Below are positions 1-64,000 of a stretch of DNA of 64,000 nt, piece after piece. The notes below the pieces were generated by a model. It searched no databases. It was not told where the DNA came from and saw nothing but the letters and a program-made list of their open reading frames with translations. The translations under genes were made by a program, and so were the position numbers. This DNA comes from Prevotella veroralis DSM 19559 = JCM 6290. GTDB taxonomy: Bacteria; Bacteroidota; Bacteroidia; Bacteroidales; Bacteroidaceae. Positions within the stretch are counted from its first letter, which is position 1. The number at the start of each line of letters is the position of its first letter. Location of the stretch: NCBI RefSeq assembly GCF_000377625.1, contig NZ_KB898325.1, positions 310,001 through 374,000 of the forward strand, written 5' to 3'.

Positions 1-1322
1 ACTGCAACTGCACCAGAAGCACCCATTACAGCAATCTCTGAGCTTGGCCATGCGAAGTTAAGATCTGAACGAAGCTGCTTGCAACCCATTACGATGTGAG
101 AACCACCATAGCTCTTACGCAATGTGATTGTAATCTTTGGTACTGTAGCTTCGCCGTAAGCGTAGAGCAACTGAGCACCATGAAGAATAACGGCATTGTA
201 CTCCTGACCTGTACCTGGGAGGAAGCCCGGTACATCAACAAGTGATACGATTGGAATATTGAATGCGTCACAGAAACGAACGAAACGAGCACCCTTACGG
301 CTAGCGTTCGTATCCAATACACCTGCGTATGCTGAAGGCTGATTAGCAACGATACCAACACTCTGACCATTGAAACGAGCGAAACCAGTAATGATATTCT
401 TAGCAAACTTAGGTTGTACCTCGAAGAACTCTCCGTTATCAGTTACAGCCTGGATTACCTTATACATATCGTATGCTTGGTTTGGATCGTCTGGGATAAT
501 CTCATTCAAGAGGTCTTCCTTACGATCAATAGGGTCGGTACACTCTACACGTGGAGCTTCCTCACGATTGTTAGAAGGAATATAAGAAAGCAACTTCTTA
601 ATCAAGTCCATTGCCTCTTCTTCTGTCTTAGCCGTGAAACTAGTTACACCACTCTTAGACGCATGAACGCTGGCACCTCCAAGATGTTCTGCATCAATAT
701 CCTCACCTGTAACAGTCTTAACAACCTTAGGACCAGTAAGGAACATATAACTTGTTTGTTCCTTCATGATGATGAAGTCGGTTAAAGCTGGAGAGTAAAC
801 AGCACCACCTGCACAAGGACCAAGAATGCCAGAGATCTGTGGAATCACACCTGAAGCAAGAATGTTGCGCTCAAATATCTCGCCATAACCTGCCAATGCA
901 GAGATACCCTCTTGGATACGTGCACCACCAGAGTCGTTCATACAGATAACAGGTGCGCCGTTGGTCATAGCCATATCCATTACCTTACAGATCTTCTGCG
1001 CCATGGTTTCTGAAAGAGAACCACCATTTACAGTAAAATCTTGAGCATAGAGATAAACGAGGCGACCATCAATTGTTGCTGAACCAGCAACAACACCATC
1101 ACCTAAATATTGTTTCTTCTCCATACCAAAGTTGTGGCAACGATGGAGTTTGAACATATCATACTCCTCAAAACTACCTTTATCAACCAGCATTTCAATG
1201 CGCTCACGTGCAGTGTACTTGCCGCGCTCATGCTGCTTATCAATGGCTTTCTGACCACCGCCTAAGCGAGCCAACTCACGCTTCTCTACGAGAGCCTTGA
1301 TCTTTTCTGTTTGCTTACTCAT
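1..1322 (-). CDS. Acyl-CoA carboxylase, carboxyltransferase (beta) subunit, partial at window edge
   Basis: The gene runs off the left edge; about 440 N-terminal residues are visible from ATG at 1322 ([17 protein letters not shown]). The translation has the biotin-dependent carboxyltransferase fold signatures: [39 protein letters not shown] (acyl-CoA/oxyanion region) and, further on, [17 protein letters not shown] and [11 protein letters not shown]. The family includes propionyl-CoA carboxylase beta and methylmalonyl-CoA decarboxylase alpha (mmdA). In Bacteroidales the closest role is methylmalonyl-CoA decarboxylation/propionyl-CoA carboxylation in the succinate-propionate pathway. Which of the two applies depends on the downstream genes, which lie outside the window. 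No frameshift is visible. The family is certain; the exact substrate is inference. Confidence 0.93.
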
Positions 1323-1427
1323 AATTTGTTTTTATTTTCTTATAACCGTATTCTTATCTTCAATCTGATTATCCCTTTCAGGAAGGCTCTAAAACACCCT
1401 CTGAAAGAATCAGATGCAAAAGTAATA

Positions 1428-1459
1428 AAAAAGGTGGAGATTAGTATCTCCACCTTTTT
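1428..1459 (-). terminator. Strong intrinsic terminator between the HU-like gene and the carboxylase gene
   Basis: A 13-bp perfect stem (AAAAAGGTGGAGA at 1428-1440, complement at 1447-1459) with a 6-nt loop. It has A-runs on one side and T-runs on the other, so it can stop transcripts in either direction. It lies 21 bp past the stop of the minus-strand HU-like gene and about 105 bp upstream of the carboxylase start, so the two genes are probably separate units. Confidence 0.85.
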
Positions 1460-1480
1460 AAATATTGTTAAGGTATATCT

Positions 1481-1954
1481 TTATCCTGCCACCGGTCCAC
1501 CCTCTTCTTTATTCTCCTTTTCTTTCGGAGAAGGGTCGGGGCTTTCCTGTTTCTTTCCTTTCTTCCTCGCAGGATTATCCACATCCACCTGCAACTCCTT
1601 CAATGCCTTGCGCACTGGACTCTTCCATGTCAATGTTAGCCTCGGAGCTTTAAGACTCTTGGCGCATACATCCTTCTCGTTCTCCTCCATCTTCGAGGGC
1701 ACATTGACACGTAAAGAGAAGATGTCGCCGAGGTCTAAACCTGTACCCATGCGTGCACATTCAAGGATAAGATTACGCAGCGTGATAATCACGTTCCGAG
1801 CATCACCCTCAGTCAATGACGTCTCACGAACAATGCGCTCCAACACCATTTCGGGCGAGATCTTCTGCTGACCTTTCGGTACGGCAATATACACCGTCTT
1901 ACCCTTCATTTTTCCCATTGTCGCCTTACGAGGCGCAACTTTGAATTCAATCAT
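1481..1954 (-). CDS. HU-like DNA-binding protein (HU-HIG type) with charged C-terminal tail
   Basis: 157 residues. The N-terminal part (about 1-120) resembles the divergent HU family of Bacteroidetes (HU-HIG): MIEFKVAPRKATMGKMKGK, then VLERIVRETSLTEGDARNVI, which is the HU helical dimer region, and LDLGDIFSLRVNV, the HU beta-arm start. The last ~35 residues are a low-complexity Lys/Glu/Pro tail ending KENKEEGGPVAG. Such proteins are presumed nucleoid or locus-specific DNA binders; no target is known. The gene stands alone between a terminator and the palindromic array at 2028-2166. A similar Lys-rich tail is decodable at 28246-28344. Confidence 0.8.
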   Translation of the reverse strand: MIEFKVAPRKATMGKMKGKTVYIAVPKGQQKISPEMVLERIVRETSLTEGDARNVIITLRNLILECARMGTGLDLGDIFSLRVNVPSKMEENEKDVCAKSLKAPRLTLTWKSPVRKALKELQVDVDNPARKKGKKQESPDPSPKEKENKEEGGPVAG

Positions 1955-2027
1955 TTTGATTTAGTTTTTAATTAAACATTAGATTAATATATCAACATCA
2001 TTTTGATGTCTTTTTTCATGTGTTTTA

Positions 2028-2166
2028 TACCCAGCGGTTGGGTCGTCTTGTACCCAGCTGCTGGGTAGCATCGTACCCTGCCCGTTGGGTAGCCCCTTAC
2101 CCATTCGCTGGGTACGATCGCACTTCTTCGCTGGGTACAACTCTACCCATTCGCTGGGTACAAAAC
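2028..2166. repeat. Palindromic 23-bp tandem array (family C), about six units
   Basis: Units begin at 2028, 2051, 2074, 2098, 2121 and 2144, that is 23 bp apart except one of 24. Each full unit has a dyad of the form TACCCA-N4/5-TGGGTA, for example TACCCAGCTGCTGGGTA at 2051-2067. The unit at 2121 has lost the left arm, and those at 2028 and 2074 carry one arm change each. The array fills the gap between the stop of the lipoprotein gene (2189) and the start of the HU-like gene (1954). It is much richer in G+C than the surrounding intergenic DNA. An open frame crosses it on the minus strand only because 23-bp units cycle through frames without stops; I do not call a gene. Confidence 0.9.
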
Positions 2167-2188
2167 AGTCTACGAACAATCGCACGGA

Positions 2189-3781
2189 CTACTCGAACCC
2201 GCCGACCCTGAACCCGCGGTAGCGGTAGTAGTTGTGCACGGTGACGTTACCACTGCCGAAGTGCAGGCTGTACGCGCCGAGGTTGCTGTCCCATGGGTTA
2301 GCACTTGACGACCAATAGTAGCCGTAGCGGCCAACGCTGACCAGCTGACCAAAGGGGTAGTAACCCAAGGCGGGCAGGTAGAAGTATTTGTTTGCATCGG
2401 CTGCGGAAGGAAGGGTACTAGATACGGACCAGCTGCTGCTATTGCCCTTTGTTCGCCAATCGGTGCCGTCAACAGCGGTGTTGCTGTTGTAATTACCTTC
2501 AGCTTGTAATACTGACTTCTTCTTAAACCACATGCCGCCTTTATATAAATGCCCCATGGTAGTCCATAATTCGTCCCCGTCCCAACGAGGATCGCCCTTG
2601 CCAGCGTACCACGTCATCTCGTTCCCGTTTGGAAGGTCTTTGCATGAGTGGATGGCGGGGTTGCTTATGCCGTTACCTGGGTAACTTTCGTTGTACCAAC
2701 GATTGTAAAGGTCACTACTACTCTGGGCGTAGTTTGAGGAACTGTTACCATTAAGCGTTGGCTGACCTGTGTTTCCTAACAAGTGCTTTGTCCATTCGTA
2801 ACCATACCAGTATTGATTCTGAGCGTCCCACATGTAATAATGGTCGCCATCGTAGTCGCGTACGTTGAGGTTAGCAGTCATATCGTAGTAGGTGTTGGAA
2901 GCATAAGCAGTAGCAGGAAGAGTCTTCGTAATAGTACCCTCTACGTTGGTAGCTACGTCTTTTACCCAATAACGTACCCTTAAGGTATGAGTTCCTGGCT
3001 TTATTACCATGTAAGCTCCGTTAGTGGTTACGTTAGCTGCGCTGTTAGTCAGTGGGAAGCCGTTTGGATTGCTGCTACTGCCACTTGTAGTCAAGACGAT
3101 TTGTTTGCTTCCTGCTGAGCCTGTAAGGGCACCCGTGCTTGTGTTGACTGTATAAGTCTCTGCAATATCATTATCAGAGCTTACCTCCACCTTAGTTAAG
3201 TAACAGCTTTGCAGAATAGTGTTACTTGTGTAAGGCTGGAAGACAAGGTAAGCTGGCTGATGCTCTAACTGGAAGCTAAAGATACTACCACCGACTGCTC
3301 CTGTTGCCGTAGCTGTACCATAGTCGCCAGCTGTGCCGAAATGCTCGGTATTGTCTGGAGCTGTCTGCGTTTGGTTAGCAGAGATAGTTACTTGGCTGCC
3401 GTTACTGTTCTTACCCAAGTAATAAACTTTATAACTTGCACTTGCGCCAAACTTGCCAGGAACTCTATAACGGAAGGAAGCTACCTTCTGAGTTGGAGCG
3501 TTGCTACTCTTTCGCAATACACCGTCGTCGTCCTTTACGTAGATATAGTCGCCAGCTTCCCAATAGAAGTTTCCACTGTTGTAATCCATTGATGTGCGGG
3601 TCTTTGTTTCGTCACCTGCTACAAAGGTAGTGAGGTTCTTGTCGTTATTATCATTGGGGTTGGTGGGGGTCTGTGCAACGTCCTCGTTAGCGCAGGATGC
3701 AAATACCATCGCTATGCCGAACACGACTGCCAAAGACTTTAGTCGTGCGGTAAATGAATGTTGTTTCATTGTTTTCTTCAT
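2189..3781 (-). CDS. Surface lipoprotein, fimbrillin-like N-terminus and FISUMP-like C-terminus
   Basis: 530 residues. The signal peptide ends at a lipobox (VFASC, Cys about residue 29), so the protein should be lipidated. The next segment (TKTRTSMDYNSGNFYWEAGDYIYV) resembles the opening of Bacteroidales fimbrillin-like/Mfa-like lipoproteins. The C-terminal ~200 residues are rich in Trp/Tyr/Gly/Asn and end in GYYWSSS...LHFGSGNVTV...YRGFRVGGFE, the pattern of the Fibrobacter succinogenes major paralogous (FISUMP) domain. Base composition is visibly more G+C-rich than most neighbouring genes, which suggests transfer or a different mutational history. It is probably co-transcribed with the small gene 33 bp upstream. 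Function unknown; exposure and adhesion are guesses from family context. Confidence 0.8.
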   Translation of the reverse strand: MKKTMKQHSFTARLKSLAVVFGIAMVFASCANEDVAQTPTNPNDNNDKNLTTFVAGDETKTRTSMDYNSGNFYWEAGDYIYVKDDDGVLRKSSNAPTQKVASFRYRVPGKFGASASYKVYYLGKNSNGSQVTISANQTQTAPDNTEHFGTAGDYGTATATGAVGGSIFSFQLEHQPAYLVFQPYTSNTILQSCYLTKVEVSSDNDIAETYTVNTSTGALTGSAGSKQIVLTTSGSSSNPNGFPLTNSAANVTTNGAYMVIKPGTHTLRVRYWVKDVATNVEGTITKTLPATAYASNTYYDMTANLNVRDYDGDHYYMWDAQNQYWYGYEWTKHLLGNTGQPTLNGNSSSNYAQSSSDLYNRWYNESYPGNGISNPAIHSCKDLPNGNEMTWYAGKGDPRWDGDELWTTMGHLYKGGMWFKKKSVLQAEGNYNSNTAVDGTDWRTKGNSSSWSVSSTLPSAADANKYFYLPALGYYPFGQLVSVGRYGYYWSSSANPWDSNLGAYSLHFGSGNVTVHNYYRYRGFRVGGFE

Positions 3782-3814
3782 TGTTACTTTGTTCTCTTTG
3801 TTAATAACTCTCTG

Positions 3815-4024
3815 TTAGTCTTCCCATGATGGGTTCTCTTCGTCCTCGTCTTCCGCTTCTTCCTCCCATGACATTGAAGACTTAGCACTTGAAATGGTGC
3901 CGCCATGATGTCCTGGTCTGTGTTGACTTGGGAAAGACGTGTCCATCAAATTAGCGGTCTCGCTTACTTGGATTATCATGCAACTAGGTGCAGAATAATC
4001 CTTCTTAGTTTGTTCTTTTCTCAT
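3815..4024 (-). CDS. Small acidic-tailed protein, partner of the adjacent lipoprotein
   Basis: 69 residues from ATG at 4024 (MRKEQTKKDYSAPSCMIIQV...). A start at 4093 is possible, but the extra 23 residues look non-coding. It begins with the KKxYxAPxxxVIxV pattern seen in many short Bacteroidales proteins encoded beside fimbrillin or FISUMP lipoproteins. It then has NLMDTSFP, a His/Gly patch (RPGHHGG), SAKSSMSW, and a very acidic end (EEEAEDEDEENPSWED). There is no signal peptide or membrane segment. The 33-bp gap to the lipoprotein suggests co-expression. The role of this small family is unknown to me. Confidence 0.55.
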   Translation of the reverse strand: MRKEQTKKDYSAPSCMIIQVSETANLMDTSFPSQHRPGHHGGTISSAKSSMSWEEEAEDEDEENPSWED

Positions 4025-4205
4025 AACTTTCTGGATTAAAATAGTTGTTATATCGTTCTTATTTTGCTCTAAACGGGGTTCAAAAAAGGGCATAAAAAAG
4101 CGAACAAAGGAAACTCTTAGAAGTCCTTTGTTTACAGGGGTTACGGCACGCTTCGCGCGCGCGTATGCGAGAAGAAAAAATGTGTTATTAGACGCTAGGT
4201 GCGAA

Positions 4206-4226
4206 TGTGTGTGTGTGTGTGTGTGT
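4206..4226. repeat. TG dinucleotide microsatellite, (TG)10 plus T
   Basis: 21 bp of uninterrupted TG, the longest simple repeat seen in the window. It lies about 180 bp upstream of the small-protein start at 4024 and just downstream of a possible minus-strand -7 element. If that promoter is used, the repeat is in the 5' leader, where slippage could alter expression of the lipoprotein cassette. Confidence 0.9.
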
Positions 4227-4247
4227 TAGCAAATTATTTGGATTGAC

Positions 4248-4274
4248 CAAAGATAAAGTGCAAAAAGATGCAAA
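4248..4274 (-). promoter_or_regulatory. Possible weak promoter for the lipoprotein cassette
   Basis: On the minus strand TATCTTTG (4248-4255) matches the Bacteroidetes -7 element TAnnTTTG. The nearest TTTG (4271-4274) is only 15 bp away instead of the usual 19-21, so this is tentative. Confidence 0.35.
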
Positions 4275-4449
4275 GAACTTGATAATTCTTTGCAGTACTT
4301 CGTTCACTTGATATGTCATTGCTAATCGTCTCACGGCGGCAAAGGTAAGAAGAATAAATTAAAGGAGCAAGGAAAAGAAGAAAAAATCGTAACCTTGCCC
4401 CTCAAGTCTTAACTAATTTCTGGTCTAAACAGGAAGTACGATATTAAGA

Positions 4450-6582
4450 TTACCGTTGTTTATGGCGGCGTCCTCTCATAAAGTTGGGGTTATAACTCTT
4501 AGGGTTCTTTTCTCCATTACTTGTTGTGCTTTTGTGGCGAGTATTAGGCTTATCAACCTTGCCAGCACTGCGCCTTCGCGGTATGTCTGGAGAACTACCA
4601 ACTGCCTTTGGATCATATACAGCATGAGGATGACGCTTAGGCACATTATCATATAGTTTGCCAATCAGGTCACTGCGCCCTATACGTTGTAATTCTCGTT
4701 CTATATCCCGACGTGCCTCTGGCTTGTACCAAAAGAAGAACTGTCGTTGAGCTAGTTTCTCTTTGGGGGTCTTTGCTGAGAAGATAGGCTCTAAAGTATA
4801 TGGATCATAACCTGTGTACCATGCCTCTGTTGATACAGTCATTGGAGTTGGAGTGAAGTCCTGTATTTGCTCCAAATGGAAGTCTAAGTCCTTTGTCAGT
4901 ACTGCCAATTCCGCCATATCTTCTTCCTGACATCCAGGATGTGAAGAGATGAAATAAGGAATGATCTGTTGTCGTAAGCCTTCTTCACGATTAATTCTAT
5001 CAAATATTCTCTTAAAGATATAGAATTGTTGGAAGGAAGGCTTTCGCATTAACTTTAGAACACGATCTGAAGTGTGTTCCGGAGCAACCTTTAGTCGTCC
5101 ACTGACATGACGTGTAATCAGTTCATGTGTGTATTGTCTTGCTGCTTCATTACTCTTCTCATCTTTACTCTTATGCAATAGTAAATCGTATCGAACACCA
5201 GAACCAATGAAACTCTTTTTAATTCCAGAGAGTTCATCAACAGAATGATAAATATCGAGCAGTCTTGAATGATCAGTATTGAGGTTAGGGCAAATCTCTG
5301 GGTTTACACAGCTTGGACGTTTACAATGTTCACATGCCTTCTGATTCTTACCAGCCATACCATACATATTAGCTGAAGGCCCACCAAGATCGGAGAGGTA
5401 GCCTTTGAAATCAGGCATCTCTATAACTTGTTTTACCTCTTTCAGAATACTTTCCTTTGAACGACAGCTAACAAACTTACCTTGGTGAGCGGAGATTGTA
5501 CAGAAAGCACAACCACCGAAGCACCCGCGATGAATGTTAACACTATGTTTAATCATTTCATAGGCAGGAATTGTTTTACCACGATACTTGGGATGAGGTT
5601 CTCGAGTGTATGGCAAATCGTATGCAGCATCTACCTCGGCAGTTGTCATAGTGGGGTAGGGAGGATTTACAACAGCATAAAGATTGTCTACTGCTTGTAG
5701 AATACGTTGAGCATGTTTCTTGTTGGACTCCTCTTCTATATACTTGAAGTTTTCTGCTTGGAACTTTTTATTATGAAGACACGATTCATGTGAATGGAGA
5801 ACTATATCATTCTCATTAATTCCACCAGGTATTTCTTCTTCTTTACATAGATAGACTGTTTGAGGGACATTCTTAAGATCTTTTATCTTAATCCCTGTTT
5901 CTAGTTCCTTTGCAATCTCAACTACTTGCTTTTCCCCCATACCATAGATAATCATGTCAGCATGTGCATCACAAAGAATACACTTGCGCAGGCAATCTTT
6001 CCAATAGTCATAATGGGTCAAGCGACGTAAAGAGGCTTCGATACCTCCCAACACTACAGGAACATCAGGATAAAGTTGTTTTAGAATATTAGCATAAACA
6101 ATACTAGGATACTCTGGACGTAAGTCGTGACGACCATCAGGGGAATAAGCATCTTCCGACCGTAAGCGACGATTGGCAGTGTACTTATTTACCATTGAGT
6201 CCATGGCTCCGGGTGCAATACCAAAGTAGAGACGAGGACGACCTAACTTTTTGAAGTCTCGGAAGTCGCCATGCCAGTCAGGTTGTGGAACGATTGCAAC
6301 TTTATAACCTGCAGCTTCTAATGTACGACCAATAACGGCAACACCGAAAGCAGGATGATCAATATAGGCGTCACCTGAAAATAGGATGATATCCAACTGA
6401 TCCCATCCTCTTAATTCAACTTCTTTCTTTGTTGTCGGCAAAAAGTCGGTTAATTGAAACCGACTATAACTTTTTGTTTGCTCTTTGGAAGCAGTTACTT
6501 TTTGCTCTCTTCTTTGTGGAGTAGAAGTTGTGTCCTTTCTATTCTGCTTAGCAGATTCTTGTTTCTTCTTTTGTGAACTCAA
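4450..6582 (-). CDS. YgiQ family radical SAM protein
   Basis: 710 residues. The radical SAM cluster motif CX3CX2C is at residues 354-361 (GCFGGCAFC), followed by TISAHQGKF. The N-terminal ~300 residues carry the family's conserved B12-binding-like region (DIILFSGDAYIDHPAFG, GIEASLRRLTHYDYW). The C-terminus ends in a basic tail (FMRGRRHKQR). Length and order fit the YgiQ/UPF0313 family, whose reaction is not established. The reading frame opens with TTG at 6582; there is no ATG near the N-terminus, and the conserved sequence begins at about residue 43, so the true start could be slightly different. It is the last gene of the run 10378-4450, 17 bp after the preceding stop. Confidence 0.92.
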   Translation of the reverse strand: MSSQKKKQESAKQNRKDTTSTPQRREQKVTASKEQTKSYSRFQLTDFLPTTKKEVELRGWDQLDIILFSGDAYIDHPAFGVAVIGRTLEAAGYKVAIVPQPDWHGDFRDFKKLGRPRLYFGIAPGAMDSMVNKYTANRRLRSEDAYSPDGRHDLRPEYPSIVYANILKQLYPDVPVVLGGIEASLRRLTHYDYWKDCLRKCILCDAHADMIIYGMGEKQVVEIAKELETGIKIKDLKNVPQTVYLCKEEEIPGGINENDIVLHSHESCLHNKKFQAENFKYIEEESNKKHAQRILQAVDNLYAVVNPPYPTMTTAEVDAAYDLPYTREPHPKYRGKTIPAYEMIKHSVNIHRGCFGGCAFCTISAHQGKFVSCRSKESILKEVKQVIEMPDFKGYLSDLGGPSANMYGMAGKNQKACEHCKRPSCVNPEICPNLNTDHSRLLDIYHSVDELSGIKKSFIGSGVRYDLLLHKSKDEKSNEAARQYTHELITRHVSGRLKVAPEHTSDRVLKLMRKPSFQQFYIFKRIFDRINREEGLRQQIIPYFISSHPGCQEEDMAELAVLTKDLDFHLEQIQDFTPTPMTVSTEAWYTGYDPYTLEPIFSAKTPKEKLAQRQFFFWYKPEARRDIERELQRIGRSDLIGKLYDNVPKRHPHAVYDPKAVGSSPDIPRRRSAGKVDKPNTRHKSTTSNGEKNPKSYNPNFMRGRRHKQR

Positions 6583-6599
6583 ACGATTACTTCTTTAGT

Positions 6600-6935
6600 T
6601 TATTCTTCTATTGTCTCTTCTCCAAGATTCACCTCAACCTGATGTTCTGCTACCCAGGTCTTGTAAAGCTTAATAAGATTGTTAAGTCCAATAGCTTTCA
6701 TATTTTGATTGTAAATAACATCTAAACATAAATCCAAAAGTTCTTTATCCTTTCCAGGTTCAGACTCTAATAGACCACGAATATTAAACTTTAACTTATC
6801 AAGAATGTTTTCATCAACAATACCATTAGAATCTACAAGACCAGAGAGAAGGGCATACTTCTGAATAGTCTTTAGATGTTTATCACTAATTTCGATACTT
6901 CGCGTGCCTGTGGCATTTGCTTGAATTTTGTACAT
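6600..6935 (-). CDS. Hypothetical cytoplasmic protein, 111 aa
   Basis: Not recognised. A soluble, mostly helical protein: MYKIQANATGTRSIEISDKH, then alternating charged and hydrophobic stretches (NILDKLKFNIRGLLESEPGK, LLDLCLDVIYNQNMKAIGLN) and an acidic end. No signal peptide, membrane segment or metal motif. It sits 20 bp after the amidase gene and 17 bp before the YgiQ gene, so it is probably co-transcribed with both. Codon usage resembles its neighbours and the frame is clean, which supports a real gene. Confidence 0.7.
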   Translation of the reverse strand: MYKIQANATGTRSIEISDKHLKTIQKYALLSGLVDSNGIVDENILDKLKFNIRGLLESEPGKDKELLDLCLDVIYNQNMKAIGLNNLIKLYKTWVAEHQVEVNLGEETIEE

Positions 6936-6955
6936 AGCTTTAACTTTTAAGATTA

Positions 6956-9547
6956 TTATTTACTCATCAAGTAAGTGATGATTCCTTTCATTATATTATT
7001 ACGCATAGATGGACTCTTTATACATTCAAGAGGGAAAGATGTCGTAAACACGCTATAATCATTACCTTTATATGCTACAGCTGCACCATGTCCATCAGCA
7101 TAAGTAAGAGCACAGAAAGCATTATCGGTTGGTAATATATTATCAGGTGTATAGGCACCATAATGCTGCTCATTTATTGTGCGATAGATATCAAATGACG
7201 TTCCCATTCCACTGATTATAGAATTGTAATTATTAGCATTAGAACCTTCATAAGAAACTTTAAGATAGCTCTTCAACCAAAGTTGTTCATCTGTGCCTTG
7301 CATATCTGAAGCAAGATAGGAACCACTAACAAGGAGCTTACCATGCTTCTGGAGATACGCCGAAAGTTTTTGACGAAGAGATGGTTTAAAACTCTTATAA
7401 TAAATGAGACTGTGCCCATCATCTTTCTCATTCCCAAGTACTAAATCAACAAGAGTATATTTGGAAAGATCAATATCGCCATTTTCTACGGCTTTACTAC
7501 TACAACTAACAATATTATAATTACCAGCATGTGATAAAGCTTCCGCGTGTTCACGTGTATAACTGAAGTTATTGCCTGCTATAACTTTACCAACAAGTTC
7601 TTCACCACCATAACCAAGAGCATCTACACCTTCTTTTCCCATCATAGAAACATCGAAGTTGCTCTGCCTACCACTCCAACCTGCATTATTAATGTAGCTC
7701 AAACCAGGGTCAGCTTCTATATCGAATCCTTGCTCTAAGTTGTTATTGATAACAGTTGGAGAAGAAAGACGATGAAAACCATTGATAATTAAAATGGTCT
7801 GTTTAGCACCATTATGTTGGAAAGCAGATAATGTCTCTGTTGGGAAGCTTTCTCCACCACGATTACAAGCAGTAATCTTAAAATTATAGACCATCCCTGG
7901 TTCTAATTCAATGTCGTAATAAGAATCACGCACATTCACACCATTATCAAAGCCACTGTTTCCAATAGATGTATAAACATTATATGAAGTAGGTATAGCT
8001 GTTGGCTCACTTACATCTGATGTCGCTTTCCACTGTAAACGTATTTTCTTGGCAGAAATATATTCTATTTTAAAGCTATTAGGAGCAAGTGGTTGAACCA
8101 CGTATCTTGTATGATGCATATCTGCTTCATACTTCAGAATAGTCTTATATATAGAACGTGCAAGTGTAAACTTAAAATTAGGATCTTGTCCCAACTTGAT
8201 ATCAGGGAAGTTTTGATGTGATAAAGTCTCTAATATTGCAGAAGGAATTGCTGGTAATCTTGTTTCACTATAATTACGATCCCATACAGAACGTGTTTGC
8301 CAAGAGATATTAAGGCTCTTTTCGATATCTTTCTTTGCATTTGCAACAAGCTGTTGAGCCAATGTCTTAGATACTTGACGAGAAAGACCATCGCCCAATG
8401 TACTATTACCTTGTTGTGTAGTACAAATTCCTAATGTTCCAACAAGACTACCATCAGACTTTACCCCCGCATCACTATGTACTGCTAAAGAAAGTTCTAT
8501 AGGAACCATTTTCCCATCTTTCACATGAGGAAGATAAGAAGATCCACCAGCTAGCCAATTTGTCATTAGTGAACGAGAATTGATGTCATCATTATAATCA
8601 TTAGAACCATTACTTGTGCTTACAGCATTTCTTGGAGCACCAGCCCATTGAGTATAATATCTAGCACCTTCTAGGAAACGTGGTAATCCACTAACAGAAG
8701 TTCCACGAACAATATTGCCCATACCACCACCAAAGCGAACTGCATCAGCAGTGACAATTCCCTTGTGAGCACTATGATTGATGAGTACTACAGAGTTATT
8801 GATACTATTTCCTTTATCAAAATCGAAAGTACCAAGATATACCCATGTTCCTCCACCCATTCTTTGATTAACATGGAAATGTGTTTCCTGCCCTTTATGA
8901 AATACAATATATTCTGCATCATCGACACTCTTCTTCTGTGTTTGATAGCTTACATATACAGCATAACGCCCAGACTCTGGAATTGTCGGTTGATAAACAA
9001 CTGAACTTAATTTACTTTTACGCTTACGAGACTTTACTTGGCGAGCAGTACCTGCAATGAAAGGATTCTCGCCATCGCTATAACTACCATAATGCTGTGC
9101 AAAGCCTGGTACAGATGTATTCTCCCACTTCTTTTTCAGACTTTCTTCTTTATAGCCATTATACTTACTATCGTTATCAACGATTACTTCATTCTTTTGC
9201 CAATCTCTTTCACGAGGAGTAAAGACTATTGCACCAGCATTCTCTAGCATTGGAATGAGGTAGGGGAGTACTATTGTTTGAGTATATAGATCTTCCGTTG
9301 TTCCAAACAGAATTGGACGTTGCCACTTCCATGTACCTTTCTTTGAATCGTAATATCTCCCGTGAGATGCCCATATAGAAAGGTGTCTATTTTGCAATCC
9401 TTCAGAAATCTCATTTGGACGAGACACGTTCTTTACCCACGGCTTCCCCTGATAATCGGTCTTATCCCATGTTATTTTTCCCGTTTGTGCATGTAAATTT
9501 AGAGTAGATACAGCAACAAGTGCAGTACACAACCATTTAATCTTCAT
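6956..9547 (-). CDS. Secreted N-acetylmuramoyl-L-alanine amidase-like protein with golvesin and Fn3 domains
   Basis: 863 residues with a signal peptide (MKIKWLCTALVAVSTLNLHA, cleavage near AQ). The Amidase_3 fold appears to be split: an N-terminal part (about 50-115, with ASHGRYYD containing His62), a golvesin C-terminal-like insertion (about 150-275, VVYQPTIPESGRYAVYVSYQ), then the rest (LAVHSDAG, His357; ILETLSHQ, Glu440). These supply His/His/Glu candidates for zinc binding and catalysis. A fibronectin type III-like segment follows (about 495-580), then a C-terminal Rossmann-like region (TILIINGFHR onward). Homologues are often annotated as xanthan lyase; peptidoglycan amidase fits the residues better. 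It overlaps the acyltransferase gene by 11 bp. Confidence 0.8.
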   Translation of the reverse strand: MKIKWLCTALVAVSTLNLHAQTGKITWDKTDYQGKPWVKNVSRPNEISEGLQNRHLSIWASHGRYYDSKKGTWKWQRPILFGTTEDLYTQTIVLPYLIPMLENAGAIVFTPRERDWQKNEVIVDNDSKYNGYKEESLKKKWENTSVPGFAQHYGSYSDGENPFIAGTARQVKSRKRKSKLSSVVYQPTIPESGRYAVYVSYQTQKKSVDDAEYIVFHKGQETHFHVNQRMGGGTWVYLGTFDFDKGNSINNSVVLINHSAHKGIVTADAVRFGGGMGNIVRGTSVSGLPRFLEGARYYTQWAGAPRNAVSTSNGSNDYNDDINSRSLMTNWLAGGSSYLPHVKDGKMVPIELSLAVHSDAGVKSDGSLVGTLGICTTQQGNSTLGDGLSRQVSKTLAQQLVANAKKDIEKSLNISWQTRSVWDRNYSETRLPAIPSAILETLSHQNFPDIKLGQDPNFKFTLARSIYKTILKYEADMHHTRYVVQPLAPNSFKIEYISAKKIRLQWKATSDVSEPTAIPTSYNVYTSIGNSGFDNGVNVRDSYYDIELEPGMVYNFKITACNRGGESFPTETLSAFQHNGAKQTILIINGFHRLSSPTVINNNLEQGFDIEADPGLSYINNAGWSGRQSNFDVSMMGKEGVDALGYGGEELVGKVIAGNNFSYTREHAEALSHAGNYNIVSCSSKAVENGDIDLSKYTLVDLVLGNEKDDGHSLIYYKSFKPSLRQKLSAYLQKHGKLLVSGSYLASDMQGTDEQLWLKSYLKVSYEGSNANNYNSIISGMGTSFDIYRTINEQHYGAYTPDNILPTDNAFCALTYADGHGAAVAYKGNDYSVFTTSFPLECIKSPSMRNNIMKGIITYLMSK

Positions 9548-10103
9548 TCTTTATCTCTCCAATTGTGAATAGCTCTGGATGTCTACCTTTAAAGTCTTTG
9601 AAATATAATTTTATCTCTCTTAGTTCTTTCTCTATATCTCCTGTCGGAGTTATCACTTTAGAGCATACTATCGATTTCTTTTCAAAATCGACACCATAGA
9701 GGAAGATTGGCAATTTTGCTTTCATTGCTATATAATAAAAGCCTTTCTTCCATTCAGCATTTAAACTTCTAGTTCCCTCTGGAGTAACACAAAGTTGGAA
9801 AGAGTCAGCCTTCATAGCATATTCAGCTAATCGATCTGTCATACTCGTGTGCTTATCACGCCAAACAGGTATCCCTCCAAGTTTACGAAACATCCAACCT
9901 AAAGGCCAAACAAACCATTCCTTTTTCATCAAGAAATTGCTATGAAGACCTTCTGCTCGTGCATATAACTGACCTATAATGAAATCCCAATTACTTGTAT
10001 GAGGTGCAAGACAGATAATAGCTTTATTAGGTAAAGTGAAACGAACATCTTTCTTCCACCCCATACGTTTATATAAAAGCCACTTTGAAAGAGATTGCAA
10101 CAT
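9537..10103 (-). CDS. PlsC-like 1-acyl-glycerol-3-phosphate acyltransferase family protein
   Basis: 188 residues. The acyltransferase block I HX4D is present as HTSNWD (about residues 35-40) and block III as TPEGTR (about 108-113). Short for the family and without a clear N-terminal membrane anchor. The family transfers acyl chains to lysophospholipid or ornithine-type acceptors at the membrane; the acceptor cannot be told from sequence. The 3' end overlaps the amidase gene by 11 bp, and its start is 2 bp after the preceding gene's stop, so translation is likely coupled. Confidence 0.8.
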   Translation of the reverse strand: MLQSLSKWLLYKRMGWKKDVRFTLPNKAIICLAPHTSNWDFIIGQLYARAEGLHSNFLMKKEWFVWPLGWMFRKLGGIPVWRDKHTSMTDRLAEYAMKADSFQLCVTPEGTRSLNAEWKKGFYYIAMKAKLPIFLYGVDFEKKSIVCSKVITPTGDIEKELREIKLYFKDFKGRHPELFTIGEIKNED

Positions 10104-10105
10104 TA

Positions 10106-10378
10106 CTATGCAAGGTTATTAAGTTGGTCAATAACTTCATTGACTTCCTTACTGAATCTATCTTTGAGGTCTTTAAAATATACCTTAGCAGGCATACCAG
10201 GTTCAACATGTGAGACGCGTCTAATATAATTATTGTGCATAGACAAAATAGAAGTGAGGAGAGCCTCTATATTGTCTGACTCACGACTCTCACCATAGAG
10301 AGAAGCTGCAATACCCTCTACAAACAAGTCACCACAAATATAATTAATGGTGCGCTTAAGATCTCTTTTGTTGCTCAT
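10106..10378 (-). CDS. Conserved hypothetical protein, 90 aa
   Basis: A short soluble helical protein (MSNKRDLKRTINYICGDLFV...KEVNEVIDQLNNLA) with no motif I can assign. It heads the minus-strand run that continues into the acyltransferase (2-bp gap), and a well-formed promoter lies 40 bp upstream. This position supports a genuine gene. Confidence 0.7.
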   Translation of the reverse strand: MSNKRDLKRTINYICGDLFVEGIAASLYGESRESDNIEALLTSILSMHNNYIRRVSHVEPGMPAKVYFKDLKDRFSKEVNEVIDQLNNLA

Positions 10379-10417
10379 ATTAATCCTAAATAATCTATTA
10401 TTTAACTTTTAAATGCT

Positions 10418-10448
10418 CAAAGATAGATAAAATAATTAGAAATACAAA
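10418..10448 (-). promoter_or_regulatory. Promoter, TTTG-N19-TATCTTTG
   Basis: On the minus strand, TTTG (10445-10448) is followed after 19 bp by TATCTTTG (10418-10425). It matches the Bacteroidetes primary sigma consensus and reads into the 10378-4450 gene run. Confidence 0.8.
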
Positions 10449-10520
10449 TATATCTCCTAATAAAATAGAGTTAAAAGAATAAATTAATACCATTTCTTTT
10501 TATTTATCAGATAAAAAAAG

Positions 10521-10528
10521 TAATTTTG
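10521..10528 (+). promoter_or_regulatory. -7 element for pfp
   Basis: TAATTTTG fits TAnnTTTG and lies 53 bp before the pfp start. No good -33 TTTG is seen at the right distance (the region is a T-run). Confidence 0.6.
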
Positions 10529-10581
10529 CATCATAGATAAATTATTAATAATTCATACATTTAAATCATTTTATTTACACA

Positions 10582-12225
10582 ATGGAAATTAGCGCATTGC
10601 AGAAGGAAAGAGCAGGTTACCAACCAAAGTTACCAAAAGCTCTTCAGGGTGCAGTAAAGGTAAAAGAAGGTGCTCCTACACAGAGTGTTGATAATCAGGA
10701 GGACATCAAGAAGTTGTTTCCTAATACATACGGAATGCCTCTCGTAGAGTTCGAACCAGCTGACTCTGCTAATAATGCAAAGATGAATGTTGGTGTCATC
10801 TTATCAGGTGGTCAGGCTCCTGGTGGTCACAACGTTATCTCTGGCTTATTTGATGAAGTTAAGAAGTTGAATCCAGACAATCGCCTCTATGGTTTCCTTA
10901 TGGGACCTGGTGGTCTTGTTGATCACAATTATATTGAGATTACAGCTGAGAACCTTCAGGCTTATCGCAACACTGGCGGTTTCGATATGATTGGTTCAGG
11001 AAGAACTAAACTTGAGAAAGAAGATCAGTTTGAGAAGGGACTTGAGATCATTAAGAAACTAGACATCAAGGCTGTTGTTATCATCGGTGGTGACGATTCT
11101 AACACAAACGCTTGTGTATTGGCTGAATATTATGCAGCAAAGCAATATGGCGTACAGGTTATCGGTTGCCCAAAGACAATTGACGGCGATTTAAAGAATG
11201 ATCAGATTGAAACCTCTTTCGGTTTCGATACAGCCACTAAAACTTACTCTGAGCTTATCGGTAACATCGAGCGTGATTGCAACTCTGCTCGTAAATACTG
11301 GCACTTTGTTAAGTTGATGGGGCGTTCTGCTTCTCACATTGCACTTGAGTGCGCATTACAGACACAGCCAAATATTTGTCTTATCTCTGAGGAAATCCAG
11401 GCAAAGGATCAAACTTTGAATGACATCGTTGAGTACATTGCCGGCGTTGTTGCTTATCGTGCAGCACAAGGCAATAATTTCGGTGTTATTTTAATCCCAG
11501 AAGGTCTCATCGAGTTTATCCCAGCTATCGGTCGTCTTATTCAGGAATTGAACGATTTGTTGGCTGCTCACGGTGCTGATTACATGAACCTTGACAAAGA
11601 TGCGCAGCGTAAGTATATCCTCGAACACCTATCTGCTGAGAACAAAGCTACATTCGAAACTCTTCCAGAAGGCGTTGCTCGTCAGCTTTCTCTCGATCGT
11701 GACCCACACGGAAACGTACAAGTTTCTCTCATCGAGACCGAGAAACTTATCTCAGAGATGGTTGCTGCTAAGCTCGATCAATGGAAGAAAGAAGGCAAAT
11801 ATGAAGGTAAATTTGCTGCACAGCACCACTTCTTCGGTTACGAAGGTCGTTGCGCTGCTCCATCTAACTTCGACGCTGACTACTGTTACGCACTAGGTTC
11901 TTCAGCTGCTCAACTGATTGCTAATGGCAAAACTGGCTACATGGCTATCGTAAAGAATACAACAGCTGGTACAGACCAATGGAAGGCTGGAGGTGTGCCT
12001 ATCACGATGATGATGAACATGGAGAAGCGTAATGGTGAAATGAAACCAGTTATCCGCAAAGCTCTTGTAGAACTTGATGGAACTCCATTCAAGACTTTCG
12101 CAGCACAGCGTGATAAGTGGGCTAAGGAAACATGCTACGTTTACCCAGGTCCTATCCAGTATTGGGGACCTTCTTCAGTTTGCGATCAAACAACTAAGAC
12201 TCTTGTCCTAGAGCAAACTAAGTAA
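10582..12225 (+). CDS. pfp: Diphosphate--fructose-6-phosphate 1-phosphotransferase (PPi-PFK)
   Basis: 547 residues, the long form typical of PPi-dependent phosphofructokinases of Bacteroidetes and plants. It phosphorylates fructose 6-phosphate with pyrophosphate, reversibly, in glycolysis/gluconeogenesis. Visible motifs: [12 protein letters not shown] (71-82, phosphate loop), GGDDSN (169-174) and PKTIDGD (197-203, catalytic Asp). GGDD rather than GGDG at the phosphoryl-donor site is the known marker for pyrophosphate over ATP. Single gene with its own promoter and terminator, divergent from the 10378 run. The ATG is preceded by an AT-rich leader without a Shine-Dalgarno sequence, as usual in this phylum. 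Confidence 0.95.
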
Positions 12226-12243
12226 GCAAACCCATAATAAGAA

Positions 12244-12295
12244 AGGTGTGTCAAATAAAAACTAATGAGGTTAAATATTTGGCACACCTACTTTT
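12244..12295 (+). terminator. Terminator after pfp
   Basis: A 14-bp stem, AGGTGTGTCAAATA (12244-12257) pairing with 12276-12289 with one G-U pair, followed by ACTTTTATAAT. Confidence 0.8.
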
Positions 12296-12331
12296 ATAAT
12301 CTAGCGAAAACTCATTTTACCTTTAGGCATA

Positions 12332-13129
12332 ATGCAATTCTCAAAGCTACCTCAACATTTATTTCATCTTTGGATCATCATTCCACGTTGGGCGAAAGTA
12401 TTGGGAGCACTATGTTTAGCTTGTATTTATAGTATTTCATTCTATCTCTTATTCGTAGCCCCTACTGGTTTCAGATGGCGCGGTATATATGGCGACCCGA
12501 ATTATCCAACAGGTTACACAATCCATGGTATTGATGTAAGCCGATATCAAGGTACAATCAATTGGAATCGACTAAGAAATGCGATGATTGAGCGGTCACC
12601 AATTCGATTTGTTTTCATTAAGTCTACAGAAGGAGATAGCCACTTAGACGCAAGTTTCAGGGATAATTTCTATAATGCGAAAGAATCGGGATTCATCCGA
12701 GGTGTGTACCATTTTTGGAGCAATAACTCATCGCCCAACCGACAGGCTTATTTCTTCCTAGCAATGGTAAAGTTAGAATCAGGCGATCTCCCCCCTGTTT
12801 TAGATGTAGAATCAAAACCGAACAATATCAGCACTAAGGAGTTTCAACAAAATATCCTTACATGGTTGCGTATTGTAGAACAGAAATATCATGTAAAACC
12901 AATTATCTATACCTATTATAAGTTTAAAGATCAATACCTATCCGATTCTCGCTTCGACAAATATCCTTATTGGATTGCACATTATTACGTAGATCAAATG
13001 GGCTATCAAGGAGCATGGAAATTCTGGCAACATACTGATGCGGGCAAGTTGCCGGGCATTAAAGGCTATGTAGACTTAGATATATATAATGGAAGTTTCT
13101 ATAGTCTGCAACGTATGTTAATACCATAA
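12332..13129 (+). CDS. Membrane-anchored GH25 lysozyme-like muramidase
   Basis: 265 residues. One N-terminal membrane segment (about 22-43) anchors a periplasm-facing glycoside hydrolase family 25 domain (about 63-262). The family's active-site residues are visible: GIDVSRYQG (Asp68), VFIKSTEG, and LPPVLDVE (Asp158, Glu160). Late conserved positions include YPYWIAHYY and KFWQHTDAGKLPG. GH25 enzymes cleave the glycan strand of peptidoglycan, so a role in wall turnover is likely. It follows the pfp terminator and appears to be a separate unit, although I find no consensus promoter in the short gap. Confidence 0.9.
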   Translation: MQFSKLPQHLFHLWIIIPRWAKVLGALCLACIYSISFYLLFVAPTGFRWRGIYGDPNYPTGYTIHGIDVSRYQGTINWNRLRNAMIERSPIRFVFIKSTEGDSHLDASFRDNFYNAKESGFIRGVYHFWSNNSSPNRQAYFFLAMVKLESGDLPPVLDVESKPNNISTKEFQQNILTWLRIVEQKYHVKPIIYTYYKFKDQYLSDSRFDKYPYWIAHYYVDQMGYQGAWKFWQHTDAGKLPGIKGYVDLDIYNGSFYSLQRMLIP

Positions 13130-13274
13130 GCAACCCAAATCGAGTGTATTATTTTACAGGAAAGATATTTACATTTATTTTCTTCAATATAGACTCTTTG
13201 CGTAAATATTATTCGTAAAAACGACTTTTAATCTTGCTTTTTTCCAAATCATATATACGTTTTTAGTAAGATGT

Positions 13275-13428
13275 ACCTCCGTTTTCTTCAAAACCTACCT
13301 CCGTTTTGATGAAAACCAACCTCCATTTTAGCAAAAATCTACCTCCATTTTACCCAAAACGATAGTACTTTTTGTCCAAAACGATAGTACTTTTCACCTA
13401 AAACGATAGTTCTTTTTAATTAAAACCT
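13275..13428. repeat. 22-bp tandem array (family A), seven units in exact register
   Basis: Units start at 13275, 13297, 13319, 13341, 13363, 13385 and 13407, all exactly 22 bp. Every unit keeps a TTTT-N4/5-AAAA core. The first four begin ACCTCC(G/A)TTTT. The last three are TAGTACTTTT (the third TAGTTCTTTT) and follow an AAAACGA shoulder. The array sits in a 650-bp gap between two convergent genes (GH25, plus; prmA, minus) in which I find no coding sequence; the prmA terminator is at its right end. The core CGATAGTACTTTT reappears in the opposite orientation at 62844-62909. Confidence 0.92.
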
Positions 13429-13693
13429 CCGATCAATTCGACTTGAACTTCCATAGGAATTTATAATTGCCTATAATTCAAATACTTAAAACGAAACTAA
13501 AATTTCACTTTCATAAATACGATATTTGAGAAAAATAAGCCCGCATTTCAGAATAACGTAATTATAAGCCACTAAAATGGCAATATTTTATTACAAAATA
13601 AAATACGGATGCACTTTGAAAAAGCTAATAGTATTTAATCAGTAAACTATTAAGTACCGATAAAAAACAATTAGAGAATATCAAGAAAAATAA

Positions 13694-13740
13694 TAGACTA
13701 ACTTGCTGTGATTGATTAAAAATTCCATCAAGTTAGTCTA
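13694..13740 (-). terminator. Terminator after prmA
   Basis: Perfect 12-bp stem TAGACTAACTTG (13694-13705) with its complement at 13729-13740, followed on the minus strand by a T-rich tract. It lies 41 bp past the prmA stop. Confidence 0.8.
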
Positions 13741-13781
13741 CTTTCTTATATAACGCAATCAATAAGATTGTAATTTAATAT

Positions 13782-14648
13782 TTAAATCTTCTCAAGCAAT
13801 AGGCAGCACCAGTTATGATTCATAACTCGTTTGCACTCTTCTAAACCTAAGTTTTCCGCTTCCTTTAAAATAATTTCAGCGTCTTGCTCGTAGAATCCAC
13901 TTAAAATAATCCTAGAATTAGTTGTCATCACACTCACAAAAGCTGATAAATCCTCAAGAATTATATTTCGATTGATATTAGCCAAAACGTAATCGAATAC
14001 TCCGTTCACATGAGAAAGTACACGCTTATCGCCTTCCAGAACATCTAATTCAACTTCATTTAATTCTGCATTATGTTGCGCATTATTAACGCTCCATTCA
14101 TCAATATCATAGGCGACAACCTCTTTTGCTCCATATTTTGCAGCCACAATACCTAGGATTCCTGTTCCGCAGCCACAATCTAAAACTCTTTTTCCCGTTA
14201 GATTTTGGCTTAAAAGAAGCGAAACAATCATCTGAGTTGTCTCATGTGTTCCCGTTCCAAAGGCTTGTTTTGCATCAATAACAATCTTCGTTGGTATCGA
14301 ATCAATATCTTGCTGATGATTTGCGTCCTCTAGCTTATTACCACAAACAATAGCACATTGATTGTCAATAATTATCGGATCGAAGCCAGCTTTCTCCCAT
14401 TCTTCATTCCAGTTCCTATCTTCAACATTACTAGCAGTAAACGTTATTTCGACATCTGGTATCGGAAAGTTCTGAAGTGTGTTTTCCAAACTCTCTGCAT
14501 GAAAGAGTTCTTCTTGACAATAACCAATCAATTTGCCTTTATCTTCTGAGAAAGATTCAAATCCATTATCGCCAGCAAGTGCTGCAATAATGTCTCTTAT
14601 ATCCTGATTATCAGGCTTTGCAGTAAATTCTACTTGTATATATCTCAT
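13782..14648 (-). CDS. prmA: Ribosomal protein L11 methyltransferase
   Basis: 288 residues. PrmA methylates ribosomal protein L11 using SAM. The N-terminal substrate-recognition domain (1-~90, ending RNWNEEWEKAGFDPI) is followed by the class I methyltransferase domain with KQAFGTGTHETT, motif I VLDCGCGTGILG (155-166), an acidic ribose-binding VAYDID, and VLANINRNII (motif IV region). Length and order are standard. It is transcribed alone, with its own terminator, convergent with the lysozyme gene and divergent from the Tyr/Gly-rich gene. Confidence 0.95.
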   Translation of the reverse strand: MRYIQVEFTAKPDNQDIRDIIAALAGDNGFESFSEDKGKLIGYCQEELFHAESLENTLQNFPIPDVEITFTASNVEDRNWNEEWEKAGFDPIIIDNQCAIVCGNKLEDANHQQDIDSIPTKIVIDAKQAFGTGTHETTQMIVSLLLSQNLTGKRVLDCGCGTGILGIVAAKYGAKEVVAYDIDEWSVNNAQHNAELNEVELDVLEGDKRVLSHVNGVFDYVLANINRNIILEDLSAFVSVMTTNSRIILSGFYEQDAEIILKEAENLGLEECKRVMNHNWCCLLLEKI

Positions 14649-14742
14649 AATGGTGTTAAATTTCTATTGCAAATTTATAAAAATTAGGGAAAAACCTACC
14701 ATGGATTAGGGAAATTCTGTATATTTGCAGAGAAAGTTATTC

Positions 14743-14750
14743 TATTTTTG
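14743..14750 (+). promoter_or_regulatory. -7 candidate for the 14830 gene
   Basis: TATTTTTG fits TAnnTTTG, 80 bp before the start. A second candidate TATATTTG is at 14720-14727; no well-spaced -33 box is present for either. Confidence 0.45.
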
Positions 14751-14829
14751 CACTATCGAAAGTGTATATTAAGTGCATTGGAGAATAAATTGGTGTTAAA
14801 CAAGTTACAAATTAAAAAATAAAAGGCAT

Positions 14830-15849
14830 ATGAAACGAGTAGTATTACTTTCGGTTTTATTTGGAGCCATGCCATTATTATCAATGGCGCAGGATGACCT
14901 TTATTTCACACCTTCAAAGGCGGAACAAGCAAAATATCTAAAGGATAGGGTAGAGGAGGAACGCCCAGTTTACTATAGTGGTATTGGTAAATCAAATGAT
15001 GAGTATAATCGTCGGGGACAATATAGCTATAAGAAAGTGGGAGTAGACTCTTTGGGTAATGATATTTTTATGTCACGCATCTCAACTTTGCATGGCGATT
15101 CAGTTGTCTTGGATACTATTTACGGTGGATTAACACGTAGATATGATAGTAATAATGATGACTTTGCTTATAGTCGTCGCATGAGTCGCTTCGATGGTTA
15201 TTGGGGCGGATATTATGATCCATGGTTTGCTGGTCGTTCTTCAATATATGTAGGTTGGGGCTTTGGTTCTCCTTTCTATGGTGGCTGGTATGACACTTGG
15301 AACGATCCATGGTATTACGGCTATTATGGTGGTTATCCTTATTACAGTTATTATGGCGGATATCCATACTATAGCTATTACGGCGATTATCCTTATTATG
15401 GTTATGCTGGTTATGGATGGTATAATCCTTGGAGAGGATATTATGGTTATGGTTGGGGCTATCCATATTATGGCTATAGAGGAGCTTACGTAACTTATCG
15501 CAATGGGCATACTGGTACGGCTAACCATTGGGGAACTACTGCAGGAGATTATAACTATAATCGAAATCGCACATATTCAAACTATCCTCGTACCTATTCT
15601 GGTCAGAACAGAAATACAACGAATACTCAGCCTAACGATCTGAGAAGTTATCAGGATAGATTTGGAGGTCAACGTCAAAGTGAGTTCCAGAACCAGACTC
15701 GCCAGGTTTATTCAATGCCAGAGAATAATTCCTTCGGTGGAGCTAGTAGAGGTTCCTTTGGTGGTGGCTTCGGTGGTTCACAAGGCGGAGGTGCAAGCTT
15801 TGGTGGAGCACGTGGCGGTAGTGGTTCTGTATTTGGTGCACACAGATAA
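14830..15849 (+). CDS. Secreted Tyr/Gly-rich low-complexity protein
   Basis: 339 residues with a signal peptide (MKRVVLLSVLFGAMPLLSMA|QDD). The first ~115 residues look like a folded domain (SKAEQAKYLKDRVEEERPVY, KVGVDSLGNDIFMSRI). Residues ~120-225 are a Tyr/Gly/Trp/Pro region with near-repeats of GGYPYYSYYG, encoded by related 30-45 bp DNA repeats near 15320-15410. The end is an Asn/Gln/Arg segment and a Gly/Ser/Phe tail (GGGFGGSQGGGASFGGARGG). The 5' neighbour is divergent prmA; a FadL-like porin gene follows 41 bp later, so an outer-membrane or surface role is plausible. Function unknown. Confidence 0.75.
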   Translation: MKRVVLLSVLFGAMPLLSMAQDDLYFTPSKAEQAKYLKDRVEEERPVYYSGIGKSNDEYNRRGQYSYKKVGVDSLGNDIFMSRISTLHGDSVVLDTIYGGLTRRYDSNNDDFAYSRRMSRFDGYWGGYYDPWFAGRSSIYVGWGFGSPFYGGWYDTWNDPWYYGYYGGYPYYSYYGGYPYYSYYGDYPYYGYAGYGWYNPWRGYYGYGWGYPYYGYRGAYVTYRNGHTGTANHWGTTAGDYNYNRNRTYSNYPRTYSGQNRNTTNTQPNDLRSYQDRFGGQRQSEFQNQTRQVYSMPENNSFGGASRGSFGGGFGGSQGGGASFGGARGGSGSVFGAHR

Positions 15850-15890
15850 TTTAAAGTAGTTAGAAGTTAAAGGAAATAATGTTTATCATT

Positions 15891-17507
15891 ATGAAGAATA
15901 GATATTTTTTATTTGCGACAGCATTAATGATTGCAATGTCAGCAAATGCTCAGGAAACTTATGAGAATGCAAAGTTAGTAGGGGAGGATCTCAATGGTAC
16001 AGCTCGCTATGTAGGTATGGGTGGGGCTATGGAAGCATTGGGGGCTGATGTTTCAACAATCGGTACTAACCCTGCTGGTCTTGGATTGTTCAGACATAGC
16101 AATCTTAGTGTAAGTGGTGGTCTACTCATGCAATCAAATGGTAAGGAGTTTGCTAATGGTAATAAGACTAATGCTAGCTTTGACCAAATAGGTGGAGTAT
16201 ATTCTACTCGCACTGGAGCAAAGTCTTTCCTTAACTTTGGTTTCAACTATCATAAAGGTAAGAACTTTGATTATATCCTGAATGCAGCAAATTCGTTGAA
16301 TGGTAGTTCTCAGAATAAGCAATCATTTATTAAAGGTTTGTTAGGCGATGAAGGCAAAGGAGGATTCTTTATTGATAGAGATCCTAAAACAAAAGCGAAT
16401 GTTGGATATTCTGACCTAAATAAGAAAAGTAATGCTTATACATTTAGTCAGATAGATTATCTCTATTATAACACTTTAATTCCAACTAATAATCCTGTGA
16501 AACCTTATAACTATGATGGAGGAAATGATTATACTTTTAATCGTGCTCATAATGGTTATATAGGTAACTACGATTTCAGTGTTAGTGGGGACCTAAATGA
16601 TAGGGTATATCTCGGTGTTACTTTTGGTATAAAGGATGTACACTATAACGCATATAGCGAATACTCTGAGAATTTAGTTAGTGGTGCGCGTGCTTCGGTA
16701 GCAGATAATAGAAGTATAACTGGTAGTGGTTTTGATGTTACAGCAGGTGTAATCGTACGTCCAATTGAGTCTTCACCATTTAGAATTGGTGCGTATGTAA
16801 AGACTCCTACATGGTATGATTTGACTACATCTAACACAACTAGTCTTATAGATTATAGAAACTATGGTGCTGCAAATAATAGCAAGTACGTAAACAACTC
16901 TTATGACTTTAAGATATGGACTCCTTGGAAGTTTGGTTTCTCATTAGGTCATACTATCGGTAGTTCTCTTGCTTTAGGTGCAACTTATGAATATGAAGAT
17001 TATAGTCGCATCAATACGAGAATCAATGATGGTGGTTACATTGATTATTGGACTGGTAGTTACTATGATTCATCTATCGCTGATACGCAAATGAACAATC
17101 ACACACGGGAAGTGCTAAAAGCTGTTAGCACTTTAAAGTTAGGTGTTGAGTATAAGCCAACAACAAACCTCGCATTACGTGCTGGTTATAATTATGTAAG
17201 TTCAATGTATGTAAGCGATGGACAGAAAGATCCAGGTCTATCTTCATTAGGTACATCTTATGCTTCAGCAACTGATTATACCAATTGGAAGGCAACTAAT
17301 CGTTTTACCTTAGGTGTTGGTTATCAGATTGATAAGTTTAATATAGACTTAGCTTATCAATATAGTAGTCAGTCTGGTGATTTCTATCCATTCTCAAATG
17401 TAAAGAATATAAATATCAACTCAACTACATATAATAATATAGCAACAGGAACTAAAGTTAAGAACGATAAGAGTCAATTATTATTGACCTTAGGTTACCG
17501 CTTTTAA
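15891..17507 (+). CDS. FadL/OmpP1-family outer-membrane protein
   Basis: 538 residues from ATG at 15891; ATG at 15879 adds MFII before the same signal peptide (MKNRYFLFATALMIAMSANA). The mature N-terminus has ARYVGMGGAMEALGADVSTIGTNPAGLGLF, a hallmark of the OmpP1/FadL/TodX family that includes Bacteroidetes hemin-receptor-annotated proteins. The rest alternates aromatic strands of a beta-barrel and ends LLLTLGYRF with C-terminal Phe. The family conducts hydrophobic compounds across the outer membrane; the substrate is unknown. Probably co-transcribed with the Tyr/Gly-rich gene, with a terminator about 150 bp downstream. Confidence 0.88.
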   Translation: MKNRYFLFATALMIAMSANAQETYENAKLVGEDLNGTARYVGMGGAMEALGADVSTIGTNPAGLGLFRHSNLSVSGGLLMQSNGKEFANGNKTNASFDQIGGVYSTRTGAKSFLNFGFNYHKGKNFDYILNAANSLNGSSQNKQSFIKGLLGDEGKGGFFIDRDPKTKANVGYSDLNKKSNAYTFSQIDYLYYNTLIPTNNPVKPYNYDGGNDYTFNRAHNGYIGNYDFSVSGDLNDRVYLGVTFGIKDVHYNAYSEYSENLVSGARASVADNRSITGSGFDVTAGVIVRPIESSPFRIGAYVKTPTWYDLTTSNTTSLIDYRNYGAANNSKYVNNSYDFKIWTPWKFGFSLGHTIGSSLALGATYEYEDYSRINTRINDGGYIDYWTGSYYDSSIADTQMNNHTREVLKAVSTLKLGVEYKPTTNLALRAGYNYVSSMYVSDGQKDPGLSSLGTSYASATDYTNWKATNRFTLGVGYQIDKFNIDLAYQYSSQSGDFYPFSNVKNININSTTYNNIATGTKVKNDKSQLLLTLGYRF

Positions 17508-17654
17508 CCTGACACATATTCTTAAACAGTAGACAATAGATAGAATAATATTCTTACTTTAAATATTAGGATATTCAAGTTTGGATCAATAATCTTATCA
17601 AAAAAGATCAAGAATAATCTTTTAAAAAGTAAGAATATAACTATAAAGAGGATA

Positions 17655-17687
17655 ATCCCGAAAGTTCTTTCATTAGGCTTTCAGGAT
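17655..17687 (+). terminator. Probable terminator after the FadL-like gene
   Basis: ATCCCGAAAG (17655-17664) pairs with CTTTCAGGAT (17678-17687) with one mismatch, and is followed by a T-rich stretch. The 545-bp gap (17508-18051) otherwise holds the array at 17903-18013 and no gene. Confidence 0.6.
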
Positions 17688-17883
17688 TTCTATTTTCATA
17701 TAACAACTATTCTTTTACCTAGAACACCTTTCTCATCAACAATGACAACCTTAAAGCATTAAAGGAGAGTCTTTCTTTAATTTATTTATCATAATTTCGT
17801 TTACTATTGATATTATACTTATATTTCAATGGTACTTATAGTCTAAAAAACATTAAAAGGTAAATTGAATGAAATATAATCAT

Positions 17884-17891
17884 TAAATTTG
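17884..17891 (+). promoter_or_regulatory. -7 candidate for addAB
   Basis: TAAATTTG fits TAnnTTTG. Only a short TTG box is found upstream at a non-ideal 16 bp. No better -7 element lies between here and the addA start, so the addAB leader would contain the tandem array. Confidence 0.4.
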
Positions 17892-17902
17892 TAGGATAAG
17901 AG

Positions 17903-18013
17903 AAAACAACTTAAAGCAATAAGAGTACCTAATTAAAGGCAATAAGAAAACAACTTAAAGCAATAAGAGTACCTAATTAAAGGCAATAAGAGTAAACAAC
18001 TAAAAGCAAAAAG
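17903..18013. repeat. 21/23-bp tandem array (family E) ahead of addA
   Basis: Five units: 17903-17923, 17924-17946, 17947-17967, 17968-17990, 17991-18013. Two alternating forms (AAAACAACTTAAAGCAATAA and AGTACCTAATTAAAGGCAAT...) make a 44-bp higher-order repeat whose second copy is perfect. All units share an AAAGxCAATAAG-like end. The last unit ends 38 bp before the addA start. Confidence 0.9.
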
Positions 18014-18051
18014 AGTTCTCATTATATACTCAAGAATTTAGTTATACAAAC

Positions 18052-21000
18052 ATGGAAAAAGCACTAACAATTTATAAGGCATCAGCAGGTTCTGGCAAAA
18101 CATTCACATTAGCTTCAGAATACATTACACTTGTAGTTAAGAATCCCCAGGACTATAGTCGTATACTAGCTGTTACCTTTACCAATAAAGCTACACAAGA
18201 AATGAAGATGCGTATTCTTACACAGCTTTATGGTATTGCCCATTCTCTAAAGGAATCACAGCCTTACTTTGAACAAGTTCAAACAAAGACCAATTTACCA
18301 GAGATTACTATTCGTGAAAATGCAGCCGAAGCATTATCATTACTTACGCATCATTATAATTACTTCCGTGTATTAACAATTGATGCTTTTTTTCAAGCGA
18401 TTTTACGTAATCTTGCACGTGAACTTAATCTTACAGCTAACCTGCGCATTGATCTCAATGATACTCAAGTAGAAGCTCAAGCTGTTGATAATCTTGTGAA
18501 TGACCTAGAGGAAGGAAAAGATTTACTTATATGGATTAGCGACTATATAGATAGAAACATTGAAGATAATCAAGGATGGAACGTTATTGATCAAATTAAA
18601 GACTTTGGTAAGAATATATTTCAAGACTTCTATAAGGAAAATAAGGATGCCCTTGACAAATGCTTTAATAATGAAGGGTTCTTTGATAACTTCATAAAAG
18701 ATCTTAGAATAAGGCGTAAAACCATTGCTAATAAACTAACTAGCATGGCAAAAGAGTTGATGTCAGTAATTAGTAAAGCTAATCTAGATAATCCAGCTTT
18801 ATTTAATCGTGGCACAAAAGGTATCTATAACTATATCAATAAATTAACTCAGAATAAACCAACAGGAGATTTAGCCCCGCAGTATGTCCAAACTTGTATT
18901 GAAAATGCCGACAAATGGCCTGCTGGTAAATGTCCTAAGGAAATTAAAACAATTATTATAGATCTAGCTTCAAAGTCCTTATGCAATGACCTTAAATTAT
19001 TGGAAGAGTTTCGTCTGAATAATTGGAAAGAATATCAATCATGTAACCTTACACTAAGACATCTTTCACAATTACGTTTACTTCATTCCATTTCAGAAGC
19101 TGTAGACGAACTAAACAAAGACATGAATAGATTTATGCTAAGTAATACACAATCCTTACTTAGTAATTTAATGAAAGATAGTGATACCCCTTTTGTCTTT
19201 GAAAAGATTGGAGCTTATTTAAAACATATCATGATAGATGAGTTTCAAGATACTAGTACAATACAATGGAACAACTTTAAGAAACTTCTTATTAACTGTA
19301 TGTCTCAAGGCGATTCTCATAACCTAATTGTAGGTGATGTCAAACAAAGTATTTATCGTTGGAGGCAAGGAGATTGGAGACTCTTAAACAATATAGAAAA
19401 AGAGTTCTCTACAGAACAATTAGCGATTAAACCTTTAAATATCAATTATCGTTCCGAAGAAAATATTATCCTATTCAATAATGCTTTCTTTTCTCTAGCA
19501 ATCGAGCAATCTATCAAGGAATTACAACAAGATAATATTGGTAATGTTGAACAACTTACAGAGGCATATAAAGAGATTATTCAGCAACCCAAAAAGAGTA
19601 ATCATAAAGGTTATGTTAGTGTAAAGCTATTCCCCTCTGACAATTACGAAGAAGATGTCTTAAACGAACTAACAAAGAACGTACAACAACTACTTGATTT
19701 AGGATATAGACAAAAGAGCATTACAATTCTTGTGCGTACTAAAGGGGTGATTCAAGATATAATTGATACTTTTCAACATCATTTTGGTAGTACTATCAGT
19801 ATTGTTTCAGACGAAGCATTCCGCTTAGATGCGTCTCTCGCTGTAAATGTAATTATTCTTGCCCTCCGCCTACTAGTACATCCCGATGATAAACTTACAG
19901 CAAGTAAGTTGTTAAAGTTGTACCACCAGCAGGTTCTAAAAGATAGTACCAATAGTAATGAGATATTAGTTCATCCAGGGGACAACATATTTGAGAACTT
20001 GCCAAGCAGTTATATTGAACAATTCAAGCAATTACCCAATTTATCATTGATAGATTTAGTAGACCAACTCTATGAAATGTTCGGTTTAAAAGAGCTTGAA
20101 GGACAAAGTGCGTATGTATGTGCTTTCTATGATACGTTGAATGAATATCTACATGACAATCCTGCAGATATTGACGATTTCATCGAAGAATGGGAAAAGT
20201 CTTTGTCACAGAATACTATACAAAGTGATGAAGTTGATGGTATACGTATAATTACCATACACAAAAGTAAGGGCTTGGAATATGATAATGTTCTAATCCC
20301 CTTCTGTGATTGGGAATTAGAGAAGACCACTGGTAATACTATTTGGTGTAATGGTAAGGATAAAGAAGAACCGTTCAATCAATTACCTTTAATCCCTATT
20401 GACTTCTCTAAGAAAAGTATGATGGGAACTGTCTTTGAGGATGACTATAAAGAGGAGCATTTGCAAAATACAGTTGATAACATGAATCTTTTATATGTTG
20501 CTTTCACTCGAGCGAGTAAGAATCTCTTTATCTCAGGCAAAAGAATGAAGGATAAAAAACTGAAAGAACTTGAAAGCGACCCCACTAATAGTAATCGCTC
20601 ACAAATAATACAACTAATAACAGAGTCGCTTAGCTCTAAGTTGGATGGTGCAACACTTTGCGATAGTAAGGAGTCGGAGCCATTAGAATTTGAGTTTGGC
20701 ACTTTAAGTAAAGAAGCTAACAATAGTACAAAACCAGTTGATAATCAATTATTAAATAAAAATCCTTTCAGTGAAACTATAGAGTCGAAGCTAATTAAAA
20801 TAGAGACCTTCCCCCACCCTGCCGATTTCAGACAAAGTAATAAGAGTGAAGACTTTATTAAAGGTGAAGATGTTGACCCTTCTGACGCTAATCGATATAT
20901 CAAGGTTGGTAACATCCTCCATCAACTATTTTCTACCATTTTAACGGAGGAAGATATAGAGCCACGTTTAAAGGATTTAGAACAGCAAGGTGTTGTTTAC

Positions 21001-21348
21001 AATGATGAAGTAACCTCGACAGAACTTAGGAATAAAATAGCTAATGCTTTAAGAAATGAGAAAGTTAAATCGTGGTTCTCTAATCGATGGGAGTTATTCA
21101 ATGAATGTACGATAATTGAATATGACAAACAGGAAGGCGTTGTTCGTGAACATAGACCTGACCGTGTTATGACCGATGGAAACGAAATAATTATCGTTGA
21201 TTTCAAATTTGGTAAACCACGCACAGAATATCATGAGCAAGTAAAACAATATATTGAATTACTTCAACGAATGGGAAATAAGAACATATCTGCTTATTTG
21301 TGGTATGTCATGCGTAATGAAGTTGAAGAAGTCAATCTTACTCAATAG
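18052..21348 (+). CDS. addA: AddA-like UvrD-family helicase/nuclease
   Basis: 1098 residues. Helicase-nuclease subunit for processing double-strand breaks to start RecA-dependent repair. Walker A: ASAGSGKTFTL (10-20). Further SF1A motifs: LAVTFTNKATQEMK, a Walker B-like MIDEFQDTS, VGDVKQSIYRWRQGDW, INYRSEENI, and GIRIITIHKSKGLEYDNV followed by LLYVAFTRASKNL. The C-terminal nuclease module has IIIVDFKFGKPRTEYHEQVKQY, the PD-(D/E)XK-type core. The order is that of AddA/RexA rather than RecB. Paired with the PD-(D/E)XK gene 67 bp downstream, as in AddAB systems. Confidence 0.9.
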   Translation: MEKALTIYKASAGSGKTFTLASEYITLVVKNPQDYSRILAVTFTNKATQEMKMRILTQLYGIAHSLKESQPYFEQVQTKTNLPEITIRENAAEALSLLTHHYNYFRVLTIDAFFQAILRNLARELNLTANLRIDLNDTQVEAQAVDNLVNDLEEGKDLLIWISDYIDRNIEDNQGWNVIDQIKDFGKNIFQDFYKENKDALDKCFNNEGFFDNFIKDLRIRRKTIANKLTSMAKELMSVISKANLDNPALFNRGTKGIYNYINKLTQNKPTGDLAPQYVQTCIENADKWPAGKCPKEIKTIIIDLASKSLCNDLKLLEEFRLNNWKEYQSCNLTLRHLSQLRLLHSISEAVDELNKDMNRFMLSNTQSLLSNLMKDSDTPFVFEKIGAYLKHIMIDEFQDTSTIQWNNFKKLLINCMSQGDSHNLIVGDVKQSIYRWRQGDWRLLNNIEKEFSTEQLAIKPLNINYRSEENIILFNNAFFSLAIEQSIKELQQDNIGNVEQLTEAYKEIIQQPKKSNHKGYVSVKLFPSDNYEEDVLNELTKNVQQLLDLGYRQKSITILVRTKGVIQDIIDTFQHHFGSTISIVSDEAFRLDASLAVNVIILALRLLVHPDDKLTASKLLKLYHQQVLKDSTNSNEILVHPGDNIFENLPSSYIEQFKQLPNLSLIDLVDQLYEMFGLKELEGQSAYVCAFYDTLNEYLHDNPADIDDFIEEWEKSLSQNTIQSDEVDGIRIITIHKSKGLEYDNVLIPFCDWELEKTTGNTIWCNGKDKEEPFNQLPLIPIDFSKKSMMGTVFEDDYKEEHLQNTVDNMNLLYVAFTRASKNLFISGKRMKDKKLKELESDPTNSNRSQIIQLITESLSSKLDGATLCDSKESEPLEFEFGTLSKEANNSTKPVDNQLLNKNPFSETIESKLIKIETFPHPADFRQSNKSEDFIKGEDVDPSDANRYIKVGNILHQLFSTILTEEDIEPRLKDLEQQGVVYNDEVTSTELRNKIANALRNEKVKSWFSNRWELFNECTIIEYDKQEGVVREHRPDRVMTDGNEIIIVDFKFGKPRTEYHEQVKQYIELLQRMGNKNISAYLWYVMRNEVEEVNLTQ

Positions 21349-21415
21349 TGGTATTATTCAGCATTAAAAGTATCGTAACAAAATCGCATTTACATCATTC
21401 AATCCTTCAAAACAA

Positions 21416-24298
21416 ATGAAATCATTTCTCGAACATATAGCAAAAGATTTACTCGATAAATACGGAACTGATTTGGCACATATTGCCATTGTCTTTCCTA
21501 ACAAACGTGCATCTTTATTTCTCAATCAAGAACTCGCCCGTCTGGCTGGTAAGCCAATATGGAGTCCCGCTTATATTACAATATCAGATTTCTTCCGTCA
21601 ACATTCGGAACTAACTGTAGCCGATCCTATCAAAAGTGTTTGCGATTTATATAAGAGCTACATAGAGGTAACAGGTCATGTTGAAGAAACTTTAGATCAA
21701 TTCTATGGATGGGGACAACTACTATTAGCCGACTTCGATGACATCGATAAAAACATGGCTGATACAAAGATGGTCTTTGCAAATATCAGAGACTTGCATG
21801 AGTTAGATGATGCCAGTTATCTTACAAATGAGCAGAAGACTGAATTACGCCGTTTCTTCGCTAATTTCGATGATAACCCAGAGGGTATTCGTGAAAAGTT
21901 TATCACACTTTGGGCTAGACTAAAGGACATATATGACAACTTTAAGCAAAGACTTCGTTCACAAGGGCTTGCTTATGAAGGTATGCTATATAGAGATGTA
22001 GCCGAGCAAAATTCTATTGAAACAAAGTATGAACATTATATTTTCATCGGTTTCAACGTTCTACAGAAAGTTGAACAGCACTTATTCAAGCATTTAAAGA
22101 AAGATAATAAAGCTAGTTTCTATTGGGATTATGATCAATATTACATGAACTCAAATAACGAGGCTGGCACATATATCCATCAATGGCTGGATAAATTTCC
22201 GAACAGTTTGCCTAATGATAACGATGAGATATACGATAACCTTGGGAATGATAAACAGATAAATTTTATATCAGCTCCTACTGATAACCTGCAAGCACGA
22301 TACATTACAGAATGGTTAAAAGAGGACAATCGTTATAAGGCTGGCAAGCGAACAGTTATTGTTTTATGTGATGAACACTTATTGCAGACTGTTATCCATT
22401 GTATTCCTGACGAAGTAAAGACATTGAATATAACAACTGGTTTTCCTTTAAAGCAAACACCTATTGCTTCCATGGTAATGCAACTCTTAGCATTACAATT
22501 AGAAGGTTATTCTCAATCGGAGCAGGGTTATAGGCTACGTTATCTTAGTAGGGTGTTACGACATCCGTATGGTAAATATCTAATTTCAGAAGCAGAGAGA
22601 TTGATAGAAAAGATAAAGGAGGAAAAAGAGTTTTATGTTAACGTGAATGAAATTTCACAACTAACTTATCATCAAAGTGATAAGCAACATTTACCAGAAC
22701 TTGTCCATTGGCTATCTGATACTATCCGTAGCATTGGAATGAATGGTGCAGCAGTAAATAAAGATCCTCTTTTCCAGGAGTCAGTGTTTAGAATGTACAC
22801 CTTACTCACACGCCTATACGACTTAATGTCAAGTGGGGATCTTGAGGCTGATAAGATAATTTTCCGAAGATTATTAAATCAACTCATTACCACAACAAGC
22901 ATTCCTTTTCATGGGGAACCAGCTCAAGGCGTACAAGTCATGGGCGTTCTAGAAACTCGTAATCTCGACTTTGACCATGTCCTTGTTCTCTCATGCAATG
23001 AAGGTAATATGCCTAAGGGAGTTGATGATGCCTCGTTTATTCCTCACTTGATTCGCAAGGCTTATGGACTAACGACCATTGATAACAAGGTGTCTATCTA
23101 TAGTTATTATTTCCATGGTTTGATTCAAAGAGCAAAAGATGTAACCTTCTTGTATAATAATTCCACACAAGGTAGTCAAACTGGAGAGATGAGTCGCTTT
23201 ATGTTACAACTAATGGTGGAGTGGAATCATCCAATTCATCGACTTGCATTAAAGGCTGGTCAAGAACCGATGAGGATTGATACAGAGATTGTATATAAGG
23301 ATGATGCTGTTATGAATAAGTTGGATGGGATAGGTCGTTTCTCCCCTACTGCCATTAACACTTATATTCGTTGTTCTTTAAAGTTCTACTTTAAATATAT
23401 TGTAGGAATAAGTGAATTAGAAGATGTTGAAGAGGATGACATTGATGGACGTTTATTTGGTAACATCTTCCATTGTGCAGCTCAGTTGATGTATGAAAAG
23501 TTACTACCAAGAGACATCATTACAGCTAAGAACATTGATGTTCTATTAAAGACAGGTAAGAGTTCACAACCAATTACATCAGGTAACTCACAATTAACTT
23601 TGGAAGACATTGTTGATGAAGCCTTTGCCACGACACTCTTTAATAAAGAAGCGGGAACAAGAACCTATCCCAAGCTAAATGGTTTACAGCTCATAAACCG
23701 CGAAGTCATCGTGAAATATTTACGTCAGTTATTACGAATCGACCAACGCTCTGCACCTTTAAGAGTACTTGCACATGAGTTTGATGTGAATAGAAGTATA
23801 ACTATCAAGGTGGGTGATACAGAAAAGGAGTTAAGAGTTGGCGGGCGTGTTGATCGACTAGATGAGGTCTTTTCAGATAGTGACAAGGCTCAATTACGTG
23901 TCGTAGATTATAAAACTGGTGGTAGAGTTGCAGCTCCACTGAAATCTATTGACGAGATATTTGATCCAAAGAATGTAGCATTTAAGAAGAGTGACTATAC
24001 AATGCAAGCTATGTTTTATAGCTTAATTGAAGCAGAGCATGATGATAAGTTTAATCCTTTGCATCATGCGGTTAGCCCTGCATTACTCTTTATTCAACAC
24101 GCTGGTGGTGATAATTATTCACCAATATTGTCAATGGAAGGGAAAGAAATAACAGATGTTACGGAATATAAGGAACCTTTCTTTGAACATCTCATTCAAC
24201 AATTGGAGGATCTCTTTAATCGCAATATTACTTTTAGCCCTACTGATGATCTTAATGCTTGCTCGTATTGTCCATATAAACAAATGTGTGGCAGATAA
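21416..24298 (+). CDS. addB: AddB-like PD-(D/E)XK nuclease subunit
   Basis: 960 residues, partner of the upstream helicase. The N-terminal half resembles an inactivated helicase (IAIVFPNKRASLFLNQELAR in place of a canonical Walker A). The C-terminal nuclease carries the iron-sulfur ligand pattern of AddB: YIRCSLKFYFKYIVG upstream of the active site and ACSYCPYKQMCG at the very end, with LRVVDYKTGG as the PD-(D/E)XK catalytic core. GVLETRNLDFDHVLVLSCNEG is the family's conserved helicase-like motif. The stop is followed by the family B array, with no clear terminator. Confidence 0.9.
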   Translation: MKSFLEHIAKDLLDKYGTDLAHIAIVFPNKRASLFLNQELARLAGKPIWSPAYITISDFFRQHSELTVADPIKSVCDLYKSYIEVTGHVEETLDQFYGWGQLLLADFDDIDKNMADTKMVFANIRDLHELDDASYLTNEQKTELRRFFANFDDNPEGIREKFITLWARLKDIYDNFKQRLRSQGLAYEGMLYRDVAEQNSIETKYEHYIFIGFNVLQKVEQHLFKHLKKDNKASFYWDYDQYYMNSNNEAGTYIHQWLDKFPNSLPNDNDEIYDNLGNDKQINFISAPTDNLQARYITEWLKEDNRYKAGKRTVIVLCDEHLLQTVIHCIPDEVKTLNITTGFPLKQTPIASMVMQLLALQLEGYSQSEQGYRLRYLSRVLRHPYGKYLISEAERLIEKIKEEKEFYVNVNEISQLTYHQSDKQHLPELVHWLSDTIRSIGMNGAAVNKDPLFQESVFRMYTLLTRLYDLMSSGDLEADKIIFRRLLNQLITTTSIPFHGEPAQGVQVMGVLETRNLDFDHVLVLSCNEGNMPKGVDDASFIPHLIRKAYGLTTIDNKVSIYSYYFHGLIQRAKDVTFLYNNSTQGSQTGEMSRFMLQLMVEWNHPIHRLALKAGQEPMRIDTEIVYKDDAVMNKLDGIGRFSPTAINTYIRCSLKFYFKYIVGISELEDVEEDDIDGRLFGNIFHCAAQLMYEKLLPRDIITAKNIDVLLKTGKSSQPITSGNSQLTLEDIVDEAFATTLFNKEAGTRTYPKLNGLQLINREVIVKYLRQLLRIDQRSAPLRVLAHEFDVNRSITIKVGDTEKELRVGGRVDRLDEVFSDSDKAQLRVVDYKTGGRVAAPLKSIDEIFDPKNVAFKKSDYTMQAMFYSLIEAEHDDKFNPLHHAVSPALLFIQHAGGDNYSPILSMEGKEITDVTEYKEPFFEHLIQQLEDLFNRNITFSPTDDLNACSYCPYKQMCGR

Positions 24299-24344
24299 TA
24301 GTTTAATCTCTTTTTATATCTTTAGTTCCCGGCAAGTTTAAATC

Positions 24345-24560
24345 AAAGTACTATTGGCGTTTAAGTTAAAGTATGATTGACGTTTAAGTTAGAAGTCAAT
24401 CATACTTTAAGTTAGTGTCCTATCATATTCCTATAAGAGCTATCGCATTATACAAACGTGTAGAATAGATTATACAACCGTGTAGAACATCGCACATTAA
24501 CTTAAAGTATGATTGATGTTTAAGTATAAATTCAATTGATGTCCAAATTAAAGTATAAAT
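24345..24560. repeat. 23-bp tandem array (family B), interrupted
   Basis: Units at 24345, 24368 and 24391 are 23 bp each and share TTTAAGTT followed by AAAGTA. Two 22-bp units of another sequence (core TATACAA(A/C)CGTGTAGAA) follow at 24447 and 24469. Further GTTTAAGTATAAA-like copies lie at 24504-24560. The 290-bp gap between addB and the transposase remnant contains nothing else. The core recurs in opposite orientation at 44775-44935. Confidence 0.85.
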
Positions 24561-24589
24561 GAAGAGTAAATAACGTGAGTTCGACGAAT

Positions 24590-25131
24590 TCAGAACAATG
24601 CAAGCTGTGTGTTAATGTTCCTTTGTACATTGATGCATGGCTTCTTTGGAAACAGACAATAGGTGGCAATGGCTCCTAATAAGTTGACGATGAAATTGTC
24701 AAAGCATTTATGTCTGGAGTGCTCTACTTGGGCAATGTTCTTAAGTTCATCCCTTTGAAAACTTTGTGAATATGTATTCTTCGGTTTTTGCAGACACGCA
24801 ATGGTGTGCTATCAACGAAGCTTATACCCGTGCATTTACCCAACAGGACCTTCTTGATAAACAAGGTTAAGGGTATGACTACATCCCTTTCCAATTCTAC
24901 TATACGGTTATAAGAAACAACTTTTGGAAACAGATGGCGAAGCTGCTTGCATACTTTTTCAAGATAGAAATGTTTGAAGCAACGATAACCAGAATCGTGG
25001 AAAAGGATTATTATCAGCATAACTTCTGCCTTTGACATCGTAGAATTTCGATGATATTTTCTTTTTCCGGTAGGTTTTAGCGTGTATTTTGCTGTCATTG
25101 CATCAAAAAACTTGCAGAAGTCGTCTGCCTT
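24590..25131 (-). pseudogene. IS982-type transposase remnant
   Basis: Two pieces of one transposase in different frames. The N-terminal part (25131-24745) reads KADDFCKFFDAMTAKYTL..., then SGYRCFKHFYLEKVC, FPKVVSYNRIVEL and SFVDSTPLRVCKNRRIHIHK. The C-terminal part, shifted by one base and ending at 24590, reads LKNIAQVEHSRHKCF...IATYCLFPKKPCINV. About the middle half of an IS982-family enzyme is missing between FKG and LKNIAQ, and the first residues are cut off exactly at the stop codon of the plug gene. Clearly inactive. I could not identify terminal inverted repeats. Confidence 0.85.
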
Positions 25132-26388
25132 TTATCTCCTTGTAAATCTAATATTGTTATAACCTACGAGCTTATCGGTTCTTCCACCTTGTGGGCGGAA
25201 ATAAATAAGAGCTTGATAGCTGTTCTCTGTTTGGTAATGGCTATTATCAATAGTAAAGGGTACTAACTTCCCTTGATTATTTACTGCTATGAATTGATAA
25301 TTGTAATAACCCAACTTTAAAGATAAGGCGGCTTCATAGCATTTCTTTGTAGGGTTATAGATCATTTCATATTGCGGTAATAAGCGACTGTAAGTCCAAT
25401 CACCGTTTAAATAGATATGATAAGGAGCAGGTTCTGGCACGTTTAGTTGGAAATGCGTGATGACATAGTCACTTGTTGTATTGCTTTCTATATTATTTGA
25501 ATTACGGATAAGGAAAGCACCGTCAGCATCTTCTTCATAGATATAATTTAATAATGGTGTTGTGATAAAAGGATAAGCATGGAAATTACTTCCATCCCAA
25601 GCTACATGATCTATTCCCATAGAAGCAACATCGGTCGAAAGAAGCTCAAATTTACGATATTCGTTGCCTCCCCAAAAGATATAGTCCTTATCATGTATCC
25701 ATTGTAAACCATTATTCATTACATATTGTGGTTTGCTATTCCATCTAGCATCTAACCAGTTACGGTTTTGTAATACAACAGTTTTAATTTGTTGTTGTGG
25801 ATTAGAAACAATATAATTCCCATAATTTACAGCCATTTCAACCTGCTGATTTGCATCATTAATCGTGGCATCCGTTTGAGTTGTCACTCTCAGTTTAACG
25901 CCCATTGCGTTTTCGGCAGGCTCAATAAGCATAAAGCATGCTGTAAGCAAAGGCTTTTTGTTGTCATCAAAGACCGTTAATCTGTAATTACCAGAAATCT
26001 TTGGTTGACAATCCTTGTTTGGAATTTCTAGATGATAATGTGTGTATAAGGTGTTAGTTAAGGTAGACTCTTTAACATCGTCTATTAAATTATCATTGAG
26101 AAAGCCGTCGGCAATATCACTATCAAAGAGATTTTCTGATGTTTTCCAGTCAGCTTCACAATGTTCTATGCTATAAGTCATTCGTCGATAAGTATGCGTA
26201 AGATCATCAAAATCAATACTAATCTTTCCGCCGTTTAGATACATTATAGGTAATGTTAGCCAATTCTGATTAGCAACGACCTGCAATGAGCGAATATTAT
26301 TATCGATAATCTCGTGTCTCTGTGCGGAGATACTTATAGGAAAGAATGATAATAAGAGGCAATAGGATGTAAGGAGCAGCTGTCTCAT
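25132..26388 (-). CDS. Type IX secretion system plug protein (DUF5103)
   Basis: 418 residues with a signal peptide (MRQLLLTSYCLLLSFFPISISA). The sequence follows the DUF5103 family: IRSLQVVANQNWLTLPIMYL, DDLTHTYRRMTYSIEHCEADW, YHLEIPNKDCQPKISGNYRL, FHAYPFITTPLLNY and a C-terminal HIYLNGDWTY...YNYQFIAVN. Members are the periplasmic Plug that closes the SprA translocon pore of the type IX secretion system, so a T9SS is likely elsewhere in the genome. Its start overlaps the upstream gene by 4 bp. The stop codon abuts an IS remnant; the C-terminus (FTRR) does not look shortened. Confidence 0.85.
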   Translation of the reverse strand: MRQLLLTSYCLLLSFFPISISAQRHEIIDNNIRSLQVVANQNWLTLPIMYLNGGKISIDFDDLTHTYRRMTYSIEHCEADWKTSENLFDSDIADGFLNDNLIDDVKESTLTNTLYTHYHLEIPNKDCQPKISGNYRLTVFDDNKKPLLTACFMLIEPAENAMGVKLRVTTQTDATINDANQQVEMAVNYGNYIVSNPQQQIKTVVLQNRNWLDARWNSKPQYVMNNGLQWIHDKDYIFWGGNEYRKFELLSTDVASMGIDHVAWDGSNFHAYPFITTPLLNYIYEEDADGAFLIRNSNNIESNTTSDYVITHFQLNVPEPAPYHIYLNGDWTYSRLLPQYEMIYNPTKKCYEAALSLKLGYYNYQFIAVNNQGKLVPFTIDNSHYQTENSYQALIYFRPQGGRTDKLVGYNNIRFTRR

Positions 26389-26831
26389 GCGTCTTCTTCC
26401 AAAATATTTTGAAGGAAACTATCTAAATCCTTGTCTAGTCCTTGCATAAGATCACCGCCAATGATTCCTAAATCATCATCAACAAGATACAATTCCGTTA
26501 TACAGTTCTTATCATCATCTTCCAGGACAAAGCTATAGGGCTTCATAATAGAAAGGTTCTCTATTATATCTTTAACACGATTCAGCTCAGAACGTAGTAT
26601 TGACGCTATCTCTGGATAAAATTTATCGCTCTTGTTATCGATCCATTCTTCGATAACGCAGCGAGTAATTTCGTTATCGTTATCATCGAATGCCATCAGG
26701 TCGCCACTATCTTGAGAAGCGCGTAAATGGAGATCTGTCATAGACATATTGCAATCACAAGCTGTGAATTTCTGTGCGATTTTCTTTAAGAAACGTTCAA
26801 TTTGTTGCAGAGTCTGTTCGGCTACTTTCAT
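26385..26831 (-). CDS. Conserved hypothetical protein, 148 aa
   Basis: Not recognised by motif. Soluble, helical and acidic: MKVAEQTLQQIERFLKKIAQ, one CDCNMS segment, a hydrophobic centre (PYSFVLEDDDKNCITELYLV) and an acidic end (LQNILEEDA). It overlaps the T9SS plug gene by 4 bp, which suggests translational coupling and perhaps a shared process, but nothing shows a secretion role. It is the first gene of the pair and is divergent from galE. Confidence 0.7.
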   Translation of the reverse strand: MKVAEQTLQQIERFLKKIAQKFTACDCNMSMTDLHLRASQDSGDLMAFDDNDNEITRCVIEEWIDNKSDKFYPEIASILRSELNRVKDIIENLSIMKPYSFVLEDDDKNCITELYLVDDDLGIIGGDLMQGLDKDLDSFLQNILEEDA

Positions 26832-26919
26832 CGTTGATATAATATTTATTTATTATGGAGGCAAATATACGAAAAGTTTTCTGTTTTATAATACCTAGTC
26901 GTTTTTTTTACGTTCTTTT

Positions 26920-26950
26920 TTTGTTGATAATGAAAAAAGCGTTATCTTTG
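26920..26950 (+). promoter_or_regulatory. galE promoter, TTTG-N19-TATCTTTG
   Basis: TTTG at 26920-26923 and TATCTTTG at 26943-26950, 19 bp apart, 53 bp before the galE start. Close match to the consensus. Confidence 0.85.
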
Positions 26951-26954
26951 CAAC

Positions 26955-26982
26955 CAGCCTTGGTTAAGGCTAGCCAAGGCTG
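26955..26982 (+). promoter_or_regulatory. Hairpin at the start of the galE leader
   Basis: CAGCCTTGG (26955-26963) and CCAAGGCTG (26974-26982) form a perfect 9-bp stem with a 10-nt loop that begins about 5 bp after the -7 element, so it would sit at the 5' end of the mRNA. It could protect the 5' end or be an operator; neither is shown. Confidence 0.65.
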
Positions 26983-27002
26983 AAAGTAATCCTAAAAAGC
27001 AA

Positions 27003-28040
27003 ATGAAACAAACAATTCTTGTTACAGGTGGTACTGGTTTTATTGGTTCTCATACAAGTGTTGAACTGATAGAAGCTGGTTATGATGTCGTTATAGTAGA
27101 TGATTTATCTAATTCTAAGATTGAGGTATTAGATGGTATTGAAAAGATAACAGGTGTGCGTCCTGCTTTTGAACAGGTAGACCTTCGTGATCGCGAAGCA
27201 ACAGAGAATGTATTCCGTAAATATCCTAAGATTGAAGGTATTATTCACTTTGCTGCATCAAAGGCAGTAGGGGAGAGCGTACAGAAACCATTAATGTACT
27301 ACAGAAATAATATTGTTTCACTGGTTAATTTACTTGAATTGATGCCTGAATATGGCGTTGAAGGAATTATTTTCTCTAGTTCTTGCACTGTTTATGGTCA
27401 GCCAAATCCAGAGAATTTACCAGTAACTGAAGATGCTCCACACCAAAAGGCAACCTCTCCTTATGGTAACACTAAGGAGATTAACGAGCAGATAATCCTA
27501 GACTATATTCATAGCGGAGCAAACATCAAGAGTATTGTTTTGCGTTATTTTAATCCAATTGGAGCACACCCTTCAGCATTGATTGGTGAATTACCTAACG
27601 GCGTTCCTAACAACTTGATTCCATTCGTTACGCAAACAGCGATGGGAATCAGAAAAGAATTAACCATCTTCGGTAACGATTATAATACACCTGATGGCAC
27701 ATGTATCCGCGATTACATCTATGTTGTTGATTTAGCCAAGGCACACGTAGCAGCAATGAAACGTATCTTGGATAAGAAGTCTGATAACATAGAATATTTC
27801 AACATCGGTACGGGGCATGGTAATACAACCCGTGAGATTGTTGAAACCTTCGAGAAAGCCACAGGCGTGAAAGTTAATTGGAAGTTTGGTTCACGTCGTG
27901 AAGGAGATATAGAGAAGATTTGGGGCGACTGTACCAAGGCCAATACAGTATTAGGTTGGAAGGCCGACACTCCACTATCTGATGTTCTCGCCTCTGCATG
28001 GAAATGGCAAGAGAAGCTAAGGGCAGATGGAGTTATGTAA
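27003..28040 (+). CDS. galE: UDP-glucose 4-epimerase
   Basis: 345 residues. Interconverts UDP-glucose and UDP-galactose (Leloir pathway and glycan precursor supply). The NAD-binding GGTGFIG is at 9-15, the Ser/Thr patch SSSCTVYG at 125-132, and the catalytic YxxxK at Tyr154/Lys158 (SPYGNTK). Substrate-region signatures NPIGAHPSALIGE and GTCIRDYIYVVDLAKAH are intact. Monocistronic, with a consensus promoter, a 5' hairpin and a strong terminator. Confidence 0.96.
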   Translation: MKQTILVTGGTGFIGSHTSVELIEAGYDVVIVDDLSNSKIEVLDGIEKITGVRPAFEQVDLRDREATENVFRKYPKIEGIIHFAASKAVGESVQKPLMYYRNNIVSLVNLLELMPEYGVEGIIFSSSCTVYGQPNPENLPVTEDAPHQKATSPYGNTKEINEQIILDYIHSGANIKSIVLRYFNPIGAHPSALIGELPNGVPNNLIPFVTQTAMGIRKELTIFGNDYNTPDGTCIRDYIYVVDLAKAHVAAMKRILDKKSDNIEYFNIGTGHGNTTREIVETFEKATGVKVNWKFGSRREGDIEKIWGDCTKANTVLGWKADTPLSDVLASAWKWQEKLRADGVM

Positions 28041-28116
28041 TAGAATCAACTAAATAGAATTTTTCATAGACAGTAATGCAGGGAATCCTGCTTTATTTTG
28101 TGTTTGTGTTGTTGTT

Positions 28117-28140
28117 ATCCCCCGATGTGAATCGGGGGAT
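28117..28140 (+). terminator. galE terminator
   Basis: Perfect 10-bp stem ATCCCCCGAT (28117-28126) with complement at 28131-28140, 4-nt loop, then AATTTTGTT. Confidence 0.9.
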
Positions 28141-28245
28141 AATTTTGTTCAGTCTCCTTTGTGAAACTATGGGGTTAGAAGTCAGCATAGAGATAACGTT
28201 CGTTGACAATACGATGATTCCTATTTGTCACAATGTAAGACGTAT

Positions 28246-28344
28246 GAACAAGTAACACCAAGGGAGAAGAAAGAAAAGAAGGGAAAGAAAGAGAAAAAGA
28301 AGGCAGAAGGAACCGAGTCTTCAGACCCGGTAGCAGAAGGATAA
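28246..28344 (+). other. Lys/Glu-rich open stretch resembling an HU-HIG tail
   Basis: The plus strand reads EQVTPREKKEKKGKKEKK...SSDPVAEG and then a stop. Composition and ending resemble the tail of the HU-like protein at 1481-1954 (RKKGKK...EEGGPVAG). An in-frame stop at 28204 and no start make it a possible gene remnant only. The rest of the 28041-28528 gap holds two terminators and no gene. Confidence 0.3.
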
Positions 28345-28376
28345 TAAGGGTCTTTCCAGATTCTGCTAAGACAATC

Positions 28377-28424
28377 AAAAAAGAGTTCGCGAACAATTTT
28401 GATTTTGTTCGCGAACTCTTTTTT
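28377..28424. terminator. Bidirectional terminator with 20-bp perfect stem
   Basis: AAAAAAGAGTTCGCGAACAA (28377-28396) and its exact complement (28405-28424) with an 8-nt loop. The A and T runs at the ends make it functional in both directions. It ends the long minus-strand bat-nadE run about 105 bp after the last stop. Confidence 0.9.
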
Positions 28425-28528
28425 ACGTCTCTTAGAGAATGTGTGTGACAGGGAGGGCAAGTCTTTAACTTTGCGCCCCATACGTGGAGAATAATGGTTA
28501 GTATTTTCTTGAAGTAATCGTATTGGTG

Positions 28529-29050
28529 TCAGATATAAAAGAAGCTCACGACATACATGTCTACCCATACAGTTACGTCTACTCTAATGGAACAGTCCTT
28601 ACGGAGGAAACGAAGGATATTCTGAGATGGTTTCTTGGGATGTAGATAGAAGCCATTAGAGCGCAAGTCTTTTGCGAAATATAGATAGTACGCTTTATCC
28701 CAAAAGATAATTTGCAGTGTCCCAGCTTTATCATCAATAACAGCAATGCTACTATTGTCTACTTTTGAAAAGATACGATAAAGTGGTTGGCGAGATTGAT
28801 CGAAATCAGTATTTGGCGTTACATGCCATCCCCATAATTGGCGTGGATCACCGGTATTGACTACAAGCTCTGCCCGAATCTGTCGAAGTCCGTATTTACT
28901 AAAGGAATAAGGCATTGCATTGTGCTTACTCTTCTGGACTTGGTACTGGAGTAATTCAGTAATTGGGATATGGACTAAAGGATTCCCCTGTGCCAACACG
29001 CATAGGGGAATCAAATGTAATACTATCAACAAAAATAGCTTCCTTATCAT
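28529..29050 (-). CDS. Small secreted hypothetical protein
   Basis: 173 residues, signal peptide MIRKLFLLIVLHLIPLCVLA before QGNP. The mature part has no motif I know: YGLRQIRAELVVNTGDPRQLWGWH, IFSKVDNSSIAVIDDKAG, YLYFAKDLRSNGFYLHPKKP. It is probably periplasmic. The start overlaps the nadE stop by 4 bp (ATGA-type), so it belongs to the same transcript and is its last gene. Function unknown. Confidence 0.75.
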   Translation of the reverse strand: MIRKLFLLIVLHLIPLCVLAQGNPLVHIPITELLQYQVQKSKHNAMPYSFSKYGLRQIRAELVVNTGDPRQLWGWHVTPNTDFDQSRQPLYRIFSKVDNSSIAVIDDKAGTLQIIFWDKAYYLYFAKDLRSNGFYLHPKKPSQNILRFLRKDCSIRVDVTVWVDMYVVSFFYI

Positions 29051-31017
29051 ACTAGTTCTTCCAACTCATTGAGCCAATCCGTTGACATGGCATCCGTAGG
29101 CATCCGCCAATCGCCACGTGGGGAGAGGCTTACACTGCCCACCTTTGGACCGTCTGGCAAGCAGGAACGCTTGAATTGCTGTGAGAAGAATCGACGGAAG
29201 AAAATGCGTAACCAATGTAAAATTACACCATCGGCATAGACATCATGGAAAGCATTTTGGGCTAACCAGTAGATTTTAGAGGGGCGGAAGCCACAGCGAA
29301 GAACATAGTAAAGGAAGAAATCATGCAATTCGTAAGGCCCCACAATATCCTCCGTCTTTTGGGCAATATCTCCCTTTTCATCGGCAGGCTTCAGCTCTGG
29401 AGAGATGGGGGTGTCAACAATATCAATCAATGTGTGACGGGTACTCTCGCCTACCCCACTCTCTGCCACATAACGAACGAGGAATTGGGTAAGCGTCTTA
29501 GGCACACTCACATTGACAGCATACATACTCATGTGATCACCATTATAAGTGCACCAGCCTAAAGCTAACTCGCTGAGATCGCCTGTTCCCAAGACCAAGC
29601 CTCCTAGTTGATTACTGAGGTCCATCAAGATTTGCGTGCGCTCACGAGCTTGCGAATTTTCATAAGTCACATCATGAATACTGGCATCATGTTCAATATC
29701 CTTGAAGTGTTGTAATACGGATGAGGCTATGTTGATCTCACGAATCGTAACGCCAAGATCTTTCATGAGCATAATGGCGTTTTGATAGGTGCGATCAGTG
29801 GTACCGAAGCCGGGCATCGTTACTCCTATTATGTCTTTGCGATCGAAGCCCAACTTGTCGAAAGTCTTCACAGCAACCAGTAAGGCTAAAGTAGAATCTA
29901 GTCCTCCACTGATACCAACTATAATCCTCTTACAGTTCGTGTGAACCAAACGTTTCGCCAAACCGCTAACCTGAATGTTGAGAATCTCGTCACAAGCATC
30001 CTTCATGTTTTCCGTGCTAGGAACGAAAGGGTGTTGTTCGAACTGGCGGGTTAAGGAGAACTCACGCTCTGGACATATCTGTAACTGACAATCAACGGTT
30101 AATGCTAATTCGCCATAATGCCCACTAATGCCCGATAGGCCTGTGGCGGTTGGACGTTGAGCATTAACAAAGGTGCTATTCGTTCGACGCTCACCTCTTA
30201 ACCTTTCGACATCAATCTCGGAGATAACTAATTGTGGTTCTATCTGAAAACGCTTTGATTGCTCTAACAATAAGCCATTCTCATAGATAAAGGCATTCCC
30301 TCCATAGACAACATCTTGCGTGCTTTCTCCAAATCCACATCCACTATAAACATAGCCACAGATGGTTCGAGCACTCTGTTGAGACAAGAGAGATTTTAAA
30401 TAACGATGCTTGCCTAGCAGCTCATCACTGGCAGAAAGATTAAAGATAATTTCAGCTCCAGCCAAAGTAAGATGATTACTAGGTGGGGTTGGAGCCCATA
30501 CATCCTCACATATTTCTATGCCAAACTTCGCCCCTTGAGGAGTGCGGAAAATTTGCATATCTGGTGTCACAAGTATGTGATGACCAGCAAAGTGGATTCG
30601 CTTAGGGCGAAGGTCTTGAGAAGACGCAAACCAACGCTTCTCATAAAATTCGCTATAATTGGGAAGGTAAGTCTTAGCCACTATACCTAATAATTTACCT
30701 TGCTGAATAACCAAAGCACAATTTAAAAGCAATGAACCTACAGCCACTGGTGCCCCTACAATGGTGATAATATCTAACTTTCGAGTGAAATCAAGTAAAG
30801 ATAAAATGGCTTGCTCAACATTATCTAAAAGCAATTGCTGATGGAATAGATCCTGGCAAGAATATCCTGTTAAAGACAGTTCTGGAAAGGCTATAATCTC
30901 AACGCCTTTCCCATCCGCTATAGCGATTTGCTTTTCAATCTCAGCAAGATTAAATTGAGTATCTGCCACTCTAACAGAAGGAATAGCAGCAGCCACCTTT
31001 ATAAGACCATATTTCAT
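29047..31017 (-). CDS. nadE: Glutamine-dependent NAD+ synthetase
   Basis: 656 residues. Makes NAD+ from nicotinic acid adenine dinucleotide with ATP and glutamine. The N-terminal nitrilase-type glutaminase has a Glu46 (FPELSLTGY)/Lys115/Cys170 (EICEDVW) triad. The C-terminal synthetase has the PP-loop SGGLDS (370-375), followed by LVLGTGDLSELALGWCTY and the NAD-synthetase signature around TPISPELKPADEKGDI. Two-domain length is standard for the glutamine-using form. It is near the end of the long bat-containing operon; the spacing to its neighbours is 16 bp upstream and a 4-bp overlap downstream. Confidence 0.95.
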   Translation of the reverse strand: MKYGLIKVAAAIPSVRVADTQFNLAEIEKQIAIADGKGVEIIAFPELSLTGYSCQDLFHQQLLLDNVEQAILSLLDFTRKLDIITIVGAPVAVGSLLLNCALVIQQGKLLGIVAKTYLPNYSEFYEKRWFASSQDLRPKRIHFAGHHILVTPDMQIFRTPQGAKFGIEICEDVWAPTPPSNHLTLAGAEIIFNLSASDELLGKHRYLKSLLSQQSARTICGYVYSGCGFGESTQDVVYGGNAFIYENGLLLEQSKRFQIEPQLVISEIDVERLRGERRTNSTFVNAQRPTATGLSGISGHYGELALTVDCQLQICPEREFSLTRQFEQHPFVPSTENMKDACDEILNIQVSGLAKRLVHTNCKRIIVGISGGLDSTLALLVAVKTFDKLGFDRKDIIGVTMPGFGTTDRTYQNAIMLMKDLGVTIREINIASSVLQHFKDIEHDASIHDVTYENSQARERTQILMDLSNQLGGLVLGTGDLSELALGWCTYNGDHMSMYAVNVSVPKTLTQFLVRYVAESGVGESTRHTLIDIVDTPISPELKPADEKGDIAQKTEDIVGPYELHDFFLYYVLRCGFRPSKIYWLAQNAFHDVYADGVILHWLRIFFRRFFSQQFKRSCLPDGPKVGSVSLSPRGDWRMPTDAMSTDWLNELEELV

Positions 31018-31033
31018 AAATGCGCTTGTTTGA

Positions 31034-32242
31034 TTATTTTATTGTTACCTGGGTAGCTCCATAACCATATTCTCGGAAGGAAGCATCCTGATAAGAAAAA
31101 TGCTTATACTTATAATTAAGTTCATGAATAAGTGCATGACGCAAGACTCCTTCACCCTTTCCATGGATAAATATTATTTTCTTTCCTTTCTGACTCTTAT
31201 ATTGTTCTATAATACGACGAAAGGTATCAAGCTGATACTCAAGAATATCACTTGATGACATTCCAATAGTAGTTTCGAGTAATTTATCCGCATGAAGATC
31301 TATCACTATCTTATCATCATTAAGCATTTGTTTTGCTAAACGAGGGCTCTTCGACTTGTAAAGATTAGCGAGCTTTTTTGCCTTCTCCTCTATCTTTACA
31401 TCTTCCAAATGATTTGAAAGACTGGCTAATGAGGCTTTAGATATGGCTTCTTCCTTCACTCTTAAAGCCTCGACCATCTGATTTTCTTTTAACTTATCAT
31501 TCTCTACCAATGTATAAATTAAAGCGGGCTCATCAAAAAAGAGATTGTCACGGAATGTGTTTAACTTGTAAAACTTTACAGCGTCAATATTAACTTGAAT
31601 ATCACAGGTTGGCTTTAATTCAAACACCTTATCACGCTTATATGCATGGAGCTGAATACAACCATGAAGCATATCGTTAAGGTCGGCTAAAGTGAAGTTT
31701 TCTATCAATAACTTCATATTAGGTTCCAACTCTCCAACCGCTTTAAGATTCCATTTATCTTCCGTCTTTATCAAATAAGAAAAATGAACATAATAATTAG
31801 AATCATTAATAAGATAAGATTTAAAATTTGAAGTTGATAAAGCCTTCGTGTCTTGCGGAACAAACGCAAGATAGAGGGATAACTCATCTCCACCTACACG
31901 TTCTTTCACTGGAGCTTCAAAATTGAGAGAAGGGTCATCATCCAACGTAATATCTGTATCAACATTACGCCAATCGTCATTGCCTTCATCATCAACACTA
32001 GAAGTACTTAATCTTTGCTTAATACTCCGATTATCCTTACCATCTTCTATCCCTTGCTGGTGCTGATCAATACGCATCTTTGCACGATCAGTAGCACTAT
32101 CTTCCACGATAACAATCTCATTTATAGGGGTTGGTATCTGAAATCCATCTTCGTCTTCTACCAGCACTATCTTTCCTTTAATACCAGCAATAAATCCACC
32201 ACCTGTATCACTAAGAAATCGAACTTTGTCTCCTATTTTCAT
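31034..32242 (-). CDS. DUF2027/Smr-domain protein
   Basis: 402 residues. It opens with a small SH3-like stretch (MKIGDKVRFLSDTGGGFIAG), then an acidic linker. The middle region (PVKERVGGDELSLYLAFVPQ...) is typical of Bacteroidetes DUF2027 proteins. The C-terminal ~90 residues form a Smr domain, with IDLHADKL and GKKIIFIHGKGEGVLR. Smr domains of the MutS2 type act as nucleases on DNA or RNA; the substrate of this family is not known. It lies between queA and nadE with short gaps. Confidence 0.85.
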   Translation of the reverse strand: MKIGDKVRFLSDTGGGFIAGIKGKIVLVEDEDGFQIPTPINEIVIVEDSATDRAKMRIDQHQQGIEDGKDNRSIKQRLSTSSVDDEGNDDWRNVDTDITLDDDPSLNFEAPVKERVGGDELSLYLAFVPQDTKALSTSNFKSYLINDSNYYVHFSYLIKTEDKWNLKAVGELEPNMKLLIENFTLADLNDMLHGCIQLHAYKRDKVFELKPTCDIQVNIDAVKFYKLNTFRDNLFFDEPALIYTLVENDKLKENQMVEALRVKEEAISKASLASLSNHLEDVKIEEKAKKLANLYKSKSPRLAKQMLNDDKIVIDLHADKLLETTIGMSSSDILEYQLDTFRRIIEQYKSQKGKKIIFIHGKGEGVLRHALIHELNYKYKHFSYQDASFREYGYGATQVTIK

Positions 32243-32274
32243 TGCTTATCTTTCTTTTTTGAATAAATATTAGG

Positions 32275-33546
32275 TTATGGTATCAGTAATGAAGAATCAC
32301 CATAACTCAAGAATCGAAAATCATGACTAAGTGCATAATCATAAATCTTACGCCAATCGCCCTTGACAAACGCACTAACCAATAATAATAAAGTTGATTG
32401 TGGTTGGTGGAAGTTTGTTATCAATGCCTTTACGATCTTATAAGTATAACCTGGAGCAATAATAATTTGAGTACTGGAATGGAGGGCATTTAAGCCATCT
32501 CTATCAAGATAATCCAACAGATTTTGGATTGATTCTTCCACAGAAATAACCTTCCCATTGACTTCTACTAATCCCTCAGAATTATGAGGTGAATCATAAG
32601 GTTCCCATTGATTTACATGTAAATCATCCTCTGTCGCATTATTGTTAGATGCGAGTTTTACACCCATATAATATAGACTCTCCAGAGTTCTAACACTAGT
32701 AGTGCCAACAGCTATAGCTCGGCATTTATGTTTTAAGAGCTTTCTAAGCGTCTGACGACGTACAATAATAAACTCTGTGTGCATATTATGACCTTCTATT
32801 TCATGACTCTTTACTGGCTTGAAAGTTCCTGCCCCCACATGAAGGGTAAGTTCCTCACGATCAACACCATGCTCATCCAAAGCCTTCAGCACCTTATCAG
32901 TAAAGTGAAGGCCAGCCGTAGGTGCTGCCACTGAGCCTTTAATCTTTGAATAGACTGTCTGATAAGTTTCCTTGTCACTTTCCTCTGTCGCCCGATTAAG
33001 ATATGGAGGAATAGGCAATTCGCCTACGACTTCAAGAATTTCAGCAAATGATATGTTTGCATTATCCCACTCAAATTGAATCCAATGATTCGTTCCACCA
33101 GCTTGCTCCTGCACCTTACTACGATCCATTGTTGCTGTGAGAGTAAGCTTATGTCCTTTAATTTCAAATTCACGCCTTAATGAGCCTTCCTTCCATTTCT
33201 TTAAGTTTCCAACCATACAAAACCAAGAACAATCTTTATTCGTTTGAAACATTAGCTCATAGTCGGATGGTGAGGCGGGCTCCATAAGAAAAACCTCTAT
33301 CAGTGCTCCTGTATCTTTACGAAAGTGCATTCTTGCTTGAATAACTCTCGTATTATTAAATACTATTAAACTATCTTTTGGTAAATATTTAGGGAGGTTA
33401 TAAAATATATCCTCCGACACATTACCATGGTTGTAAAAGAGTAGTTTACTATGATCACGCTTTGCTAATGGAAATTTGGCTATACGCTCATCAGTAAGTG
33501 GATAATTATAATCGGAAATGCAAATATGTTTGGTATCTTCTGACAT
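32275..33546 (-). CDS. queA: S-adenosylmethionine:tRNA ribosyltransferase-isomerase, long Bacteroidetes form
   Basis: 423 residues, about 70 longer than the E. coli enzyme. QueA transfers the ribosyl part of SAM to preQ1 at tRNA position 34 in queuosine synthesis. Signatures: DSLIVFNNTRVIQARMHF, GELPIPPYLNR, GSVAAPTAGLHFT, LHVGAGTFKPV, AVGTTSVRTLES and ITNFHQPQSTLLLLVSAF. All blocks are intact. It lies inside the bat-nadE run, 10 bp after the PAP2 gene start-to-stop junction and 32 bp before the Smr gene. Confidence 0.92.
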   Translation of the reverse strand: MSEDTKHICISDYNYPLTDERIAKFPLAKRDHSKLLFYNHGNVSEDIFYNLPKYLPKDSLIVFNNTRVIQARMHFRKDTGALIEVFLMEPASPSDYELMFQTNKDCSWFCMVGNLKKWKEGSLRREFEIKGHKLTLTATMDRSKVQEQAGGTNHWIQFEWDNANISFAEILEVVGELPIPPYLNRATEESDKETYQTVYSKIKGSVAAPTAGLHFTDKVLKALDEHGVDREELTLHVGAGTFKPVKSHEIEGHNMHTEFIIVRRQTLRKLLKHKCRAIAVGTTSVRTLESLYYMGVKLASNNNATEDDLHVNQWEPYDSPHNSEGLVEVNGKVISVEESIQNLLDYLDRDGLNALHSSTQIIIAPGYTYKIVKALITNFHQPQSTLLLLVSAFVKGDWRKIYDYALSHDFRFLSYGDSSLLIP

Positions 33547-33556
33547 AATATGGTTT

Positions 33557-34252
33557 TTATATTAATAATAAAGCACGAAATACCGTATATATAAATGTTA
33601 AGACAAGTACAGTTAAGACAAGATCTATATCTGCAAAGCTATAACCTGTACGGGTGTACCGTGTGGAAATATAATGAAGTTTATCACTGAATCGAATGTA
33701 AATGCGAAGATATAAAAAATAAATGAGAATGGCAATTGTAGTCCCCAAAATTGCACCAACAAATATATCTGAAGGATAATGTACGCCCAAATATGGACGA
33801 GTTAATGATACGATTATAGCCCACAAGAACATGAAACAAGAAAAAATCTTATCACGCACTAACAAACTAAAGAATACAGCTATCAGAAAGGCATTTGCCG
33901 TATGGGAAGAGAAAAAACTATAACCGCTTGCACAATAACCATTTACTGGTTGAACGATTCCCTGTAATTCAGGACTATTTAAGGGGCGTGGACGTGCAAT
34001 AAGGGGTTTTACAATGCCAAGATTCATACCATCAACTATCAATAATCCTACTCCTACGGCACCGACAATAAGCATTATCTTCCACCAATTTTCATTATTT
34101 TTTATAACTAAATAAAGTAAAGCTCCATACAACAGTATCCACGTATAAGCAGATGTCAAAGTCACGACTACGTTGTCTAGAAACAAATTATTGCTTCCAT
34201 TCAGAGTAAGTAGTACGCACTTATCAAGTGTATGTAAAGCTTCAAAACTCAT
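33557..34252 (-). CDS. PAP2-family membrane phosphatase
   Basis: 231 residues with five or six membrane segments. The three PAP2 phosphatase motifs are present: KPLIARPRP (KX6RP type), FFSSHTAN (SGH region, here SSH) and TRPYLGVHYPSD (SRX5HX3D). The family removes phosphate from lipid substrates such as phosphatidic acid, undecaprenyl diphosphate or lipid A. The substrate is undecided. It follows the batD-batE fusion by 26 bp. Confidence 0.87.
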   Translation of the reverse strand: MSFEALHTLDKCVLLTLNGSNNLFLDNVVVTLTSAYTWILLYGALLYLVIKNNENWWKIMLIVGAVGVGLLIVDGMNLGIVKPLIARPRPLNSPELQGIVQPVNGYCASGYSFFSSHTANAFLIAVFFSLLVRDKIFSCFMFLWAIIVSLTRPYLGVHYPSDIFVGAILGTTIAILIYFLYLRIYIRFSDKLHYISTRYTRTGYSFADIDLVLTVLVLTFIYTVFRALLLI

Positions 34253-34278
34253 ACAAAATTAATGACTAATAAAACTTA

Positions 34279-36843
34279 TTAAATCGCTTCAATACAAGAG
34301 GTCTGTACCCAACCTTGTCGACCATCATTAAGTTGAACACCTGTCCATTTACTCAAACCTTGATCAGTAATCTTTACTTTAGATCCTTCATGAAGAATAA
34401 ATATCTCTTTAGACTTTTGATCAGGTGTTTCTCTTACTACTGCCGATGGTAACATTATGATACCATGATTACTTGCATCTAACAAACATACTTGTTGGAT
34501 AGCAAAGAATGTGGTAAGAATAAATAGGACAAAAAATAAAGGGAGTGTTCCTCTTGACAATTTCTGTATAAGTTCTTTCTCTACAAAAATATATACCACT
34601 AAAGATACTAAAACCAGAAATAGAGAAATAAGACTCAAATAAGCCCAACTATCTACTCTTAATAGATTTACAAGAGCCTTATACCAAGTAACGAAAAACA
34701 TTTCTGATTCTGGCGTTAACTTATCAATTGTTTTTGATTGAGCCAATTGAAGATTAAAACGAATGTCATCATCACTAGGAGCCAAACGTTGAGCACGTTC
34801 ATAAGCTAGTACTGCATGAGGTATATTATCGAGACGATAATAACAATTCCCTAAATTATAGTATAAAGCCGCAGACTCGCCTTGTTCCAATAACTTTTCA
34901 TATCCCTTTACAGCTTGTGCATAGTTTCCCTTTTGATATAATTTGTCAACATCTGACTTAGTTTGAGAGAAGGCATGGATAGGGAGAGCTAATAAAACTA
35001 TCATCAAGAAGGAAAGAATATTATTATTCTTAGACTTCTGAACCTTTACTTTTTTAATCGTTTCTTCCATATCTGAAATGACTTCCATTGCTACATCAAA
35101 TGTCTTTTGCATATTCCCTTTCTCATTTCCAGGTGCATAACGCTCATACTCACATTCATCTATAGCCGTAATGAACTTGTCTATAACCTCCATAGGAACA
35201 TTAATAGCCGTTAATTGCTCACTAATATTATCACGTGACAATTGTTCGACTGGGAGATTTAATTTATCACTAACATAGCCCCAAAGTGCTTGTAAGATTT
35301 CATCATAGAACTCTATATTTCTCCCTTTCATCTTTAATAGATTAGCTGAATGCAAACGAGAAGTAGCTATCCTACTTGCATTTTTTCCTCGCTTGAGAAC
35401 CATATCAACACGATGAGCGAAACGGTCCTTATATCTATAAGCTAAAATAGATCCACTAACAAGTAGTAACAAAAGAATAATATAATATGGAATAGAACCA
35501 AAGAAGAAATGACCTACCTTATCCAATGCACTATCCCCAACCTTCAAAGGTAAAATATCTTCATTAGGTAAATCTACTGATAAAATATCTTTAGAACTAC
35601 CATCACCTCGCATAACCTTCAATTCCATCGGAGAAGTCTGAAGGGTAACATACTTATGCTGAACCAAGTCATAATAAACAAATTTAACTGGAGGAATGGA
35701 AACTACTCCTTCTTGTTGAGGAACAATAACTTGGTCATAAATTATATTCCCTTCAACTCCATTCTCTGTTAATTGTGTCTTGTCGGTAATCTTCACATCA
35801 TATTTTTCAAACCCCTTAGGTATCTGAATAATAGGTTGTTTTATTAACTTCAGATTTCCTGTTCCACTAACTACAACACGAATAGAAACAGGATCACCTG
35901 CTTTTACTTCTTTCTTATTTAATTGCCCTGAAAGGTTAAAATGACCAACACCTCCAGAGAAATCAGAAGGGGGAGTTGGTAATGGTAAAACTTTTATCGA
36001 CAAGCCAGATGCAAGAATATCTTTCTTTATATTCGTGATACCATCATCAATACCAAAGGCTTCAAATGGATTAAAATTATTACTCTCTTGAACTAAACCA
36101 TGGAAAGTCAAAGCAGGTACTTTTAAAGTTCCTGTCATCTGTGGATACATGACATACTTACTCCATGTAACACAATTATAAACTCGATTATCTACACGCT
36201 CTTTATGGAAAGTCTTTTGTTGTGGCAAATTAACTTCTTGGACGTGGAAACCCGTTAAATCAGGCATTTTACCAATTAACTGACGCAGATTCTTTGTTGT
36301 ATAAACTTTATAAGTTAAAAGGACTGGTTCTTGTTCGTAAACTGTTGTTTTATTTGCAGAAACCTTAATGAATAAATCTTTAGAACTAATGTGTGAAGAG
36401 GAAGAACGTGGGTCATCTTGAACGTCATTGTAACTTCCTTTTGAAGAAGCATAAGCTCCCTTTGCATTACCAGATGCATTCATTCTTACAGGCGTAGATG
36501 CAATCTCTTGACCATTAACTACAATCTTCGCTGGTCCTATCCCGAGGTTACCCTTTTTTGTAGCCACAAAGACATACGCAAACGTGACTGTAGAGGAACT
36601 ACTAGCATGACCATTAATAAACTGATAATTAGACTGAGAGGATGTTGCAGGTCCATATACTTTCTCAAGTCCATTAGACAATCTACCTAACTGAAATCTA
36701 CGAACATCCTGAGTATATACTGTATATTCAACTTGGAACTCCTCTCCCACTGATACATGCTTAGGAGCTACGACACGAACATATTGTGCCTTCATTCCAA
36801 GCGTACATAAAAGTATGAAAAGTAAAAATATATATCGCTTCAT
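34279..36843 (-). CDS. batD: Fused BatD-BatE aerotolerance protein
   Basis: From ATG at 36843 (MKRYIFLLFILLCTLGMKAQ, a signal peptide); an upstream ATG at 36861 overlaps batC and adds six residues. Numbering from 36861: residues 26-450 are the BatD beta-sandwich region (DPVSIRVVVSGTGNLKLI), with a membrane segment at 456-476 and a cytoplasmic helical part to ~600. A second signal-peptide-like segment lies at 613-632 (ILSFLMIVLLALPIHAFSQ), then TPRs at 635-710 (YYNLGNCYYRLDNIPHAVLA), two membrane segments (~740-760, 773-795) and an SH3-like end (WTGVQLNDGRQGWVQ). The second half is BatE. Bat proteins aid oxygen/stress tolerance in Bacteroides. Confidence 0.88.
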   Translation of the reverse strand: MKRYIFLLFILLCTLGMKAQYVRVVAPKHVSVGEEFQVEYTVYTQDVRRFQLGRLSNGLEKVYGPATSSQSNYQFINGHASSSSTVTFAYVFVATKKGNLGIGPAKIVVNGQEIASTPVRMNASGNAKGAYASSKGSYNDVQDDPRSSSSHISSKDLFIKVSANKTTVYEQEPVLLTYKVYTTKNLRQLIGKMPDLTGFHVQEVNLPQQKTFHKERVDNRVYNCVTWSKYVMYPQMTGTLKVPALTFHGLVQESNNFNPFEAFGIDDGITNIKKDILASGLSIKVLPLPTPPSDFSGGVGHFNLSGQLNKKEVKAGDPVSIRVVVSGTGNLKLIKQPIIQIPKGFEKYDVKITDKTQLTENGVEGNIIYDQVIVPQQEGVVSIPPVKFVYYDLVQHKYVTLQTSPMELKVMRGDGSSKDILSVDLPNEDILPLKVGDSALDKVGHFFFGSIPYYIILLLLLVSGSILAYRYKDRFAHRVDMVLKRGKNASRIATSRLHSANLLKMKGRNIEFYDEILQALWGYVSDKLNLPVEQLSRDNISEQLTAINVPMEVIDKFITAIDECEYERYAPGNEKGNMQKTFDVAMEVISDMEETIKKVKVQKSKNNNILSFLMIVLLALPIHAFSQTKSDVDKLYQKGNYAQAVKGYEKLLEQGESAALYYNLGNCYYRLDNIPHAVLAYERAQRLAPSDDDIRFNLQLAQSKTIDKLTPESEMFFVTWYKALVNLLRVDSWAYLSLISLFLVLVSLVVYIFVEKELIQKLSRGTLPLFFVLFILTTFFAIQQVCLLDASNHGIIMLPSAVVRETPDQKSKEIFILHEGSKVKITDQGLSKWTGVQLNDGRQGWVQTSCIEAI

Positions 36844-36854
36844 ATTTCTAATAG

Positions 36855-37547
36855 TTACCAATTTTTATCAAGTTTTTTATCTGAAGGTTGTTGCATTACC
36901 TTTGCCAGCCTCTTTTGGGTTTCCTTTTCCTGCTGCATAGCCGCATTCAATAATTGTTCAGCATTACTCTTGCTCATATCATTATTATTGTTTTGAGGCT
37001 TTTGCTGAGAATTATCCTTCTTCTTCTGTTTATTATCTTTGTTCGATTGATTCTTATTTTGTTTGTTTTTATTCTGATTATTTTTAGAGCCACCAGAGTT
37101 CTTCTTATTATTCTGTTTCTTCTGCTGACGTTGACATAACTCGAAGTTATAACGTGCATTATTATGAGAAGGGTTATCACGCATAGCCTTCTTATAATAA
37201 TCAATAGCCTTACTATAGTTTTTCTCTCCTTGATAAATAGTACCAAGATTATTATAGCTACTAGCCTGGCGAATAGGATCTGTTTCTAATTTAGCCGCTT
37301 TCTCGTAAATCTTTTTTGCCTCTGCATTCTTATGTTGCGCCTGTAAACATCTAGCTAAATTATAATTGCCAATAGCATTATTAGGTTCCTTTTCGATAGC
37401 CTTACGATAAAAGACCTCAGCTTGTGCATAGTTCTTTGAGGAAAAGTTCTTATTCCCTTTTCTAATTAACTGATTACTCGTTTGAGCATTAAGCATAACA
37501 AACGATATCATCAAAAGACATACTATAAAATAAAGCCGCTTAAACAT
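36855..37547 (-). CDS. batC: BatC, secreted TPR protein
   Basis: 230 residues with a signal peptide (MFKRLYFIVCLLMISFVMLNA). Two to three TPR repeats follow: NYAQAEVFYRKAIEKEPNNAIGNYNLARCL, YNNLGTIYQGEKNYSKAIDYYKKAMRDNPSH. A Lys/Asn/Gln low-complexity run occupies ~140-190 (KKQNNKKNSGGSKNNQNKNK). The C-terminal AEQLLNAAMQQEKETQKRLA is conserved in the family. Typical BatC: a TPR adaptor in the periplasm between BatA/B and BatD. Confidence 0.9.
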   Translation of the reverse strand: MFKRLYFIVCLLMISFVMLNAQTSNQLIRKGNKNFSSKNYAQAEVFYRKAIEKEPNNAIGNYNLARCLQAQHKNAEAKKIYEKAAKLETDPIRQASSYNNLGTIYQGEKNYSKAIDYYKKAMRDNPSHNNARYNFELCQRQQKKQNNKKNSGGSKNNQNKNKQNKNQSNKDNKQKKKDNSQQKPQNNNNDMSKSNAEQLLNAAMQQEKETQKRLAKVMQQPSDKKLDKNW

Positions 37548-37555
37548 ATACTTAT

Positions 37556-38551
37556 TTAATACTTTCTCTTTCTTTCTAGAATAAAGACATCAATGATGAG
37601 TGATAAGACAGCAAGTAGTGCAAACGCTTGGAATTGCTCATCATAATCACTATATACAACATTATTTATCTCTCCCTTTTGAAGTTTTCCAAGTTCTTTC
37701 TCCAGAAGGGCATCAGCAACACTACTATTATCTACGTGTATATATACTCCGTGCCCTGCATCAGCTATTTTCTTACACATTTCTTCATTAAGTTGTGTCT
37801 TAACAATATTACCATTGGCATCTCTCAAGTCCTCACCATTAGGCATTGGAATAGTAGTTCCTTGTGTAGAACCTATACCAAGTATAAACACCTTAATACC
37901 CTTTTCTTGCGCTTGTTTTGCCATAGCTTCTGCACCTCCCTCATTATCTTCACCATCTGTAATGACGACAATCGCTTTACCTGTTTGAGTATTAGGTGTA
38001 AAACTGTGCATAGCTAAGTTAATCGCTTTACCTATGTCTGTTCCTTGTGTTCCGATTAATGAAGGATTTATATTATCCAAGAACATCTTTGCTGAAACAT
38101 AATCACTCGTTATTGGTAGTTGAACAAAAGCGTCACCCGCAAAGACGATTAAACCTAGTTTGTTCTTCGTAAACTTATTCATGAGCCCCTCAACCATAAG
38201 TTTACTCTTATCTAAACGTGAAGGTACAACATCTGTAGCCAACATAGAGTTACTGATATCAAGCGCCATAATAACTTCGATGCCCTCTCTACTTGTATTA
38301 TTTGCAATCTTATTACCAATCTGTGGACGAGCTACTATCAATATAAGCAATGTCAATATTAGTTCTGCTAAAACAAACTTTACCAACTTCCTTCTTGGAC
38401 TTGCCATAGGAGATAATTGATGCATTAACTTTAGCGAACCAAATCGTTTAAGTCTACGTTTACTTTGGCGAAGAGAATATAGATAAATCATTGCTAATAG
38501 AGGTATCAGCAATAACAACCATAAATATGTAGGATTATCAAATCTAAACAT
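37556..38551 (-). CDS. batB: BatB, membrane von Willebrand factor A protein
   Basis: 331 residues. N-terminal membrane segments (about 9-26 and 60-78), a VWA domain with MIDAS DISNS (ALDISNSMLATDV), the later Thr and Asp of the site (GTQGTDIGKAINLAMHS, VVITDGEDNEGG), and a C-terminal membrane helix (FALLAVLSLIIDVFIL). It is one of two tandem VWA genes, as in the Bacteroides bat operon. Gap of 8 bp to batC. Confidence 0.92.
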   Translation of the reverse strand: MFRFDNPTYLWLLLLIPLLAMIYLYSLRQSKRRLKRFGSLKLMHQLSPMASPRRKLVKFVLAELILTLLILIVARPQIGNKIANNTSREGIEVIMALDISNSMLATDVVPSRLDKSKLMVEGLMNKFTKNKLGLIVFAGDAFVQLPITSDYVSAKMFLDNINPSLIGTQGTDIGKAINLAMHSFTPNTQTGKAIVVITDGEDNEGGAEAMAKQAQEKGIKVFILGIGSTQGTTIPMPNGEDLRDANGNIVKTQLNEEMCKKIADAGHGVYIHVDNSSVADALLEKELGKLQKGEINNVVYSDYDEQFQAFALLAVLSLIIDVFILERKRKY

Positions 38552-38606
38552 TCTTCATTTATCACATTAAATAAGTTATTCACCTTATTATATATAAGCA
38601 AATCAC

Positions 38607-39563
38607 TTATGGTAATCTTCTAAAAACCGTCAGACGTAATAGTAAATCTAAACAGAAGATGAATAATGCAAGCCATGCAAAGGGCATATAAGCCTCATGC
38701 AAATGACTATAAGCTTTTACTCTCAATTTCGTCTTCTCTAATTTATCAATATCTTGATAAATCTTGGAAAGTTCAGCTTGGCTTTGAGCTCTATAAAACT
38801 CTCCATTTGTTGATACAGCTATATTTTGTAATGTCTTATAGTCTATTGCTCCTAAATCTCCTTCCGACTCCTTGCCCAAACCTATAGTATAGATTCTTAT
38901 ACCATATTTCTTAGCTATAGACGCAGCTGTCATTGGAGAGATAGAACCCACATTATTACTACCATCAGTCAACAGAATTATAACCTTACTCTTTGCTTTC
39001 GAGTCTTTTAGCCGACTAACCGAATTAGCAAGTCCCATACCAATAGCTGTTCCATCCTGTATTAATCCTTTCACTACTAAATCTGTGCGTACATTATGAA
39101 GAAGATTTAATAAAGCGGCATGGTCGACTGTCATTGGACATTGTGTGAAAGCCTCTCCTGCAAATATTGTCAGACCGATGTTATCATTAGGACGTCCACT
39201 AATAAAATCTGAAGCCACTTCTTTTGCTACTTCTATACGATTAGGGAACACATCTTCTGTCAACATACTTGCTGAAATATCCATCGTCAACATGATATCA
39301 ATTCCTTCGGCATCCTTATTATCCCAGGAGTTATACGTTTGTGGGCGTGCTAACACAATGACCACCAAAGTATAAACTAGACAACGCAGAAACATTGGAA
39401 GATGGATCATCCGAATCCTCCAACTCTTTGAGATATGTTGATAAGCGAATGTATCGCTCATCTTTATGGTTGGTTCCTTACCTTTACCACAAAGGAAATA
39501 CCATAATAAATAAGGTATTAACAAGATAAGTAAAAGAAGGTATCCACTATTGGCAAATTCCAT
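38607..39563 (-). CDS. batA: BatA, membrane von Willebrand factor A protein
   Basis: 318 residues. N-terminal membrane segments (about 7-25 and 55-75), VWA MIDAS DISAS (LTMDISASMLTEDVF) with DGTAIGMGLANSV and ILLTDGSNNVGS, then a C-terminal membrane helix. It resembles the next gene batB, consistent with an old duplication. It follows the bat-associated gene by 17 bp. Confidence 0.92.
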   Translation of the reverse strand: MEFANSGYLLLLILLIPYLLWYFLCGKGKEPTIKMSDTFAYQHISKSWRIRMIHLPMFLRCLVYTLVVIVLARPQTYNSWDNKDAEGIDIMLTMDISASMLTEDVFPNRIEVAKEVASDFISGRPNDNIGLTIFAGEAFTQCPMTVDHAALLNLLHNVRTDLVVKGLIQDGTAIGMGLANSVSRLKDSKAKSKVIILLTDGSNNVGSISPMTAASIAKKYGIRIYTIGLGKESEGDLGAIDYKTLQNIAVSTNGEFYRAQSQAELSKIYQDIDKLEKTKLRVKAYSHLHEAYMPFAWLALFIFCLDLLLRLTVFRRLP

Positions 39564-39580
39564 TTCTACTTCAATTTACA

Positions 39581-40612
39581 TTACACTAGAAGTCCTACAA
39601 TCTCTGACACGAAATATATAAACAGAGCCACAGAACAAACTAATAATAATATGATAGCCAACTTGATAATTTTACGAGTACGCTGCCTCCTTGTCTCCTC
39701 AGTCTTGTCAACTGTTGGAACAATGTCATCTTTCTTTGTTGTTTCTATGAAACGTACTACATTATCGAAATAGTAGTTCTTATCATTTTCACCCGTTTGG
39801 TATTTTGCGAACTTTACGAGATCTACTGTATTGAAAATTTCTTCTAACTCTTTAATATCTATCTCCTTACATTCATCATGTAGTTTATCCAATATTTCAG
39901 AAGAGGTCATCTCTAAGGCATTAAACTTATAACGCTTAGAAATATATCTTCTCAAGACATCAGTTACATGAGTATAATAGGTCTTTTGATCTGAATAAGA
40001 CTTTATTTGTGAGCGAATCTTCTCCAATTCATTAAGTGCTTGTTCATAAGAAGACAATACTCGCTCTTTCTGACTAACCTTACGTCTACTTAATGACTTA
40101 TAGAGATAATAAGCAAGCCCTAAAAGTATGAGAATCAACAATCCAATTAGAATGACGGGAAGCCACTCGGCGAAAGTAAGGCTGACCTGCTGAATATCAT
40201 CAGGTGGCATTGGGTTATTCTTGACCGTATCAACAGGAATTGAACGAACATCAAAGCTAATGGCTTTCGTTAAATTCGTCTTACCATTAATAACAACCTT
40301 CTGTGCAGGAATGGTATAACGCTTTGCATTCCATGCCGTCAATACATAGGTACGTTTATTCAACTGATGATTAGAAGAATCTGTAACACTACGATTCACC
40401 TTTAACACTTCCAAGTCTTGTGCATGCTCTTTCGGCACAATCTGTTTAGGAAAGGAAACTTTTGTACCACGGGGGACATCTACGACAATACTATAACTAG
40501 TTCTTCCACCTATCAATATCTGTGTAGAATCAATACTAGCTTTAACATTTATCTGTGCATAGCTGACACCAACTATAGACAATAACGCTATTATCACCAA
40601 AAACCTTTTCAT
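39581..40612 (-). CDS. Bat-cluster membrane protein with DUF4381-like architecture
   Basis: 343 residues: signal peptide (MKRFLVIIALLSIVGVSYA), a beta-rich periplasmic domain like the first domain of BatD (VKASIDSTQILIGGRTSYSI), a membrane segment (~151-173), a cytoplasmic helical region (TYYTHVTDVLRRYISKRYKF...TSSEILDKL) and a second membrane helix at the end (~318-340). This gene regularly sits between the DUF58 gene and batA in Bacteroidetes. Overlaps the DUF58 gene by 4 bp. Part of the MoxR-Bat module; precise role unknown. Confidence 0.75.
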   Translation of the reverse strand: MKRFLVIIALLSIVGVSYAQINVKASIDSTQILIGGRTSYSIVVDVPRGTKVSFPKQIVPKEHAQDLEVLKVNRSVTDSSNHQLNKRTYVLTAWNAKRYTIPAQKVVINGKTNLTKAISFDVRSIPVDTVKNNPMPPDDIQQVSLTFAEWLPVILIGLLILILLGLAYYLYKSLSRRKVSQKERVLSSYEQALNELEKIRSQIKSYSDQKTYYTHVTDVLRRYISKRYKFNALEMTSSEILDKLHDECKEIDIKELEEIFNTVDLVKFAKYQTGENDKNYYFDNVVRFIETTKKDDIVPTVDKTEETRRQRTRKIIKLAIILLLVCSVALFIYFVSEIVGLLV

Positions 40613-41481
40613 CGTCTTCTCTTTAAAAATAACGTTATCAACATCTTGACATAATCGTCATTAGTAGCTATAGCCACACTATCAACGTGACTTTGCGTTA
40701 AAGTATCATGCAACCGCTGTTCACGCTCTTCCCAATAGGTATTGTGAGCCTTTCGAACACGAATATCATGTGTATCAACATACATCTCATGTCCTGTCTC
40801 TGCATCAATAACTTTCAGCAAACCGACATCAGGCATTACCTTTGCACGTGGGTCATATACTTGAATGGCAACAACGTCATGTTTTCTATTTGTAATACGT
40901 AATTCCTGACTAAAATCCTTCCTTGTATAGAAATCGCTAATAACAAAAGCAGTACAACGACGTTTGACAACCTTATTAAGATATTCCAGTCCAACTCCTA
41001 TATCAGTCTTCTTACTATTTGGTGTGAATGTCAACATCTCTCTAATTAAATAAAGAATATGTTTCCTACCCTTCTTTGGTGGGATATACTTCTCAACGTG
41101 ATCAGAAAAGAATATAACACCTATCTTATCATTGTTTTGAATAGCCGAGAATGCTAATGTAGCTGCTATCTCCGTCACACATTCACGTTTAAGTTGTCCA
41201 GCGGTACCGAAATCTAAAGAGCCACTCACATCTATCACCAACATTACAGTAAGTTCGCGTTCTTCTTCAAAGACTTTTACGTAAGGACGATGAAAGCGAC
41301 CCGTAACATTCCAATCAATATCACGAACATCATCGCCATACTGATACTCGCGTACTTCGGAAAATGCCATACCTCTACCCTTAAAGACAGAATGATATTG
41401 ACCAGCAAATATATTCTGGCTTAAGCCTAGAGCTTTAATTTCTATTTTACGTACTTTCTTTAGTAACTCAGTTGTATCCAT
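40609..41481 (-). CDS. DUF58 protein of the MoxR-Bat module
   Basis: 290 residues from ATG at 41481; a TTG at 41487 would add two. It has the conserved DUF58 core GRGMAFSEVREYQYGDDVRDIDWNVTGR and a VWA-like fold with DVSGS (MLVIDVSGSLDFGT). No membrane segment. DUF58 proteins act with MoxR ATPases and VWA proteins, probably in assembling or activating complexes. It is flanked by moxR (57 bp) and the bat-associated gene (4-bp overlap). Confidence 0.9.
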   Translation of the reverse strand: MDTTELLKKVRKIEIKALGLSQNIFAGQYHSVFKGRGMAFSEVREYQYGDDVRDIDWNVTGRFHRPYVKVFEEERELTVMLVIDVSGSLDFGTAGQLKRECVTEIAATLAFSAIQNNDKIGVIFFSDHVEKYIPPKKGRKHILYLIREMLTFTPNSKKTDIGVGLEYLNKVVKRRCTAFVISDFYTRKDFSQELRITNRKHDVVAIQVYDPRAKVMPDVGLLKVIDAETGHEMYVDTHDIRVRKAHNTYWEEREQRLHDTLTQSHVDSVAIATNDDYVKMLITLFLKRRR

Positions 41482-41538
41482 ATACAATGATGAAAACTAT
41501 CTTTTCTTACAATACACTTAACAATGAAACGAGAATCA

Positions 41539-42534
41539 TTAAGGTACTTGCACCTTGTTAATAATCTCACTAACTATTGTCTCTGTAGTTAAGTTAGCCG
41601 CTTCTGCCTCGTATGATAAACCAATCCTGTGACGAAGAACATCATGTGCGACAGCACGTACATCTTCTGGTACTACATAGCCACGGTGCTTGATAAAGGC
41701 GTATGCACGGCTAGCTCTGGCAAGATTGATACTTGCACGTGGACTACCACCAAAGGTTATCATCTCTTTCAAGTCTGCTAATTGATAGCGTTCAGGGTAT
41801 CTTGTAGCAAAGACGATATCAGTAATATACTGCATAATCTTGTCATCCAAGTAAACATCCTCAACAACCTTTCTTGCTTCAAGGATTTCTTTAGTACCAA
41901 TAACAGGGCGAATTACAGGAGCATTGCCTTGTAGATTCATTCGAACAACAAGTTTCTCTTCATCTAATGTTGGATAATCAAGAACAACCTTCAACATGAA
42001 TCGATCCACTTGTGCTTCTGGCAACATATAAGTACCCTCTTGCTCTATTGGATTCTGTGTTGCCATAACAAGGAAAGGATCAGGCAAGGTGAATGTAGAC
42101 TCACCAATGGTTACTTGATGTTCTTGCATTGCTTCCAATAATGCACTTTGAACCTTTGCAGGCGCACGGTTAATCTCATCTGCAAGTATAAAGTTAGAGA
42201 AGATAGGTCCTTTCTTTACGTGGAATGTTTCGTCCTTTTGTGAATAGATTTGTGTACCAATAACATCAGCAGGCAACAAATCTGGAGTAAACTGAATACG
42301 ACTATAGCGCACATCAATGAGCTGTGATAGCGTCTTGATAGCAAGTGTCTTTGCTAGACCAGGGACACCCTCTAATAGGATATGACCATCACTAAGTAAA
42401 GATATCAGTAACGAATCAATTAGATGCTTTTGTCCAACTATTATTTGATTCATTCCTGTCGTAAGGTCTGTAACAAAAGAACTCTGCCGTTCGATTCTCT
42501 CATTTAACTCTCTAATATCAATAGATTCCGCCAT
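41539..42534 (-). CDS. MoxR-family AAA+ ATPase
   Basis: 331 residues. Walker A GVPGLAKT, Walker B FILADEINRAPAK, sensor 1 VMATQNPIEQEGTY, arginine-finger region LPEAQVDRFMLKV, sensor 2 GGSPRASINLARA. These chaperone-like ATPases work with VWA-domain clients. First gene of the twelve-gene run extending to 28529. Its promoter candidate is at 42580-42587. Confidence 0.95.
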   Translation of the reverse strand: MAESIDIRELNERIERQSSFVTDLTTGMNQIIVGQKHLIDSLLISLLSDGHILLEGVPGLAKTLAIKTLSQLIDVRYSRIQFTPDLLPADVIGTQIYSQKDETFHVKKGPIFSNFILADEINRAPAKVQSALLEAMQEHQVTIGESTFTLPDPFLVMATQNPIEQEGTYMLPEAQVDRFMLKVVLDYPTLDEEKLVVRMNLQGNAPVIRPVIGTKEILEARKVVEDVYLDDKIMQYITDIVFATRYPERYQLADLKEMITFGGSPRASINLARASRAYAFIKHRGYVVPEDVRAVAHDVLRHRIGLSYEAEAANLTTETIVSEIINKVQVP

Positions 42535-42579
42535 TATCTCACAATTTATATTGTATTTTATGTATCATTCAACGAGTCA

Positions 42580-42587
42580 CAAAAGTA
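42580..42587 (-). promoter_or_regulatory. -7 element for the moxR-bat run
   Basis: On the minus strand TACTTTTG fits TAnnTTTG, 45 bp before the moxR start. No TTTG at the usual distance is seen. Confidence 0.5.
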
Positions 42588-42766
42588 CTACATAAAAGCG
42601 GATAGGGCGAAGATTTGTGTCTAAATTATATTAAATAAAAACTTAGTATTGTTTTTTAAAGACTTTTTTAATAGAAATAGGTTAACAGCTATGTTTCCAT
42701 CCTTAAATGAAAGCAATTATAGAAGTGGTTATATGTAAATTTTAATAAGTAATAAATACATATAAA

Positions 42767-42827
42767 GACAAATATCCTCGTCTATTCGATAAATCAATGA
42801 TTCTACAAATAGGCAAGGATGTTTGCC
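42767..42827. terminator. Terminator after fadD, 20-bp stem with G-U pairs
   Basis: The arms at 42767-42786 and 42808-42827 pair over 20 bp. All four differences are transitions that leave G-U pairs in one RNA strand. T-rich sequence follows on both sides. The 370-bp gap 42535-42906 also has a small perfect palindrome AGCACCTTAGGTGCT near 42870-42884 and no gene. Confidence 0.75.
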
Positions 42828-42906
42828 TTTATTTATATTATTGACACACTCCAACTTTAGGCTTATGTCATTAGCACCTTAGGTGCTATAAGAGTTTAAA
42901 CTTACT

Positions 42907-44571
42907 TTATTCTGTATAGAGATAACGTTTAATAGACTTCTTCGGAGTTTTCTCAAACTCTTCTTCTTGAACACGAATCTCTGACACCTTACAATAAGCT
43001 GGTACGATGGTATTCAACTGTGTGCGGTTTTCTTCCATTATATTCTTGATATCCTCCGCATTGAGTCCAAGACTCTGAGCTTCGTCATAATCCGGATGAA
43101 CCAAAGCTATGAGTTTCTCGCCCTTCTGAATAACCAAACATTCACTTACTAGTGCCAAGGAGTTCAACTTATCCTCTATCTCTTCAGGATAGATATTCTG
43201 TCCGTTACTACCGAGCAGTAAGTTCTTGGAACGTCCCTTTATAAATACATTGCCATCCTCGTCCATTAATCCGAGGTCTCCTGTGTGGAACCAACCTTCC
43301 TTATCAATGGTACGTGCAGTATCTTCCTCATTCTTATAATAACCCAACAGAACATTAGGTCCCTTTGTAAGAATCTCACCAGCTACATTAGCAGGATCAG
43401 GACTATCTATGCGCACCTCTTGATGAAGTGCAGCCTGCCCGCACGATCCTTTTGCAAAGGTATGCCAATCACGATAGCAAATGATTGGTCCACATTCTGT
43501 AGCTCCATAGCCAACAGTATAAGGGAACTCTATCATGCGTAAGAAGTTCTCAATCTCTCCATTAAGTGCAGCTCCACCGATGATGATTTCATACAAATTG
43601 CCACCAAATGCTTGATAAACCTGCTCACGTATCTTTGCACGAACCTTCTTGTTTATAACAGGCATGTTCAGTAGCAAACGCATCTTGTTGTTCTGAATCT
43701 TAGGGAAGACTTTCTTGCGGATAATCTTTTCAATCACAAGTGGCACTGCTATCATAATAATAGGCTTTACTTCTTGCAATGCTTGAGAGATTATAGCAGG
43801 AGAAGGAATACGTGTAAGGTAATAAATGTGGACACCTGAAAGGAACTCATAAATAAACTCAAAGGACATGCCATACATGTGTGCCATTGGGAGTATGCTA
43901 ATAACATTACTTCCAGGTTTGACGACATCTCCAAGTACATGTTTAGCAAAGTCAGTATTACTCCACAATGAACGATAAGGAAGCATTACTCCTTTCGAGT
44001 GACCAGTAGTACCACTTGTGTAGTTAATTAACGCCAATTCATCGGGACTTTGCTCACGATAGTAATGTACATGCTCTGGTCGGAAATACTTGGGGTAACG
44101 ACGTCCAAACTCTTCATTAAGATGCTCGCGAGCATAGGTTAGTTTCTCTGTACGGCTCACTACCAAGGAGTAATCTGGAATATAAATAATACCTTCCAGC
44201 TTCGGCATCTTTGTAGCATCAATCTGGGTTACAACAACGTCGCCAACAAATAAAAGTTTTGCATCCGAATGGTTTACAATATTATGTATTTGTTCGGGCA
44301 TAAACTCATGCAAGATGGGTACAGCTACTGCACCATAGGTCAACACGGCTAAGAAAGAAGCCGCCCAAGCCGAGGAGTTGCGTCCACATAAAGCTATCTT
44401 ATCACCTTTCTGTACACCACTCGCTTCAAACATGATATGTAGCTTTTCAATCTTTCTGGCAACATCATGATACTGAAGGGTCTTACCCTTATAATCTGTA
44501 AGAGCATCCAAGTCCCAATACTTAATGATACTCTTCTCTACTAGTTCATTAAAACTCGAAATCTGTTCCAT
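42907..44571 (-). CDS. fadD: Long-chain acyl-CoA ligase/AMP-binding synthetase
   Basis: 554 residues. Activates a carboxylic acid, likely a fatty acid, to acyl-AMP and then acyl-CoA. P-loop INYTSGTTGHSKGVML, core YGATECGP, A5/A7 motifs GWFHTGDLG and IKGRSKNLLLGSNGQNIYPEEIE, and the catalytic Lys near the end (EFEKTPKKSIKRY). No signal or membrane segment. Single transcription unit with a consensus promoter and a terminator on the 3' side. Substrate chain length not readable from sequence. Confidence 0.88.
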   Translation of the reverse strand: MEQISSFNELVEKSIIKYWDLDALTDYKGKTLQYHDVARKIEKLHIMFEASGVQKGDKIALCGRNSSAWAASFLAVLTYGAVAVPILHEFMPEQIHNIVNHSDAKLLFVGDVVVTQIDATKMPKLEGIIYIPDYSLVVSRTEKLTYAREHLNEEFGRRYPKYFRPEHVHYYREQSPDELALINYTSGTTGHSKGVMLPYRSLWSNTDFAKHVLGDVVKPGSNVISILPMAHMYGMSFEFIYEFLSGVHIYYLTRIPSPAIISQALQEVKPIIMIAVPLVIEKIIRKKVFPKIQNNKMRLLLNMPVINKKVRAKIREQVYQAFGGNLYEIIIGGAALNGEIENFLRMIEFPYTVGYGATECGPIICYRDWHTFAKGSCGQAALHQEVRIDSPDPANVAGEILTKGPNVLLGYYKNEEDTARTIDKEGWFHTGDLGLMDEDGNVFIKGRSKNLLLGSNGQNIYPEEIEDKLNSLALVSECLVIQKGEKLIALVHPDYDEAQSLGLNAEDIKNIMEENRTQLNTIVPAYCKVSEIRVQEEEFEKTPKKSIKRYLYTE

Positions 44572-44594
44572 TGCACATTACTTCAATATGTGCG

Positions 44595-44625
44595 CAAAGG
44601 TACATACTTCTTCGCACATTACAAA
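44595..44625 (-). promoter_or_regulatory. fadD promoter, TTTG-N19-TACCTTTG
   Basis: On the minus strand, TTTG (44622-44625), 19 bp, TACCTTTG (44595-44602), ending 24 bp before the ATG. Confidence 0.85.
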
Positions 44626-44774
44626 ATAAAATGTGCATAAATAAAGGTGAACAATGGTTGATATCACGGTGGAACGGTTATTAATCGTCTATTAGAACGA
44701 ATATAGATGTAAAGATAATTGCCGAATGCTAAAGAGAGTTTTTCAGCTTATAACAACTAAATTTAAGTCAATTC

Positions 44775-44935
44775 ATACTCTAAATAGAACAACAATCGTA
44801 CTTTAAATTAAACATGTTCTGTACTTTAACTTAAACATATCTTGTACTTTAACTTAAACATGTCTCGTACTTTAAGTTAAACATGTCTTGTACTTTAAGT
44901 TAAACATATATTGCACCTTAACTTAAAGGTCTGAT
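44775..44935. repeat. 23-bp tandem array (family B), five clear and two worn units
   Basis: Clear units at 44798, 44821, 44844, 44867 and 44890, each exactly 23 bp, with consensus GTACTTTAA(C/G)TTAAACAT. Worn units flank them (44775-44797 and 44913-44935). Variation is concentrated in the last five bases and in one C/G position. The array lies upstream of the fadD promoter, in the 580-bp gap 44572-45149, which has no gene. Confidence 0.93.
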
Positions 44936-45083
44936 CGGCTCTTAGTTATAGGGCAATCAATGATAAAGTTTAAGTGCAGTAGATGTTATTATTACATTGA
45001 TATACAGGTATATATACCAATTAGAATATACTTTTACTATAACTTATTGCCCATTAGTTACTTTAAGCATATAGAAACAAAAA

Positions 45084-45110
45084 ACAAAGGAGCTCTAAAG
45101 AGTCCTTTGT
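45084..45110 (-). terminator. Terminator after the SGNH hydrolase gene
   Basis: ACAAAGGA (45084-45091) pairs with TCCTTTGT (45103-45110), with an inner GCTCT/AGAG pairing, and a T-run follows on the minus strand. Confidence 0.75.
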
Positions 45111-45149
45111 TCTTGATTGATAGAATAAGTTTCTGGTGATAGATCATTA

Positions 45150-45968
45150 TTAGCGTCTGCCATGATAACTCATACCATGCTTCTCATCATGATGAAAGTT
45201 TGTCGTGAAATTTGGTTTATCCATCTCTATCGGATTAGCATTAAGTTCTGGCTCGCCCATCCATTCTACTATCTTGTCTACCCAGTGTGCTGCACCTTGG
45301 CGGGTAGGATGAATACCATCTATACGAGCGGCAACTATAGAACTGCTATCAAAGAAACGCTCAGCACCAGTACGCTCACGAATTACATTTACAATGTTTC
45401 TATTCTTTATCTTACGCCATGATAATGGTCCAACCCATACGTAAGGGATATTACCAACATGATCTAAGATGGTTTGTATAGCCTCTGAACGTCTAGTAAA
45501 GTCATAATAGCCCAAGTCATTTGTTCCAAGACTTATGATTACATAGGTTGGACGGAACTTCTCAAGTTGGTATTGAAGATCCTGTGTATTTGCCCAATTA
45601 CGCGTGGTACTACCATACCATACTACAGAGTGAAATTCAAAGCCATTCTTTACTGCGTAATCATTAAAACGGGCACCTAACCCATCGACCATAGAATCAC
45701 CAATTAGTAAAACAACTTGATTGCGAGAATTAGCAACACGCGTTGTTGACTGAACAGAAGAAACGGGCTTTGCTTCTAAAGACATTTCGCTTACGTCTTC
45801 TATTGGCTTCTGGCTTATAGACTGATCGGGCATTTCATCAGGTTGAATATCCATCTTGGTTCGCATTGCCTGATCAATGTTTGTGTTGTCTACGATGCCT
45901 TTCTGTGCTTTCATAACTTGCACGGAAAGTAAACAAATAAATGCTATTAAATACTTAATACTTTTCAC
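45150..45968 (-). CDS. Secreted SGNH/GDSL-family hydrolase
   Basis: 272 residues if it starts at GTG 45968, which gives a signal peptide (VKSIKYLIAFICLLSVQVMKA) 14 bp after the transporter stop. A TTG at 46025 is possible, but there is no ATG before the signal peptide. The linker (30-90) is Ser/Glu/Pro-rich. Catalytic blocks: VLLIGDSMVDGLG (Ser in GDS), IISLGTNDLG (block III) and ARIDGIHPTRQGA (block V, Asp and His). Such enzymes remove acyl groups from glycans, lipids or peptidoglycan. Its pairing with the transporter upstream is by position only. Confidence 0.82.
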   Translation of the reverse strand: MKSIKYLIAFICLLSVQVMKAQKGIVDNTNIDQAMRTKMDIQPDEMPDQSISQKPIEDVSEMSLEAKPVSSVQSTTRVANSRNQVVLLIGDSMVDGLGARFNDYAVKNGFEFHSVVWYGSTTRNWANTQDLQYQLEKFRPTYVIISLGTNDLGYYDFTRRSEAIQTILDHVGNIPYVWVGPLSWRKIKNRNIVNVIRERTGAERFFDSSSIVAARIDGIHPTRQGAAHWVDKIVEWMGEPELNANPIEMDKPNFTTNFHHDEKHGMSYHGRR

Positions 45969-45981
45969 AACAAAATATATT

Positions 45982-46953
45982 TTAATTAGTGCGTTTATTT
46001 GACTTTGAGTAATGCCAAATTTCAACGCTGTTAATAATATTCTGCCAAAGGATATAACATCCTGGTCCTACCGTGGAGAGCGGGTTAAGATAGGTGTTGG
46101 CTATCCAAATGGCAAAGGTTGTATTCTTCTGACCTAAAGCTTGTCCAGAATTGACTGCATTATGGAAGAAGGCTCCTATTGATTTCCCTGCCGTAAATTG
46201 TAACAAACAGAGTACCAAACTCGAAATAGCTATGAGTAAGAGGAAAGAAACACTTACATTAGCATGGACAATATTCTTAACGGTTGTTCCAGAAACAATC
46301 AGTAAGGAGGCACACCAAAGATAATAACTTAGATCATTCACATTAATAATCCATCTATAAAGGGGGCGTAATAAGTGCCAGTGCTTTGTAATATATGCCA
46401 ATAGCATCGGTACGATTAGCACTAAACTCACTTTATTAAGAATGAGCAAGAAAGCTTCAGTAAAGGTAAAGCCCATGTTCGTTTCTATCAGAGGAAAACA
46501 AATTGGAATAAGAATAGCGCAAATGAAATTAGAAATGAAAGTGTAAGTAACCATCTCTGTCAAGTCACCTCCAATTTTCTGTGTAACGACGGCAGCAGCT
46601 GAGGCGCAAGGTCCTATAATACAGGTGAGTATAGCTTCTAAAAGAATTAAAACTTTACCCGTAGCGTGGAAATACATGATCCATCCAACTATGACAATTA
46701 CGCTAACTATTTGGAAGAGTCCTACCCACAAGTGCCACTTCACGGGAAGTAGTTTATGGTAATCAACCTTACAGAAGGTGACATAGAGGACAAGGAACAT
46801 AAATAAGGGAAGGATAGCATCGAAGACTGGAGCAAGGATGCTCGATGCGTTGTCCAATGCAGGGATAAACGCAAAGAGAAGGTATAATACTGCACCAGTG
46901 GCTATCGATACAGGTAAGGTCCAATCCTTTAAAAATTGAATACTTTTCTTCAT
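45982..46953 (-). CDS. BASS-like multi-pass membrane transporter
   Basis: 323 residues from ATG at 46953 with about nine hydrophobic segments. The fold signatures resemble the bile acid:sodium symporter superfamily: LTCIIGPCASAAAVVTQKIG in the middle and NSGQALGQKNTTFAIWIANTYLNPLSTVGPG near the end. The substrate is unknown. It has a -7 element TACCTTTG at 47007-47014 on the minus strand and is followed by the SGNH hydrolase gene. Confidence 0.78.
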   Translation of the reverse strand: MKKSIQFLKDWTLPVSIATGAVLYLLFAFIPALDNASSILAPVFDAILPLFMFLVLYVTFCKVDYHKLLPVKWHLWVGLFQIVSVIVIVGWIMYFHATGKVLILLEAILTCIIGPCASAAAVVTQKIGGDLTEMVTYTFISNFICAILIPICFPLIETNMGFTFTEAFLLILNKVSLVLIVPMLLAYITKHWHLLRPLYRWIINVNDLSYYLWCASLLIVSGTTVKNIVHANVSVSFLLLIAISSLVLCLLQFTAGKSIGAFFHNAVNSGQALGQKNTTFAIWIANTYLNPLSTVGPGCYILWQNIINSVEIWHYSKSNKRTN

Positions 46954-47072
46954 TTCACTTCCAATCACACGTATGATTCCATTCCAACAATGAAGTCAAA
47001 CGGCTGCAAAGGTACAAAAAAATTGTCATAAAAGAAAGTGTATCAAATAATTATAACAATCTATTGAAGCAA

Positions 47073-47106
47073 AGAATCCCTCTAACTTCTCAGTCAGAGG
47101 GATTCT
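47073..47106 (-). terminator. Terminator after the 47149 lipoprotein gene
   Basis: Perfect 11-bp stem AGAATCCCTCT (47073-47083) with complement at 47096-47106, followed by TTTGCTTC on the minus strand. Confidence 0.75.
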
Positions 47107-47148
47107 AATTAATATATATGAAGCTATAAAAAAGCGATTCTACTGCTA

Positions 47149-48021
47149 TTATCTCTCGTGTAGACGATCAACTGCATCTGCCTTGAACTTCGCAAAATCA
47201 TTCTGAGTTGCCTTACCGAACGAAGTGTGTTGACTTGCAACTCTTGTAGAGAGTGTGCTAGCCTTAGCAGAAGCCGGTCTCTGACGTGCAAGATCGAGTT
47301 TGAGGACGTCAGTGGTATTTGTACTATAACCTGTACCGAAGAAGGTGTCATAACCTTTACCCTGTTCATAACCTAAGTGGAAGCCGTCCTTTCCTTTATT
47401 CTTATCCAATACGAATATAGTACCTGACTTGGTATATTTGATATAAATGTTACCATCATTGTTCACATACCATGAGAAGTTAAGCGTTTGTGTTTCACCC
47501 TTTGAGTTAGTATCAACTTCAACACCATTACCACTTAAAGAATTTGTAGAAGAGTCATACTGGAAGAACTTCATGTTAGCTTTAAATTGATCGCGCACAC
47601 GCTGGTGAGTTTGATCATTAGTGTACTCATAAATCATGTCGCCTTCCCATTCACCTGTTAGTGTTTGAGCCACTGCAACTAGTTGGTTATTTGAGGAATT
47701 GTACTGGTTATTGTAATTGTTATTCCAGTTATAATTGCCGTTATTATAGCTGTTCCAATAAGCATTACGGCTACTGCCTATAGCATCCATGAAAGCATAG
47801 AACTCATTGGTATAGGCTTCTGGATAATTAGCATAGAACCAGTTATAAGCTGTGTAATAGTCGGAACCATTAGGATAATCATAACGATAATTGCGTACTG
47901 CACGACTAACTAAATCGTTGTGATAGTAATAACCATCATCATCATAGTCATCACAACTTGTAAAAAGCATAGGACTTGCAACTACTGCAAGGGCTAAGAA
48001 TAATTTCGCAACTCGTTTCAT
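47149..48021 (-). CDS. Lipoprotein with Asn/Tyr-rich segment, function unknown
   Basis: 290 residues. Signal peptide with lipobox FTSC (Cys23) followed by an acidic patch (DDYDDDGYY), which in Bacteroidetes is compatible with a surface-export signal. Residues 85-112 are Asn/Tyr-rich (NNGNYNWNNNYNNQYNSSNN). After that comes a beta-rich domain opening LTGEWEGDMIYEYTND. Not recognised further. It is monocistronic: -7 element at 48065-48072 and a terminator at 47073-47106. Confidence 0.8.
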   Translation of the reverse strand: MKRVAKLFLALAVVASPMLFTSCDDYDDDGYYYHNDLVSRAVRNYRYDYPNGSDYYTAYNWFYANYPEAYTNEFYAFMDAIGSSRNAYWNSYNNGNYNWNNNYNNQYNSSNNQLVAVAQTLTGEWEGDMIYEYTNDQTHQRVRDQFKANMKFFQYDSSTNSLSGNGVEVDTNSKGETQTLNFSWYVNNDGNIYIKYTKSGTIFVLDKNKGKDGFHLGYEQGKGYDTFFGTGYSTNTTDVLKLDLARQRPASAKASTLSTRVASQHTSFGKATQNDFAKFKADAVDRLHER

Positions 48022-48064
48022 AAGCTTATCTTTTAATATTATAGTTTCTGTTACTTGTTTGATG

Positions 48065-48072
48065 CAAAAGTA
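48065..48072 (-). promoter_or_regulatory. -7 element for the 48021 lipoprotein gene
   Basis: On the minus strand TACTTTTG fits TAnnTTTG, 43 bp before the ATG. The -33 box is not clear. Confidence 0.5.
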
Positions 48073-48217
48073 CAGTAATTAGCTAATAATCTTAATGTAA
48101 ATACACTATTTAGTAATAGGGAAATCCCTATCATCCTTTCTGGACATATATCGATACGTTTTACAGAATTAGGCATAAAAACCTTTAAACAATGCAGGGA
48201 GAAACAAATAAAATTAG

Positions 48218-48225
48218 TACATTTG
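48218..48225 (+). promoter_or_regulatory. -7 element for the glutathione peroxidase gene
   Basis: TACATTTG fits TAnnTTTG, 54 bp before the ATG, with no clear -33 box. Confidence 0.5.
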
Positions 48226-48279
48226 CAACACATAATAATTTAGTTTCTTATTAAAAGCAGAAGATAAAACAAACAAGAA

Positions 48280-48828
48280 ATGAGAACAGTTTATGAATTC
48301 TCTGTCAAGGACAGAAAAGGTAAGGAAGTATCGTTGAAAGAGTATGCCAACGAGGTACTGCTAATTGTTAATACAGCTACCAAATGCGGCTTCACACCAA
48401 CCTATGACCAACTGGAAGCACTTTATGAGAAATACCATGCAAAGGGCTTTGAGGTTCTTGACTTCCCATGTAACCAATTCGGACAGCAAGCTCCAGGTAC
48501 TGATGAAAGTATTCATGAGTTCTGCAAACTAAATTATGGGACGGAATTCCCTAGGTTCAAGAAGGTGAAAGTAAATGGTGATGACGCTGATCCACTTTTC
48601 AAATTCTTGAAGGAACAAAAGGGCTTCGCTGGTTGGGATGAATCACATGAACTCTACCCTATCCTTGACAAAATGCTTTCAGAAACTGATCCTGATTATA
48701 AGGAGAAAGCGGATATTAAATGGAATTTCACTAAGTTCCTTGTTAATAAGAAAGGACAAGTCGTTGCACGCTTTGAACCAACAGAGAAGATTGAGAATAT
48801 TGCTAAGCAGATAGAAGAACTATTATAA
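48280..48828 (+). CDS. Glutathione peroxidase-family thiol peroxidase
   Basis: 182 residues. Signature IVNTATKCGFTPTYDQLEAL with the peroxidatic Cys36, then VLDFPCNQFGQQAPGT (with the conserved Gln) and KWNFTKFLVNKKG (with the Trp). Cysteine, not selenocysteine. Bacterial members usually use thioredoxin rather than glutathione to reduce peroxides. In this anaerobe-like organism it is an oxidative-stress defence, as the bat genes may be. Own -7 element and terminator. Confidence 0.93.
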   Translation: MRTVYEFSVKDRKGKEVSLKEYANEVLLIVNTATKCGFTPTYDQLEALYEKYHAKGFEVLDFPCNQFGQQAPGTDESIHEFCKLNYGTEFPRFKKVKVNGDDADPLFKFLKEQKGFAGWDESHELYPILDKMLSETDPDYKEKADIKWNFTKFLVNKKGQVVARFEPTEKIENIAKQIEELL

Positions 48829-48850
48829 GTCTGTTTAAACAGATAGAAAG

Positions 48851-48896
48851 AAAAAGAGATATAAGTAAGTAAATGCTTTCTTATATCTCTTTTTTA
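48851..48896 (+). terminator. Terminator after the peroxidase gene
   Basis: Fifteen-base arms AAAAAGAGATATAAG (48851-48865) and complement (48880-48894), then T-run. It can also serve the convergent DUF2461 gene. Confidence 0.85.
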
Positions 48897-48915
48897 TGAT
48901 TATCTATAGATGATA

Positions 48916-49626
48916 TTACTCGTAATCATCAACAACAGTATTGATAAAGTCCATCATTGGTTTACCTGTCTTGCAGATGTATTCTAGATCTTTATGCCAA
49001 CTGTCACCATTAAAGAAGTCATCAGGAACGGATACCCAACAACAATAATCTTTCATACGTAGATAGTGTAAATACTCATAATCTTTAGGGAAGCCTTTAG
49101 GAGCAGTCTTTAAAGCTGCTAGTCCAAAGCCTTTCTCACTTACTTTATCATCGCTCCACTCCCCCTGGTTAGGATGTCCAAATAGACTAATAAATTCGTC
49201 ATTCTCAACATCCTTTCGCCATTCATCTATATTTGCCATAATCTCATTACGACATGATGTTAGGATGTTCGTTGGCAACCAATAACAACCTACTGCAATT
49301 AAACAGTTACCAGGCTGGAGATGGATATAATATCCACCACGCAATGCCTTTCTACCATGCCCACAGATGTAAGCCCCTAAGTGACGTTTGTATGGACTCT
49401 TATCGGGTGAGAAACGTATATCACGATAGAAACGATAAGTACAATCTTTCGCTGTAAGATGAGCAACTTCATCATCAAAGGCGGATAGTTGGGCTATAAT
49501 CTGCTCTACACCTTTCTCGAAATCATCCTTTACGGTATCATATTCTGCCTTATGTTCTTGAAACCATTCTCGATTGTTATTTGCGGCAATTCCCTTCAGG
49601 AAGTGCATTATCTTCTTTGTGTTCAT
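48916..49626 (-). CDS. DUF2461 family protein
   Basis: 236 residues matching the DUF2461/TIGR02453 family: FLKGIAANNNREWFQEHKAEY at the start, then KDCTYRFYRDIRFSPDKSPYKRHLGAYI and GGYYIHLQPGNCLIAVGCYW. Cytoplasmic, function unknown in the family. It lies 16 bp after nth and is likely co-transcribed with it. Confidence 0.88.
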   Translation of the reverse strand: MNTKKIMHFLKGIAANNNREWFQEHKAEYDTVKDDFEKGVEQIIAQLSAFDDEVAHLTAKDCTYRFYRDIRFSPDKSPYKRHLGAYICGHGRKALRGGYYIHLQPGNCLIAVGCYWLPTNILTSCRNEIMANIDEWRKDVENDEFISLFGHPNQGEWSDDKVSEKGFGLAALKTAPKGFPKDYEYLHYLRMKDYCCWVSVPDDFFNGDSWHKDLEYICKTGKPMMDFINTVVDDYE

Positions 49627-49642
49627 ATTCTTTCACTTCTAT

Positions 49643-50290
49643 TTATAACTTACTATCCTTCATTAGCTTTGGGCATATCGTATCAAACGGGCAATGTTCA
49701 CAGTCTGCCTTAGCACTCTTACAAACATAACGCCCATGAAGTAATATCCAATGATGTGCATCAGAAACCTCCTCCGTTGGAATATTCTTCATCAGATAAT
49801 CTTCAACCTTACGAGGAGTATTAGCAGTTGATGGTACTAAGCCCAAACGATGACTAACACGATAAACATGCGTATCTACAGCTAAGGTAGGTTTTCCAAA
49901 CCAAACTGCTTGTATCACATTGGCAGTTTTACGTCCAACACCTGGTAACTGTGTAAGCGCTTCTGGAGTAGAAGGAACTTCCCCATTAAACTTCTCTACC
50001 AACATCCTTGACATCTCTACCAAATGCGTTGCCTTTGAATTAGGATAAGAAACACTCTTAACATATTCAAAGACATCTTCAACACTTGCCTTAGCCATCG
50101 TCTTAGCATCTGGATAATGTCGGAATAACTCTGGTGTAATCGCATTAATCCTTTTATCTGTACATTGAGCAGAAAGCAATGTAGCACAAAGCAACTGAAA
50201 CGCAGAGCCAAAGTTAAGTTCAGTTGTCACATGACCAGTATGCTTTCGAAAGTAACTTAGTACATAATAATATCTTTCTTTTCTTGTCAT
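49643..50290 (-). CDS. nth: Endonuclease III
   Basis: 215 residues from ATG at 50290 (MTRKERYYYVLSYFRKHTG); an earlier start at 50326 adds an unlikely 12. DNA glycosylase/AP lyase for oxidised pyrimidines. Helix-hairpin-helix LPGVGRKTANVI with the catalytic Lys, then the catalytic Asp in LAVDTHVYRVSHRLG, and a C-terminal [4Fe-4S] Cys set (CKSAKADCEHCPFDTICP). Confidence 0.94.
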   Translation of the reverse strand: MTRKERYYYVLSYFRKHTGHVTTELNFGSAFQLLCATLLSAQCTDKRINAITPELFRHYPDAKTMAKASVEDVFEYVKSVSYPNSKATHLVEMSRMLVEKFNGEVPSTPEALTQLPGVGRKTANVIQAVWFGKPTLAVDTHVYRVSHRLGLVPSTANTPRKVEDYLMKNIPTEEVSDAHHWILLHGRYVCKSAKADCEHCPFDTICPKLMKDSKL

Positions 50291-50337
50291 CGTTTTATAA
50301 TATAGTACAGCATGACTATACTTCATGCCAGTTCAAC

Positions 50338-51063
50338 TTATTTCCTCTCTTTTATCACAATACTATTTCCTACAACAACAATAGCTTGCTGATTCGTAAT
50401 GATCTCCAATGGAAGATGACTATTCTTATGAACAACTTTCTGTGCAGCTTCTTCAAAGGGGAAACTATTAAAATGTACAACAGGATAGAACTCAACAATA
50501 CCAAGACCTTTGAAGTCTGTAAAATCTGGTGTCTGTGTAAGATGGTCATCCATATCCTTAGCATATTCTATGTTAGGAGCAAGAATCATCGCTCCAGCAG
50601 ATTCCCCAATATATAGTTTCCCTTTCTCCACCTGTTCTATGATATACTTGTCGGCACCCGTTTTCCTCAATTCCTGCAAAAGGAAAAACGTATTGCCACC
50701 CGATACATAGATACAGTCACAGTTTGTCAGGACCTCTTCCATTTCATTCTTACTGCATTGAGTAATTTCCAATTCCTTGACGATAAGTCCAAGAGAATCA
50801 AGTGCCACCTTGGCATCTTCCACATATTGCGTATACTCTTCATGAATGCTTGCTGTAGGGATAAATGCTACAGTTTTGCCTCTCAACGGAACAGAAACGG
50901 ACTCGGATAAAATTGAAGCAACATCAGCAAAAGATGAACATAAAAAGATTTTCTTCATTGATATATTATGTTTTAGAACTTCCCTATCATTAGCACTATA
51001 AACAGCTTGAACAGGAATAAAAATAAGTATTATAATTAAGAATATTATAAATCTATACCTCAT
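50338..51063 (-). CDS. Peptidase E-like (S51) protein
   Basis: The S51 domain starts at MKKIFLCSSFADVASILSES and carries the nucleophile motif LYIGESAGAMILAP, CDCIYVSGGNTFFLLQEL and an FYPVVHFNSF block near the end. Peptidase E cleaves Asp-X dipeptides; the family also includes cyanophycinase-type enzymes. ATG at 51063 gives a hydrophobic signal-like N-terminus (MRYRFIIFLIIILIFIPVQA) and sits 20 bp after a -7 element. The alternative ATG at 50958 gives a cytoplasmic protein. I favour 51063 on promoter spacing, with doubt. Confidence 0.75.
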   Translation of the reverse strand: MRYRFIIFLIIILIFIPVQAVYSANDREVLKHNISMKKIFLCSSFADVASILSESVSVPLRGKTVAFIPTASIHEEYTQYVEDAKVALDSLGLIVKELEITQCSKNEMEEVLTNCDCIYVSGGNTFFLLQELRKTGADKYIIEQVEKGKLYIGESAGAMILAPNIEYAKDMDDHLTQTPDFTDFKGLGIVEFYPVVHFNSFPFEEAAQKVVHKNSHLPLEIITNQQAIVVVGNSIVIKERK

Positions 51064-51083
51064 ACATTTCACGTTTAATACTG

Positions 51084-51091
51084 CAAAGTTA
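51084..51091 (-). promoter_or_regulatory. -7 element for the peptidase E-like gene
   Basis: On the minus strand TAACTTTG fits TAnnTTTG. It ends 20 bp before the ATG at 51063, which supports that start over the ATG at 50958. No clear -33 box. Confidence 0.5.
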
Positions 51092-51109
51092 CTAAAAACT
51101 AACAGATAA

Positions 51110-51141
51110 TTTGGCGCTTTCCGAAACTTAATGTAATTTTG
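51110..51141 (+). promoter_or_regulatory. Promoter, TTTG-N20-TAATTTTG
   Basis: TTTG 51110-51113 and TAATTTTG 51134-51141, 20 bp apart, 26 bp before the 51168 start. It overlaps the divergent leader of the peptidase gene. Confidence 0.85.
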
Positions 51142-51167
51142 CACTAGAAATAAAAAACAAATCAATT

Positions 51168-51389
51168 ATGATAACTCCAATGATAGGACTGGTTGCACTA
51201 CTTGTTATTGCATTAATAGCTTGGGCAATCGCAGAACTTAAAAACAAAAGTATTACATTCACCCACTCTGAAGAAGAGGCTGAGGGCGAAGAGGAAATGA
51301 GAGAGGCCTACGAAGCCAACGGCAATAAGGAACTTAATCTTAAAGATCTGCTTGCTCGCAATAGTACGAAAGGTTACAAGTCAATTTAA
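51168..51389 (+). CDS. Small single-pass membrane protein
   Basis: 73 residues: a hydrophobic helix (GLVALLVIALIAWAIAEL, about 7-24) followed by a charged cytoplasmic tail with an acidic run (SEEEAEGEEEMREAYEANGN) and a basic end. Not recognised. A perfect promoter and a strong terminator bracket it, which argues for a real, independently regulated gene. Confidence 0.7.
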   Translation: MITPMIGLVALLVIALIAWAIAELKNKSITFTHSEEEAEGEEEMREAYEANGNKELNLKDLLARNSTKGYKSI

Positions 51390-51405
51390 AACGACAACCA
51401 ATTAT

Positions 51406-51447
51406 AAAAAGTGAGGACTACATTTATTTATGTAGTCCTCACTTTTT
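51406..51447 (+). terminator. Terminator after the small membrane protein gene
   Basis: AAAAAGTGAGGACTACA (51406-51422) with its complement at 51431-51447; loop of 8. Confidence 0.9.
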
Positions 51448-51475
51448 CATTCATTAATGAAGTAAATAAGGTTAA

Positions 51476-51512
51476 ACAAAAAAAGGTTGTAGAATACAAT
51501 CTACAACCTTCT
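51476..51512 (-). terminator. Terminator after the L28-L33-DUF4295 genes
   Basis: AAGGTTGTAG (51483-51492) pairs with CTACAACCTT (51501-51510), and on the minus strand a TTTTTTG run follows. It lies 22 bp beyond the DUF4295 stop. Confidence 0.85.
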
Positions 51513-51533
51513 TTATTTATATCTTTATAAGAA

Positions 51534-51692
51534 TTAATTCTTAAAGAATTCTTTGACGTCCTCATTAGGAACCATCTGCTCATCAAAAATATAAGCACCC
51601 GTCTTTGGGCTCTTAACCATCTTGATTACCTTTGAATATGCGCGACCATCCGAAGAACCTTCATGGAGGGTAGCGACCGCTTTCTTTGCCAT
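51534..51692 (-). CDS. DUF4295 small basic protein
   Basis: 52 residues: MAKKAVATLHEGSSDGRAYS followed by KVIKMVKSPKTGAYIFDEQM and ending EDVKEFFKN. This is the short Bacteroidetes DUF4295 family that accompanies ribosomal protein L33; a ribosome-associated role is inferred from context and basic composition. 43 bp downstream of rpmG and ahead of the terminator. Confidence 0.88.
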   Translation of the reverse strand: MAKKAVATLHEGSSDGRAYSKVIKMVKSPKTGAYIFDEQMVPNEDVKEFFKN

Positions 51693-51735
51693 AGTTTATT
51701 CGTTTTAACTATTAACTTTACTATTCAGTGCGTGC

Positions 51736-51924
51736 TTACTTAATCTCCTTGTGAAGAGTCATCTTCTTCAAAACAGGATTATACTTCATAAGCTCAAGAC
51801 GCTCTGGAGTATTCTTACGATTCTTTGTAGTCACGTAACGGCTTGTACCAGCCATACCGCTATTCTTCATCTCGGTACATTCCAAGATAACTTGGACTCT
51901 GTTTCCTTTAGCTTTCTTTGCCAT
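51736..51924 (-). CDS. rpmG: 50S ribosomal protein L33
   Basis: 62 residues with the L33 signature [15 protein letters not shown]...[27 protein letters not shown]. It has a single Cys in place of the paired zinc Cys motifs, so it is the zinc-independent form. It follows rpmB by 5 bp. Confidence 0.97.
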
Positions 51925-51929
51925 GATAT

Positions 51930-52193
51930 TTAGTCTCCTATTACCTTAATGTCCTTCCAGTCAACATAACCCTTTGATACAGCCTGTTTAAGGGCAGCAT
52001 CAAGACCTACCTTGTTAATAAGACGAAGACCAGCAGCACTAATCTTCAGCTCAATCCAGCAACTTTCTTCTACATAGTAGAACTTCTTGCTGAAGAGGTT
52101 AACGTCAAAGCTTCTCTTTGTACGATGCTTTGAGTGAGACACATTACAACCTAGCTGTGCCTTCTTTCCTGTAATTTGACAAATCTTAGACAT
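51930..52193 (-). CDS. rpmB: 50S ribosomal protein L28
   Basis: 87 residues from ATG at 52193 ([20 protein letters not shown]), the canonical L28 start; the frame is open 54 bp further upstream, but that DNA holds the promoter's -7 end. L28 motif [20 protein letters not shown] and [13 protein letters not shown]. First gene of the rpmB-rpmG-DUF4295 unit. Confidence 0.97.
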
Positions 52194-52244
52194 TTCTATC
52201 TTTGTTTTGTGATTCGTTAATTGATACCTATTCCAAACAGGATG

Positions 52245-52275
52245 CAAAATTACAAAAAGATTTTAAATGAGCAAA
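52245..52275 (-). promoter_or_regulatory. rpmB promoter, TTTG-N19-TAATTTTG
   Basis: On the minus strand TTTG (52272-52275), 19 bp, TAATTTTG (52245-52252), 51 bp before the rpmB ATG. Confidence 0.87.
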
Positions 52276-52318
52276 ACTTTAGCAAAGTTAATTACTGATT
52301 TTAATCTTTTTTGCAGTA

Positions 52319-52822
52319 TTATTCGGACTTTATGTCCATATCATTCAGGAAATCAAGCATTAAGCGGATAGCTTTATTGGTTGCTATGGCAAGATTAATA
52401 TCACGTCCAAAGTCTTCTGTGAGCTTAAAGGTTCTTACCTCATCCTTACTTCCATAAGCAAGCCAGATTGTACCAACTGGAGCTTCTGCCGTGCCACCAC
52501 CAGGACCAGCATATCCCGTAGAGGCAATTGCGAAATCAACGCCAATAGCCTCAATCGTTCCTAACACCATTTCACGAGCAACTTCTTCTGATACTGCTGT
52601 ATATTGCTCTAATGTTTCGTGAGAGACATGCAATAACCTCTCTTTAACATCATCAGTATAGGCAACAATGCCACCTTTATAATAGTCAGAAGAACCAGGA
52701 ATTGCCATGATTGCTTCGCTAATACGACCACCAGTGCAGCTCTCTGCTGTACCAATAGTTAAACCGGACGCATAAAGTATATCGCCGATTTGGCGAGAGA
52801 TAATCTTACTTTCAAAATCCAT
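52319..52822 (-). CDS. pncC: Nicotinamide-nucleotide amidase (CinA C-terminal domain)
   Basis: 167 residues: a stand-alone CinA C-terminal domain, without the MoCF-like N-terminal domain of full CinA. LTIGTAESCTGGRISEAIMA holds the catalytic Ser, with SDYYKGGIVAYTDDVKERLL and IASTGYAGPGGGTAEAPVGT. The activity deamidates NMN in pyridine nucleotide salvage. Last gene of the map-tsaD-pncC run, 31 bp after tsaD. Confidence 0.9.
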   Translation of the reverse strand: MDFESKIISRQIGDILYASGLTIGTAESCTGGRISEAIMAIPGSSDYYKGGIVAYTDDVKERLLHVSHETLEQYTAVSEEVAREMVLGTIEAIGVDFAIASTGYAGPGGGTAEAPVGTIWLAYGSKDEVRTFKLTEDFGRDINLAIATNKAIRLMLDFLNDMDIKSE

Positions 52823-52853
52823 AATCTTATTGTATAGGGTATTCTATTTGTTA

Positions 52854-53879
52854 TTACTTAAAGGTTACTTTACTGAATGCTGGTACATCAATCTGAGTAA
52901 AATCCTTATCTATGTATTTAAATGTACCAACACTTGCTATCATTGCGGCATTATCTGTTGTATAGCTGAACTTCGGAATATAGATTGTCCATCCATAACG
53001 CTCGGCATGATCACGGAAAGCATTACGCAAGCCATTATTCGCCGACACACCACCAGCAACAGCTACATGTTTAATACCCGTTTGTTTAACAGCCAAACGA
53101 AGTTTCTTCATTAGGATATCTACAATGGCATGTTCGAGACTTGCTGCAATATCTTCTTTATGATTCTCTATAAAGTTAGGTTCTTCTTCCACCCACTTCC
53201 TCATATTATATAAGAAAGAGGTCTTCAAACCAGAGAAAGAGTAATCAAAGCCTGGCACATTTGGTTCTGCAAACTTATATGCTAAGGGGTTACCTTGACG
53301 AGCGAGCTTATCTATAATAGGACCACCAGGGTATCCTAATCCCATAACCTTAGAACACTTATCAATAGCTTCACCAGCTGCATCGTCAATAGTCTGCCCC
53401 AAAACTTCCATATCGTTGTAAGCATTCACCTTAACAATCTGGGAGTTTCCACCAGAAACCAATAAGCAGATAAAGGGAAAAGGAGGCATGTGGTTGTCAT
53501 CTTCACTTTCTTTTATGAAGTGCGCCATAACATGTCCTTGCAGATGGTTTACATCGATCAATGGAATCCCCAATGAGCGGGCGAAACCTTTAGCGAAACT
53601 AACACCAACTAAGAGGCTTCCCATAAGACCAGGACCACGTGTAAAAGCAACAGCAGATAGCTGTTCTTTCGTTATTCCTGCGCGAGCCAAAGCCTGATCA
53701 ACCACAGGAACCACATTTTGTTGATGTGCTCTTGAGGCTAATTCTGGTACAACTCCGCCGTATGCCTTATGCACTTCCTGTGAAGCGGTCACATTACTGA
53801 GAATGATTCCATTCTTCAATACGGCAGCACTTGTATCGTCACAGCTACTCTCAATGCCTAATATATAAATATCTTCCAT
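52854..53879 (-). CDS. tsaD: tRNA N6-adenosine threonylcarbamoyltransferase
   Basis: 341 residues. Catalyses the last step of t6A37 tRNA modification. ASKHA-fold marks: ILGIESSCDDTSAAVL, the metal-binding HX3H (HLQGHVMAH), FPFICLLVSGGNSQI, and VAVAGGVSANNGLR. All invariant blocks intact. 16 bp after map. Confidence 0.96.
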   Translation of the reverse strand: MEDIYILGIESSCDDTSAAVLKNGIILSNVTASQEVHKAYGGVVPELASRAHQQNVVPVVDQALARAGITKEQLSAVAFTRGPGLMGSLLVGVSFAKGFARSLGIPLIDVNHLQGHVMAHFIKESEDDNHMPPFPFICLLVSGGNSQIVKVNAYNDMEVLGQTIDDAAGEAIDKCSKVMGLGYPGGPIIDKLARQGNPLAYKFAEPNVPGFDYSFSGLKTSFLYNMRKWVEEEPNFIENHKEDIAASLEHAIVDILMKKLRLAVKQTGIKHVAVAGGVSANNGLRNAFRDHAERYGWTIYIPKFSYTTDNAAMIASVGTFKYIDKDFTQIDVPAFSKVTFK

Positions 53880-53895
53880 TGTTTCGCAAACTTCT

Positions 53896-54759
53896 TTAAT
53901 GAGTTAATATCTCCACTCCATGTTCAGTCATAACAAATGTATGCTCCCATTGAGCTGAAGGCTTCTCATCACCTGTGATAACCTCCCAACCGTATGGGTC
54001 GTCAGCATCAATAAATACCTTCCATGTACCCATATTTATCATTGGTTCTATGGTAAACACCATACCAGGAACTAGCAACATTCCTGTTCCTTTATGCCCA
54101 TAATGCAAGACATCTGGTTGCTCGTGGAACTCAATTCCAACGCCATGACCACACAAATCACGTACAACGCCATAACCATTCTTCTCTGCGTGCTTTTGAA
54201 TTGCATGACCAATATCACCAACAAAAGAATAGGGTTTTGCGGCTTCAGCACCTAGTTCAAGGCATTCTTTAGCTACTCGAACCAAGCGTTCCTTCTCCGG
54301 AGTTGTCTTACCGCCTACAATAAACATACGACTTGCATCGGCAAAATATCCATCAACAATCGTCGTCATATCAACGTTGACTATATCACCTTCTTGAAGA
54401 ACATCCTCCTCCTTTGGAATACCATGGCAAACAACCTCATTTATACTCGTACAAACGCTCTTAGGATAGCCTTCATAATTCAAACAAGCAGGAATGGCGT
54501 TATGATCTTTGCAATACTGCATACAAATATCGTCTATCTCCTGCGTATTCATTCCCACATGGATAGCCTCACCTACAGCATCTAAACAACCAGTATTCAC
54601 TACCCCACTCTTGCGGATACCTTCTATCTGCTCAGGCGTTTTTATCATATTGCGAGTAGGAACCAGCTTGCCTTGTTTCTCAAACGCCATTATCTTTAAA
54701 TCCATTTCGGTTGGCTCTTGTCCCGGAAGGCAATGCCACCTCTTCTTCTTTAATTGCAT
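53896..54759 (-). CDS. map: Type I methionine aminopeptidase with N-terminal extension
   Basis: 287 residues. Removes N-terminal Met. The core begins near residue 40 (MIKTPEQIEGIRKSG) and contains the metal ligands: NVDMTTIVDGYFADASR (two Asp), GHGVGIEFHEQP (His), FTIEPMIN (Glu) and QWEHTFVMT (Glu). The first ~38 residues (KKKRWHCLPGQEPTEMDLKI) are extra and contain one Cys and one His, too few for a zinc finger. The ATG at 54759 is well placed relative to the promoter at 54781-54811. Confidence 0.95.
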   Translation of the reverse strand: MQLKKKRWHCLPGQEPTEMDLKIMAFEKQGKLVPTRNMIKTPEQIEGIRKSGVVNTGCLDAVGEAIHVGMNTQEIDDICMQYCKDHNAIPACLNYEGYPKSVCTSINEVVCHGIPKEEDVLQEGDIVNVDMTTIVDGYFADASRMFIVGGKTTPEKERLVRVAKECLELGAEAAKPYSFVGDIGHAIQKHAEKNGYGVVRDLCGHGVGIEFHEQPDVLHYGHKGTGMLLVPGMVFTIEPMINMGTWKVFIDADDPYGWEVITGDEKPSAQWEHTFVMTEHGVEILTH

Positions 54760-54780
54760 ATCCGTCTAATTAATTTGGTG

Positions 54781-54811
54781 CAAAAGTACTATAATTCAAA
54801 GATAATACAAA
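54781..54811 (-). promoter_or_regulatory. Promoter of map-tsaD-pncC, TTTG-N19-TACTTTTG
   Basis: On the minus strand TTTG (54808-54811), 19 bp, TACTTTTG (54781-54788), 21 bp before the map ATG. It lies between map and the metH remnant. Confidence 0.85.
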
Positions 54812-54845
54812 ATAAATCAGTTCCTTTTTAGGTATAGAGAAAGCT

Positions 54846-54982
54846 TTAGACCATGGGATTTATCTGTAGTACCATGATATTGGCAGTATCATCATATTTG
54901 CCCATGGAATTGGGTAGACCTGCATTCAGGTAGACACTAATATAATAAGGTGTGTAACTGCTCAGAGTACGCCCTAACAGGT
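54846..54982 (-). pseudogene. metH: Remnant of cobalamin-dependent methionine synthase
   Basis: About 45 codons in one open frame, ending at a TAA at 54846-54848: LLGRTLSSYTPYYISVYLNA, GLPNSMGKYDDTANIMVLQI and NPMV. This matches the end of the homocysteine-binding domain of MetH, where NAGLPN and the following YD are highly conserved. The rest of the ~1200-residue enzyme, including the zinc cysteines and the B12 domain, is absent. The fragment starts at the smpB stop. I infer that metH once followed smpB here and was deleted. Confidence 0.8.
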
Positions 54983-55462
54983 CTAATAATGTTTCCTTGC
55001 CCGATCCATCTCGCGTCGGTCTTCCTTCTCCTTTAGTGTCTGCCGTTTGTCATATTCCTTCTTACCTTTTGCCAATGCAATATCAACTTTTGCACGTCCA
55101 TTCTCATCAATGAATATCAATGTTGGGATAATCGTGAAGCCCGGTGTCTTAGATTCAGCTTCGAGGTTACGTATCTCCTTCTTCGTCAATAAGAGCTTGC
55201 GGGGACGTTTGGCTTCATGGTTAGCGTATGAACCATAGAAGTAAGAAGAAATGTTCATCCCTTGTACCCACATCTCACCTTTATTTATATAACAGAACGA
55301 ATCAACCAGTGAAGCCTTGCCAGCACGGATGGATTTGATCTCCGTACCCGTGAGTACGATACCTGCAGTGAATGTGTCAACAAAGAAGTATTCAAATGAT
55401 GCCTTCTTGTTTCTTATCTGTACAGGTGATTTCTTTCTTCTATCTTGCTGTTCTCTATTCAT
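54983..55462 (-). CDS. smpB: SsrA-binding protein
   Basis: 159 residues. Partner of tmRNA in rescue of stalled ribosomes. Core motifs: [40 protein letters not shown] and [35 protein letters not shown], with a basic helical tail. The start overlaps the DUF4375 gene's stop by 4 bp. I find no tmRNA gene in the window. Confidence 0.96.
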
Positions 55463-55965
55463 TGTTCTATCTTTACAAAATTATCTATATGATCATCAAT
55501 ATAAGCCGCTATCATCTCGCACCAGTACTCCTCATTAACAATAAATTCATCATCGAACTCATCGAACTCTGGCATCTGCTCATACAATGCCATAAAATCA
55601 TCATCAGAGACTTCCTTCTCTATCTCTTCGTGATACTTATCATAGTACTTCTTTGCATGCTTAATATGCGTATAAAGCTCTCGGAGTCCCCAGTTACGCA
55701 TAGCAACGGCAAATGGATTCTTAAAGATAAAGGCACCATAACCATTATAGATTAATTGGATATATCCGCCCTCCATTACTTCTTGATGTAGATAACTCCA
55801 ACCTAACAACGTAATTTGGTCGGCATTTAATTGCGACATAGTCTCTTGTGTCAACTGTCCACCAATAGCCGTATTAATTGCATTAATGAATACCTGAACA
55901 AAACTATCCATGCCTTCTTCAACTGCTTTGCGTATATCGCTATCTTTTACTTTGACGTCAATCAT
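55459..55965 (-). CDS. DUF4375/DMP19-like protein
   Basis: 168 residues, acidic. The central [22 protein letters not shown] matches the family's NGGFxQxxxN-type core, followed by a helical region ([20 protein letters not shown]) and a very acidic segment ([16 protein letters not shown]). DMP19 of Neisseria is a DNA mimic; whether this one acts in that way is unknown. It overlaps smpB by 4 bp, so it is likely co-translated. Confidence 0.75.
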
Positions 55966-56150
55966 TAATCATTTAATTTTTAAACAATGAATAAACTATA
56001 TGAGCAAGGCAGAAGAAGCATACAGCTTATTTGCCAAGTATTGATTTTTATACTTTGCAAACTTACATAAAATTATTTGATTTCATGCTTGTAGAATAAA
56101 AAAGTTGAGATTACAACACAAACCAATTATCTAAAACAACAAGTATCTCG

Positions 56151-56180
56151 CTCTAATCCCTCCTCTCGAAGGGATTAGAG
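56151..56180 (-). terminator. Terminator after the 56193 gene
   Basis: CTCTAATCCCT (56151-56161) and AGGGATTAGAG (56170-56180), a perfect 11-bp stem with 8-nt loop. The T-run after it is weak. Confidence 0.7.
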
Positions 56181-56192
56181 AACAATTATCTT

Positions 56193-57674
56193 CTATTTTT
56201 TTGCATAATATGCAATAAGTTGTTGCAGTCCTTCTTTCGTACGAGTGTCATACTTAGCGGCATCCATACTTGGGGTATCCAGATATTCAGCCGTCAGTTT
56301 TATTCTTGTCTTCTCACTTCGTGTACCTAATAAGGCTTTATCGCCAAGATAGATAGCTCCATTTTTGTCCTTCAACTTCAAATAAAGTTCGTCTTTATCT
56401 AATGGATGTTGCAGAATATAATTGCCTTTTCCATCGGTAAAGAGAACCTCGAAGAACTGCGGATGACGTGTTCCGATATTGATAGAACTGCTACCACCAG
56501 CATTTCTTAACGCACTGTCTTTTAAGCCCTTTGTACCGATATAGGTCTTACCACCAGCATAGACGGTTACATTGTCAGCAGCCTTGAACCTCTGTTCAGT
56601 ATTGCCGTTTGCATCATTGTGTGTTAGTGTTACAGAAGAACCCATTGCCGGAGCATCAAGATCGAGAATTCCATTAGTGCCTTTACCCATCTTCTTTTCA
56701 ATAGATTCATAGATGATGGTGATGTTTCCCTCGTGTGTCGTGCCATCAGCAAGTACCACCTTACCAGGCACATTATAGATGTTCACGGAAGCTTTTTGGG
56801 CATCGTTCACTAACTGTTGTTCTTCCTCAACAGCCTGTTGTTCCTCTGCCTTAGCCTTGTTAGCCAGTCGCTGCTTAATGTCCTCCGTCATATCTCCCAA
56901 TGTATAGCCGTTTGCAAGCAGTTTAGACACCATACGATGTGCCATCTCGTTCTCAGAGAGTTTAAATGCCGTCTTGTATTCTAAGAAAGGAAGTTTCCTA
57001 TCATCACAGGTTGTTATATTGCTGAAATTCTCGCTGTTAGTCCACGATTCCAGTTTAATCTCGGCAACTTGGTTGCCCACGCGGTCCTTAATATAATAGG
57101 TTCTTTTGCCCAATGATGGTTCATTGACAAGAACCTTACCCACCATCACCTTGTTGATGATAATGTCGCCATCGTCATTGATGAAGAAAGGATGCTGTGC
57201 TGTAAATTCTTCATCGGCTTTCTCCATCTTTTTAACAACGGTATAGATGCTGTCCCATTTTGCAGAGAAAGGGCATGAACCCTGTGCAAAGAGGTTATCA
57301 ATGATAGATTTCTTGATGCCGTTCACTGCGAGGAGACTGGGTTTGCTATCTAACAGTTTGTAGGCAAAAAACTTCGTATTGGACAGAACTATCCTATCTT
57401 GCGGATCAGGTAATTCAAAGACTGCGCCCTCAGGCGATATAAACTTAAGCCACTCTTCTGGCGCACTAATGCCTTGTTTCGTCTTATTGGTAATGAAAAA
57501 CGTAAGAACTTGCTTCCCATCAAGTGTAGATAATTCGCACGTTCTTTTCTCTTCTTTTAGAAGCGCTACTGATGTTCCATTAAGTAATACCGCTCCCTTC
57601 TTTATTTTCATATCCTGAGCATGTGCGGAAAGCACCATGAAGCTGGCGATGAAGCCTAATACTGTTTTCTTCAT
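56193..57674 (-). CDS. Secreted hypothetical protein, 493 aa
   Basis: Signal peptide MKKTVLGFIASFMVLSAHA before QDM. Not recognised. The mature protein has a beta-rich first half (KKGAVLLNGTSVALLKEEKR), a coiled-coil-like stretch of Glu/Gln/Ala (AKAEEQQAVEEEQQLVNDAQ, ~272-293), then repeats of small beta units (VPGKVVLADGTTHEGNITII, KAADNVTVYAGGKTYIGTKG). No lipobox or membrane helix, so probably periplasmic. Own promoter candidate (57713-57746) and terminator; single gene. Confidence 0.78.
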   Translation of the reverse strand: MKKTVLGFIASFMVLSAHAQDMKIKKGAVLLNGTSVALLKEEKRTCELSTLDGKQVLTFFITNKTKQGISAPEEWLKFISPEGAVFELPDPQDRIVLSNTKFFAYKLLDSKPSLLAVNGIKKSIIDNLFAQGSCPFSAKWDSIYTVVKKMEKADEEFTAQHPFFINDDGDIIINKVMVGKVLVNEPSLGKRTYYIKDRVGNQVAEIKLESWTNSENFSNITTCDDRKLPFLEYKTAFKLSENEMAHRMVSKLLANGYTLGDMTEDIKQRLANKAKAEEQQAVEEEQQLVNDAQKASVNIYNVPGKVVLADGTTHEGNITIIYESIEKKMGKGTNGILDLDAPAMGSSVTLTHNDANGNTEQRFKAADNVTVYAGGKTYIGTKGLKDSALRNAGGSSSINIGTRHPQFFEVLFTDGKGNYILQHPLDKDELYLKLKDKNGAIYLGDKALLGTRSEKTRIKLTAEYLDTPSMDAAKYDTRTKEGLQQLIAYYAKK

Positions 57675-57712
57675 ATTGTTTATTAAAATTTAATATTAAG
57701 ATGATTTGCTTG

Positions 57713-57746
57713 CAAAGATAACCTTTTTTCTTGATTAATTAACAAA
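57713..57746 (-). promoter_or_regulatory. Promoter candidate for the 57674 gene
   Basis: On the minus strand TATCTTTG (57713-57720) with TTTG at 57743-57746. The spacing of 22 bp is one above the usual range. Confidence 0.6.
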
Positions 57747-57938
57747 TACTATCCCTTTTTCTCCTTTTATTTATCTCCAAAAAATGCACTTCCTGAGTGA
57801 CCTTAACATAATATGACAACAGCAAAACGAGATACAGCAGAAGACAGTAAACGACCTTATGTGTAAATATTTTTCACAACTCAAATTTCTATTGATGCTC
57901 ATTAGGACTTGGATTAAGGCTTAATTAGCTTTGAAAAG

Positions 57939-58004
57939 ACGCCCTTTTGACGTCAAAGTAACGCCCTTTTGAAGCCCAACAAAGCACCTTTTTTGCAGAG
58001 GTTT
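57939..58004. repeat. 22-bp tandem array (family D), three units
   Basis: Units 57939-57960, 57961-57982 and 57983-58004, each 22 bp. The first two share ACGCCCTTTTGA; the third has AGCACCTTTT. A worn unit may precede them. The 660-bp gap 57675-58334 contains this array, the promoter of the 57674 gene and the rubredoxin terminator. A 104-codon open frame across it is not convincing. Confidence 0.75.
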
Positions 58005-58282
58005 TCAATATTCTGATTATCAGGAGGTTATAAACACGCAAAAAAGGGACTTTTCTTATGATCTTTAGCTGCGAAGCGTAAGAATTTATGCCAATATTTT
58101 TCAAATCGTATATATGGTTAAAAAGTAGATTATTCTTTGAATAAAAGAGTATTTTCGATAGATGAAAAGACCTATTCCTACTAATCTTTTCTGGCATATC
58201 TGCTTGGTATGATAAGTATAGAATGGAATAATACAACAAATAGGAAACTTTGGTAAGCTAACTACTTGCAGCATACCAACAA

Positions 58283-58313
58283 AAAAGCCCGCTCTTAAAA
58301 TGAGCAGGGCTTT
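58283..58313 (-). terminator. Rubredoxin gene terminator
   Basis: AAAGCCC-GCTC pairs with GAGCAGGGCTTT with one bulged base, and T-run sequence follows on the minus strand. Confidence 0.8.
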
Positions 58314-58334
58314 AATACTATAGTTGTAAATTGA

Positions 58335-58499
58335 TTACTCTTCAACTGGACTGAAATCATCTTTACCTACGCCACAAAGTGGACATACCCAATCATCTGG
58401 AATATCCTCGAAAGCTGTTCCTGGTGCGATACCGCTATCTGGATCACCTACCTCTGGGTCATAGATATAACCACATGTATTACATTCGTACTTTTTCAT
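58335..58499 (-). CDS. Rubredoxin
   Basis: 54 residues: [20 protein letters not shown], then [20 protein letters not shown] and a short acidic end (DDFSPVEE). Two CX2C pairs (YECNTCGY and WVCPLCGV) bind one iron. Small electron carrier typical of anaerobes, often for peroxide or superoxide reduction. Single gene with a -7 element (58544-58551) and a terminator. Confidence 0.96.
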
Positions 58500-58543
58500 A
58501 ATGCTTTTAATATTAATATTATTCGTTTATAATTTATCAAGCG

Positions 58544-58551
58544 CAAAGATA
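58544..58551 (-). promoter_or_regulatory. -7 element for rubredoxin
   Basis: On the minus strand TATCTTTG; a TTG box lies 21 bp upstream. It is 44 bp before the ATG. Confidence 0.6.
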
Positions 58552-58607
58552 TAAGTTTTCTTGCAATTATTACAAGAATAGATAGTTAAATTGTGTATCA
58601 GTGCGCA

Positions 58608-59738
58608 TTATTTAGATCTGTACTCTGGTCTTAATTCCACACGAGGTATCTTCAATGTATCGCCTGCTTCCATGGAATTACGTCCATTAAGCACTTGGAA
58701 ATAGCCAATCATATCTGCACCTAAAGTCTTGCGACTAATACTTGCCATCGTTTGTCCTTTCCGCAATACAATGACACGCTCTACCCCAACAATATTATAA
58801 GCCCCATAGCGAATACGTGCGTCATTATTCATTTCAGCATACGAATCGTCTCTTTTCTCCACCTTCTTTATTATAGTGGTATCGCTCTTATTATCTTTCT
58901 GAATGACTTTTACGGCATTATCAACTTTCTTCTTAGGAGATTCCACTTGCTGTGTGGTAACTTTACCAGTAGGTTTAGAAAGATTGATACCACCAAACTT
59001 TATCCATAAGACGACACCTAAGCAAGCGATAACAATAATGGCGATAACAGCGACTAACTTTAAGATGCTATTCTCTTTGTTATCGACATAACTCTCGATA
59101 TTTGAATCGCTACTTTCTAAATCTTCTTTTGTATTGTCCTTATCTTGCTTTGGCTCTGACTTAGGTTGTTCTATTTCTACCTTTTCTATATTAGGCTTAT
59201 TATCTACCAACTTCTCTACCTTAGCTTTAGAGGTATCAGGTATTTGTTCTATGACAAGCTCATCCTTACTATCTTCTACCTCCGAGACCTTCTCTTCCTC
59301 TTCTATCTCGGGTTGCCCTTTTTCTTCAACAACATTAGGAACATCCTCTGATGAGTTAGATTCAGCATTTGCATTCTCCTCTTCTGTAGGAATCTTTTCC
59401 AATTCCTTTGTGTCGACACCATCATTGATAACCACCGTCTCAAATTGAGAGAAAGGCTTATTTACTAATTCCTTCATCGCAGCATCGGGGGTAAAAGAAA
59501 CCTTATCATGTCCTTCGATCAAGACACGTTCTCCCGTATTTACGTTAACGCTCTCACGTGGTTTAACGCGTTGAACCTTGAAAGTCCCTAAGCCTTTAAT
59601 CTTAACTTGATTACCTTTCTTAAGCTCATCACTGATAATTGCAAAGAAAGTATCAACAAACGTAGCACCATCTGCAGCAGAAAGCTTATATTGCTTAGCC
59701 AATGCACTAGCAATAATTTGTATAACGGTCTTAGCCAT
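58608..59738 (-). CDS. HU domain-transmembrane-LysM-like protein
   Basis: 376 residues. Residues 1-95 are a full HU fold (MAKTVIQIIASALAKQYKLS, VKIKGLGTFKVQRVKPRESV). Residues ~100-222 are an acidic Glu/Asp/Lys linker. A membrane helix follows at 226-247 (LKLVAVIAIIVIACLGVVLW), then a Lys-rich stretch and a LysM-like end (~320-368: VIVLRKGQTMASISRKTLGA...LNGRNSMEAGDTLKIPRVEL). The topology would put the DNA-binding domain in the cytoplasm and the peptidoglycan-binding domain outside. It overlaps the upstream HU gene by 8 bp. Confidence 0.88.
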   Translation of the reverse strand: MAKTVIQIIASALAKQYKLSAADGATFVDTFFAIISDELKKGNQVKIKGLGTFKVQRVKPRESVNVNTGERVLIEGHDKVSFTPDAAMKELVNKPFSQFETVVINDGVDTKELEKIPTEEENANAESNSSEDVPNVVEEKGQPEIEEEEKVSEVEDSKDELVIEQIPDTSKAKVEKLVDNKPNIEKVEIEQPKSEPKQDKDNTKEDLESSDSNIESYVDNKENSILKLVAVIAIIVIACLGVVLWIKFGGINLSKPTGKVTTQQVESPKKKVDNAVKVIQKDNKSDTTIIKKVEKRDDSYAEMNNDARIRYGAYNIVGVERVIVLRKGQTMASISRKTLGADMIGYFQVLNGRNSMEAGDTLKIPRVELRPEYRSK

Positions 59739-60024
59739 TCTCCGTTCCTCCTTTTCTTACTTGACCTTTGATAGTTGCTGCCGGCTTAAAATTTAGAACC
59801 AATTTAGGTGGAACTAACATTCGTAAGCCTGTTGAAGGATTCACCATTACACGCTCTAAACGTTTCTTTACCTCGAACGTTCCAAAGCCAGAAACAGGTA
59901 CAGCATCGCCCGTTTCAAATGACTTTGCCATCTGATCAATAACAGCCTTAACCATTTTCTGACTCTCGTCTTGTGTATGACCTGTTCTTGAGGCTAGCTC
60001 TGCTATGAACTCTTTATTATTCAT
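59731..60024 (-). CDS. HU-family DNA-binding protein
   Basis: 97 residues of canonical HU/IHF length: MNNKEFIAELASRTGHTQDE, VSGFGTFEVKKRLERVMVNP, STGLRMLVPPKLVLNFKPAA. The beta-arm has RVMVNPSTG and a Pro at the tip region typical of DNA-bending members. It overlaps the HU-LysM gene by 8 bp, so the two could form heterodimers; this is inference. 50 bp after rimO. Confidence 0.93.
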   Translation of the reverse strand: MNNKEFIAELASRTGHTQDESQKMVKAVIDQMAKSFETGDAVPVSGFGTFEVKKRLERVMVNPSTGLRMLVPPKLVLNFKPAATIKGQVRKGGTENG

Positions 60025-60074
60025 TCAATATATCTTTTTAGAACTCGAAGAAGATAACTTAGATTATAAGTCTT

Positions 60075-61376
60075 TTATTCAGCAATTTCACCAAACAAAT
60101 CAAACTCGTCGGAACCTGTGATACGCACATTATAGAAGTTTCCAATACGTAATTGCTTCTTAGATACTGGGATTAATACTTCTGGATCTACCTCGGGAGA
60201 GCAATACTCCGTTCGTCCTATATAATACTCCCCTTCTTTACGATCAATGATAACCTTGAATACCTTACCTACCTTCTCAGCTTCTAACTCTTCTGATATT
60301 CCTTGTTGGATAGCCATAAGTTCATCCAATCGGCTTTGCTTTACCTCTTCAGGTACATCATCCCTATAATGTGTAGCACTGTAAGTGCCCTCTTCCTCTG
60401 AATAAGCAAATGCTCCCATTCTTTCAAAGCGTGCTTCTGTTACAAACTCTTTTAGCTCTTCAAAATCTTCTTCTGTCTCACCAGGGAAACCAACAAGCAA
60501 AGTTGTACGCAAATGAATACCTGGCACTCGACAGCGTATCTCACGAATAAGATCTAACGTTTCCTGTTTGGTAACATGACGGTGCATTCTCGTTAACATG
60601 TTATCAGAAATATGCTGGAATGCAATATCAAGATACTTACAAACATTATCCTTTTTCGCAATAACATCCAATAAATCAAGTGGAAACTGATTAGGATAGG
60701 CATAATGAAGACGGATCCATTTCACACCTTCTATATCTGCCATACGAGATATAAGCTCTGTAATATGGTGCTTTCCATCAAGATCCACTCCATAATAGGT
60801 AAGTTCCTGCTCGATAATCTGGAACTCTTTTACTCCTTGTACTACAAGATCCTTTACTTCATTTAATATTTCGTCAATCGGACGAGAATGATGTCTACCA
60901 GTAATCAAAGGAATTGCACAATAAGCGCAATGACGATCGCAGCCTTCAGCTATCTTTATATAAGCATAATGCCGTGGAGTTGTTAGATGGCGAGTACCAT
61001 TGCAAGAGGGAATACTTGCCTTTCCTAAATCTGTCAATAACTGCTTATAATTAAACTTCCCATAGAACTTATCAACCTCTGGCAATTCTACTTCTAACTC
61101 ATCTTTGTAACGCTGTGAAAGACATCCCATAACGTACAAACGGTTAAGCTGTCCATTCTTTTTGCGATTGATAAATTCGAGAATCGTATTAATACTTTCC
61201 TCTTTTGCTGCTTCGATAAATCCACAAGTATTAATGACCGCAATTTCTCCCTGCGGACGTTTTGCATCATGAGTACAATGATAACCATTTTCTTCAAACT
61301 GCTTCATGATAATCTCGGAATCGACAAGATTCTTCGAGCAGCCCATGGTTACAATATCTATTTGATTTTTCTTCAT
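60075..61376 (-). CDS. rimO: Ribosomal protein S12 methylthiotransferase
   Basis: 433 residues. Adds a methylthio group to Asp88 of S12. N-terminal UPF0004 domain with Cys ligands (TMGCSKNLVDSE, NTCGFIEAA, VMGCLSQRY), the radical SAM cluster CX3CX2C in AEGCDRHCAYCAIP and a C-terminal TRAM domain (GKVFKVIIDRKEGEYYIGRT). IPLITGRHHSRP favours RimO over MiaB. 23 bp after ftsY. Confidence 0.95.
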   Translation of the reverse strand: MKKNQIDIVTMGCSKNLVDSEIIMKQFEENGYHCTHDAKRPQGEIAVINTCGFIEAAKEESINTILEFINRKKNGQLNRLYVMGCLSQRYKDELEVELPEVDKFYGKFNYKQLLTDLGKASIPSCNGTRHLTTPRHYAYIKIAEGCDRHCAYCAIPLITGRHHSRPIDEILNEVKDLVVQGVKEFQIIEQELTYYGVDLDGKHHITELISRMADIEGVKWIRLHYAYPNQFPLDLLDVIAKKDNVCKYLDIAFQHISDNMLTRMHRHVTKQETLDLIREIRCRVPGIHLRTTLLVGFPGETEEDFEELKEFVTEARFERMGAFAYSEEEGTYSATHYRDDVPEEVKQSRLDELMAIQQGISEELEAEKVGKVFKVIIDRKEGEYYIGRTEYCSPEVDPEVLIPVSKKQLRIGNFYNVRITGSDEFDLFGEIAE

Positions 61377-61399
61377 TCCGAATATAACAAAGCTTATTT

Positions 61400-62350
61400 C
61401 TATTTGAATAAGCTATCAACAAACTGAGCCTTGTCAAAGATTTGAAGATCTTCCATTCCTTCGCCCAGTCCAATGTATTTTACAGGAACTTTCAATTGAT
61501 CACTGATTCCGATTACTACTCCTCCCTTAGCCGTTCCGTCCAATTTGGTAATTGCGAGGGATGTTATCTGTGTAACAGCAGCGAATTGTCGAGCCTGTTC
61601 AAAGGCATTTTGTCCCGTACTTCCATCAAGAACTAACAAAACTTCATGTGGTGCTTCGGGAACAACCTTCTTCATTACGTCCTTAATCTTCTTCAATTCA
61701 TTCATTAAGCCTACTTTGTTATGCAATCGCCCTGCTGTATCAATGATAACAACATCGGCACCATTTGCCTTTGCGCTCTGCAAAGTATCAAAAGCGACAC
61801 TAGCGGGATCGGCTCCCATCTGCTGCTTTATGACAGGAACGCCCACACGATCCCCCCAAATCTGTATTTGTTCTACGGCTGCAGCACGGAACGTATCAGC
61901 TGCACCAAGATAGACTTTCTTTCCAGCCTGTTTGAACTGATAAGCAAGTTTACCTATGGTTGTTGTCTTTCCAACCCCATTCACACCAACAACTAATATT
62001 ACATACGGGTGGGAATCTTCAGGCAAAGTCCATTCAACGGAATCACCATTATTATTTTCAGTCAGTAATTCTGTAATCTCACCTTTCAGAATTTCATTCA
62101 GTTCGCTTGTAGAAACATATTTATCTCTGGCTACTCGTTCTTCAATTCGATGGATGATTTTAATCGTTGTGTCCACACCAACATCCGAAGAGACTAGTAT
62201 CTCTTCCAGATTATCAAGCACCTCATCATCAACTTTCGACTTACCGGCTACGGCACGAGTTAGTTTAGTGAAAACATTTTGCTTTGTCTTCTCTAATCCT
62301 TTATCAAGTGTTTCTTTTTTCTTCTTGCTGAATAAACCAAATAATCCCAT
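61400..62350 (-). CDS. ftsY: Signal recognition particle receptor
   Basis: 316 residues. GTPase of co-translational membrane targeting. Short acidic-free N-terminal domain, then NG domain: G1 GVNGVGKTTTIGKLA, DTFRAAAVEQIQIW, G3 DTAGRLHN, G4 TKLDGTAKGG, and closing GLGEGMEDLQIFDKAQFV. First gene of ftsY-rimO-HU-HU/LysM, with a consensus promoter. Confidence 0.96.
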   Translation of the reverse strand: MGLFGLFSKKKKETLDKGLEKTKQNVFTKLTRAVAGKSKVDDEVLDNLEEILVSSDVGVDTTIKIIHRIEERVARDKYVSTSELNEILKGEITELLTENNNGDSVEWTLPEDSHPYVILVVGVNGVGKTTTIGKLAYQFKQAGKKVYLGAADTFRAAAVEQIQIWGDRVGVPVIKQQMGADPASVAFDTLQSAKANGADVVIIDTAGRLHNKVGLMNELKKIKDVMKKVVPEAPHEVLLVLDGSTGQNAFEQARQFAAVTQITSLAITKLDGTAKGGVVIGISDQLKVPVKYIGLGEGMEDLQIFDKAQFVDSLFK

Positions 62351-62374
62351 ACGTAATTAGCTAATTTGATGTTG

Positions 62375-62406
62375 CAAAGATAATAAAAAAATGAGGAACA
62401 AGCAAA
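62375..62406 (-). promoter_or_regulatory. ftsY promoter, TTTG-N20-TATCTTTG
   Basis: On the minus strand TTTG (62403-62406), 20 bp, TATCTTTG (62375-62382), 24 bp before the ATG. Confidence 0.87.
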
Positions 62407-62754
62407 TTAATTCAATGGATGGAAGATTATAACCCATTATGTTACAGGATCGACACAAGGCTGTATGGGCACGACTTTTACTAATATAACGAGTAAAGGG
62501 AATAACAGAAACTGACGGAATCATCCGCTCAAAGAGAGAATATATTACAATAAATAAATAGATATCTAACCAGAAGCGAGCGAAAAAGAACAAAGAAAAC
62601 CGACGAAAGGTGCTACCTAATTTTGTAATAGAATATTGTCATTTTTGACACTTATAATTGCGATATTTTCACCAAGGCTTAGTTCGCCCTCAAATATGCG
62701 ATTTTTGAGCACGTTTTGATAACACTTATAAATCACTGATAACCAATCATTTAC

Positions 62755-62931
62755 AAAATTAGTACTAACTTTATGAACAAAAAGTACCATCATTTTAGGC
62801 AAAAATAGCCTACTTTTCGCATAAAACGTAGCTACTTTTCAAGAAAAAAGTACTATCGTGTTGATGAAAAAGTACTATCGTGTTGGGTAAAAAGTACTAT
62901 CATTTTCAGAAAATCACTAATTCTTTTCGAT
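62755..62931. repeat. 22-bp tandem array (family A, inverse orientation), six clear units
   Basis: Clear units start at 62779, 62801, 62823, 62844, 62867 and 62889, with lengths 22, 22, 21, 23, 22 and 21. Worn units lie on both sides (62755 and 62910). The best copies share AAAAAGTACTATCG. The reverse complement, CGATAGTACTTTTT, equals the core of the last units of the 13275 array. The array lies in the 690-bp gap 62351-63039 between the ftsY promoter and the transporter gene's stop, which has no gene I can support. Confidence 0.92.
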
Positions 62932-63039
62932 TTCCTTGATAGAACTCGTACTAAAACACGCTATAATAAAAAAAAATAATGTAAATACTTTTCTGGATAA
63001 ATCCAATAGCGCAAAACCCAAAAGATAAGGCGAATTGCC

Positions 63040-64000
63040 CTATCTGTTCTTATGTTTTACGTACCAATTATGCACAAACATCGTATAGAATATGAGACTT
63101 ATGGCAAGCGCAATGAGGCAAGTCCATAAAACCAATGTCCTTTCACAAGAAAGCATAGCATAAGATGCCACAAGTCCTAAACCAATTCCTGTCTCCCATG
63201 ATAAGAGGAAAGTGCTTTGACTAGTTCCGCGTTGGCAATGCCCAGCTAGTTTGATAAAAAATAATAGGAATCTACTACCTATAATTCCTACTCCGAATCC
63301 CGTAAGCACAGGAACAATATAAGAAACACTCGACTGGTTTCTTGTAAGCATTAATAGGACTGCTCCGCCCATAAATAACATTCCTGTCACCGCCTCACTA
63401 CGTAAGTCGGCATTACTGAATGCAAATCGTTCGGCTATCAAGGCAAAAATAAAACCGAGCATGACGAATCCATAAAATCTTGGACTCTGCTCAATAGTCA
63501 GTAATAAGCCAACAACGAATGTGATAAGCATCGTATTGATGAACAACCAATGACTTCCCTTCAATAGGAATCTGTCGAAAGAAAATTTGCATAAGTCTTC
63601 ACTTGGTAGTCTAAAGGGAAAACCAATAAAGCTAACAAGAAGAAAAGATAACAAAATGCAGCCGCATGACAAAAGCAATACCGAACCGAAATTCATGTAT
63701 TGATAAACCAATAATCCCGACAAAGGTCCTAAGGCTAAAGCAAATCTTCCGAACCATGTAACAGTATAATTCGCTTCTGTTCGGTGTACAGCTTCTACGT
63801 CGTCAATTACGAGTGTGCTCAACAAAACTAATTGCGATAATCCGTAAAATGCCCCTTGTATGAATCGCAAGCCAACAAGAATAGTATAATCGATATTAAG
63901 ATTTTGCTTTGTCGCTAGGTAATATGAGAAGCCAGTAACAGCCAAAAGCAATAACGTGGATATCAAGAACACCATCTTCCTACGATAGCGTTGCACGAGA
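63040..64000 (-). CDS. Major facilitator superfamily transporter, partial at window edge
   Basis: The gene continues past the right edge. The visible 319 residues begin LVQRYRRKMVFLISTLLLLA, which is the basic loop 2-3 region of an MFS protein, so the first two membrane helices are outside the window. About ten membrane segments follow (VGLRFIQGAFYGLSQLVLLS; WFGRFALALGPLSGLLVYQY). The C-terminus is basic (HNWYVKHKNR). Substrate not predictable. Confidence 0.83.
   Translation of the reverse strand, partial: LVQRYRRKMVFLISTLLLLAVTGFSYYLATKQNLNIDYTILVGLRFIQGAFYGLSQLVLLSTLVIDDVEAVHRTEANYTVTWFGRFALALGPLSGLLVYQYMNFGSVLLLSCGCILLSFLLVSFIGFPFRLPSEDLCKFSFDRFLLKGSHWLFINTMLITFVVGLLLTIEQSPRFYGFVMLGFIFALIAERFAFSNADLRSEAVTGMLFMGGAVLLMLTRNQSSVSYIVPVLTGFGVGIIGSRFLLFFIKLAGHCQRGTSQSTFLLSWETGIGLGLVASYAMLSCERTLVLWTCLIALAISLIFYTMFVHNWYVKHKNR

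Follow-up and report, generated by a model that had tools for sequence, protein, structure and literature searches.

A decayed metH relic between smpB and map in Prevotella veroralis and the probable loss of methionine biosynthesis

Introduction

A short open frame lies directly behind the smpB stop codon of Prevotella veroralis, in the gap that separates smpB from map, and it raises the question of what this sequence once was and what its condition can tell us about how the organism obtains methionine. The locus was analysed within a window of 64,000 nucleotides of the P. veroralis genome (G000), a draft of 2.85 Mb in 28 contigs with a completeness of 99.98%, which is the one genome by which the species is represented (n = 1). 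The original prediction for this DNA had described the frame as the surviving end of the homocysteine domain of MetH, the cobalamin-dependent methionine synthase, at a locus from which the gene had been deleted.

Identity of the segment between smpB and map

Both smpB and map are encoded on the minus strand and are separated by 223 bases. The features of the locus, in window coordinates, are listed below.

54983..55462, minus strand: smpB, intact, with the stop codon TAG at 54985-54983; SmpB is 97% identical to that of P. vespertina.
54951..54983, minus strand: metH relic, scrap A, codons 210-220; the sister species have DLSGRTLSGQT there.
54862..54950, minus strand: metH relic, scrap B, codons 259-287 plus 2 nt, PYYISVYLNAGLPNSMGKYDDTANIMVLQ, the end of the homocysteine-binding domain.
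54760..54861, minus strand: leader of map, left in place, as recognised by alignment with the map leaders of P. vespertina and G155.
53896..54759, minus strand: map (methionine aminopeptidase), intact, the likely ancestral downstream neighbour of metH.

The frame crosses the smpB stop and is open from there through to a TAA at 54846, and its first residues are smpB bases read in another frame. Profile searches with this minus-strand frame matched the metH family of NCBIfam, TIGR02082 (E 8.1e-6), as well as PRK09490 (E 1.3e-6), and the comparison with P. vespertina metH gave 61% identity over 41 residues (tblastn E 2e-13). The match to Pfam PF02574 (E 0.0023, 18.3 bits) fell below the 22-bit gathering cut-off, the score being that of a short piece. 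With the full MetH protein as the query, the P. veroralis genome returned a single weak match (E 3e-8), and tblastn on the locus found the relic. A profile search against MetH had been named in the original prediction as one test of its reading, and the assignment of the frame to the end of the homocysteine domain was borne out by TIGR02082 and by the tblastn alignment.

The metH-derived DNA spans 54862-54983 (122 bases) and keeps about 40 codons of the gene; the intact domain set is absent, as is a second copy elsewhere in the genome. On sequence evidence, the segment is a pseudogene of metH, with a derivation that is above chance.

Gene order in the sister species

Genome G003, taken as P. 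vespertina A2879, was the nearest sister for the genes of the window and was used as the reference. In P. vespertina, P. histicola, G155 and G169 (SmpB 92%), an intact metH starts a few bases past the smpB stop, and the sisters whose SmpB is 92-97% identical carry the intact gene directly 3' of smpB, with 917 codons where measured. The order smpB-metH-map is present in G155, G169 and P. histicola and is, therefore, the one from which the window locus is likely to descend; in P. vespertina, smpB and metH are adjacent, with map at another site of that contig. An intact smpB-metH(-map) arrangement was found across most of the genus. These relatives, whose gene order the original prediction had named as its second test, support the claim that the old metH locus was deleted here. 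The MetH of P. vespertina contains the domains PF02574, PF00809, PF02607 and PF02310 (homocysteine, pterin and two B12 domains), while the domain search gave no match for the C-terminal reactivation domain in this protein.

Anatomy of the relic

Compared with the intact metH of P. vespertina, P. histicola and most of the genus, the relic is the same gene in the same place and on the same strand, but of about 915 codons P. veroralis keeps only codons 210-220 and 259-287. Scrap A begins within the smpB stop codon, the G of its first codon being also the last base of that stop. It was missed by nucleotide alignment alone and was recognised at the protein level; a score of its class anywhere in MetH was reached by 6 of 10,841 random open 11-mers from the window and by 1 of 5,000 shuffles, and the scrap also sits in the colinear place. 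The two scraps are joined in frame, with 114 nt, exactly 38 codons (221-258), deleted between them.

The bases 54861-54760 are 90% identical to the P. vespertina map leader over 100 bp, and the map leader is 92% identical to that of G155 over 49 bp. As this stretch aligns with the map leader, the residues INPMV and the stop of the open frame are not metH. A third metH scrap at 54830-54861 was considered and rejected, since its DNA alignment to metH scored no better than chance and the bases align with the P. vespertina map leader. The interval 54846-54982 that was originally assigned to the relic is, accordingly, mostly metH, but its end at 54846-54861, including the stop, belongs to the map leader. 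The related statement that the rest of the gene is gone with a clean smpB junction holds for the cut, which falls exactly at the smpB stop, but not for codons 210-220, which also survive.

Alignment with the intact sister genes shows at least three deletions, which took away codons 1-209 (exactly to the smpB stop), codons 221-258, and codon 288 to the end together with part of the metH-map spacer. Inspection of the junctions revealed no repeats other than short or imperfect ones, and we therefore propose no mechanism for the deletions.

Selection and age

Relative to P. vespertina, 10 of the 40 relic codons carry non-synonymous and 14 carry synonymous differences, while comparisons among the functional sisters (P. 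vespertina, P. histicola and G169) give 2-4 codons with non-synonymous and 13-21 with synonymous differences. The ratio of 10:14 in the relic against 2:21 in one functional pair gave a Fisher p of 0.017 on this short sequence. The relic is, moreover, altered at G218 and P266, each invariant in 54 of 54 intact MetH segments, and at Q219 (53 of 54). The raised non-synonymous share and the changes at invariant residues indicate that selection on the relic is relaxed and that, as far as its codons can tell, the piece has evolved without constraint for some time. The surviving frame does lack a stop, as had been noted in suggesting that the loss may be recent; this suggestion is weakly supported and not established, as an open frame of about 40 codons is poor evidence and invariant residues have changed.

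Comparison with P. vespertina provides a bound. The pathway is intact in that species and the metF scraps described below are about 91-93% identical to it at the DNA level, which places the loss of the pathway after the split of the two species. Third-position differences from P. vespertina number 65 of 159 in smpB, 42 of 287 in map and 21 of 40 in the relic. Over window positions 54983-55965, which hold smpB and the upstream DMP19-like gene, DNA identity to P. vespertina is 87%, compared with 91-94% for map and beyond. The divergence of the smpB/DMP19-like side relative to the map side suggests recombination in either P. veroralis or P. vespertina. By the third-position counts for smpB and map, the smpB-metH block of one or the other species has a history of its own, which makes simple dating by this comparison unsafe.

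The rest of the methionine pathway

No match to PF02574 (HMT), PF02965 (Met_synt_B12) or PF01717 (MetE) was obtained in the 99.98% complete P. veroralis genome, in line with the earlier proposal to search for metH or metE elsewhere; none is present. MTHFR (PF02219) and MetA (PF04204), which P. vespertina, G155 and G169 all have, were likewise not found. For PF01053, P. veroralis gave at best a truncated gene, with a full-length gene at the same site in P. vespertina.

The other met loci were located by searching the DNA for flanking sequences taken from the sister, and the metA, metF and metB-type/PatB-type genes are all intact in P. vespertina. In P. veroralis, a 1.83 kb deletion starts inside the metB-type gene, stops close to the end of the neighbouring PatB-type C-S lyase gene and has fused the two, as follows.

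L161:6079-6639, contig C9 of G000 at about 73,080-73,640: fusion relic of the metB-type (PF01053) and PatB-type genes; both genes are intact in P. vespertina (L160:4992-7396).

The metA site has lost 1.07 kb, metA included, and its junction holds about 29 bases of unmatched filler (L172, G000:C1:500000-504500). The metF gene is reduced to codons 1-12 and 222-258, which sit between intact neighbours (L173, G000:C3:197500-203500).

Within the families searched, MetH, MetE, HMT, MTHFR, MetA and PF01053, nothing was found that would lead from homoserine or homocysteine to methionine. With the genes for MetH, metA, metF and the metB-type/PatB-type pair deleted or broken, P. veroralis probably needs external methionine, and the species is predicted to be a methionine auxotroph that takes the amino acid from its surroundings. 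A MetNIQ-type methionine importer (PF03180), which was the candidate for a compensating importer, was found in none of the 14 genomes searched. In a host-associated niche, methionine from peptides or from neighbours may have removed the need for the pathway. Selection would then no longer have maintained it, and metH could have been eroded by random deletions that stopped short of smpB and map, both of which are needed.

Loss of metH across the genus

At a cut of E < 1e-190, which was set after seeing the tables, strong MetH was present in 66 of the 86 high-quality genomes of the genus surveyed, and all 66 also have MTHFR (metF). The other 20 lack a standard MetH (8 with no match, 12 with a weak or partial one), and MTHFR occurs in none of them. 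It is established in folate biochemistry that what MTHFR makes can leave only through methionine synthase, and the disappearance of metF along with metH fits this.

A second metH relic was identified in G016 (SmpB 77% identical), directly after the smpB stop (L055:3277-3650). Like the P. veroralis relic, it has lost its 5' part by deletion and retains the last portion of the homocysteine domain; unlike it, the G016 relic is longer, carries frameshifts and stops, and has another starting codon and other junctions. It is read as an independent loss, and this second relic, together with the genus-wide pattern, suggests that metH and metF were probably lost more than once. G010, G012 and G098 have a short smpB-map gap with no detectable relic.

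Other arrangements were also observed. In Prevotella sp. DNF00663 (L086:3911-4873), a homocysteine methyltransferase ORF of about 320 codons, 52% identical to MetH, stands alone between smpB and map. The MetH-like protein encoded by G004 (L174:394-3429) and G034 (L175) is about 1000 residues long and combines homocysteine methyltransferase and B12 domains but lacks a pterin-binding domain; its long N-terminal region has no Pfam match and by eye resembles URO-D-type methyltransferases. As MTHFR was not found in G004, its MetH-like protein could be a folate-independent methionine synthase that uses another methyl donor.

Alternative explanations

The metH-derived segment could have been retained for a function, either as a small gene or as the 3' untranslated region or terminator of smpB. 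Its frame is uninterrupted between the smpB stop and the TAA, the 114-nt deletion preserved that frame, and G016 too keeps the domain end right after smpB. Against this, residues invariant in MetH have changed and the non-synonymous share is raised, the 5' end of the frame lacks a start codon, and the G016 relic is frameshifted, contains stops and begins at a different codon. An Rfam search around the locus for a riboswitch or other RNA found none, and the short gaps of G010, G012 and G098 do without a detectable relic. We regard a retained function as very improbable, and it is just as hard to believe that the domain end was kept in two independent losses for a role of its own, whether in the 3' end of the smpB RNA or as a small peptide. 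Less credible still, and close to negligible, is that the gap is an artefact of assembly or contamination and that the organism has metH. The assembly is a draft in 28 contigs, but the relic lies inside a contig of 555 kb, the genome is 99.98% complete, and the damage to the other pathway genes lies at loci apart from one another, with intact flanks each time.

The relic may also have been imported by recombination from a lineage with an earlier metH loss, a variant that is compatible with a metH pseudogene and deserves more weight, although we consider it unlikely. The contrast in third-position differences between smpB and map speaks for import, as does the high proportion in the relic beside metF scraps of about 91-93% DNA identity. 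The divergent block could, however, equally be that of P. vespertina, the other pathway genes were lost in the P. veroralis lineage anyway, and a donor carrying the same relic was not found. The reading that we prefer, and hold with high confidence, is that of a decayed, functionless metH pseudogene at the ancestral smpB-metH-map site, one of several losses in the pathway from which auxotrophy is inferred.

Comparison with known systems

The locus and its companions provide a record of a whole biosynthetic pathway dismantled in an oral-group Prevotella whose sister species keeps it, and they yield a direct prediction of methionine dependence in P. veroralis. A literature search for metH loss in Prevotella found no direct report. 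The mechanism is ordinary reductive pathway loss, of a well-known kind, and its documentation here is unusually complete. The Alloprevotella MAG II.B was described as an apparent methionine auxotroph (PMC6282201). As in P. veroralis, methionine biosynthesis has been lost in an oral relative while a related genome keeps the pathway; in Alloprevotella the loss was inferred from gene content alone, whereas in P. veroralis it has left deletion scars at four loci.
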